Source: Candidatus Parvarchaeota archaeon
GTDB taxonomy: Archaea; Nanobdellota; Nanobdellia; JAFCGN01
DNA: 42,662 nt
Direction: 5' to 3'
Assembly (NCBI GenBank): GCA_017608045.1
Contig: JAFCGN010000006.1
Location: 1-42,662, forward strand
Shown: positions 1 through 42,662 of the stretch, piece after piece
Layout: the number at the start of each line of letters is the position of its first letter
Position numbering within the stretch: position 1 is the first letter of the stretch
Notes under the pieces: generated by a model
Databases searched by the model: none
Told to the model about the DNA's origin: nothing
Seen by the model: only the letters and a program-made list of their open reading frames with translations
Made by a program: the position numbers and the translations under genes

Positions 1-606
1 AACTCTCTCCTTTATTGGTTTAGTTATGTTACCCCTTTGCTCGTAAGGTTCTAACACCCCCTCAGGCAAACCAAGTGCTTCAACACCACCCACTAACTCA
101 ATTAAATCACTGTATAACTTTTTTTCTGCAATTGCTTTACCTGCAAATGGTATGTATGTTTTCTTAAGATACGCAGAAACTGGTTTCTCCCACTTAGTCC
201 CTTTAACATCTTTAATCGCCTTCCTCTTAACAAAATAACTTACCACATTATACGCAGCATTAAGTCCAAGAAGCCCAGCAAACAAACTACCAACAAACAA
301 TGCTCTTATTTTATGCATGGTAGCAATATCATTAGGACCCATTCTATTTATTTCAGCATAAGGCCCTGTTCGTCCTGGATAATCAAAAGTTCCATTAGGA
401 CTTAAATGATTATCACCCACAATGTTAGTATCCGAAATGTAACAAGGATATCCACTTACGCCTTCCTCCCATTGTTTTCCTTTTGCTTGGTTTAATCTAA
501 TGTTTGGTATCCATCCTGGGATGCTTGCTGCCACACCTGTAAGCGTATTTGCAATTACTGTTGATGGTTTATTCCCATCTAACAAATATTTACGAACTTT
601 CCCCAT
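1..606 (-). CDS. hypothetical membrane-associated protein (partial, runs off the window start)
   Basis: Open minus-strand frame from ATG at 606 (MGKVRKYLLDGNKPSTVIANTLTGVAASIPGW...) with no stop to position 1; RBS-like aggggtga upstream; one hydrophobic segment (ALFVGSLFAGLLGLNAAYNVV). Absent from the ORF track because it is incomplete. Confidence 0.75.
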   Translation of the reverse strand, partial: MGKVRKYLLDGNKPSTVIANTLTGVAASIPGWIPNIRLNQAKGKQWEEGVSGYPCYISDTNIVGDNHLSPNGTFDYPGRTGPYAEINRMGPNDIATMHKIRALFVGSLFAGLLGLNAAYNVVSYFVKRKAIKDVKGTKWEKPVSAYLKKTYIPFAGKAIAEKKLYSDLIELVGGVEALGLPEGVLEPYEQRGNITKPIKERV

Positions 607-617
607 TTTTTATTTCA

Positions 618-650
618 CCCCTAAAAAAACACATGATGTGTGTTTTTATT
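618..650. terminator. hairpin/terminator-like inverted repeat between pfkB and the partial gene
   Basis: aaaaacaca-tgatg-tgtgttttt perfect 9-bp inverted repeat (625-647) with T/A runs on both strands. Confidence 0.45.
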
Positions 651-754
651 ACTAATAAATAGTTACATACTATTTATAAGTTTTTCTTTTAGATTTTTTT
701 ATATTAAATACGAATTAAATTATTTTAAGGATTTATATTGTTCAAACAAACATA

Positions 755-1519
755 TTATTTCTTGGTTTTTAAGAAATTATTAACAAAGTTAATAGATTTT
801 TTTAATGAATCCATAATTGTTTCTTTATTAATTAAGTAAAAATTAATAAATGACGCAAAAAACGTGTCTCCAGCACCAATGGTGTCATAACAATTAATTT
901 TGTTAAAATGAACTCCAACCATGTTATTCTTATGATAAACTACTATTTTATCATTCTTAGAAATTAACAATAATTTGGTTTTCGCTAACTCAACAGCTTC
1001 TTTTGGAATGTATTCTAATTCTTTTTTATTTGTTCTTATTATATCACAATAAATAAAATATTCTTTTGCTTGATCCCACATTTTTTTACTTCCAAAAACA
1101 TGAGGATTCCTAACAAAACCTTGAACATCCAAACAAATGATGGCTCCCCTAGACTTAAGTTCTTTAATAACATCTAAAGAAACCTCTTCAAATACAGTTG
1201 AAATAATGTAAATATCTGCTAAAGGTATTTGAGATGTATCGTATTTTTTAGGAAAACTAATTATTTTTCCTTCCTCACCGTCTTCATTAATTCTAATCAA
1301 GATTTCAGGAGTTTCTTGTGTTTCAATCATGATTAAATTTTTTAATTGTTTAAACAAGTTTTTATTCTTAGGATTAAGAAATGAAATTAAAGAATAATTA
1401 AGATTAAACTCTGAAAACACTTTACTAATGAAAAATCCTGGCCCCCCAGCTTTAATCATAATCTTATCTTCTTTTATTATTTTATCAACAGTAAGAGTCC
1501 CAACAACAAGGATTTTCAT
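755..1519 (-). CDS. PfkB-family carbohydrate/nucleoside kinase
   Basis: C-terminal PfkB signature DTIGAGDTFFASF; N-terminal MKILVVGTLTVDKI...GGPGFFISK. Confidence 0.88.
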   Translation of the reverse strand: MKILVVGTLTVDKIIKEDKIMIKAGGPGFFISKVFSEFNLNYSLISFLNPKNKNLFKQLKNLIMIETQETPEILIRINEDGEEGKIISFPKKYDTSQIPLADIYIISTVFEEVSLDVIKELKSRGAIICLDVQGFVRNPHVFGSKKMWDQAKEYFIYCDIIRTNKKELEYIPKEAVELAKTKLLLISKNDKIVVYHKNNMVGVHFNKINCYDTIGAGDTFFASFINFYLINKETIMDSLKKSINFVNNFLKTKK

Positions 1520-2145
1520 AAAAATTCCTCTAATTCATAAATATCTTTTAAACAAAAGTCTACATTATCTATTTTTTTATTTGTTATTAATGCAGTTTTT
1601 ATTCCTAATTTTTTTGCTGTTAATAAATTTTCTAATGTATCTTCAACCATTAAAATATTTTCAGAAGGTTCTTTAAGAAAATTTAAGGATACATGATATG
1701 GTTCCAATTTAGGCTTTAAGTTAAAATTATAATCTTCTTCTCCAAAAATCTCATTAAAAAATTTTTTTATTCCCAACACAGAAACTATTTTTTCTGCAAA
1801 AACTTTAGGATTATTAGTTAAAATAATTTTCCTTTGAGAAATATTTTCTAATAACTTTACCAATTTATAATCTTTTTTTAAATACCTATTAAAAGCTATG
1901 TTTAAATATGTTCTTTCATTAAATTTTTTAACATTAAAACCATATTTTAAATAAAATCCATACCCCGTCGATCTGCAATTGTTAAAAGCATAACAATTTT
2001 TTCTTTCAATAGAGGCTTTTTCTTTACTAATATTTAGATAATCTGCTATTAATTTATCCATATTATTAATAACTGCTTCATATAATTCTTTAGGAACTCT
2101 ATATAAGGTATTATCATTATCAAATATTACCGATTTAATTTTCAA
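1516..2145 (-). CDS. HAD-superfamily hydrolase, pyrimidine 5'-nucleotidase (SDT1)-like
   Basis: VIFDNDNTLY motif I, ILTNNPK motif II, MVEDTLENLLTAKKLGIKTALI motif IV; 4-nt overlap with pfkB. Confidence 0.8.
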   Translation of the reverse strand: MKIKSVIFDNDNTLYRVPKELYEAVINNMDKLIADYLNISKEKASIERKNCYAFNNCRSTGYGFYLKYGFNVKKFNERTYLNIAFNRYLKKDYKLVKLLENISQRKIILTNNPKVFAEKIVSVLGIKKFFNEIFGEEDYNFNLKPKLEPYHVSLNFLKEPSENILMVEDTLENLLTAKKLGIKTALITNKKIDNVDFCLKDIYELEEFL

Positions 2146-2186
2146 CCAATAACACCAATATTTAAAGACAGCCTACTCTTTAAAAA

Positions 2187-2268
2187 CATTATTTCTTGGT
2201 TTTTAAGAAACGTTTAACGAGGTTAATAGATTTTTTTAATGAATCCATAATTGTTTCTTCATTAATTA
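2187..2268 (-). pseudogene. duplicated 3'-terminal fragment of pfkB
   Basis: ~82 bp, about 92% identical to 754-834 (attatttcttggtttttaagaaa...ttaatagatttttttaatgaatccataattgtttctt); on minus encodes ...ETIMDSLKKSINLVKRFLKTKK* as in the pfkB C-terminus. Confidence 0.75.
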
Positions 2269-2324
2269 TGAAAAAAACATTTAATAAAAAAGAAATTATA
2301 AATATAATTATTAAATGAAGGAAT

Positions 2325-2462
2325 GTGAAAAAATATTACTCTGGAGAATGGTGGCATTTCATGTTTGGTGATAGAGAATGGGCATATTATACAAACTTTA
2401 ATAAGGCATTCTATGGAAGATATGATTTAGTTAAACAAAAATCGTTAGAGGAAAAAATATGA
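2325..2462 (+). pseudogene. C-terminal remnant (or 45-aa ORF) resembling VanX/DdpX D-Ala-D-Ala dipeptidase
   Basis: GTG frame VKKYYSGEWWHFMFGDREWAYYTNFNKAFYGRYDLVKQKSLEEKI*; EWWHF resembles the catalytic/metal ExxH motif and following WA.Y...YG region of VanX-type dipeptidases; stop overlaps the ATG of the next gene. Confidence 0.5.
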
Positions 2463-3466
2463 AATATCACAAAAAAATTTTTCTTGATTACTCAGACATG
2501 AAATACCCTTTACCGCAAGGTTTAGTGAAAAAATTATGTAATTACATTGCAGAACTTAATCTTTACCCCTCCGGTGATTATACTTCATTAAAAAAAAAGA
2601 TAGCAAACAAAGTTGGGGTTCTCATTGACCAAGTATTAATTGGTAACGGGCTTGATGAAATAATTGATTTAGTGACAAGAGCCTTTGGTACTAAAGTTTT
2701 AATTCCTACCCCTACTTTCTCGCAATTTGAGATTGCTGCTAAAAGAAAAAATTGTAACATAATCCTAAAGAATTGCTTAATCAATGATAAATACGAATTA
2801 ACGTTTGAAGATGATGAATTAAAAAAGTCAGATTTAATTTGGATTTGTAATCCAAACAATCCTACAGGCACAAAAATTGAAAGAGAACAAATAATTAAGG
2901 TTCTTAATAAAGCAAAGGGAGTTGTCGTTGTTGATGAGTGTTATTACGATTTCCTTAAAGAAACAGTAATTGACTTAATTAATAAGTATGATAATCTAAT
3001 TGTTCTTCGAAGTTTTTCTAAAGGGTATGGTCTTGCAGGAGCAAGGTTAGGATATGCATTAAGTAATAGTGAATTAATAAATAAGATGGAATCCTTTCGA
3101 CAAATATTTAGTGTGAATAAAATAGCTGAAAAGGCAGGAGAACTTGTTCTTGATTATGAAGATTATTATGTGAAGAAAAGAGAATTAATAGAAAGGATTA
3201 GAGATGATTTCATAATTAATTTAAGAAGGATTGGTATTAAAGTTTTTGATTCTTTCACAAATTTCGTATTAATAAAATTAAATGATAATAATGAAATGAT
3301 AGAATTATATGATTATTTAAAAAAGAATAACATTATAGTGCTTCCAGCAAAGGATGATGAGTTCACGGGATTAAATGGACCTTATGTTAGAATAACTATT
3401 GGTTTAAAAGAAGAAATGGAATTTGTTTTCGAAAGAATAAAAGAATGGAAGAATAAAAAGAAATGA
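2459..3466 (+). CDS. hisC: histidinol-phosphate aminotransferase-like PLP aminotransferase (class I/II)
   Basis: NPNNPTGT, VVDECYYDF, RSFSKGYGLAGARLGY (PLP lysine motif). Confidence 0.85.
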   Translation: MKYHKKIFLDYSDMKYPLPQGLVKKLCNYIAELNLYPSGDYTSLKKKIANKVGVLIDQVLIGNGLDEIIDLVTRAFGTKVLIPTPTFSQFEIAAKRKNCNIILKNCLINDKYELTFEDDELKKSDLIWICNPNNPTGTKIEREQIIKVLNKAKGVVVVDECYYDFLKETVIDLINKYDNLIVLRSFSKGYGLAGARLGYALSNSELINKMESFRQIFSVNKIAEKAGELVLDYEDYYVKKRELIERIRDDFIINLRRIGIKVFDSFTNFVLIKLNDNNEMIELYDYLKKNNIIVLPAKDDEFTGLNGPYVRITIGLKEEMEFVFERIKEWKNKKK

Positions 3467-3575
3467 ATACTTAAACTATTTTTTCGTAAATTCCTTTAAC
3501 CTTATTCTTGATTAATATTTTTTATTTTTACTTAACTCTTATTAATACAAGAAAACAATAACTCATAGCTACTCC

Positions 3576-3836
3576 TTATTTGAAAGCAATGATTTGATAA
3601 CCATATTTTTCAATATCTTTTTCTGGCCAAAATTTGATGTTTTTAGTTTTAGTAACATAAGTTACTTTTTTCTCAAGAACCCTGCCAGTGTATTCTTTTG
3701 TTTCAGGATTCCATTCTTCCAAAACCAAGATATCTCCTGGTTTGCATTCAAAATCAGCTAAACGCACTTCAAAGGTTTTATCTCCATCAAGAATTTTTTG
3801 AAAAAATTCTGGCCAAATCTTCTTCTTAATCCTCAT
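3576..3836 (-). CDS. DUF3850/ASCH-like domain protein
   Basis: KIWPEFFQKILDGDKTFEVRLADFECKPGDILVLEEWNPETKEYTGR pattern typical of DUF3850. Confidence 0.65.
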   Translation of the reverse strand: MRIKKKIWPEFFQKILDGDKTFEVRLADFECKPGDILVLEEWNPETKEYTGRVLEKKVTYVTKTKNIKFWPEKDIEKYGYQIIAFK

Positions 3837-3985
3837 AATTTATTAATTAAACATTAAGTTTATAAAACTTGTTTTTGTTAGAAGCGCAAAAAACTTTATT
3901 TAACAAGCATTTCACTCAATTTTTAAAAAATATTTTAATAAATATGCTTATAAATAGTTATTACTTAATTTTCTTATTATGATGA

Positions 3986-5371
3986 GTGATTGTCTCTGGA
4001 ATTCAACAAGCAAATGAGAGAATCACTATTTCTAAATTTCTTAAAAAGAGGTGTTCTAAAATTAAGAAAGTTTATTCATTAGAGGAATCAATAGAACTAG
4101 TAAAAAATTATATAGGACTGGATTTCACAACAAAAGATCCCATAAATACTAACATACTCAAAAACAAAATTTACCAAAGAAGGATTCTTGGTGAAGAAAA
4201 AACAAGTTTAACTTTTGAAGAAGCCTATGCTTTAGGAACTTATTTAGTGGGTTTAGGAAGGAATGTTTTGCCAAGAAAATTAACCTTGAATGAAAAGAGA
4301 ATGTATAATTCAAGATGCTTGGCTATAGCAGTAGGATTACAAACAGCGGGATTAACCCCTTTAGAGATAGCAGGTTTAAGTACTGCAATTATGGATCATG
4401 ACATCTTAAATTATGTTTGTCCAAAAGCAGATAATGTTTTAGATAATTGCGGAATGGGTGGAGATAAAATTCTAACACCAAATGTTAGCACTATTTCATT
4501 GTTAACAATAGCTAATTATAAAGGAATTAAAACATCTAAACATGGTTCTCCTGGAAACACTGACAGCGCAGGCTCAAGTGATTTTTTTAGTTATTTATTA
4601 AAAAAAAGAGATAAAAAGAAAATAATAGAAAAAAAATTTTTTGATAATGGTTTTCCAACAAAAATTTCTCCTGAAAAAGTTGCAGAATTAATTGATAATT
4701 ATGGTTTTTTCTATACAGAAGCTATTGACCTAAAATATAAGACAATACACTTGCAAACACATTTCTTGGGAGCAGTAGCTCACATAAACGACATTTTAGG
4801 TCCAATCACAAGTCCAATAACTCCTGAAAAAATTAAAAGAAAAGTTATTGGAGTAAATCATTTAGTTTCGCCAACAAAAGTTGCTGAAGCGTACAGGATA
4901 ATGAATAAAAAAGGAAGCACTAATATTGAAAAAGCATATTTTATACGTGGTTTAGGGAAGTTTGGTATGGATGAATTCTCTCCTTTCCCTGATGGAACAG
5001 AAGTAACAATTTTAAATAAAAATAAGATTGAAACAATCAATGTTTTTCCTGAAGATTTTGGAATAAAACCTGTAAAACCTGTTGTAGAAGATGTTTTTAA
5101 AGGCAGGTACATAATTAAGGATATCTCTCCTCATCCCTTAAAAAACGAAAGCGGGGCCTTAATAAAATCAAGGATTAGTGAACAATTATTAAATAATGAT
5201 ATCAAAGGGAGTATGAGGGATTTAATTAAAATAAATATGTCTCCTTTACTTGTTATCGAAAATAAAGTAAAAAATTTCAAAGATGGAGCAGATTTAGCAG
5301 AGATATTATTAAACGAAAAACAAGGAATAAAAACAATTAATAATTTAGTTAGTGAATTAATTATTAAGTGA
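3986..5371 (+). CDS. TrpD/thymidine-phosphorylase-superfamily glycosyltransferase (family 3)-like protein
   Basis: DNCGMGGDKILTPNVSTISLLTIANYKGIKTSKHGSPGNTDSAGSSDFF resembles the GTGGD...NIST...KHGN...GSAD core; GTG start. Confidence 0.75.
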   Translation: MIVSGIQQANERITISKFLKKRCSKIKKVYSLEESIELVKNYIGLDFTTKDPINTNILKNKIYQRRILGEEKTSLTFEEAYALGTYLVGLGRNVLPRKLTLNEKRMYNSRCLAIAVGLQTAGLTPLEIAGLSTAIMDHDILNYVCPKADNVLDNCGMGGDKILTPNVSTISLLTIANYKGIKTSKHGSPGNTDSAGSSDFFSYLLKKRDKKKIIEKKFFDNGFPTKISPEKVAELIDNYGFFYTEAIDLKYKTIHLQTHFLGAVAHINDILGPITSPITPEKIKRKVIGVNHLVSPTKVAEAYRIMNKKGSTNIEKAYFIRGLGKFGMDEFSPFPDGTEVTILNKNKIETINVFPEDFGIKPVKPVVEDVFKGRYIIKDISPHPLKNESGALIKSRISEQLLNNDIKGSMRDLIKINMSPLLVIENKVKNFKDGADLAEILLNEKQGIKTINNLVSELIIK

Positions 5372-6165
5372 TTAAAATGAAAAACTTTGTTATTGGCGCA
5401 ATTCATTTTGCTCCATTAATTGGTTTTAAAGAACATCCAGGAATGAAAAAAACATTTGAATTAGCATTGCATGATTTGAAAGCGTTTCAAAAAGGAGGTG
5501 TTAATGCAGTTATTTTTGAAAACAATTATGACCTCCCTCACAAAATAAAGGTTGGTGCTGAAACAATTGCTTCAATGACTGAATTAGTAACACTGCTTAA
5601 ACCATTCATTAAAGTGCCTTTCGGTATTAGTGTTTTATGGAATGATTATGAAGCAGCACTATCAATAGCAAAAGTTTGCAGTGCTAATTTTGTTAGAATC
5701 CCTGTTTTTGTTGATACAGTGAAAACAGATTATGGTGTTATAAAAGGCACTCCTGAAGAAGTTATTAAATTCAAGAAAAAGATTGGGGCTGAAAATATTA
5801 AATTGTATTGTGATGTTCATGTTAAGCACGCGGAATTAATTAGTTCATACTCTTTGGAAGAAAGCATTTTATTAGCTGAGAGGAAAGGAGCTGATGCAAT
5901 AATAATAACGGGTAAGTGGACTGGTAACGCCCCTAATATTGAAAAGTTAATAAAAGCAAGAAGCGTTGCTAAAAAACCAATTATCATTGGCAGTGGTTTG
6001 GATAAAAATAATGTTAAAAAATTGTTTTCTTACGCTGATGGCGGTATTATCAGCACTTCTTTAAAAGAGGATTCAGAAATAATTAATGAACGAAACATTA
6101 AACCCTATGAATCTCGAATAAAAGAAGAAAAAGTAAGGGAGTTCATGAAGAGAGTAAAAGAATGA
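5368..6165 (+). CDS. BtpA/SgcQ-family TIM-barrel protein
   Basis: IGAIHFAPLIG, GVNAVIFENNYD, VLWNDYEAALSIA, FVRIPVFVD, YCDVHVKHA, ADAIIITGKWTG..., PIIIGSGLDKNN; overlaps the upstream stop (GTG at 5368; alternative ATG at 5377). Confidence 0.82.
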   Translation: MIKMKNFVIGAIHFAPLIGFKEHPGMKKTFELALHDLKAFQKGGVNAVIFENNYDLPHKIKVGAETIASMTELVTLLKPFIKVPFGISVLWNDYEAALSIAKVCSANFVRIPVFVDTVKTDYGVIKGTPEEVIKFKKKIGAENIKLYCDVHVKHAELISSYSLEESILLAERKGADAIIITGKWTGNAPNIEKLIKARSVAKKPIIIGSGLDKNNVKKLFSYADGGIISTSLKEDSEIINERNIKPYESRIKEEKVREFMKRVKE

Positions 6166-6279
6166 ATAAACGCAAAGCATGATTAACAAAAAAGTTATTC
6201 ACTAAATTCTTTATTTCTCCTAAAAATAATTTATAATTAAGTGAGAAGTGAATTAAAACAAGACCTGACATTATGAATC

Positions 6280-6474
6280 CTAATAACGTGAGAATTGTTC
6301 TAACGCCCACTTACTAAATCCTAAAAAAACCCAATTAGTTTCTCTTACGATTCTTCCATAAGGAACGAAATGCAAGTCAATCCCGCTTAAAAGAACGATT
6401 ATAAATGAAATGATGAGCAAGAATAAAACGATCGCTTTAATCCTTATTAAATTTCTTATCATGAATTTTTTCAT
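6280..6474 (-). CDS. small membrane protein, hypothetical
   Basis: 64-aa ORF with one strong TM segment (IRIKAIVLFLLIISFIIVLLSGI). Confidence 0.5.
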   Translation of the reverse strand: MKKFMIRNLIRIKAIVLFLLIISFIIVLLSGIDLHFVPYGRIVRETNWVFLGFSKWALEQFSRY

Positions 6475-6827
6475 GAATTAATTATTAGAGTACCCATATT
6501 ATTAAAAATATTTGTTTTGTTGCCCAAAATTAGTTAAAGTGTTCATTGTAACTTACTTAAAACTAATTTCAGATAATGAATTAAAACTAATAACTCCTGA
6601 TACTGAATCCTTTCACATGTTTTTCATGATTAAGTTTTTCATAAAATTTTCTTAAAAAAGCATATGTTTTTTATTGCATGTTTTTTTAGAAAAGTAGAAT
6701 AAAAATAATAAGTAGTGATTATAAGAAGGCTGGGAAGAAATTAAAGAATCTCGGAAGCATCGCAGCACTCCTAAGATACTAAAGTAATTTATAAATTTTA
6801 AAAAAATATTTCCCAAAAAACTATTGT

Positions 6828-8147
6828 TTATTTCTTAAATAAAATATTTTTTAATTCTTCTATTAAAGAACCTCTTCTTACTTTTCTTTCTTCTCCTTTC
6901 TTCATTTCTTTAAAAGTGATTTGTCCGTTTACTAAATCTTTTTTACCTACAATCACTACAAAAGGTATTTCAAGAGTGTTAACATATTTTAATTTTTTAC
7001 TTAAACTCTTGTTACTTAATTCAATATCAGATTTAATATTTTTTTCTCTTAATTCTGTAAGAATCTCAATTGATTCCTTAACTGTTTCTAAAGGAATTAC
7101 TAAAACATCACAAACACTTTTTTTTAATTCAATTTTATTACTTAATTTTAAATAATCTAAAATAACATCTATGCCAAAAGAAATACCTACTGCAGGTATT
7201 TTCTTATCCAACTTACTAAATTTTTGAATCATATCATCCCATCTTCCACCAGCAGCTAAAGATGATTTAATTAAGCCATCACTAGCAAAAACTTCAAAGA
7301 CAGTGCTGGTATAATAAGTAAGACCTCTTGCTAAACTAACATCAAAAACAAGATTCTTAACATTAAACATTTTACAATACTTTAGAAGTTCTTTTAATTC
7401 TTTTAAACCATCTTGTCCATTTTTAATTTTCTTTTCTAAAATCTTAATATCTTTAATCTTAATCATTTCTAAGATTTTTTCTGCTGTTTTTTTATCAATA
7501 CCTCTTTCATTATAAAACTCTTCTAAAAGTTCTTCTTTAGTTAATTTATGAAGTTTATCAATTGTGATTAAAACTTCTTTGTGTTTTTCAAGAGGAATTT
7601 CTAAATCTTTGAGAATTCCTGTTAAAATCTTTCTGTTATTAATCCTTATTTCATGCTTAATCCCTAATTTATCAAAAATTTTATTCACAAGAGAGAGTAT
7701 TTCTGCATCAGCATACATTTCTTTTATCCCCACAGTATCAACATCGCATTGCCAGAACTCTCTGTATCTACCAGTCTTTACAGGCCCGTTCCTCCAAGCA
7801 GGACCAATAGCATATCTTTTAAATGGTTTTGGTATTTGAGGATTGGAAGCAACTACTCTCGCAAGAGGCACAGTCATATCAAATCTCAATCCTAACTCCC
7901 TATTACCCCTATCTCTTAAAGTAAATAATTCTTTCATTGCATCAGATTTCTCCCCTGCTGCAAATTTTGCTGTTAGAACATCAAGTAATTCTAATGCAGG
8001 TGTTTCTAATGGAGAAAAACCAAAAATCTCAAAATTACTTTTTAATACATCAACTAATTTATTTTTTAATATCTTTTCAGAAGGAAGTAAATCTCGTGTC
8101 CCTTTAGGAATTCTTAAGTTAAAATTCTCACTTTGTCTCATTATCAC
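6828..8147 (-). CDS. hisS: histidyl-tRNA synthetase
   Basis: PKGTRDLLPSE, GLRFDMTVPLARVVA, RPxGRYREFWQCDVDTVG-like, LARGLTYYTSTVFE, LAAGGRWDDM. Confidence 0.96.
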   Translation of the reverse strand: MIMRQSENFNLRIPKGTRDLLPSEKILKNKLVDVLKSNFEIFGFSPLETPALELLDVLTAKFAAGEKSDAMKELFTLRDRGNRELGLRFDMTVPLARVVASNPQIPKPFKRYAIGPAWRNGPVKTGRYREFWQCDVDTVGIKEMYADAEILSLVNKIFDKLGIKHEIRINNRKILTGILKDLEIPLEKHKEVLITIDKLHKLTKEELLEEFYNERGIDKKTAEKILEMIKIKDIKILEKKIKNGQDGLKELKELLKYCKMFNVKNLVFDVSLARGLTYYTSTVFEVFASDGLIKSSLAAGGRWDDMIQKFSKLDKKIPAVGISFGIDVILDYLKLSNKIELKKSVCDVLVIPLETVKESIEILTELREKNIKSDIELSNKSLSKKLKYVNTLEIPFVVIVGKKDLVNGQITFKEMKKGEERKVRRGSLIEELKNILFKK

Positions 8148-8209
8148 ACCCTTTTTTTAAAAAGGTTATTTCGGTATTTAAAAATTAATAAACAAAATAA
8201 AAACTTAAG

Positions 8210-8282
8210 GGCCGAAGCCGGGAATTGAACCCGGTCCTCCAGGGCCACAACCTAGTGCGCTAACCATTACGCTACATCGGCC
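8210..8282 (-). tRNA. tRNA-His (anticodon GTG), genome-encoded G-1
   Basis: Minus: G-GCCGATG TA GCGT AATGGTTA GCGC A CTAGG TTGTGGC CCTGG AGGA CCGGG TTCAATT CCCGG CTTCGGC C; all four stems form (one mismatch in the acceptor), anticodon GTG, C73 opposite the extra 5' G. Confidence 0.95.
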
Positions 8283-8294
8283 ATCAATACCTCT

Positions 8295-9392
8295 TTATTT
8301 AGTCATTAAAGTGAAATAAATTTTCCTAAACATTTCAATATCACTTATCTTAACTTGCTCATTATTCTTATGAGCGTATTCAGGGTTTCCAGGACCAAAA
8401 ATGACCACATCCCCATACTTGCTTAAGTAAGAAGCTTCAGTCCAAGCCCATTTATACTTCAAATCACATTTACATGAATTAAGGATTTTATTAATTATTC
8501 TTGATTCCTTGCTCGTCATGAAAGAATCTCCTTTAAAAAGTATTTTTATCTTAACTTTAGGATCTATTCTTTCAGCAATTCTTAAAACTTTGTCTTGAAT
8601 CTCATCAATATTATAATTAGGATTCGCCCTAATGTTTATTTTAATAATGCATTTATCAGGCACTATGTTAGGAGCTCCTTCTGAGAGTATTGTTCCAACA
8701 TTAAAAGAAGTGTATCCGAAAAGCTCATCATAACCTTGGTATTCACTCTGTAATAATTCCATAACTTTATTAATAAAAGAGGTTGCATTAAGTATAGCAT
8801 TTTTATTCAGATTATTAGGTTGTAACATTGAAGAATGCATTCTTTCTCCATTAAAGATTAATTCAAGATCCAAGCAAGACTTTTGTCCAATAAACAAGTT
8901 ATTATTCGTTGGTTCAGCAACAATAATGTCTGCTCTCTCATTAAGTGAAAAATCCTTGCATAATTTGATTATGCCCTCCCCGCTTCCTTCCTCATCACTA
9001 GTAAAAATAACATAAACATCCTTAGATCTTTCCTTCTCTTTTAAGTAATCCTTACAAGCAAGCATTATAGAAGTTAATCCTGCTTTCATGTCGCACGCGC
9101 CTCTACCAAAAAGAACACCATTCCTCACTTCAGGAAGTAATTGTTCTTCATTACTAATCATAACAGTATCAGTATGTCCTGAAAGAATTAAAGGAGGCAT
9201 ATCACTCTCTTTAGTCCTAGGTATTTTTAGGATTAAATTAAAAGTTTTTTTATTCTTATTAACGTTTTTTACTTCAGGATTAACACCCAACCTCAAGAAA
9301 AAAGAACTAATAAACTCAATAATCTCTTTATTACTCTTATGAGTTTGTGAATCAATGCTTACTAACTTACTTAATAATTCTTCCTCATTCAT
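8295..9392 (-). CDS. M20-family peptidase/deacylase (ArgE/DapE type)
   Basis: LILSGHTDTV, GRGACDMKAGL, TSDEEGSGEG motifs. Confidence 0.9.
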   Translation of the reverse strand: MNEEELLSKLVSIDSQTHKSNKEIIEFISSFFLRLGVNPEVKNVNKNKKTFNLILKIPRTKESDMPPLILSGHTDTVMISNEEQLLPEVRNGVLFGRGACDMKAGLTSIMLACKDYLKEKERSKDVYVIFTSDEEGSGEGIIKLCKDFSLNERADIIVAEPTNNNLFIGQKSCLDLELIFNGERMHSSMLQPNNLNKNAILNATSFINKVMELLQSEYQGYDELFGYTSFNVGTILSEGAPNIVPDKCIIKINIRANPNYNIDEIQDKVLRIAERIDPKVKIKILFKGDSFMTSKESRIINKILNSCKCDLKYKWAWTEASYLSKYGDVVIFGPGNPEYAHKNNEQVKISDIEMFRKIYFTLMTK

Positions 9393-9469
9393 GCTTAAAT
9401 ACTACATTGTTAAATCCTTTTTATAATAATTTTCATTAAGGTGTGTGAGGATTTTTTTTATTGATTAAT

Positions 9470-10759
9470 TCATGGTTTCATTCTTGTTGGTGTTCTCGGG
9501 AAAGGAATCACGTCCCTGATGTGCTCAGCGTTCGTCAACCATCTTAACAATCTTGACATGCCCAAACCAAAACCACTGTGAGGCACTGTACCAAACCTTC
9601 TTAAATCCAAGTACCACTCATACTTCTTAGGGTCATCACCCTCCCTCTTCAAGTTCTCAATAATAACCTTAATATCCTCTTCTCTTTGACTTGAACCAAC
9701 TAATTCCCCGAAACCCTTAGGCGCTTGCAAGTCAGCGCACTTAACTAATTCAGGATTCCTATCATCAACTTTCATGTAAAAAGCTTTCATCCTCCTAGGC
9801 CAACTCGTAATAAATATTGGTTGACTCTCATCTTCAGTTAATAATCTCTCGTGTTCAGCGCCGAAATCATCACCGTACTCTATTCTCCCGCCTTTCTTTT
9901 GAATAATTCTTATTGCTTGTTCATAAGTAATTCTCTTAAAAGGAGTTTTAATGCTTAACAAGTACTTAGGGTCTCGCCCGAGCAACACTAATTCTTCCTT
10001 ACAATTCCTCGCAACAGAATGACAAACGTGCTTCACTAATTCCTCAATTATTCTCATGTTCTCCTCATTATCAACCCACGCAGCTTCTCCTTCAAGATGC
10101 CAGTACTCAGTAACGTGATTTCTCGTCCTGCTCTTCTCAGCTCTGAAGCTTGGTTGCAAGGAATAAACTCTTTCAAGAGAATAAATCATGGCTTCCAAGT
10201 GCATTTGATTCGTCTGACTTAAATAAGCTTTCTTCCCGAAATAATTAAAAGAGAATAAACTCCCTCCTTCCTCTCCTTTCGTGCTAACAATCTCAGGCCC
10301 TGTTACTTCATAAAAACCGTTTTTTTCAAAAAATTCTCTAGCAGCCTTAAATGCTTGCGCTCTTATTTTCATAAAGTATTTCATCCTATCACTCCTAATC
10401 CATAAATGCCTTTTATCAAGAAGGAATTCAGTGCTCTTATCCCTGTTAATAGGGTATCTCTCAGCTAAGCCAATAATTCTTATGCTCTCCACTAATAATT
10501 CAAAACCTCCTGGAGCTCGTTCATCAGCAACTATTTTGCCTTTAACCTCAATTGAACTCTCCTGAGTGACTTTTTGAGCATCATTCCATGCTTTAGAATC
10601 CCTCTTAACAGAGCATTGAATATTCTTATTAGAGGAATCCCTTAAAATTAAAAACATGATTGTCTTACTCACTCTCTTATTAGAAACCCATCCCCTGAGT
10701 GAAACTTTTTTTCCAACAAATTGTTTCTTCATTACTTCCTCAATTTTCTTGAATTTCAT
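9470..10759 (-). CDS. asnS: asparaginyl-tRNA synthetase
   Basis: Class II: VSLRGWV, FRAEKSRTRNHVTEYWHLEGEAAW, SGFGLGMSRLLRWL. Confidence 0.93.
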   Translation of the reverse strand: MKFKKIEEVMKKQFVGKKVSLRGWVSNKRVSKTIMFLILRDSSNKNIQCSVKRDSKAWNDAQKVTQESSIEVKGKIVADERAPGGFELLVESIRIIGLAERYPINRDKSTEFLLDKRHLWIRSDRMKYFMKIRAQAFKAAREFFEKNGFYEVTGPEIVSTKGEEGGSLFSFNYFGKKAYLSQTNQMHLEAMIYSLERVYSLQPSFRAEKSRTRNHVTEYWHLEGEAAWVDNEENMRIIEELVKHVCHSVARNCKEELVLLGRDPKYLLSIKTPFKRITYEQAIRIIQKKGGRIEYGDDFGAEHERLLTEDESQPIFITSWPRRMKAFYMKVDDRNPELVKCADLQAPKGFGELVGSSQREEDIKVIIENLKREGDDPKKYEWYLDLRRFGTVPHSGFGLGMSRLLRWLTNAEHIRDVIPFPRTPTRMKP

Positions 10760-10888
10760 GCTTAATACACCAATAAAAATATGTTAATTAAACAAATTTA
10801 ATTCTTTCGAAATAAATGATTTTTTTAAAACAAGTAATTCTTAAAAATAGTGGTTTTCATAATTTTTTTTATTAGTGGGTGAGAATGA

Positions 10889-11725
10889 TTGTTCAGTAAG
10901 TCAGTTATTTGTTATTTTCAAGATAAAAAGAATAAGCATGTGGATAGGGTTCGTCTTGCTGAGAATGTTTATGAAGAAGTAAGTAAGTACGCGAGTTCTG
11001 AATTAATTAATCTTTTTGATCAAGGGATTAATTATGATTTTAATGGATTAGTAATTAGTGTTGGTGGTGATGGTTGTTTTCTTGGAAGCACGCATATTTT
11101 CAGGAATTTTAATAATCATTATTTATTAGTTGGTGTTAAGGGTAAGAGTTTAAGCGCTTATGCTGAAACAAATTATAAGCGTTACGAGTTTGATTTAAAT
11201 AAGGTTTTTAATAATAAGTTCAGAGTTCTTAAAGCGTTCAGGATTGGAGCTGAAACTAAAAAAGAAAGCACTTGGTGTTGTATTAATGAATTAGTTGTTT
11301 TTCCTCAAGAACAAGGTAAGATGCTTGAATACGAGTTAATCGCTAATCATGAGGGCAGGATCACGAGTTTTAGTGATGGTAGGAGCACTTCATTATTATT
11401 CTCAACTCCTTGCGGTTCATCAGCTTATGCTTTAAGTGCTGGCGGTTCAATCCTTCACAGTAGTTTGAATTTAATTAATATTGTTCCTGAATCACCTAAT
11501 AAGAGCGTGGTTAGTAATAAGAGGGTTAAGAATTCTGAAAGAGATTCTGAGAACCTCATAACTCCATACGTGTGGCCGGGTAATACTGAATTAATTCTTA
11601 AATTAAAGTATGATGGATTAATCATTCCTGACGGAAGAAGTTTTGACAAAATAAGAGTTCTTGCTAATGAAGAAATTATTATTAAAAAAAGGGAGAGCGC
11701 TAATTTAATCAAGTTATTAGATTAA
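10889..11725 (+). CDS. NAD kinase (ATP-NAD kinase family)
   Basis: VISVGGDGCFL (GGDG) and STPCGSSAYALSAGG motifs; TTG start with an in-frame stop immediately upstream. Confidence 0.85.
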   Translation: MFSKSVICYFQDKKNKHVDRVRLAENVYEEVSKYASSELINLFDQGINYDFNGLVISVGGDGCFLGSTHIFRNFNNHYLLVGVKGKSLSAYAETNYKRYEFDLNKVFNNKFRVLKAFRIGAETKKESTWCCINELVVFPQEQGKMLEYELIANHEGRITSFSDGRSTSLLFSTPCGSSAYALSAGGSILHSSLNLINIVPESPNKSVVSNKRVKNSERDSENLITPYVWPGNTELILKLKYDGLIIPDGRSFDKIRVLANEEIIIKKRESANLIKLLD

Positions 11726-12902
11726 TTTTTTCTTTTATTGTTTTTCTTAGTTCTTCAAGTTTTTCTTTTGAATAAGTTCCTGAACCAAATAATTGTTGTT
11801 CATTGCCTCCTCCTTTTCCTTCAATTATTTGAAGTAATTCCTTGAATAATGGTTTAAGTTCTAAAGAATTATTCTTTGATTTCGCTATTGTTATAAAGAT
11901 TTTCTCGTGTTTAATATTAACGAAGATTATTAATGAAGTCTCATTACGTATTATTTCATTAATTCTTCGTTGCATTAGTTTTTGCTCAGCATTAATGAAT
12001 TCATTATAATAAATGCCTGGCTTAATTGGTTTAATGTTCTTTATTATCCTTTGATTCAATCTTCTTAGTGCTTGTTTAAGCTCGTTCCTTTCTTGTATTA
12101 AATTTTTTATAGCCATTAATGAATTATTTTCATCCAATTTTAATTCTTCTAAAATTTCATGCAATAATGCATTACTCTCGCTTGAATAATTTAATGCTTC
12201 CTCTCCAATAGAAAATGAAATCTCGTACTCATTATGCCCTAAACTATGATAATTATTTATGTGTAAGTACCCGAGCTCTTTAGTATTTTTAACATGAACT
12301 CCTGTGCAAGCAGCAACATCAAAATCACCAATAAAAATTATTCTCGCCTCTTTAACTCCTTTCTTTTTAAGAGAATCATACTTAATTCTTATGTTTTCTA
12401 TATTTTTAGCATCCTCCAAACTAACAATTTTTTGTTTAACTTCTAAACCATTTAAAATTTGTTTATTAGCAATGCTTTGCGCATTCCCTAAACCCTTCCA
12501 ATCAATTCTTCCTCTAACATAAAACTTAAATCCTTCTTCTTCAAGTCTTACTTTAATAACTTCAAGTTCAGGCAGGACCTTGTTTAAACTCCTAAACAAA
12601 AGATGTTCTGCTGTATGAGCTTTCATCAAAGAATACCTTCTTCTCCAATCAATTCTCATCAAAACTTCCTCGCCAACAACAAATTTCTTAGAAACTTCAT
12701 ACCAAACACCATCCTTTTCTTTGAAAGCATTTAATATTTTCTCACCATTTACAGTTGCTCTGTCTCTTGCTTGACCTCCTCCTCCAGGGTAAATAATTGT
12801 TTTATCAAACTTCAACAAAAATGTTTTACTTAATGGTTTTACAGAAACCACTCTAGTCCTAATTTCTTTAACATAAGGCGCATCATAATAAAACTCTTTC
12901 AT
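11709..12902 (-). CDS. alanyl-tRNA editing protein, AlaX-L type (with DHHA1-like C-terminus)
   Basis: YPGGGGQARDRA, KAHTAEHLL, ACTGVHVKNTKELG zinc/editing motifs; C-terminal GKGGGNEQQLFGSG (DHHA1-like). Confidence 0.88.
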   Translation of the reverse strand: MKEFYYDAPYVKEIRTRVVSVKPLSKTFLLKFDKTIIYPGGGGQARDRATVNGEKILNAFKEKDGVWYEVSKKFVVGEEVLMRIDWRRRYSLMKAHTAEHLLFRSLNKVLPELEVIKVRLEEEGFKFYVRGRIDWKGLGNAQSIANKQILNGLEVKQKIVSLEDAKNIENIRIKYDSLKKKGVKEARIIFIGDFDVAACTGVHVKNTKELGYLHINNYHSLGHNEYEISFSIGEEALNYSSESNALLHEILEELKLDENNSLMAIKNLIQERNELKQALRRLNQRIIKNIKPIKPGIYYNEFINAEQKLMQRRINEIIRNETSLIIFVNIKHEKIFITIAKSKNNSLELKPLFKELLQIIEGKGGGNEQQLFGSGTYSKEKLEELRKTIKEKINLIT

Positions 12903-12996
12903 GAGTTTTAATCCAACAAAACTAATTAAAAAAAGTTTCCAAATAAAAAATCCGCAAGAATAAAAAATGTTGGAGGTAATAGTGTTTTATTCAAGT

Positions 12997-13125
12997 TTAA
13001 TCTTCAAAATCCTCGTAGTCATCGACTTCTTCATCCATGTAATCATCGTCGTAATCTGTTTCGTAATCGTCGCTTTCATAATCATCCATATAATCTGTTT
13101 CGTAATCGTCGCTTTCATAATCCAC
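12997..13125 (-). CDS. hyperacidic Asp/Glu/Tyr tandem-repeat microprotein (42 aa)
   Basis: GTG start 5 nt after RBS gaggtga; VDYESDDYETDYMDDYESDDYETDYDDDYMDEEVDDYEDFED*; two 13-aa repeats. Not in the supplied ORF track. Confidence 0.7.
   Translation of the reverse strand: MDYESDDYETDYMDDYESDDYETDYDDDYMDEEVDDYEDFED
13052..13122. repeat. tandem 39-bp coding repeat
   Basis: taatctgtttcgtaatcgtcgctttcataatc is identical at 13052-13083 and 13091-13122. Confidence 0.95.
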
Positions 13126-13209
13126 AACGATCACCTCGCAATTTTTACAAATCTTTTAATTTCTCCTTATTTAAATCTTTTTGTATTATTTATTTAGAAA
13201 TCATATTCT

Positions 13210-14610
13210 TCATTTTCTTTTAGACAATTCTTCCTTTAAAATTCTTGAAATTGTTCCTCCGTCCGCCCTGCCCTTAAACTCTTTCATAAGAAGACCCATA
13301 AGCATTTTAAATGCTCTGTCCTCTTTTAATATTTCTTTTTTGGATTCCAAAAGCTTGATTACTGACTTTCTTAATTCATTTTCATCAATTGTTTTAATCA
13401 AGAATTTATTTAACTCGGATAAGGACATGTTTTGTTTCAAAATTTTTTTTGCATTTTCTTTGTCAATTTTTTTCTTTTGAAGACAGTAAAGAACTTTTTC
13501 TAAAAGCTTATTATCTGCATTCTTATTAATTAATAAATAAGTTGAGGTTAATTTTGGATTATTAATTTTTGAATTAATAGATTTAAATTTTTCATACAAT
13601 CCTGACCGCTTAATTTGTTCTGCAAGTTCCTCATTCAAACCAAGCTTAATCAATTCGTTTTTAACATCAATAATTCTTGGAAGTGTTTTTTTTGCTTCAT
13701 TAATGATTTCTTTTGTTATTAATATTGGAAGTTCGTCTGTTTCAGGATACATTCTGCTTGCACTTGCTAAAGGACGTAAATACTTTGTTGTATCATCATT
13801 TAAAGTTGCTCTCACATGAGGTATTACCTTCTTTTCTTTTAATTGTCTTCTTATTTCATTGTTTATGACTCTCGGCATGTGCTTAACATTTTGCAATCCT
13901 TTTATTTCCACTCTTGCTCCATTTTTAATAGAAACATTAACATCTTGTCTTATTGTTCCTATTCCTCTTTTTATTTTCAAATTTCTGCTAAGCTCTCTTA
14001 ATTTAAGCGCTACTTCAAGAGCATGTGATGGGGTTTCAATCACTGGAGAAGTCATTAATTCAATAAGTGGTGTGCCTTGCCTGTCAAGCGCCCAATGAAT
14101 TTCTTTTTCATTCTCTCTTATTCTCCTGCATGAATCCTCTTCCAAAACAAGACTCTCAATTGGAACCCTGCCTCTTGATGTTTCAATAAAACCATTTGTT
14201 GCTATAAGTGCTGTTCTTTGAAATCCAGTGGTTATTGAGCCATCAATTATGGTTTTCCGCATAATTTGAACTTCATCAACTAATTTCATTTTAAGCAAAA
14301 GCGCTAACTGAATTGCAATAATTAAGGCATCCTTGTTTATCTCATGAGGTGGCTCTGAATCCATATCAACTAAACAACTACTCTCAAAATTTCCGTAATA
14401 AACCATTGTTTTCCTTTTTTTAAATTCATTAAGAGCAGATTCATCAATATCTCCTGATTCTCCTACAACAGGCATGAGTTTTCTTTTAAAAGAAAAATCA
14501 AATTTATTGCTTATTACTGTATTACATGAACAAAACAATTTTCTTGTATCTAATTGCTGATGTATTTCAAGACCACACTTAAACCCTAATTTTTTGTAAT
14601 TAAAATCCAA
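13210..14610 (-). CDS. gatE: Glu-tRNA(Gln) amidotransferase subunit E, shortened form
   Basis: FKCGLEIHQQLDTRKLFC, ETSRGRVPIESLVLEEDSCR, RQDVNVSI, RVEIKGLQNV, YLRPLASASRMYPETDELPI, C-terminal FKGRADGGTISRILKEEL. Preferred start is TTG 14610 (RBS ggtgat), not 14679; adjacent gatD. Confidence 0.93.
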   Translation of the reverse strand: MDFNYKKLGFKCGLEIHQQLDTRKLFCSCNTVISNKFDFSFKRKLMPVVGESGDIDESALNEFKKRKTMVYYGNFESSCLVDMDSEPPHEINKDALIIAIQLALLLKMKLVDEVQIMRKTIIDGSITTGFQRTALIATNGFIETSRGRVPIESLVLEEDSCRRIRENEKEIHWALDRQGTPLIELMTSPVIETPSHALEVALKLRELSRNLKIKRGIGTIRQDVNVSIKNGARVEIKGLQNVKHMPRVINNEIRRQLKEKKVIPHVRATLNDDTTKYLRPLASASRMYPETDELPILITKEIINEAKKTLPRIIDVKNELIKLGLNEELAEQIKRSGLYEKFKSINSKINNPKLTSTYLLINKNADNKLLEKVLYCLQKKKIDKENAKKILKQNMSLSELNKFLIKTIDENELRKSVIKLLESKKEILKEDRAFKMLMGLLMKEFKGRADGGTISRILKEELSKRK

Positions 14611-15913
14611 GATTATCACCAACAATATTTTTTTCTTCAAACTCGCCCACAAGATTTGTCTTAAACATTTTCTTAGCATGCTCTAAGTTTTTTGCATTTC
14701 CAAGCACAACACCTAATTTCACTAATGCACTCTCTGCATGCAAATCCTTACCCCATAAAACGCCTGTTTTATTCAGCAATCTCAAATTCCTATACACTCT
14801 ATTATTTGTTCTGCCATTAATTGTGCTCGTACAAATTACAATAATCACACCCTTATCAACTAATTTTTTAATTATTGGAAGCCAATTATTTTTTAACCCA
14901 GCATCCTTGCCTGGAACATGACCTAATCCCGTGCCTTCAATCACAAGCCCTTCATACCCTTTTTTATAATACCATTCCAAGATTTTTGGATCACTGTTTG
15001 GATAAACTTTCAATAATCCAACTTTAGCATAATTTAGTTTTAAATCAATTCTTCTTTTTTCTTTCTCACGCTTGTGATAATCTTTTCTTAAAAATTCTTT
15101 TTTTCCATCCTCCCATAATCTCACAAAAGGCATTGTATTCACAGGTTGAAAAGCATCTCTTCTTGAAGAATGATTTTTTCTAACTTTAGTGCCTTTAATA
15201 GCATAACAAAAATCATCATTTATTGAACCATGCATCACCACGCTTACTTCAGCAATATCAGTAGTGCAGTAATGAGCAGCACACAATAAATTCAATCTTC
15301 CATCAAAACTACCCCTATCAGGAGAGCGTTGCGCTCCAACTAACGCAATAGGTATGGGTGGAACACCTATCATAAAATTAAGCACTGCACTTGTTAATGC
15401 AAGAGTATCTGTTCCATGAGTAATGATGATTGCATCAACTCCGTTTTCTACCTCTTTTTTTACAACTCCTGCTATTTTTTTCCAATGATTAACATTAATA
15501 TCTTCACTTGCAATAGAAAAAAGATTAATCACTTTATTTATATTTATTATATTACCTATTTCAGGCACAGTAGCAAGAATTTCCTCAGGAGTTCTGCACA
15601 TAAAAACTCCTCCTGTTTTGTAATCTACGTGCGTGCCTATTGTCCCACCTGTCCCAATTATTGTTACATTCGGCAGTTCTGGATTTTTTTTAAACCTTAT
15701 TTTAGGAATTCTTCCAGGTTTTAAAACAGATTTTTTAATTAAATCAATTTCAATGTTCTTATCTTTTTTAATCCCTACGTTATAACCCGAAGATAACTTC
15801 AGTATTAAAATATCTTTGTTTGAAGCATCTGTTGTGGGGAGTAAGATTCCTTCATATTCTGCATCGCCTTTTTTCACTTTTATTTTATCTCCAACACTAA
15901 CTTTATTTTTCAT
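14600..15913 (-). CDS. gatD: Glu-tRNA(Gln) amidotransferase subunit D
   Basis: IIGTGGTIGTHVDYKTGGV, ITHGTDTLALTSA, GAQRSPDRGSFDGRLNL asparaginase-like motifs plus N-terminal GatD domain. Confidence 0.95.
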   Translation of the reverse strand: MKNKVSVGDKIKVKKGDAEYEGILLPTTDASNKDILILKLSSGYNVGIKKDKNIEIDLIKKSVLKPGRIPKIRFKKNPELPNVTIIGTGGTIGTHVDYKTGGVFMCRTPEEILATVPEIGNIININKVINLFSIASEDINVNHWKKIAGVVKKEVENGVDAIIITHGTDTLALTSAVLNFMIGVPPIPIALVGAQRSPDRGSFDGRLNLLCAAHYCTTDIAEVSVVMHGSINDDFCYAIKGTKVRKNHSSRRDAFQPVNTMPFVRLWEDGKKEFLRKDYHKREKEKRRIDLKLNYAKVGLLKVYPNSDPKILEWYYKKGYEGLVIEGTGLGHVPGKDAGLKNNWLPIIKKLVDKGVIIVICTSTINGRTNNRVYRNLRLLNKTGVLWGKDLHAESALVKLGVVLGNAKNLEHAKKMFKTNLVGEFEEKNIVGDNLGF

Positions 15914-15929
15914 TTAATCTCACCAAATT

Positions 15930-16238
15930 TTACAAGTACGCAGGATTTATTATTATGGATTCCAAATCAATGAGTATTGTTTCAAGACCCCATAATTCAT
16001 CATATTCTTCAAGAAACTTAATAAAATCTTCAACCCTTATTTTACCATATGTTGTGGGAACAATTTTTGTTTTCTTAAATTCAAGTCCATATTTTTTGTG
16101 CAAATTTTCAAAAGCAGTTTCTTCAGAAATCTGTCCTTCCCTTCTTATTTTTATTTCCACTTCATCTATGTCAGAGTATCCTAAAACATTTAATATTCTT
16201 TTAATTTTTTCTAAAACTCTTTGAAGGTCTTCTCTCAT
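15930..16238 (-). CDS. hypothetical protein
   Basis: 102-aa ORF packed between gatD and lig with a 4-nt overlap to lig. Confidence 0.7.
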   Translation of the reverse strand: MREDLQRVLEKIKRILNVLGYSDIDEVEIKIRREGQISEETAFENLHKKYGLEFKKTKIVPTTYGKIRVEDFIKFLEEYDELWGLETILIDLESIIINPAYL

Positions 16239-17935
16239 AATCTTCCCTGAAACTGTGATTCATAATTAAATTTTACTTTATTCAAGTCATCAACTTCATT
16301 TAAACGTTTCTCATACCTTACTTGTTTTAATGTGGGAAATCTTAAAGCAAAACCAGAAGTATATTTCGGTGATTTCTGTATTTCTTGATAACTAACTTCA
16401 AGAATTACTTGTGGTTTAACAATAACTTCTCTTCCTCTTGTTTCAAGAATTAATGGTTTTAACAATCTTGTTATTTCTTCATATTGCTCCTCTGTAGGAC
16501 CTGAACTAAGTTTTCCAATTGTTAAAAATTCATCTTTCTTCGGATGCTTGCACGCAAGAAGGTAAGAGCTTAAAAATTTGCTTCTTTTGCCTTGCCCCCA
16601 TTCTGCACCTACAACAACTAAATCAAAAGATTCAAGTCCTGGTTTTAACTTAACGCCATAACCCACTCTTTTTCCTGGTTGATATTTTGCTTTCATTGAT
16701 TTTATCATAACGCCTTCTTGCTTTTCACCAAGTGCTTTATTAAAAAATTCTTCTGCTTCTTTTTCATCACTTGTTATTATTCTTGGGCAAGTATTAAGGT
16801 CAGGATTTTTTTTTATTATTTTTGAAACAATTTTTATTCTCTTTTCCAATGGCTCATCCATAAGAGCCTTCCCATTATGAAAAAGGCAATCAAAAACAAA
16901 GGTTTTAACAGGCATTTCTTTAACCATTTTTTCAATATGATACTTTCTCTTTATCCTTCTACTCAATTTTTGGAAGGGTATAAAATTTTTTTTATCTTTT
17001 GATAATCCAACTGTTTCAGAATCAAGAATGCAGGAATCGCAATTTAAGTTTTTACGTGCATATTTAACAATGTCTGGAAATTGGTTTGTCACATCTTCTA
17101 ATCGGCGAGTAAATATTTTCAAAAGATTTCTTTTCTTATCATAATGAATTTGCGTTCTTAATCCATCAAATTTATACTCAATAATTGCAGGTTTTCCAAC
17201 AACCTTAAAAGCTTCTTTTACATTATTCACTTTTATGTAAAGCATGCTTTGAATAGGTGTTCCAACCCGTAATGATATTTTTTTTAATCCTTTCCCTCCT
17301 TTCAATAAACTTATTTTAGCAACCTCACCATAATCTCCTGCCATGTCATACGCTCTTTCAACAATCTCTTTCGGTATTTTAAATGCTTTTGAAATCGAAT
17401 CTCTTAATACTCCGTCACCCACTCCAAGCCTTAACTTCCCAAGAATCATTCTCACTATATACTTTGATTCAATAGGCGTTGCATTAGTAAGAAGCTCGCT
17501 TATTAAAGCAACTTTTTTACTTACAGTTCCTGCACCCTCAAGCATACTAATTAAATTAAAGTTTTCAATTATTTTTGAAAGAGTTAAACTTCTTGACAAA
17601 AGAGTATGTTGAGTTTTTTGCCTAACTGCTTTTTCAGCAACATCTCCTAAATCCCCAGTTTCCCTCCAATAATCCTTTACTTTTTTTTCATTTATTCCTG
17701 TTGCTGAACAAATTGCTTTTATTATCAAACTATTAGCAACTCCTAATTCTTTCTTATCTATATCTGAAAAAACTTTTCCTCTAACAAAATGAGAAATCCA
17801 ATAAATATCAGTTTCATTGCATTTTTTTAAGAACTCTGAAAGTATTCTTGTTTTTTCAAGAGAACTATTTGTTTTATTTAATTCTTCAAGTAATACCACA
17901 ACTTCCGAAAATTTCATTATTACACCTTTTACCAT
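16235..17935 (-). CDS. lig: ATP-dependent DNA ligase (archaeal type)
   Basis: IIEYKFDGLRTQIHYD (KxDG active site), ILDSETVG, EGVMIKSMKAKYQPGKR. Confidence 0.95.
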   Translation of the reverse strand: MVKGVIMKFSEVVVLLEELNKTNSSLEKTRILSEFLKKCNETDIYWISHFVRGKVFSDIDKKELGVANSLIIKAICSATGINEKKVKDYWRETGDLGDVAEKAVRQKTQHTLLSRSLTLSKIIENFNLISMLEGAGTVSKKVALISELLTNATPIESKYIVRMILGKLRLGVGDGVLRDSISKAFKIPKEIVERAYDMAGDYGEVAKISLLKGGKGLKKISLRVGTPIQSMLYIKVNNVKEAFKVVGKPAIIEYKFDGLRTQIHYDKKRNLLKIFTRRLEDVTNQFPDIVKYARKNLNCDSCILDSETVGLSKDKKNFIPFQKLSRRIKRKYHIEKMVKEMPVKTFVFDCLFHNGKALMDEPLEKRIKIVSKIIKKNPDLNTCPRIITSDEKEAEEFFNKALGEKQEGVMIKSMKAKYQPGKRVGYGVKLKPGLESFDLVVVGAEWGQGKRSKFLSSYLLACKHPKKDEFLTIGKLSSGPTEEQYEEITRLLKPLILETRGREVIVKPQVILEVSYQEIQKSPKYTSGFALRFPTLKQVRYEKRLNEVDDLNKVKFNYESQFQGRL

Positions 17936-17985
17936 AAAATCTTTATAGAAAATTTAATAATTTTCAGGCTTATTTATTTTTAGTT

Positions 17986-18543
17986 ATGGAAGTAAAAAAA
18001 TGCATCAAAGAAAGAAGAAGCATTCGTCATTTTTTAAATAAAAAAGTCGAATTTGAATTAATAACAGAAATTTTAGAAGCAGGAATATGGGCGCCAAGTT
18101 CAGGAAATATACAAAATTGGAATTTCATTGTCATAAATTCAAAAGAAAAAAAAGAAAAAATTGCAAAAGCATGTTATGGAAAGCCCTTTATTGCAAGAGC
18201 ACCATACGTTATTATTGTTCTTGCAGAAACAAAAAGAGCAGAAAAACTTTATGGAAAATTTGGAAAAAGATTTGCAATCCAGAATATAAGTGCTTGCATT
18301 GAAAACATGCTTTTAAGAACACATGATTTAGGATTGGCTTCTTGTTGGATTGGAAAATTTGAAGAAGAAGAAATAAAAGACATTTTAAATGTTCCTGAGA
18401 GTATAGAAATTCATGCAATCCTGCCAATAGGTTATGCTGGTGAAAAAGTTCCTGCACCTCCAAGAAAAAAATTGAAAACAAAAGTTTTTTTCAATAAATG
18501 GGGGGAAAGATGGATTAAAAATGTAGAAAAAAGGGTGAGGTAA
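17986..18543 (+). CDS. nitroreductase-family protein
   Basis: KERRSIRHFLNKKV, EAGIWAPSSGNIQNW, GLASCWIGKF, LPIGYAGEKVPAPPRK. Confidence 0.9.
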   Translation: MEVKKCIKERRSIRHFLNKKVEFELITEILEAGIWAPSSGNIQNWNFIVINSKEKKEKIAKACYGKPFIARAPYVIIVLAETKRAEKLYGKFGKRFAIQNISACIENMLLRTHDLGLASCWIGKFEEEEIKDILNVPESIEIHAILPIGYAGEKVPAPPRKKLKTKVFFNKWGERWIKNVEKRVR

Positions 18544-18555
18544 ACGATACATTCA

Positions 18556-18699
18556 TTGAATTTACATTTAAAAAACAAAAAAGGCAAGGGTTATGTTGTT
18601 TCTTTAATCATTATTCTTGCCTTATTCCTGATTATTTTTTTCATATTCTGGGTGAATCCTGAAACAAGAATGGAAATGTTGAATTTAAGCACACCATAA
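18556..18699 (+). CDS. single-TM membrane microprotein (47 aa), hypothetical
   Basis: TTG frame in phase with the nitroreductase: LNLHLKNKKGKGYVVSLIIILALFLIIFFIFWVNPETRMEMLNLSTP*; basic N-terminus, one TM helix. Confidence 0.45.
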   Translation: MNLHLKNKKGKGYVVSLIIILALFLIIFFIFWVNPETRMEMLNLSTP

Positions 18700-18764
18700 T
18701 AGGGTTTTTAAGTCAATAGTATTATTCACAAATTTATTTAAAAAGAAAATTGTAAAAATAATAC

Positions 18765-19889
18765 ATGACAAAAGAAGAATTCTTAGTAACCCCTTACACT
18801 GTGGAAGGGAACATTAATTATGAAAAATTGATTAAAAAATTTGGAACAGAACCAATAGATAATATATTATTAAATCGTATAAAAAAACACACAGGAGAAC
18901 TCCATTTCATGCTAAAAAGAAAAATATTTTTCTGTCATAGGGATTTAAATTGGTTGTTAAACAAGTATGAAAATGGTGAAAAATTCTACATTTATACTGG
19001 GAGAGGTCCAAGCGGAAAAATGCACTTAGGCCATCTTCTTCCATTTCTTTTTACGAAATGGCTTCAAGACAAATTTAATTGCAAAACAATAATTCAAATA
19101 ACGGATGACGAAAAGTACCTTTTTAATAATAAAAAATTAGAGGAGTATACAAAACAAGGATTAGAAAATATAAAAGATATTATTGCTGTTGGATTAAACC
19201 CAAAATTAACAGAAATAATGATAGACACTTATAACAGTAAAACATTATATAATAATGCCATACATTTTGCTAAAAGACTTACAATAAGCACAATTAAAAG
19301 TGCTTTTGGATTCAATGATAGTTATAACATAGGCCAATACTTTTACACGAGTTTCCAAGCAGTTCCAGCAATTCTTGAAAGTGTTCGCCAAGGAAAAAAT
19401 ATTCCTTGTTTAATCCCTCTTGGTGTTGATCAGGACCCGCATTTTAGGCTTGCAAGAGATATCTGTCCTAAATTAGGGTATTATAAACCAGCAATCATTC
19501 ATTCAAGATTCCTGCCTCCTTTGCAAGGAATTGAAGGAAAAATGAGTAGTAGTAAGGAAGAAACTGCAATTTTTACAACAGATGACAAAGAAACTGTAAG
19601 AAAAAAAGTGATGAAATATGCATTCAGTGGTGGGAGAAAAACTCTTGAAGAGCATAGAAAATACGGGGGAAATCCAGAAATTGATGTTAGTTATCAGTAT
19701 TTATACCAATTATTAGAGCCTAATGACAAAAAAATTAAGGAAATTCATGAAGAATATAAAAGCGGGAATCTGCTGAGTGGTGAATTAAAACAAATAATGG
19801 TTAAAAAAGCAAATGAGTTTTTAGAGAAACATCAAAAAGCAAGAAGAAAAGCAGAAGAAAAAATAGAAAAATTTCTAATAAAAGATTAA
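18765..19889 (+). CDS. trpS: tryptophanyl-tRNA synthetase (archaeal type)
   Basis: YTGRGPSGKMHLGHLLP (HIGH), GVDQDPHFRLARDI, KMSSSKEETAIF (KMSKS). Confidence 0.94.
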   Translation: MTKEEFLVTPYTVEGNINYEKLIKKFGTEPIDNILLNRIKKHTGELHFMLKRKIFFCHRDLNWLLNKYENGEKFYIYTGRGPSGKMHLGHLLPFLFTKWLQDKFNCKTIIQITDDEKYLFNNKKLEEYTKQGLENIKDIIAVGLNPKLTEIMIDTYNSKTLYNNAIHFAKRLTISTIKSAFGFNDSYNIGQYFYTSFQAVPAILESVRQGKNIPCLIPLGVDQDPHFRLARDICPKLGYYKPAIIHSRFLPPLQGIEGKMSSSKEETAIFTTDDKETVRKKVMKYAFSGGRKTLEEHRKYGGNPEIDVSYQYLYQLLEPNDKKIKEIHEEYKSGNLLSGELKQIMVKKANEFLEKHQKARRKAEEKIEKFLIKD

Positions 19890-20240
19890 TTATATAAAAT
19901 GTTCAATAGTTGCAGCAAGAATAAGAATTAGAACAAAAACTTCCATTCCAAAAATATTCAAAGAAATTGAAGTTTTATAATTATAAATTGTTACAAACAA
20001 CATAAAAAGCCAAACTAATGCAAGCACAACGCCTATTCTTCTTTTATTTTTTGTATTAAGTTGACCAAAAAGGATTTTAATAACAATAACACTTCCTAAC
20101 ATAACTATTGAAAAAACAACGTCAGAAGTCCTATTCGCAGTTATTTCTGCTACAACGTAAAGAATTAATGCAATTACAAGCACGCCTGTAAAAAATCTGT
20201 CAAGCACAACCTGTCTTATTAATGATTTTGAAATTATCAT
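19890..20240 (-). CDS. multi-TM membrane protein, hypothetical
   Basis: 116 aa with about four hydrophobic segments; abuts trpS stop, convergent. Confidence 0.7.
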   Translation of the reverse strand: MIISKSLIRQVVLDRFFTGVLVIALILYVVAEITANRTSDVVFSIVMLGSVIVIKILFGQLNTKNKRRIGVVLALVWLFMLFVTIYNYKTSISLNIFGMEVFVLILILAATIEHFI

Positions 20241-20308
20241 ATTTATACAAAACCAATTACGTATTAATAAAAATTATTAATTTTTTGATAAAAAAATAAG
20301 ATTTAAAA

Positions 20309-20336
20309 GGGAGTGCAGCTGTATGCTGGCACTCCC
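20309..20336 (-). terminator. hairpin followed by T-tract downstream of ftsZ
   Basis: Minus: gggagtgc-cagcatacagct-gcactccc then ttttaaatc; 8-bp GC-rich stem with extra agc/gct pairing. Confidence 0.5.
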
Positions 20337-20388
20337 CTAGAAATTGTGGGTGGTTGTTTTTCTCATTATTTTTTAAGAATGATTTTTT

Positions 20389-21459
20389 TTATCTTATCAT
20401 CTCTATTCCAAGCTCTTCATTAAGCGTTGTTGCATGAAAATTCTCCTGTTTTCTCACTGGTCCCAAAATATAAGGGGATTTCACACCTGCAATAATAGTC
20501 ATTATGCTTATCTTTCCATTCATTTCATCTGTTATCCTAGCCCCCCAGATTACTTGCGAAGAGCTATCAAGAGACTGCGTTATAAGTTCACCAATTTGAT
20601 TGACTTCATCAAGAGTCATATCTTCTCCACCAGTAATGTGAATCAGTGCGCCTGTTGCTCCTTCATATGAAACATCAAGCAATGGATTGCTTAAAGCTCT
20701 TCTTACTGCTTCTTGAACCCTATTCTCGCTATCACTGTCACCAATACCTATTGTGCAAACACCGCCGTTTTTCATAATTGCTCTTACGTCTGCAAAATCT
20801 AAATTAACCAAAGAAGGTATTGCAATTGTTTCAACAATGCCTTTTATCATTGTAGCAATTAATTCATTCGCTACAGCGAATGCTTGTTGAAGTGGCAAGT
20901 TCCCTGCAATTTGAACTAACCTATTATTGTCAATAACAATAACGCTGTCGCATACTTCTCTTAATTTAGCCAAACCAATTTCTGCCTTGTCTATCCTCGC
21001 TTTCTCTATGTTAAAAGGCATTGTTACTGTTCCAATAACTATCGCTCCTTTGTCTTTTGCCATTTCAGCCACAACAGGAGCAGAACCTGTTCCTGTTCCT
21101 CCACCAAGACCTGCGCAGACAAAAACCATGTCAGAATCTTTAAGAGCTTCCTTTATCTCGTTTTGGCTTTCTCTTGCTGCTGCTTCTCCAACTTCTGGAA
21201 AACCTCCAGCTCCAAGACCCTTTGTTATTTCTTTACCAATAAGAATTTTTTTATCTGCACTTCTCGCATCAAGATGTTGTTTGTCAGTATTAATTGCTAT
21301 AATTTCTGCACCCTTTACGCCTTTATGATAAAGCCAATCAGCCATATTATTACCGCCACCCCCACAACCCACAACAGTAATATTTGCTTGCCCCAAAAGT
21401 CCTTGTTCAAAATTCAAATTTTGGGTATTTTTTAATGCATTTTGAATTATGAAATCCAT
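20389..21459 (-). CDS. ftsZ: cell division protein FtsZ
   Basis: GCGGGGNNMADWL, AGLGGGTGTGSAPVVAE, NLDFADVRAIMKNGG. Confidence 0.96.
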   Translation of the reverse strand: MDFIIQNALKNTQNLNFEQGLLGQANITVVGCGGGGNNMADWLYHKGVKGAEIIAINTDKQHLDARSADKKILIGKEITKGLGAGGFPEVGEAAARESQNEIKEALKDSDMVFVCAGLGGGTGTGSAPVVAEMAKDKGAIVIGTVTMPFNIEKARIDKAEIGLAKLREVCDSVIVIDNNRLVQIAGNLPLQQAFAVANELIATMIKGIVETIAIPSLVNLDFADVRAIMKNGGVCTIGIGDSDSENRVQEAVRRALSNPLLDVSYEGATGALIHITGGEDMTLDEVNQIGELITQSLDSSSQVIWGARITDEMNGKISIMTIIAGVKSPYILGPVRKQENFHATTLNEELGIEMIR

Positions 21460-21770
21460 TTTTCTTCAACCCCTCCTTGTTTATTTTTTTTTAATATGAC
21501 TGGTGTTCCACCTAAAAGTATTTAAACTTCTAAGGTCTACACCCTTATAGAAAAAGATTATAGCCCAATGTTAGCCCAAATCAATATTTGAAATTTAACA
21601 CATATGCCCGATTGTGTTAATAACCTAAATTTTTATGCCCAAAATAAATTAGATACTTCTAATTTAAATACTTTATTGCTATTTTTAAGAGATTTTGAGA
21701 AAAATATAAACTAAATTATATTGTTTAAAGAATATAATAATTTAAAAAATGTGTTTAATTTCATTTTTAT

Positions 21771-22565
21771 ATGTATTATAAAAAATCATTTATTTTTGAC
21801 CTTGATGAAACCATAAGAGTAAGCACGAATGATTATTGGCTGCCAAAAAAATTTTTTGTTGATGAGATGCTAAAAATACCTGAAATAAAACAAAAATTTC
21901 ATCATGAAAAAATACTTGAGATCGCTAATAAAATTGATTCTACAAGAGTAAAGGGTGGAGAAATTTTTGGTATGACTTTTGACGCGCTTTATTTTAATTG
22001 CCAAAGATTTCCTTCAAGTTTGCAAGTAACTTACATGTTTCTTTGCAATGAAGCAGGAATAGAACCTAATGAAAAATTATTAAAAAAATTATACGCTATT
22101 GGTATGAAAGCATTTGATAAAAAACAATACAAAAATGATTTTATGCATGGTGCGAAGGAAACTTTAGATTTTTTATTAGAAAAAGACTGCAATCTCATTC
22201 TTTTAACAAAAGGAGATGAAAGAGTGCAAAAAAACAAGATAAATGCTTTAAATTTAAACAAGTGGTTTGAAAAAATGTATATTGTCAAAGATAAAGACAA
22301 AAAAACATTTGTAGAGTTAATAATTGATTTAGAACTTGAAACAGAAAAAACATATTCTGTTGGGAATTCTTTTTCAAGTGACATAAAGCCAGCGTTGGAA
22401 GCAGGGATTGGGGGGATTGAAATACCTTTTGTGACATGGGAATTTGAAAGAAAGGAAGATAAAAAAACAAGAGAAATCAAAAAAGAGTTTCTCAGAAAAT
22501 ATAATAATCGATATTTTTTAATTAACAAAATAGAAGATATGAAAACCTTGTATGAATTGCTTTAA
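21771..22565 (+). CDS. HAD-superfamily hydrolase
   Basis: FIFDLDETIRV motif I, LILLTKGD motif II, YSVGNSFSSDIKPALEAGIGGIEIP motif IV. Confidence 0.85.
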   Translation: MYYKKSFIFDLDETIRVSTNDYWLPKKFFVDEMLKIPEIKQKFHHEKILEIANKIDSTRVKGGEIFGMTFDALYFNCQRFPSSLQVTYMFLCNEAGIEPNEKLLKKLYAIGMKAFDKKQYKNDFMHGAKETLDFLLEKDCNLILLTKGDERVQKNKINALNLNKWFEKMYIVKDKDKKTFVELIIDLELETEKTYSVGNSFSSDIKPALEAGIGGIEIPFVTWEFERKEDKKTREIKKEFLRKYNNRYFLINKIEDMKTLYELL

Positions 22566-22671
22566 TTAAAATGTTATTTTATTTCTTGACTTCTGCAAGA
22601 ATCTTCTTTTTTTGCAAAAAGTTTATAAAAATAAAAAGCAGAGATTTATTTCCCCTAAAAAAACACATAAT

Positions 22672-22702
22672 GCGTTCGATTTTCGAACGCCTTATTTTTT
22701 TA
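22672..22702 (+). terminator. intrinsic terminator-like hairpin + T-run
   Basis: gcgttcga-ttt-tcgaacgc perfect 8-bp stem followed by cttattttttta. Confidence 0.65.
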
Positions 22703-22825
22703 TTCTAAATTTACCAAAACCTTTAAAAAGAGTATATTATTACTAAATAGTAATGAAAAATTTAAAAGATGTAGTAGTTTATTTAAATAATAAATGTTTA
22801 AGTAACAACTTGATGGTGAATAGAA

Positions 22826-23617
22826 ATGTTGCTTGATGAAAACACTTTGGCAAAACTGAGAAGAGAATTTAACTTAAATCTTTATGAAGTTAGGATATGG
22901 GTTAGTTTGCTTTCAAGAGGCGTGAGCAGTGCAGGAGAATTAAGTGATATTGCGAATGTCCCAAGAAGCAGAACATATGACATTCTTGAATCTTTAGAAA
23001 AAAAAGGATTTGTTTTAATGAAACTTGGAAAACCTGTTAAGTACATGGCAATACCTCCATCAGAAGTTGTTGAAAGAATAAAAAGCAATTTAAAAGCTCA
23101 AACAGAAAAAAAAATTAAAAGAATTGAAGAAATAAAAAGCAGCAACTTATTAAAAACTCTTGAAGACCTTTACAACAAAGGAGTTGAGTACATAAATTCT
23201 TCTGATTTAACAACAGCGATAAGAGGAAGAAAGAACATTTATGAGCAAATGAACTCAATAATTAGCAAAGCACAAAATTCCATTATAATAACAACGAGTG
23301 AAACAGGCATTGTAAAAAAATATGAAGCAGTAAAAAATGCATTAGACGAAGCAAGTAAAAGAGGAGTTAAAATAAAGATTATAACTAAAATCAGCGATAA
23401 AAATAAAGGAATAATTGATAAATTAAGCAAAATAGCTGAAATACATAATGTTCCTGAATTAAATTCAAGATTTCTTATAGCAGACAATAATGAATTAATA
23501 TTTATGCCAAAAAATGATGAAGATGTGCACGAAAACTATGACATGGGTATTTGGTTAAAAAGCAGTTCTCTCGGAGCTTCTTTCCAAAAATTACTTGAGG
23601 AAAAATTAACACACTGA
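22826..23617 (+). CDS. TrmB-family transcriptional regulator
   Basis: LNLYEVRIWVSLLSRGVSSAGELSDIANVPRSRTYDILESLEKKGFV winged-helix plus C-terminal PLD-like/sensor region. Confidence 0.88.
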   Translation: MLLDENTLAKLRREFNLNLYEVRIWVSLLSRGVSSAGELSDIANVPRSRTYDILESLEKKGFVLMKLGKPVKYMAIPPSEVVERIKSNLKAQTEKKIKRIEEIKSSNLLKTLEDLYNKGVEYINSSDLTTAIRGRKNIYEQMNSIISKAQNSIIITTSETGIVKKYEAVKNALDEASKRGVKIKIITKISDKNKGIIDKLSKIAEIHNVPELNSRFLIADNNELIFMPKNDEDVHENYDMGIWLKSSSLGASFQKLLEEKLTH

Positions 23618-23636
23618 TTTTTATTTTTTTAAAATT

Positions 23637-24491
23637 TTATGTTCTTAAAAAAACTGATTGTTTTGTAAAAATATTTAACTTTGATAAAAGTTGAGAAGCC
23701 AGGCTTTCTATTATTGACTTCTTTCCTATTACAACGAATCTAACTTCTGTAAGATTTGTCTTTTCTTTTATTAATTCTTTTACCTCGTTTTCACCTCCAA
23801 GATAATCAACTAATCCTCTTTTTTTAGCATCAATTCCTAAAAAAATCATACCGCCATCGCTTTTGCTTTTTAATTCTTCAACACTCATATTCCTATTTTT
23901 AGCAATATCCTCAACTAAAAATTCATATGTTTGATTTATCATTTTTTGCAAAGAAATTTTTTCATATTCTGTTAAATTTTTGTAAGGAGAAGCAATCTCT
24001 TTGTGTTCAGGGGTTGCTAATTCAACAAGAGTTACGCCATATTTGTCAAACAATTTGCTAAATTCAAGATATGACATTGTAACCCCGACACTTCCTGTAA
24101 TTGAAAGATTATTGCAAACAATGTAATCTGTAGCACTTGCAATCCAATAAGCTCCTGAAGCGCCAACATCTCTTATCCAAGCAATAGTTGTCTTATTCAT
24201 TTCTTTTATTGCACTAACAATTTCTTGAGATGCTACAGCACTTCCTCCTCCAGAATTTATTTTAAAAACAACTACCTTAATATTGGGATTGAACTCAGCA
24301 GTTTTTATAGAAGAGATAACATTATCACTTGTAATTGAAGAGGAAAAAATATCAGAACCAACCCCAATCTCTCCTTCTATTGGAATAATTGCAACATTTC
24401 CTTTTGGAAAAGAAAAATAACTTGCTAAAAGAAAAGAGAGCATAGAAGAAAATAAAAGCACAATCAAAAATAATTTAATTTCTTTTCTCAT
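23637..24491 (-). CDS. sppA: signal peptide peptidase SppA (S49)
   Basis: INSGGGSAVASQEI, DVGASGAYWIASATDYIV (Ser), GSVGV, ASPYKNLTEYEK; N-terminal TM. Confidence 0.92.
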   Translation of the reverse strand: MRKEIKLFLIVLLFSSMLSFLLASYFSFPKGNVAIIPIEGEIGVGSDIFSSSITSDNVISSIKTAEFNPNIKVVVFKINSGGGSAVASQEIVSAIKEMNKTTIAWIRDVGASGAYWIASATDYIVCNNLSITGSVGVTMSYLEFSKLFDKYGVTLVELATPEHKEIASPYKNLTEYEKISLQKMINQTYEFLVEDIAKNRNMSVEELKSKSDGGMIFLGIDAKKRGLVDYLGGENEVKELIKEKTNLTEVRFVVIGKKSIIESLASQLLSKLNIFTKQSVFLRT

Positions 24492-25015
24492 TTTTTCTCA
24501 TCCTCAACATATGTTTTGCTTAACATTTCAGTTAATCTTTGCCTTTTTTGTGTAAAAAAAATGCTAATTGAATCAAATAATAAAAAAGGCATTAAAAAAG
24601 TTTTAGTTAAATTTCTTATAATTATTTGATGCACTCGCGGTTTTTTTGCTTTAACAATTAAATGCATGCATTTTTCTCCAAGCGTTTTGTTATTGTAATA
24701 CTCAAACACCACTAAGTAGAATAAAAAAATAAACATGCTGCCAAAAAATAAAGTAAGAGAAGCTAAATGCATTTGATTATTTTTTTCAAGATAATAATTT
24801 AATTCTGAATAACTCAGCGAAGTTGAAAAAATACCAGTTATGGAATTAAATATTATAACAAAAATGAGATAAAATGAAAAATAGAAAATCAAAATATCAA
24901 TCAAGTAAGCAATAATTCTTTTTAAAAGAATTGATTGTTTTATTCTTTTTTTTCCACTATCTTTATTATCATTAATTAAATCTTCTATATATTTCAAAAC
25001 ATCTTTTTCACTCAT
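24488..25015 (-). CDS. RDD-family membrane protein
   Basis: LLKRIIAYLIDILIFY N-terminal RDD signature, YNNKTLGEKCMHLIV; overlaps sppA by 4 nt. Confidence 0.8.
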   Translation of the reverse strand: MSEKDVLKYIEDLINDNKDSGKKRIKQSILLKRIIAYLIDILIFYFSFYLIFVIIFNSITGIFSTSLSYSELNYYLEKNNQMHLASLTLFFGSMFIFLFYLVVFEYYNNKTLGEKCMHLIVKAKKPRVHQIIIRNLTKTFLMPFLLFDSISIFFTQKRQRLTEMLSKTYVEDEKK

Positions 25016-25110
25016 TTCATAAATAAAGATTAATTGCAGGTTTTTATATTCTTCTTAATTTTAATTACAAAATTTTTTAAACAAGTGCATAACATTCTTA
25101 ATTAAGAAAA

Positions 25111-26667
25111 ATGAGTAAAGCAAAGATGATAGCAGAAAAGATTCTTAATGGAGAAATAAAAACTGCTGAAGAACTTCAAAGAGAAAAGAAAAAAATAGGT
25201 GTAAGAAAAGCTCCAAACAATTATGATATTTTAAAAAAAATACCAAAAAAACATCGTTCTAAAAAAATAATAAATTTGCTTAAAACAAAACCAACAAGAA
25301 GTAAATCCGGTGTGAATGTAATAGCAATAATGTGCAAACCGCATAAATGTCCTCATGGAAGGTGTTCATATTGTCCTGAAAGCATGATTAGTAAAAAAAC
25401 GCCTCCTTCATACACAGGGAATGAACCTGCTACTATGAGAGCAATTTTTAACAAATATGATGCGTACAAGCAAGTGCAAAACAGATTAAGGCAATATTAT
25501 TTAACAGGACATGTTCCTGAAAAAATTGAGCTCATAATAATGGGTGGAACATTTAATTCTTTAGACATAAACTACCAAAATAAATTCATTAGAGACGCGT
25601 ATCAAGCATTAAATGATTACCCAAATTCAAGAGAAACAAGAGTAAGCCTTAGGGAAGCAATTAAAACAAACGAACAAGCAAAACATAGGTGCGTTGCACT
25701 CGTTATTGAGACAAGACCTGATTGGATTAACGAGAAAGAGATTAAAAGATTTTTAGAATATGGCGTAACGCGAGTAGAACTTGGAGTTCAAAGTGTGTAT
25801 GACAGCGTGCTCAAAAAAGTAAATAGAGGGCATAATGTGAATGACACAATAAAGGCAGTCAAACTTTTAAGAAATGCTGGTTTCAAAATAGACTTTCATA
25901 TAATGCTTGGTCTTCCTTTTGAAAAAAAATTAAGTATTAAGGAAAGAATAAAAAAAGACATTGAAATGTTTGAAATTATTTTTAATAACCAAGAATTCAT
26001 GCCTGATGGATTAAAAATTTATCCTACAATGCTTGTAAAAAATACAAAACTCTATGAAGATTACAAAAATGGAAAGTATGCACCAATCAATGATGAGTAT
26101 GTTATAAAAGTGCTTGTCAAAACAAAGCCAAAAATACCAAGATGGTGCAGAATAAAGAGAATTCTTAGAGACATACCTCTTAATGCAACAGAAGGAAATA
26201 TAAGAAAAGGAAATTTAAGAGAAATAGTTTGGAAAGAATTAAAAAAAAGAAAAAAGAAATGCAATTGCATAAGATGCAGAGAAGTTGGTCATGTTAAGCT
26301 AACTAAAAAAATAAAAGAAGTTTTAAACATAAAAAGCTACAACGCAAACAATGGCAAAGAATTCTTTATTTCCATTGATGACTTGAACAATGATGCATTG
26401 CTCTCTTTTTGTAGGTTAAGGCTTGGAAAGAATGCAATAATAAGAGAACTTCATTCGTATGGTTCTGCCCTTCCTTTAAGTGAAAAACCAACAGAAAACT
26501 CTTTTCAACACAAAGGTTATGGTAAGAAATTATTAAAAAAAGCAGAAGAAATCGCAAAAGCACATAATTACAGAGAATTAAAAGTAATCAGTGGAGTTGG
26601 TGTTAGAGAATATTACAGAAAACAAGGGTATTTATTAAAAAACAATTACATGATTAAGAAATTGTAA
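25111..26667 (+). CDS. elp3: Elp3-family radical SAM/GNAT tRNA uridine-34 modification enzyme
   Basis: CKPHKCPHGRCSYCPES, SYTGNEPATMRAI, IIMGGTFNSL, GVTRVELGVQS, C-terminal QHKGYGKKLLKKAEEIA (GNAT). Confidence 0.95.
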   Translation: MSKAKMIAEKILNGEIKTAEELQREKKKIGVRKAPNNYDILKKIPKKHRSKKIINLLKTKPTRSKSGVNVIAIMCKPHKCPHGRCSYCPESMISKKTPPSYTGNEPATMRAIFNKYDAYKQVQNRLRQYYLTGHVPEKIELIIMGGTFNSLDINYQNKFIRDAYQALNDYPNSRETRVSLREAIKTNEQAKHRCVALVIETRPDWINEKEIKRFLEYGVTRVELGVQSVYDSVLKKVNRGHNVNDTIKAVKLLRNAGFKIDFHIMLGLPFEKKLSIKERIKKDIEMFEIIFNNQEFMPDGLKIYPTMLVKNTKLYEDYKNGKYAPINDEYVIKVLVKTKPKIPRWCRIKRILRDIPLNATEGNIRKGNLREIVWKELKKRKKKCNCIRCREVGHVKLTKKIKEVLNIKSYNANNGKEFFISIDDLNNDALLSFCRLRLGKNAIIRELHSYGSALPLSEKPTENSFQHKGYGKKLLKKAEEIAKAHNYRELKVISGVGVREYYRKQGYLLKNNYMIKKL

Positions 26668-26731
26668 AATAATTTTAAAATTTTATTTTCATAAAACTTA
26701 AAAACAATTTAAGAATTTAAAGTAATTGCAT

Positions 26732-26804
26732 AGTCCCGTCGTCTAGCGGTCAAGGATACCTGCCTTTGGAGCAGGTGACCCAGGTTCGAATCCTGGCGGG
26801 ACTA
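26732..26804 (+). tRNA. tRNA-Gln (anticodon TTG)
   Basis: AGTCCCG TC GTCT AGCGGTCAAGG ATAC CTGCC.. TTTGGAGCAGG..CCAGG TTCGAAT CCTGG CGGGACT A; loop CTTTGGA gives TTG; A1-U72 pair. Confidence 0.95.
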
Positions 26805-27134
26805 CTTTTTCTTAAATCTCTTTTTTTGTGGAAATTGAACTTTTCTATCAAGTGCATACCTTTCAATATCACCAAGAATTTCATCAATAATATATTGCGG
26901 TTGAAACCCTATTGACTTAAATGTTTCATTAAGTTTTTTGCTTCTTAATTTAATTGTTATTTCTATCTTACCATCATGCTCTTCAGAGGGGTGTATGTTT
27001 TTAAAACGACATTTTATTTCACTAAGACCTTCAAATAAGTTTTTCAACCTTTGTGTTTTATCCATTATTTTTTGTTGAACAATTTTAAACTCAAAATTAT
27101 CAATACGTTCGCCAGAAAAAGAAAGCTTTGTCAT
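26802..27134 (-). CDS. hypothetical small basic protein (possible HPF/S30AE-like fold, uncertain)
   Basis: 110 aa, alternating charged beta-strand pattern (KIEITIKLRSKKLNE), basic tail; TAG stop lies inside the tRNA-Gln 3' end. Confidence 0.65.
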   Translation of the reverse strand: MTKLSFSGERIDNFEFKIVQQKIMDKTQRLKNLFEGLSEIKCRFKNIHPSEEHDGKIEITIKLRSKKLNETFKSIGFQPQYIIDEILGDIERYALDRKVQFPQKKRFKKK

Positions 27135-27260
27135 ATATTATTTTAGAGCATTGATTATTATTAAGATTTTTTAATATGTTTTACAACAAAAAAAATTAGG
27201 AAAAATAAACTAAAAACAACACTTAAAAACTCCAAATGATTAAGTATAATCTACTCTTTT

Positions 27261-27369
27261 AAGAAGGAAAGGGTGCGAAAACCTAACAAAAACGATTTTT
27301 TCGGAAGTCGTTTTTGCAATGCCTCTCAGGGAAACTTGATTGGCTGGTTCGCAAGACTCTTTTCTTTTT
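27261..27369 (+). ncRNA. candidate structured ncRNA, three-way junction, family unknown
   Basis: P1 13+6 bp (27261-27279 with 27348-27369), P2 caaaaacga/tcgtttttg, P3 gcc-tc-tcagg-GAAA-cttga-tt-ggc; G-U pairs are viable only on +; T-rich 3' end; no ORF. Confidence 0.6.
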
Positions 27370-27454
27370 ATTTTTAACAACATAATTAATAATAAGAAAT
27401 AAATGCAAAAAAATTTGTAAAAAGGTTCTTTTTTTAATTTTCCTGTATTCTGTT

Positions 27455-27682
27455 TTATAATTCTCTTAATGCTTCTATAAGAAATGCTTTCAATTCTGGA
27501 TTGTCAGGCAAGCCCACTCCTCCTTTATATCTTTTATTTTCTTGTTGGTCATAAAATCCCTTACTTATTTGCAGAAATTCATTTTCATTTTCAACATCAA
27601 CAACTTTTTTTCTGCTTATTTCAACAAAGTTGTTCCTTCCATATTTAAATTCTTTTGATTCTATTGTTTCAAATTTAACTAT
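27455..27682 (-). CDS. small conserved-looking protein (75 aa), probable ATA start
   Basis: In-frame stop tga then ttt aaa ATA; RBS aggtgat; IVKFETIESKEFKYGRNNFVEISRKKVVDVENENEFLQISKGFYDQQENKRYKGGVGLPDNPELKAFLIEALREL*; no ATG/GTG/TTG in the first two thirds. Confidence 0.6.
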   Translation of the reverse strand: MVKFETIESKEFKYGRNNFVEISRKKVVDVENENEFLQISKGFYDQQENKRYKGGVGLPDNPELKAFLIEALREL

Positions 27683-27755
27683 TTTAAATCACCTTTGCGT
27701 ATTTTTGTGAATTATTAATAAAATAATAGCACTTTCTTGTTTTCAACTTTGCGGT

Positions 27756-28274
27756 TTAAATTTTTTCTGAAATAATTTTAATAAAGGACTTAAGAACTGC
27801 CTTGCTCTTTAATTCAAACATGTCTTTTGCTCCGCTCGTAACAATTATTCTTGTTTTATTGGTATTAGCAATTTTAATATTTTGCATCATTCTTCCAAGA
27901 ATTAAGCATCTCTCAAAATTTTTTGGCGGGTTTAATAAAAGATTAAAATTAACAACATAAGCCACGTCCTTTTCTTTCATAAATTTAGCAAGCACGTCAT
28001 CAAGTCCTGCTCTTCGAAAATGCGTGAAATCTTGTTTAGGGTGTAATTCAATATTAATTAAACCATTGACTAATTTATTTTCAACTGCAAACCTGTTTAA
28101 TTTGTAATTAATAGAACTCAAAAAAACAACCTTATTTTTTAATGATTTCATTTTATTCTTTAATTCCTTAATATCTTTTGCTTCAATTATTTCTGCCTCT
28201 TCAATTTCAAGCTTTAATTTTTTAGCAAAATGCAAGACATTACTTGTTATTTTTCCAAAAAAATAATCTTTCAT
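27756..28274 (-). CDS. RNase P protein component 3 (p30)
   Basis: INIELHPKQDFTHFRRAGLDDVLAKFMKEKDVAYVVNFNLLL, TSGAKDMFELKS pattern of Rpp1/p30. Confidence 0.82.
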   Translation of the reverse strand: MKDYFFGKITSNVLHFAKKLKLEIEEAEIIEAKDIKELKNKMKSLKNKVVFLSSINYKLNRFAVENKLVNGLINIELHPKQDFTHFRRAGLDDVLAKFMKEKDVAYVVNFNLLLNPPKNFERCLILGRMMQNIKIANTNKTRIIVTSGAKDMFELKSKAVLKSFIKIISEKI

Positions 28275-28321
28275 TAATCAAATAAAAAACTATTTAGTAT
28301 TAATTTTTATCTAATTTAGTA

Positions 28322-30265
28322 ATGAAAAAATTAATAACATATTTTTTGCTTCTAATTTCGTTTAATGCTGTTTTTAGTGTTGAAATATATTACCCTCCTA
28401 AAACAATTTTTACAAACATGAATTATTCTTGGAATGGCAAAATAAAAGTCACAGACAAGATATGGAATATTAACATAATCTCAAATTATGTTCCAGAAAA
28501 TTGCACTAACATAATCTCAAATTTTGACTATTTTGGGTATGATGAAAATGGAAATTTTGCTCAAAAAAATTTAAGCAGCGCAGAGAATGATATTGATTTA
28601 TATCTTTCATGTAATTTAAGATTAAAGAATAATATAACTTTTTTGAAAAAAAATCCTCTTTTTCCAGAAAATATTAATAATTCGTATCTTAATGAAACCG
28701 AAAAAGTAATTATTAACAAAGAAATTAAAACATTAGCTTCTGAAATAACTGATGGAACAAACACAACATTAGAAGCATGTGCTAAAATTGCAAGTTGGGT
28801 GCACACTAACATAAATTATACAAAAAGTGATGAAGCATATGATTATGTTAATGAAATCCTAAATAGCACAACAATTTTAAAAAGAAGAAGAGGAGTTTGC
28901 GATGAATTCAGCACCTTGTTTTTATCATTAACTCGAGCAGTTGGAATTCCTTCAAGATATGTAGCAGGATTTTCTTTAAACCAAAATTCAAGTGCTCCAC
29001 ACGCGTGGGCACAAGCATTAATTGGTGATCAATGGATTGATTTTGACCCAACATATGGAGAATATGGTTTTGTTGATGCAACTCATATCGCAACATATTT
29101 TTCAAAAACCCCTTCTTTTAATCCTTATAAAATAACTTTTTCAACAAGGAAAGGCAAAGCCACAATTATTGAACCCAACACGAGTGTTAAGGTTTTATCT
29201 TATGAAAATGATACTCAAAACCTGATTAAAATAAATGCGCATTTTGATAAAAAAAAGGCAGGGGAAAATGAATACATAATCTTAAACATAAATGCAGAAA
29301 ACCTTCTTAACTCGCATGTTCTCACAACAATGGAAATCCTTTATAATAAAAACTTGCTTCAACTTGTAAAAGGGAGTACGAACGAGTATCTTTACATCCC
29401 TCCATTAAAAAATTCAACAAAATATTTTATTTTTAAAACAACAAACAATCTAAAAAAAGGGTATTATTATCCAACAAAAACAAAAATTATAACTTTTGGC
29501 AGTAAAGACGCTGAAGCAAGTATTGATGTTTATCCTGAAATAGGGAAACAAACATTAGAAGAAGCTCTTTCAAAAATAAGTCTTGAGGAATTAAAATATA
29601 GAACGGGTTTAGAAATAAAGAATATTTCCATAACGCCAAGAATATCTTATGAGAATAACATGTTTTATTTGTCTTTTTACATAAAAAACACAGGAAACAA
29701 GATTTTAGATAATTTTAAAATTAATATTTCTTATTCAAACATAACAAAAACAATAATAATACCAAGGATTTTAATAAATGAACAATTTTTAGTAAATGAG
29801 AGTCTAATTACACCAAAAAATGGAGAACATAAATTAATAATCTCTTTTTTAACAGATAAAAATTATTTTTACACAACTAGTTTAATAAAAGCAGAAGAAC
29901 CTCATTTAGATTTAAAATATGTGGGGAATACAACATTTTATAATTATGAGCCAATTAATTTTAGTTTAAAAATTGAAGGGAAATGTGAAAACAAAAAAAT
30001 AGTATTAAGTTCTGACATTTGCAAAAAAATCTTTTTTCCTCAAAATAACACAATTAACCCAACTTTTAAATATTATGAAACAAAACCAAAAAACATTACA
30101 ATCTACGCAAGTATTTCTTGCATTGACAAGTATGGCACGGAATTTAAAAAAAACAAAATTTTTTATCTAAACAGGGAAGCAAACAATTTTGCAGCAATCA
30201 AGATAAGATTATCATACTTTATTAACAGCATAAAAAACTTTTTAAACACATTAATTTACAAATAA
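28322..30265 (+). CDS. secreted transglutaminase-like domain protein
   Basis: Signal peptide MKKLITYFLLLISFNAVFS; RRRGVCDEFSTLFLSLTRAVGIPSRYVAGFS...HAWAQALIGDQWIDFDPTYGE (Cys-His-Asp); Ig-like C-terminus. Confidence 0.88.
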   Translation: MKKLITYFLLLISFNAVFSVEIYYPPKTIFTNMNYSWNGKIKVTDKIWNINIISNYVPENCTNIISNFDYFGYDENGNFAQKNLSSAENDIDLYLSCNLRLKNNITFLKKNPLFPENINNSYLNETEKVIINKEIKTLASEITDGTNTTLEACAKIASWVHTNINYTKSDEAYDYVNEILNSTTILKRRRGVCDEFSTLFLSLTRAVGIPSRYVAGFSLNQNSSAPHAWAQALIGDQWIDFDPTYGEYGFVDATHIATYFSKTPSFNPYKITFSTRKGKATIIEPNTSVKVLSYENDTQNLIKINAHFDKKKAGENEYIILNINAENLLNSHVLTTMEILYNKNLLQLVKGSTNEYLYIPPLKNSTKYFIFKTTNNLKKGYYYPTKTKIITFGSKDAEASIDVYPEIGKQTLEEALSKISLEELKYRTGLEIKNISITPRISYENNMFYLSFYIKNTGNKILDNFKINISYSNITKTIIIPRILINEQFLVNESLITPKNGEHKLIISFLTDKNYFYTTSLIKAEEPHLDLKYVGNTTFYNYEPINFSLKIEGKCENKKIVLSSDICKKIFFPQNNTINPTFKYYETKPKNITIYASISCIDKYGTEFKKNKIFYLNREANNFAAIKIRLSYFINSIKNFLNTLIYK

Positions 30266-30271
30266 CGTATT

Positions 30272-30442
30272 ATGGCAAAGTTTCCAGAAGCAGAAAAAAG
30301 AATATTTCATAGAGTTTTTGTGTGTCGTAAATGTAAGAGCACAATTAAAGCAGATAATCAAAAAGTCAAGCTTAGAAAAATAAAATGCAGGAAATGCGGT
30401 AGTAAAGCATTAAGACCTAAAAATAAGGAAAAGAAAGGTTAA
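30272..30442 (+). CDS. 50S ribosomal protein L40e
   Basis: 56 aa: MAKFPEAEKRIFHRVFVCRKCKSTIKADNQKVKLRKIKCRKCGSKALRPKNKEKKG; two CxxC motifs. Not in the ORF track. Confidence 0.93.
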   Translation: MAKFPEAEKRIFHRVFVCRKCKSTIKADNQKVKLRKIKCRKCGSKALRPKNKEKKG

Positions 30443-30493
30443 AAACGATCCTTTGTTCATTATCTTTACTTCTTTTTTTAATAAGTAATCTTA

Positions 30494-32092
30494 TTAATAT
30501 TGATTTAAGTGTTCAAAAACTCTCTTTTTATTATTCCAAACAAAATCTGCAAGTTTTGGACCCTTATCTTTGTTAAACAATGCTTTATACATAACTTTAA
30601 AGAATTTTTTCATTCCTTTATTTTTAGCAAGAGAATAAATATTCTTTTGAAAATGCTCAAAATCTTTTTCAAAATGCAAAATATTTACAAACTCTCTTAC
30701 AATTTCTTTATCTTCTTGTTCTAAAGAAACTTTTACTAATTTGAAATCAATTTCTTCAGGTATTTTATGGTGTTCAGTCCATTTTTTTGCCATACTAATT
30801 CTTTCAAAAATTAAGTCTTCTACTTCCTTGTTATAATGTCCTGTTTCTTTTAATTTTTTCATTATTTCTTCTTTATTATCCCCATACACTTGTGCGAGTG
30901 TTGCAGCATATGCATAACTTATTGGAATAACAGGCAAAGGTTTCTTCAAGAAAGAATAAGAATACAATTTTTTCATATGTCTTGTTTCTTTTAAGGTATC
31001 ACCTTTTTCAATATCATAATAAACTCTTGCATGCTTGTCAAAATCATCATGTAATCTTGCTAAATTAATCCAACTAAAACTTCTTGTTTTAGACAAACGT
31101 TTATTGTATAAAAACTTTAAAAGTTCAGGCCTTGCACATTCAAGCCATTCATGAGGAAAAACTACATTCCCTAAACTTGCACTCATTTTTTTACCATCTA
31201 TGAAAAGATGCCCATAAAATATTGGCACAGGCATTGGATAATCCAATATTTTCTCAACAATTTCCGCATTAACCCACCAAGCACTTAAAGGAACAGAGTA
31301 CTCCACTCCCGCACCTTCTGAAGAAACCCCCCATCTTGCCCATTGCGCTGCCCATTCTCCTTTCCACATTAACTTACCTCCTCCATTAAGAGGATTAATA
31401 ATTCCTTCATACCCGCATCCTTTTACTTTTGTTTTAGCAAAAGAATAATCCTCGCATTTATAATGTATAAGTCCATTTTCTATTTTTGTTATCCTTGGTG
31501 TTATTATTTTTCCACAATTCTCACATATAGGCGTCCAACTTGAATACCCTTTTTTTAATGGTTCAGTTCTGTACTTATTTTGAATACTTATTGCAAGTTC
31601 TTGATTATCAAGAATTTTTTTTATGAATGGATTAAAACTCCCTTTTTTGTATTCTTCTCTCATAGAAAATTTAGGTATTTTTTCAAAAACAAACTCGTCG
31701 ATTACTTTAAAATATTCTGATTTAAAGTGTTCTGAATAATTTTCATGGCACCCAAAAGGGTCTGGGATATCACTCACAGGCATTCCTAAATACTTTTCAA
31801 ATGATTTTGGCACTCCTTTAGGAATTTTTCTTAAAGGGTCCATGTCTTCTGCAACCCATATGATTTTTGCTTTAACACCCAAGTTTTTTAATGCCCTATA
31901 CACTGTTTCTCCTCTAATTGTATCACTCAATCTTCCAATATGCAAAACACCGCTTAAACTTGCACTTGTTTTGATTACAAACTCCTTTGGTTTTTTTATT
32001 TTCTTATTAACATACTTATACTTTTTTCTTCCAATTATTTCTTTAGCTATATCTTCCGCCCAAAATGTTGTGTTATTTTCCATAAAAATCAC
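30494..32092 (-). CDS. lysS: lysyl-tRNA synthetase, class I
   Basis: KTSASLSGVLHIGRLSDTI (HIGH-like), DIPDPFGCHENYSEHF, FIDGKKMSASLGN (KMSKS-like). Confidence 0.94.
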   Translation of the reverse strand: MIFMENNTTFWAEDIAKEIIGRKKYKYVNKKIKKPKEFVIKTSASLSGVLHIGRLSDTIRGETVYRALKNLGVKAKIIWVAEDMDPLRKIPKGVPKSFEKYLGMPVSDIPDPFGCHENYSEHFKSEYFKVIDEFVFEKIPKFSMREEYKKGSFNPFIKKILDNQELAISIQNKYRTEPLKKGYSSWTPICENCGKIITPRITKIENGLIHYKCEDYSFAKTKVKGCGYEGIINPLNGGGKLMWKGEWAAQWARWGVSSEGAGVEYSVPLSAWWVNAEIVEKILDYPMPVPIFYGHLFIDGKKMSASLGNVVFPHEWLECARPELLKFLYNKRLSKTRSFSWINLARLHDDFDKHARVYYDIEKGDTLKETRHMKKLYSYSFLKKPLPVIPISYAYAATLAQVYGDNKEEIMKKLKETGHYNKEVEDLIFERISMAKKWTEHHKIPEEIDFKLVKVSLEQEDKEIVREFVNILHFEKDFEHFQKNIYSLAKNKGMKKFFKVMYKALFNKDKGPKLADFVWNNKKRVFEHLNQY

Positions 32093-32763
32093 GCAAGCAT
32101 TATTTCCACTCTTTCTTTTCCTTTTCCCAAATTTTTTCTTTTTAATTTTATTTCTCCAATCTCGCTTGTATTCTTAACATGCGTTCCGCCACAAGGCATT
32201 TCATATTTATCGCACACCCACACTCTTTTCTCTGCATCCAAATATTTAGTTATAATCTCATGCGCTTCTTTAATAAATTTATTAGATAATCTCTCGACTT
32301 CCACGAGTTTTTCTGCAATACTTTCTTGCATGGCAAAATCTATTCTTGACTTGCCAACAGCAACATTGCTTCCAATTATTTTCGCCTTCTCATAATCACC
32401 ATTAAAAAAAACTTCAATAAATTTGTAATAAACAATATGAGCTGCAGAATGAAGTTTCATTAACTCATATCTTCTTTCCCAATCAATTTCTCCTTTAACA
32501 ACATCTCCTTTTCTTAAATTATGTTCCCTTACATGATGAAAAATCACACCATCACTTGAATTAACAAAATAAACTTCAAAGCCATTAAGTTTTCCAATAT
32601 CGCATGCTTGTCCTCCACCGCCTGGATAAAAAAGAGTTTTATCAAGCACAACTTTTTCTCCATCTGTTTCTAAAACCATTGCTTTAAATTCCTTTGAATA
32701 TGGTTTTTCATAATACTCTTTCATTGTTTTAGGAAGCATAAAATAGTATAGAAATTTATTCAT
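32089..32763 (-). CDS. alanyl-tRNA editing protein, AlaX-M type
   Basis: FYPGGGGQACDIG, KLHSAAHIVYYK, MPCGGTHVKNTSEIGEIKL; 4-nt overlap with lysS. Confidence 0.9.
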   Translation of the reverse strand: MNKFLYYFMLPKTMKEYYEKPYSKEFKAMVLETDGEKVVLDKTLFYPGGGGQACDIGKLNGFEVYFVNSSDGVIFHHVREHNLRKGDVVKGEIDWERRYELMKLHSAAHIVYYKFIEVFFNGDYEKAKIIGSNVAVGKSRIDFAMQESIAEKLVEVERLSNKFIKEAHEIITKYLDAEKRVWVCDKYEMPCGGTHVKNTSEIGEIKLKRKNLGKGKERVEIMLA

Positions 32764-32840
32764 TTAAAAAAGTTCCTTGCAACTTTCTAAATGTTAGATT
32801 CAACAAAAAAGTTAAAACCCAATAAGTTTTCTTACAAACC

Positions 32841-33989
32841 ATGAATGCTGAAACAATTTTTACAATCATATTTTATTTAATAATTGCTGTATTGATTTAT
32901 ATCAACAGAAAAAAAATTACAATAATTGAAAAAATTTTTATTGCTTTCAAAACAAGAAAACCAATAAAAATTATGAAAAAACTTGCGAAATACTCTTTTT
33001 TTTGGAAGACCTTCAGCACAATTTCAATACCATTTGCACTTATTGGTATGATTGTCATTCTCGTTTTTTTAACTCAGTCAGCAATTTCTTTAATAAGAGT
33101 TCCAAGTTCTACAGCGGGTGTTGGAATTGCAATACCTGGTGTTAAAATCCCGGGAAGTCCAATTTACATCCCATTCTGGTATGGAATACTTTCAATCCTA
33201 ATTTTAAGCACAGTCCATGAATTCAGTCATGCTGTTACAGGAATTGTGGAGAAAGTAAAAGTGAAATCAAGCGGTTTTGGAATGCTTGCAATAATACCCG
33301 CAGCATTCGTGGAATTTGATACAAAATCAATGATGAAAGCAAGCAAACTTTCTCGTCTGAGAATAGCAAGTGCAGGTCCTGTAGCGAATATCGCACTCTC
33401 ATTCTTCCTTATTTTTTTATTATCATGGACGTTTTATCCTTTGATAGAAAGCATTGTTCAATATAATGGAATAGAAATTGTAAGCACAATTAAGGGATAT
33501 CCAGCAGAAGCATCTGGGATATCAAAAGGAATGGTGATAAACAAGATAAATGGCACGCAATTAAATACTTCGCACGATTTCATGGAATATCTCAGAAAAT
33601 TAAAACCAAATGATTATATTGTCTTAACAACAAAAGACGGAAAAAACTATGGTTTAAAATTAACAAGTTCTCCAAAAAATGAAAGTCTTGCTTATATTGG
33701 CATCACGCACAAGCAATTCTTTGAGTATAAAGAAGGAGCGTGGGCACCAAAATGGCTTTATTCTATATTAATATGGTTGTCAGGTTTGTTCGGATGGTTA
33801 ATAAATTTAAATTTTGCAATAGGAATGATTAATTTTTTGCCTGTATGGTTTGCGGATGGAGGCCAAATTTTTTACAATTTCGCAGGATATTTTTTTAAAG
33901 ATGAAAAAACTTTAACAAAGGTTGTAAGCTCTGTCTTCTTCTTTTCATTATCTTTATTATTGCTTAATTTTTTACTGCCCTTCTTCTAA
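32841..33989 (+). CDS. site-2 protease-family intramembrane metalloprotease (M50) with PDZ
   Basis: LSTVHEFSHAVTG (HExxH), PDZ-like VVSTIKGYPAEASGISKGMVINKING, NLNFAIGMINFLPVWFADGGQIF. Confidence 0.9.
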   Translation: MNAETIFTIIFYLIIAVLIYINRKKITIIEKIFIAFKTRKPIKIMKKLAKYSFFWKTFSTISIPFALIGMIVILVFLTQSAISLIRVPSSTAGVGIAIPGVKIPGSPIYIPFWYGILSILILSTVHEFSHAVTGIVEKVKVKSSGFGMLAIIPAAFVEFDTKSMMKASKLSRLRIASAGPVANIALSFFLIFLLSWTFYPLIESIVQYNGIEIVSTIKGYPAEASGISKGMVINKINGTQLNTSHDFMEYLRKLKPNDYIVLTTKDGKNYGLKLTSSPKNESLAYIGITHKQFFEYKEGAWAPKWLYSILIWLSGLFGWLINLNFAIGMINFLPVWFADGGQIFYNFAGYFFKDEKTLTKVVSSVFFFSLSLLLLNFLLPFF

Positions 33990-34115
33990 CTCTTAATTAT
34001 TAATAATTGGAAATACTCTTCTTATTTCATGTTCTTTGGGGTAACTTACACCTTTCTTACAAGAAAGGGGCAGAGGCAAAAGATTTAATAAACAAGAACT
34101 TATGAATAAAAAATA

Positions 34116-35063
34116 ATGAATAAAAAAGAATTTATTGAAAGAGAAGACGTAAAAGAATTAATTGAAGAAATTGCAGGGATGCATGCTGTAAAAGTTATAA
34201 ATCTTTTAGCAAGCAAAACAATTCTTGATGAATTTAAAATTAGTAGTTCACTAAAACTTGAAGTTAATTTTGTTAGGAGTTTGCTTTACAAATTATATGA
34301 AAAAAAAATAGTGAGTTTTAGCAAAGAAAGAGACAGCAAAAAAGGTTGGTGGATTTATTCATGGACACTTCATATTGAAAAAATCATAGAACTCTTAATA
34401 AAAAGAAAGAAAGAAAGAATTTCTCGCCTTGAAGAAATAAAATCAAGAGAAAGCATTAATCAATACTTTATTTGCGAATCTTGCGGCATAAAAATGGATT
34501 TCGGAGAGGCTGTTGAAAATAATTTCGAGTGTTTCAGTTGTGGCATGCCACTTGTTGCTCTTGAAAAAAAAGCAGATGAAAGAGAATTAAATGCATTAAT
34601 TGGGAAATTATATGATGAAGTGAAAGAATTAGAAGATTTTAAGAAAAGAAGAGAAGAAAGAGAAATTGCGAAGAAAAAGAAAGAATTAGAAAAATTAGTT
34701 GGAAGCAAAAGAGTAAAGAAGAAAAAGAAAGAAAAAATGAAAAAAGGTAAAACACAGAAAACTGCGAGAAAAGTTAAAAAAACGAGAGAAAAGGGGAAAA
34801 AAGAGAAAGTAAAGGCTGAAAAAAAAGAAGAAAAAAGTAAAACAAGAAAAACAAAAGAAGGGAAAAAGAAATTAGAGAAATCAATTAAAAGCAAAGGAAA
34901 GAAGAAAGAAGTAAAAAAATCAGTTAAAAGCAAAAGGGGAGAGAAAAAGAAAGGAGAGAAATCAGTTAAAAGCAAAGGAAAGAAGAAAGAAAAAACAAAA
35001 GAAGAAAAGAAGAAAAGAGGAAGGAAGAGTTCATTAATTTCAAGAATTAAAAAAATCTTATAA
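34116..35063 (+). CDS. tfe: transcription factor E (TFE alpha) with long Lys-rich C-terminal tail
   Basis: N-terminal winged helix (VNFVRSLLYKLYEKKIVSF), YFICESCGIKMDFGEAVENNFECFSCGMPL zinc ribbon, then ~120-residue K-rich tail. Confidence 0.85.
   Translation: MNKKEFIEREDVKELIEEIAGMHAVKVINLLASKTILDEFKISSSLKLEVNFVRSLLYKLYEKKIVSFSKERDSKKGWWIYSWTLHIEKIIELLIKRKKERISRLEEIKSRESINQYFICESCGIKMDFGEAVENNFECFSCGMPLVALEKKADERELNALIGKLYDEVKELEDFKKRREEREIAKKKKELEKLVGSKRVKKKKKEKMKKGKTQKTARKVKKTREKGKKEKVKAEKKEEKSKTRKTKEGKKKLEKSIKSKGKKKEVKKSVKSKRGEKKKGEKSVKSKGKKKEKTKEEKKKRGRKSSLISRIKKIL
34878..35000 (+). repeat. three degenerate coding repeats in the TFE tail
   Basis: aaatca[a/g]ttaaaagcaaa... begins at 34878, 34917 and 34959 (spacing 39 and 42 nt), encoding KS(I/V)KSK(G/R)xKK. 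Confidence 0.85.
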
Positions 35064-35138
35064 ATTATGAAAAAAAAATTTTGTTAATTTTTTTAATTAT
35101 GAGATAAACTTTTATTTAATTCTCTTTTATTATTATTT

Positions 35139-35468
35139 ATGATTAAACCTTCACATAGAGAAAAAAAAAGATATGTTAAATTTCAAATTCTGCCAAAAGA
35201 GATGAAATTAGAAGAAAACGAAGTTGAAAAAGCAATAATAAAAGAATGTCATAATTTTTTAGGAGATTATGGCATGGCAAAAGCAGGCATAGTTTTTTTA
35301 AGAGAAAAGTTTAATAAGGAAAAAAAAGAGGGTATCATAAGAGTCAATAATAAATATGTTGATAAATTAAAAATGTCTCTTGGTTTAATTAAAAAAATTA
35401 ATAATAAAAAAATCACAATTCATATTCCAAAAGTTTCTGGAATAATAAAAAAATTGCAGGTGAAATAA
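35139..35468 (+). CDS. RNase P protein component 2 (Pop5)
   Basis: SHREKKRYVKFQIL, FLGDYGMAKAGIVFL, GIIRVNNKYVDKLKMSLGLIKKI. Confidence 0.9.
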   Translation: MIKPSHREKKRYVKFQILPKEMKLEENEVEKAIIKECHNFLGDYGMAKAGIVFLREKFNKEKKEGIIRVNNKYVDKLKMSLGLIKKINNKKITIHIPKVSGIIKKLQVK

Positions 35469-35469
35469 A

Positions 35470-36183
35470 ATGACTCAAATGCCACAAGAATTAATGGGTT
35501 ATGATAGAGCAATAACTGTATTCAGTCCTGATGGACGATTGCTCCAAGTTGAATATGCAAGAAAAACAGTTAGTCAAGGAACACCCGCTGTTGGTGTTGT
35601 ATGTAAAAATAGTGTTGTTTTAATTGCAGATAAAAGAATAATAGACCCGCTTGTTGTTGTTAAAAGTGTTGAAAAAATTTTTCAAATAGATGAGCACATA
35701 GGCGCTACAATGAGTGGTTTAATAAGTGATGGAAGAGTGCTTATTGAAAGAGCACAAGAAGAAGCTCAAAAACATAAATTAACGTACGGGGAATCAATTG
35801 ATGTGTGGAGTATTGTAAAAAACATATGCGATTTTAAACAAGCATACACGCAATACGCAGGAACAAGGCCTTTCGGAGTGAGTTTGTTAATTGCTGGTTT
35901 TGATGGAGGTCCTCATTTGTTTGTAACAGAACCAAGCGGGATTTATTTTGAATACCATGCTACAGGAATTGGAGAAGGTAGTGAAATCATTAATGAGTAC
36001 TTAAAGAAGAATTACAAAGAAGGCATGAATACTGAACAAGGAATAAAGTTAGCAATAAATTCCATTAAAAAAGCTCTTGGTGCAAATTTTGATCCTACTA
36101 GAATAGAAGCTGCCTTGATTTCGTCAGACAAGAAATACAAAAAAATAAGTTATAAAGAATTAATGAAATATATTGGGAAGTAG
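35470..36183 (+). CDS. psmA: proteasome alpha subunit
   Basis: GYDRAITVFSPDGRLLQVEYARKTVSQGTPAVGV. Confidence 0.97.
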   Translation: MTQMPQELMGYDRAITVFSPDGRLLQVEYARKTVSQGTPAVGVVCKNSVVLIADKRIIDPLVVVKSVEKIFQIDEHIGATMSGLISDGRVLIERAQEEAQKHKLTYGESIDVWSIVKNICDFKQAYTQYAGTRPFGVSLLIAGFDGGPHLFVTEPSGIYFEYHATGIGEGSEIINEYLKKNYKEGMNTEQGIKLAINSIKKALGANFDPTRIEAALISSDKKYKKISYKELMKYIGK

Positions 36184-36190
36184 ATAGGTA

Positions 36191-36880
36191 ATGGTAAGCG
36201 TAGATAAAGCAGTTGTTGCGCGATTAAAAATTAAAGATTCTATTTTTGAAGTGCTTGTTGATTGTGAAAAAGCATTAGCATTGAAAAGAGGAGAAAATAT
36301 TGATATAATTGATGTGCTTGCAGTCCCGCAAGTATTTAAGGATGCAAAAAAAGGTCTTGTAGCACCTGATATTAAAGAAAATTTTGGAACAGAAAATATA
36401 TACAATATTGCTGAAAAAATTATAAAAGAAGGTGAAGTTCAATTAACACAAGAATATAAAAATAAATTAACAGAAGAAAAGAAAAAGAAAATAATAAACT
36501 TAATATGCATGAATGCTATTGATTCAAGAACAAATAATCCTGTTCCTCCAAAAAGAATTGAACTTGCAATAGAGGAAATAAAATTTCATATTAATCCTTT
36601 CAAAAACGTGGAAGAACAAAGCAAAGAATTAATTGAAAAATTAAGACCTGTTCTTCCTTTAAGGATTGAAGAAAAAAAATTAGAAATAATTTTCCCCCCA
36701 GAATACACAGCAAAAGCGTACGGGGTTATTTCAAAAAAAGCAACCATAACAAAAGATTTATGGTTAAATAATGGGTCGTGGTTGTGTGAAATAACGATTC
36801 CTGCTGGAATAATAAATGATTTTATTTCAGAAATAAATCATTTAACTCGGGGGGCAGCAGAAATTAAGATAATAAATTAG
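36191..36880 (+). CDS. ribosome maturation protein SBDS homolog
   Basis: VDKAVVARLKIKDSIFEVLVDCEKAL, AIDSRTNNPVPPKRIELAIEE, LPLRIEEKKLEI. Confidence 0.95.
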   Translation: MVSVDKAVVARLKIKDSIFEVLVDCEKALALKRGENIDIIDVLAVPQVFKDAKKGLVAPDIKENFGTENIYNIAEKIIKEGEVQLTQEYKNKLTEEKKKKIINLICMNAIDSRTNNPVPPKRIELAIEEIKFHINPFKNVEEQSKELIEKLRPVLPLRIEEKKLEIIFPPEYTAKAYGVISKKATITKDLWLNNGSWLCEITIPAGIINDFISEINHLTRGAAEIKIIN

Positions 36881-36892
36881 AGGTGAGAAATA

Positions 36893-37594
36893 ATGAACAA
36901 ATTAATTGTTGCTTCCAGAGAAGTTGCAGTTCCTGGAGATTTAATTGCAGAAGGAATGAACTTCGTTGCTGGAAAAAATACGTATAGAAAAGATGAAAAA
37001 ATTTATTCAAATAGATTAGGTCTTGTTGATGTCAGAGGTTCTGTAATTAAAGTAATTCCTTTATCAGGAAGGTATATGCCTCAAAAAGAAGACTTAATTA
37101 TTGGGGAAGTTAAAGAAGTTGGGTTTAATTCTTGGCAAGTAGATATTGGAGCACCATTTACAGCAAATCTTTACATGAGTGAAGGAACAACAACATACAT
37201 AAGGAAAGACGAAGATTTAAGCAGGTATTTTAATGTAGGAGATAAGTTAATAGGAAGAATCATAAGTTGCACATCTACGGGTTCATTACAAATAACGTGT
37301 AAAGGCCCGGGATTGAAAAAAATAAAAGGTGGTTTAATAATTAAGATAAACCCGAACAAGGTTCCAAGAGCAATTGGTAAAAAAGGAAGCATGATTACTA
37401 TGATAAAAGAACTTACAAACACAGAAATAATTGTTGGGCAAAATGGGTGGGTATGGATAAACGGCGATGCAATGGACATACTAAAAGCTAAAAAAGCAAT
37501 TGAACTTATTGACAAAAAAGGTCATGTGAAGGGTTTAACTGATGCAATAAAAAATATGCTTGAAAAAGATAGCAGAATAAAACCTGTTAAATAA
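36893..37594 (+). CDS. rrp4: exosome complex RNA-binding protein Rrp4
   Basis: REVAVPGDLIAEGMNF, S1 and KH domains (IKINPNKVPRAIGKKGSMITMI). Confidence 0.95.
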   Translation: MNKLIVASREVAVPGDLIAEGMNFVAGKNTYRKDEKIYSNRLGLVDVRGSVIKVIPLSGRYMPQKEDLIIGEVKEVGFNSWQVDIGAPFTANLYMSEGTTTYIRKDEDLSRYFNVGDKLIGRIISCTSTGSLQITCKGPGLKKIKGGLIIKINPNKVPRAIGKKGSMITMIKELTNTEIIVGQNGWVWINGDAMDILKAKKAIELIDKKGHVKGLTDAIKNMLEKDSRIKPVK

Positions 37595-37598
37595 AAAG

Positions 37599-38333
37599 GT
37601 GATAAAAATGGTTTATGCAAAAAGATTTGATGGTAGAAAATTTGATGAATTAAGAAAAATAGAAGCAGAAGTTGGAATTATTCCTAATGCTGATGGAAGT
37701 GCTCGTTTCAAAATTGGAAAAACAGAAGCAATTGTGGGCGTATACGGACCAAAAGAAATGCATCCAAAATTTCTTCAAAATCCAAGAAAAGGCACTCTTA
37801 GATGCAAATACGACATGATAAGTTTTAGTGTAAATGATAGAGCAAGACCAGGACCAAGCAGGCGTTCTCAGGAATTAGGATTAGTAATCGCATCTGCTTT
37901 AGAACCTGTTTGTTTGCTCAACGACTTCCCAAAATTAATAGTTGATGTATTCATAGAAATACCTCAAGCAGATGCAGGCACAAGATGTGCTGCAATTTGC
38001 GCTGCTTCTATGGCTTTAGCAGATGCTGGCATACCTATGAAAGATTTAGTCGCAGCAGTTGCAGTTGGAAAAATAGGGGATAAAATATGCCTTGACATAA
38101 ATAAAGAAGAAGAGGATTATGATGGGCCAGGAGGTGCAACAGACATACCCATTGCATACTCTCCTGTTGAAAACAAACTTACATTATTGCAATTAGATGG
38201 AAAAATAAAAGGAGAAGATTTAACAAAAGCTGTTGAAATGGGTATTAAAGGTGCTAAAAAAATCTATGAAATACAGAAAATAGCTCTAAAGAAAAAATAT
38301 AAAGTAGATGAAATTCTTGGAAAAAAGATTTAA
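37599..38333 (+). CDS. rrp41: exosome complex exonuclease Rrp41
   Basis: RFDGRKFDELRKIEAEVGIIPNADGSARFKIGKTEAIVGVYGP, RPGPSRRSQELGLVIASALEP. Confidence 0.96.
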   Translation: MIKMVYAKRFDGRKFDELRKIEAEVGIIPNADGSARFKIGKTEAIVGVYGPKEMHPKFLQNPRKGTLRCKYDMISFSVNDRARPGPSRRSQELGLVIASALEPVCLLNDFPKLIVDVFIEIPQADAGTRCAAICAASMALADAGIPMKDLVAAVAVGKIGDKICLDINKEEEDYDGPGGATDIPIAYSPVENKLTLLQLDGKIKGEDLTKAVEMGIKGAKKIYEIQKIALKKKYKVDEILGKKI

Positions 38334-38345
38334 GGGTTTGATAGA

Positions 38346-39734
38346 ATGAGCAACACAGTAAAGAGTGTAAAAATAAGAGGGATTTATTCAACAGCGATAA
38401 CCAATTACCTCCTTAAAAACAATTTTGAAATAAGTTGCATGAGTGAAGAACAATTAAAAAGATTTAACAAGAAAAAAAGCAGGGAACAAGCAGACAATCT
38501 AATATATGATAAAGAAGACTTAAATGGAATCACCATTCATGGTGAAAATGCAGATGAAATAATCTCTCTTTTTAAAAAAGAATTTAATGACAGTTTATTC
38601 AAAAAAATAGAAACAGGCAGTATATTCACTGGATTAATAAAAAAAGTTGATCAACAAAACAAAGAGATTTATGTTGACATAGGCAAGGACAAATTAGGAG
38701 TTTTATCCCTAAAAAATTATTGGGGTTATTTGCGAGAAAATGAAAAAGTGCTTGTCCAATTAAAAGGCGAAACAAAGGAGAATTATATTTTATCAAATAA
38801 CATAAGGCTTTTTGGAAAAAATCTAATTCTAATAAAAGATGGATTCACAAAAGTGAGCAAACATTTCAGGAAAAAAGAGGAAATAGAAACATTAAATAAT
38901 CTATCAGAAAAAGCAAGAGAAAAAGGGTGGGGTGTTCTCTGGAAATCCCTTGCAGAAAACAAAAGCGAAAAAGAACTTGAAGAAGAAATAAACAATCTTC
39001 TAAAATTGGAGGAAAAAATAATAAAAAAACATGAAAAAAATAAGACGCCGATGGAATTAAACAAAGGACTTACCACTTGGTTTGTAGAATTTGGAAAAGA
39101 ATCTAAAGAAAAACTTGATAAATTAAGAAAGGAAATTGTTCCAACGATAAAAAAGCATCACACATATAAAACCGCAGGATACCAAAACCTTGTTGATTTT
39201 TGCGAAGAACTTATGAAAGAAAAAGTCAAAGAAGAAACAATAATTAAGACACTTGAAAATACAATTTTTAAAAGAAATCCAAAAATAGGTAATTATTACA
39301 AGATAATTCAAAAGAAAAGCAATAACAGAGATATAATAATTAGTGGAAAAATTGAAGAATTTGACATAAAAAATAAAAAAATTGTAATTAAAAGAATAGT
39401 GAAATTTGAAGGAACTTATGATGGTCTTAACATAAAAAAAGAACCTGAAGATTATATAATAACAACAATTGAAGAAGATAAAGAATATATAGAACATTCA
39501 TATTTTGATTCCCGAGGAAATTTAAAGGGAAAATACTTTTCAATAACAAGTAAAATGGAAGTTTTTCCATTTTTCGCAAGATGCAATGATTTAGAAATTG
39601 ATGTTATTGAAAAAGAAGGTAATCGAAAAAAAATTGATGAAGAAGAATTAAAAGAAGCTGTTGAAATGGGAATCATAACAAAAAAATGCGAAGAAAGAGC
39701 TAAAAAAATAGCAAATAAATTGGAGGCGAAATAA
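38346..39734 (+). CDS. FAU-1-like RNA-binding/RNase E/G-like protein (S1 + DUF402)
   Basis: S1-like GSIFTGLIKKVDQQNKEIYVDIGKDKLGVLSL; C-terminal VKFEGTYDGLNIKKEPEDYIITTIEEDKEYIEHSYFDSRGNLKGKYFSI is DUF402-like. Confidence 0.8.
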   Translation: MSNTVKSVKIRGIYSTAITNYLLKNNFEISCMSEEQLKRFNKKKSREQADNLIYDKEDLNGITIHGENADEIISLFKKEFNDSLFKKIETGSIFTGLIKKVDQQNKEIYVDIGKDKLGVLSLKNYWGYLRENEKVLVQLKGETKENYILSNNIRLFGKNLILIKDGFTKVSKHFRKKEEIETLNNLSEKAREKGWGVLWKSLAENKSEKELEEEINNLLKLEEKIIKKHEKNKTPMELNKGLTTWFVEFGKESKEKLDKLRKEIVPTIKKHHTYKTAGYQNLVDFCEELMKEKVKEETIIKTLENTIFKRNPKIGNYYKIIQKKSNNRDIIISGKIEEFDIKNKKIVIKRIVKFEGTYDGLNIKKEPEDYIITTIEEDKEYIEHSYFDSRGNLKGKYFSITSKMEVFPFFARCNDLEIDVIEKEGNRKKIDEEELKEAVEMGIITKKCEERAKKIANKLEAK

Positions 39735-39735
39735 A

Positions 39736-40518
39736 ATGAAAAATTATGACAAAAAATTTATTATAGACTTATATGAAAATGGTGGAAGATTAACTGAAAG
39801 AAAAAACAAGGATTCTTACAGAGAAATAATTATTCAAGAGCCAGTAAGCGTTAATGCTGAAGGCAGTGCAAGAGTAAAAATTGGAAAAACAGAAGTTATT
39901 GTGGGTGTAAAACTCAACACAGCAGAACCTTATCAAGACACGCCTGATGAAGGCGTGATGATGGTTACAGCAGAATTTTCTCCAATTGCAGACCCTGAAT
40001 TTGAGCCAGGCCCGCCAAAAGAAGAAGCAATTGAACTTGCAAGAGTGGTTGATAGAACCATTCGCGAAAGTCATGCAATTGACACAAAAAAACTTTGCAT
40101 AAAAAAAGGTGAAAAAGTTTGGAGAGTGTTCATAGACATTTACATAATAAACAATGACGGCAACTTAATTGATGCAAGCGTGCTTGGTGCAATGGCTGCA
40201 TTAAAAAAGGCGAAGATACCTAAACTTGACAAGGATGGAAATGTTCTCTTCAAAGAGCATACAAAGAAAAATGTTCCTTTAAATGCAACACCAACAGCAT
40301 GCACAATATTCAAATTAGATAATGTTCTTCTTATTGATGCTGAAAAAAGAGAAGAAGAACTCATAGACGCGCGAATAACTCTTGGATGCTTTGGAGAATA
40401 CGTGCATTCAATGCAAAAAGGAGGGAAAGGCGCATTTACTCCTGAAGAATTCAATAAATGCGTAAAACTTGCAATAAAGAAAAACAAAGAACTTCAAAAA
40501 ATTTTAAGCAAATTTTAA
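39736..40518 (+). CDS. rrp42: exosome complex component Rrp42
   Basis: NGGRLTERKNKDSYREIIIQEPVSVNAEGSARVKIGKTEVIVGVKL; FSPIADPEFEPGPPKEEAIELARVVDRTIRES. Confidence 0.95.
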   Translation: MKNYDKKFIIDLYENGGRLTERKNKDSYREIIIQEPVSVNAEGSARVKIGKTEVIVGVKLNTAEPYQDTPDEGVMMVTAEFSPIADPEFEPGPPKEEAIELARVVDRTIRESHAIDTKKLCIKKGEKVWRVFIDIYIINNDGNLIDASVLGAMAALKKAKIPKLDKDGNVLFKEHTKKNVPLNATPTACTIFKLDNVLLIDAEKREEELIDARITLGCFGEYVHSMQKGGKGAFTPEEFNKCVKLAIKKNKELQKILSKF

Positions 40519-40568
40519 GACACCAAAAAGAATAAAAAACAAAAGAGTTAGTAAAAAGGTGAAACAAA

Positions 40569-40730
40569 ATGTTTAACAAATTTGAAAAAGCAAGAATTAT
40601 AGGTGCTAGAGCATTGCAACTTCGTATGGGTGCTCCAAAACTAATAAAAGCAGAAGGCACGTATGATACATTAGAAATTGCTAAAAAAGAATTTGAAAAA
40701 GGCGTTCTTAATATGAGCGTTAAACATTAA
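40569..40730 (+). CDS. rpoK: DNA-directed RNA polymerase subunit K
   Basis: 53 aa: MFNKFEKARIIGARALQLRMGAPKLIKAEGTYDTLEIAKKEFEKGVLNMSVKH; Rpb6/omega signature KARIIGARALQ.MGAP. Not in the ORF track. Confidence 0.95.
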   Translation: MFNKFEKARIIGARALQLRMGAPKLIKAEGTYDTLEIAKKEFEKGVLNMSVKH

Positions 40731-40795
40731 ATTGTTTAATCTTACAATTTTATGCAAAAAACTCATATAATAGAAAGCACTTATTTTTTAGAGAA

Positions 40796-41995
40796 ATGAT
40801 AATAAAAAACATAAATGCGCGAACAATATTAAATTCTCATGCAGACTTAACAGTAGAAGTCGTGGTTAAAACAGAGAAAGGAATAAAAGGCATGGGAAGT
40901 GCACCAAAAGGAACAAGCACAGGAAAACACGAAGTAAAAAACTTTTTTAAAAATAGAGTGAAAACAATAAAAGAATTTAATTTCTTTTTAAAAAGAAAAT
41001 TAATAGGAAGGCATGTTGAATCCCTTAAAGACGTTTTTATGATTGAAGAAGCATTACTGCCTTTTGGAGCTGGGATCACTTTAAGCACAAGCTACGCATT
41101 AATTGATGCTTTAAGCAGAGAGAATGATGTGCCAAAATGGAAAATCTTAAATCCTGAAAAAAGGTTTTTCAAACATAAAATCACACCAATAAGTAAAATT
41201 ATTGGTGGAAGCGTGCATAGTGGTTATCCTCAAGGAAAATTAATTCTTCCAGATATTCAAGAATTTCTTGTTTTTAATAAAGCAAGAAATCTTGAAAAAA
41301 AAATAATTATTAATAAAGAAGTTCATAATGCTCTAAAAGAAGAATTAATAAAAAACAAGATTGTAAGCGGAGTAGATTATGAAGGAGGGTGGATTGCACC
41401 AATAAGTAATGTTGAAGCGTTTAAACTGCTTGAAAAAGCAGTAGCAAAAGTGAAAGCAAATTACAAAGAAAAAATATTTATTGGCGTGGATATTGCTTCA
41501 AGCAATTTTTATAAAAATGAAAGATATGTTTACTACACAAAAATTAGTGAAAAAGAAAAACAAAAGTATAATACTGAAGAACAATATGAATTAATTAAAA
41601 CATTAATTAAAAAATACAAATTAAAATATGTTGAAGACCCTTTTAATGAAGAAGATTTCATGAGTCACGCAAAATTAACAAAAAAAACAAGCACTATGAT
41701 TATAGGAGATGATTTGTTTGTCACAGACCCTGAAAGACTAAAAAGAGGTATTGAAGTAAAAGCATGCAACTCTATTATTATAAAACCAAATCAAATAGGA
41801 AGTCTTAAAAAGACATTCGAAACTATTAAAATAGCAAAAAAATATAAATACATTTCAGTAATCAGTCATAGGTCAAAAGAAACCAATGATGATACAATTG
41901 CACATATTGGTTTAGCACAAAAACTGCCTTTTATCAAAATAGGCATAATAAACGGGGAAAGAGTAAGCAAGTTAAACGCCTTGTTGCGTAATTAA
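40796..41995 (+). CDS. eno: enolase (divergent)
   Basis: NARTILNSHADLTVEV, KGTSTGKHE, LPDIQEFLV, GVDIASSNFYKN, YVEDPFNEEDF, GDDLFVTD, KPNQIGSL, SHRSKET, GERVSKLNALLR. Confidence 0.88.
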   Translation: MIIKNINARTILNSHADLTVEVVVKTEKGIKGMGSAPKGTSTGKHEVKNFFKNRVKTIKEFNFFLKRKLIGRHVESLKDVFMIEEALLPFGAGITLSTSYALIDALSRENDVPKWKILNPEKRFFKHKITPISKIIGGSVHSGYPQGKLILPDIQEFLVFNKARNLEKKIIINKEVHNALKEELIKNKIVSGVDYEGGWIAPISNVEAFKLLEKAVAKVKANYKEKIFIGVDIASSNFYKNERYVYYTKISEKEKQKYNTEEQYELIKTLIKKYKLKYVEDPFNEEDFMSHAKLTKKTSTMIIGDDLFVTDPERLKRGIEVKACNSIIIKPNQIGSLKKTFETIKIAKKYKYISVISHRSKETNDDTIAHIGLAQKLPFIKIGIINGERVSKLNALLRN

Positions 41996-41998
41996 TAG

Positions 41999-42607
41999 GT
42001 GAAGAATATGAAAGAAAAAAAACAAAATGAAGAACAAACATTAGTTGAATTAGATACATATCTTGTTTCAGGTATTCATATAGGAACAAAATACAAAACA
42101 GGGTACATGAAAGAATTCATTTACAAAATAAGACATGACGGTCTTGCTGTTCTTAATGTTCAAAAAATAGATGAAAGAATAAAAATAGCAGCAAAAATGT
42201 TAGAAAAATATGAACCTGAAGAAATCATGGTTGTTGGAAAAAGAGAGAATGTTGTTAAAGCTGTTAAAATGTTTGGAAAAGCAACAGGTGCAAAAATAGT
42301 TACAGGCAGATACCTTCCGGGAAAAATGACAAATCCAAGTTATGGAGAGTATTATACAGAACCAAAAATATTAATTGTGTGCGATCAATGGAATGACAGG
42401 AATGCAATACATGATGCATTAAAAATTGGAATTCCAATTATAACATTAAATAATACAAATAACACGTTAGTTAATACTGATTTAGTTATTCCATGCAATA
42501 ATAAAAGCAAAAAAAGCATAGGATTAATTTTTTATATTCTTGCAAGAGAATACCTTAAAAGCAAAGGCAAAGAACTAAAAATGGAGTTAAGCGAATTCCA
42601 AAAATAA
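41999..42607 (+). CDS. rpsB: 30S ribosomal protein S2
   Basis: YLVSGIHIGTKYKTGYMKEFIYKIRHDGLAVLNVQKIDERI, GRYLPGKMTNP, VCDQWNDRNAIHDALKIGIPII. Confidence 0.96.
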   Translation: MKNMKEKKQNEEQTLVELDTYLVSGIHIGTKYKTGYMKEFIYKIRHDGLAVLNVQKIDERIKIAAKMLEKYEPEEIMVVGKRENVVKAVKMFGKATGAKIVTGRYLPGKMTNPSYGEYYTEPKILIVCDQWNDRNAIHDALKIGIPIITLNNTNNTLVNTDLVIPCNNKSKKSIGLIFYILAREYLKSKGKELKMELSEFQK

Positions 42608-42662
42608 TTTTTTTCTTTTTACAGCAAAACTTAAACAAAACAAATTCTTTTTAAAGTACATG

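Follow-up and report, generated by a model that had tools for sequence, protein, structure and literature searches.

In archaea, the tRNA-splicing endonuclease EndA cuts bulge-helix-bulge (BHB) motifs in pre-rRNA and in tRNAs, yielding circles, and in Haloferax one BHB of an mRNA leader is also cut (PMC7714728). Some archaeal enzymes accept relaxed forms of the motif; the enzyme of A. fulgidus, by contrast, requires bulges of strictly 3 nt (PMC12397907). We compared with these systems an intergenic element of ~115 nt at positions 27257-27371 on the + strand of the window (the whole stretch of DNA that was analysed, 42,662 nt from a Candidatus Parvarchaeota archaeon). The element resembles the BHB stems of archaeal 16S and 23S pre-rRNA in having a long terminal helix with opposed bulges and a 4-bp helix, in the same polarity, that encloses a structured RNA. 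In contrast to those stems, the enclosed core is an orphan RNA and not rRNA, and the bulges of the minimum-energy (MFE) fold are 2 + 3 instead of 3 + 2 nt. BHB-excised circles such as those of tRNA introns and the HVO_1309 5′ UTR (PMC7714728) are likewise short RNAs bordered by a BHB, the excision of the element being predicted, but here the gene is free-standing, and neither tRNA nor mRNA exons adjoin it.

The + strand of the element has a three-way-junction fold that is conserved through compensatory changes; it is single copy in its genome, non-coding and without a known family. We consider it very probable, from the sequence comparisons below, that 27257-27371 is a selected + strand RNA. 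Our full explanation, to which we give a probability of about 75%, is a free-standing, genus-restricted structural non-coding RNA (ncRNA) gene of the scaffold type.

Fold of the element and comparison with known RNA classes

The + strand of 27257-27371 folds into a three-way junction of −44.3 kcal/mol. Compared with 500 dinucleotide shuffles, none of which was equally stable, its z-score is −6.3; for the longer interval 27240-27390 the + strand still gives −5.8, with the − strand clearly weaker. When all 115-nt windows across 774,884 bases of the genome were scanned, the element ranked first of 77,005 in stability given G+C content, above tRNA and rRNA pieces. The − strand of the element reaches a z-score of only −2.1 to −2.7, in agreement with an earlier proposal that the G-U pairs give the fold a + strand polarity.

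All of the main helices lie within the minimum-energy fold. The outer helix, P1a, pairs 27261-27273 with 27357-27369. It continues into a central 4-bp helix of UGCG (27274-27277) with CGCA (27350-27353), for which GCGA is the alternative register of the 5′ strand, and then into an inner helix of AACC (27280-27283) with GGUU (27346-27349). Bulge 1, AA at 27278-27279, is present in the MFE fold of both species examined and shifts its position with the register; bulge 2 is AGA at 27354-27356, or AAG in the alternative register. Two hairpins are enclosed. P2 (27287-27316) has 13 bp, 27287-27299 with 27304-27316, and a UUCG tetraloop at 27300-27303, while P3 (27321-27344) reads GCC-UC-UCAGG-GAAA-CUUGA-UU-GGC and has a 2x2 internal loop and a GAAA tetraloop of the GNRA type. 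The preliminary description of this locus had the outer 13-bp stem, the TGCGAA/TTCGCA inner stem and the whole of P3 right. It was also right about the helix caaaaacga/tcgtttttg, which it took for a stem of 9 bp closing a 12-nt loop; this helix is in fact part of the 13-bp P2 with its tetraloop. Its single aga bulge in P1 exists, but not alone, as the AA bulge lies on the 5′ strand and AGA/AAG on the 3′ strand.

In length (~115 nt), three-way junction and long terminal stem the element is like 5S rRNA (RF00001), but it has no match to the 5S profile. Size and shape of this kind speak for a strongly diverged housekeeping RNA (5S, SRP, RNase P or guide RNA). This explanation is largely refuted and we give it almost no credence, since canonical 5S, SRP and RNase P RNAs are found elsewhere and there is no Rfam match at the locus. 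The only 5S match in the genome, of 72.1 bits, is at C17:190330-190444; it is a normal 5S gene, and the idea that the element replaces a missing 5S was dropped. Archaeal SRP RNA and RNase P RNA (RF01857, RF00373) were matched on contigs C12 and C17 and not here, and the 16S gene also lies elsewhere in the genome. A search of Rfam 15 gave no family at the gathering cut-off in either species, the best scores being 20.1 and 20.2 bits where the cut-offs lie at 54 and 46.4. Among the best sub-threshold scores in both species, far below the cut-offs, were LOOT RNA (RF03000) and the PyrR site (RF00515); LOOT RNA is a chain of hairpins, whereas the element is an enclosed three-way junction.

We also looked for the signatures of individual classes. 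There is no CTGANGA of hammerhead ribozymes on either strand in either species, and the GAAA seen here is a hairpin loop. No RTGATGA of C/D box guides occurs on either strand in either species. An ACA lies 3′ of the stem in the window copy, while the + strand of the copy in the second species has none, and no K-turn, K-loop or pseudouridylation pocket was seen in the fold by eye. The earlier statement that no RNase P, SRP, 5S, C/D or H/ACA signature was seen agrees with these results, the C/D boxes being absent and the ACA not conserved. Y RNAs have a long bulged terminal stem and a U-rich 3′ side, in which the element is similar to the RNAs of Ro60 particles; this idea was rejected, as no TROVE/Ro60 protein is encoded in the 92.5% complete genome.

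Conservation in the congener and distribution

One homolog of the RNA was found, at G001:C40:35126-35252(-) in ‘Candidatus Parvarchaeota archaeon’ Meg22_1214_Bin_175, the only congener examined, where the surrounding gene order is alike. In ungapped alignment the two copies are 86.0% identical over the RNA and 91.6% over the core, compared with 58.8%, 63.9% and 62.5% for the adjoining pieces of spacer. The congener copy adopts the same fold with a z-score of −5.6. Nine substitutions fall at paired sites and none of them breaks a pair. Two pairs of P1a are changed on both sides, from A-U to G-C and from G-U to U-A; P2 carries two compatible changes and P3 one, and in the congener a C-G pair closes the P2 loop, which reads CUCG. 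When substitutions of the same types are placed at random, zero broken pairs are obtained with P = 2.8e-4, a value for which P1 was aligned by hand so as to agree with the fold, giving the congener a bulge of 1 nt. A shuffle control on pair counts (243/500) is uninformative with two sequences, and covariation is thin because only two sequences exist. A syntenic homolog with compensatory changes in a related genome, as the preliminary description had asked for, is nevertheless at hand.

The changes are informative about the strand. Those on one side of a pair (GU to AU, CG to UG and GC to GU) leave the bases paired only if the + strand is read, which again bears out the proposed polarity. A small ORF of 47 aa on the − strand loses its frame in the congener through an indel of 2 nt; consequently the element is not coding and this candidate was rejected. 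The same pattern bears on the view that the locus is a DNA-level feature, such as a transcription terminator or a transposon remnant, with no functional RNA. A long inverted repeat that runs into T-rich DNA, with a convergent gene on the 3′ side, would suit that view. We find it highly improbable, because the sequence is single copy and too elaborate for a terminator, and because the junction and hairpins are conserved above the spacers and their changes obey the G-U pairing of the + strand.

A further alternative is that the element is a base-pairing small RNA, antisense or guide. Small free-standing RNAs commonly act in this way, the genome encodes an LSM protein, and a U-rich tail is present in the window copy. 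However, no conserved seed is exposed: the arms end in tetraloops, the P2-P3 linker differs in sequence and length between the species, and the congener has lost the U-rich character of the tail. C/D boxes are absent and the + strand of the congener has no ACA box. A base-pairing role is therefore improbable in our view. We favour protein binding over antisense pairing, given the lack of a seed, the tetraloop-capped arms and the conserved junction bulges. The RNA would be a protein-binding scaffold rather than a cis switch or a regulator that acts by base pairing, since the conserved bases lie nearly all in helices, tetraloops and junction bulges, no conserved single-stranded seed is exposed and no gene follows on the same strand.

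Covariance models searched over 378 genomes of the class and 377 of the phylum (overlapping samples) gave no further members. All matches elsewhere scored ≤25 bits and were chance-like. The best distant match, in genome G052, was rejected since it overlaps an open frame (judged by eye), has lost part of P3 and scores 20 bits with the refined model. The loci around 21 homologs of the neighbouring 77-aa protein contained no model match, nor did the 673 kb searched of the third genome of the order, in which the RNase P p30-like gene stands beside proteasome- and exosome-type genes. A scan of genome contigs for the DNA pattern of the core gave a sole match, on the congener contig JAFCEQ010000006.1. 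Four pattern matches on viral contigs were rejected because they do not fold like the element, and BLAST against phages and plasmids returned no match. As far as the genomes examined go, the RNA appears to be confined to one Parvarchaeota genus. The suggestion of a new archaeal ncRNA class holds in that the RNA is unannotated and falls into no known class, but it is narrow in scope, comprising one single-copy RNA in two species of one genus.

Gene context and predicted transcription

Both genes flanking the RNA are on the − strand. On the 5′ side lies 26802-27134 (−), which encodes a 110-aa orphan protein without a Pfam family, confined to this genus among 92 genomes. On the 3′ side, and convergent with the RNA, lies 27455-27688 (−), a conserved 77-aa ORF that is 99% identical in the congener and 32-49% identical in 21 other genomes of the class. 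It has no Pfam family and no ATG, GTG or TTG start; GGTGATT...ATA-GTT-AAA is found in both species, suggesting an ATA start. The next gene, 27756-28274 (−), is RNase P p30-like with a weak Pfam match. The order in this genus is thus p30, 77-aa ORF, the RNA, 110-aa ORF and tRNA-Gln, while in the order's other family (L177) genes of the proteasome and exosome type come after p30. Among the nine neighbouring proteins, from 23.6 to 32.1 kb, there is no TnpB or reverse transcriptase that would indicate an omega RNA, a retron or a DGR RNA.

With a box-A matrix trained on 34 tRNA upstream regions, the best-scoring site is AACACTTAAAAA at 27218-27229 (+), 43 nt upstream of P1, and in the congener it occupies the same position. 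Its score of 5.6 bits is expected by chance in ~7% of cases for a 13-position interval in AT-rich DNA, making it a modest promoter site. Tentatively, a tRNA-type box A of its own, at ~27218, would drive transcription of the RNA, and tRNA-like spacing places the start at ~27255. The T-rich tail noted earlier is present in the window copy at 27360-27379 (+), running along the 3′ side of P1a and beyond it, and is less T-rich in the congener; it is a possible transcription end, and the predicted transcript ending there would be ~115-125 nt. The 110-aa gene has a separate promoter-like site on the − strand at 27179-27168, between itself and the RNA, which is weaker in the congener. Since this gene has its own − strand site, the RNA and the 110-aa gene look divergent.

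A role as a cis element of the − strand, serving the 110-aa gene as a leader or the 77-aa gene as a trailer, would fit the orientation of both neighbours, and the − strand does fold somewhat better than its shuffles (z-scores of −2.7 and −3.5). The + strand is far more stable (−6.3 and −5.6), though, the G-U pairs and single-sided changes pair only there, and the promoter-like site at 27179-27168 separates the 110-aa gene from the RNA. We judge a − strand cis element to be very improbable. On the + strand the next gene begins only at 28322, ~950 nt downstream, apart from short ORFs that overlap − strand genes. This speaks against a leader or riboswitch, and a cis-regulatory role is not supported, both neighbours being on the other strand.

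The opposed bulges of the outer stem

The P1 bulges lie on opposite strands, each immediately 3′ of its strand of the 4-bp helix (UGCG/CGCA or GCGA/UCGC). This is the polarity of archaeal BHB splicing-endonuclease sites; it is found in the MFE fold of both species, and the motif bases are identical in the two copies. Among 7,261 structured windows of the genome, a loose BHB pattern occurs at no more than 7 distinct loci (10 windows) and the mirror-image arrangement in 18 windows. The MFE bulges are 2 + 3 nt and not the canonical 3 + 3; the 3-4-3 form costs 1.7 kcal/mol. In the genome's own 16S processing stem (L112, 15961 onward with 17596 onward) the corresponding elements are AUA, GGUG/CACC and AA, a layout in the MFE fold of 3 nt, 4-5 bp and 2 nt. 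The 23S gene was not located by an exact motif search, and the comparison of rRNA stems covers 16S.

EndA is encoded at L096:4303-4869(-). The protein of 189 aa was found by phmmer with an EndA query and confirmed by Pfam (PF01974, E 1.1e-29; PF02778, E 1.3e-16). It has one N and one C domain, and a single subunit of this size points to the stricter homotetramer type. An enzyme of apparently stricter type weighs against cleavage of the P1 motif. If the opposed bulges do form a BHB that the tRNA-splicing endonuclease cuts, as with pre-16S rRNA, cleavage of both bulges after the second nucleotide would release the P2/P3 core (~27280-27355, 76 nt) as a circle. By analogy with the known substrates such an excision is possible but doubtful. 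The fuller model, a gene in a DPANN archaeon dedicated to a BHB-excised circular ncRNA, in which the outer stem is a processing cassette for EndA, the 76-nt core is joined by ligation into a stable circle and this circle is the functional RNA of a genus-specific ribonucleoprotein, we consider unlikely on balance. Were the BHB reading true, this archaeon would make a dedicated free-standing circular RNA with its rRNA/tRNA splicing machinery, and the RNA would offer a concrete substrate for tests of EndA specificity in this lineage.

As a separate observation, six tRNA genes have predicted introns of 12-35 nt (L083:18154, L084:5573, L094:6642, L112:6664, L113:7469 and L119:8757); their folds contain no clear canonical BHBs, although EndA is of small single-subunit size.

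We believe that a strong orphan RNA maintained by selection in a ~0.8-Mb genome deserves experimental work, since our literature searches turned up no published study of Parvarchaeota ncRNAs. Other structured hairpins were also noted in this genome. A strong hairpin, GGGAGTGC...GCACTCCC, lies at 20281-20395 just past the stop of an ftsZ-like gene (20389-21459, −) and is possibly a terminator or a binding site. At L100:9430-9590 (G000:C11, +) a very stable hairpin, CTCTCGCCTGTTCTTT...AAAGAACGGGCGGGAG, ranks with the most structured windows of the genome.
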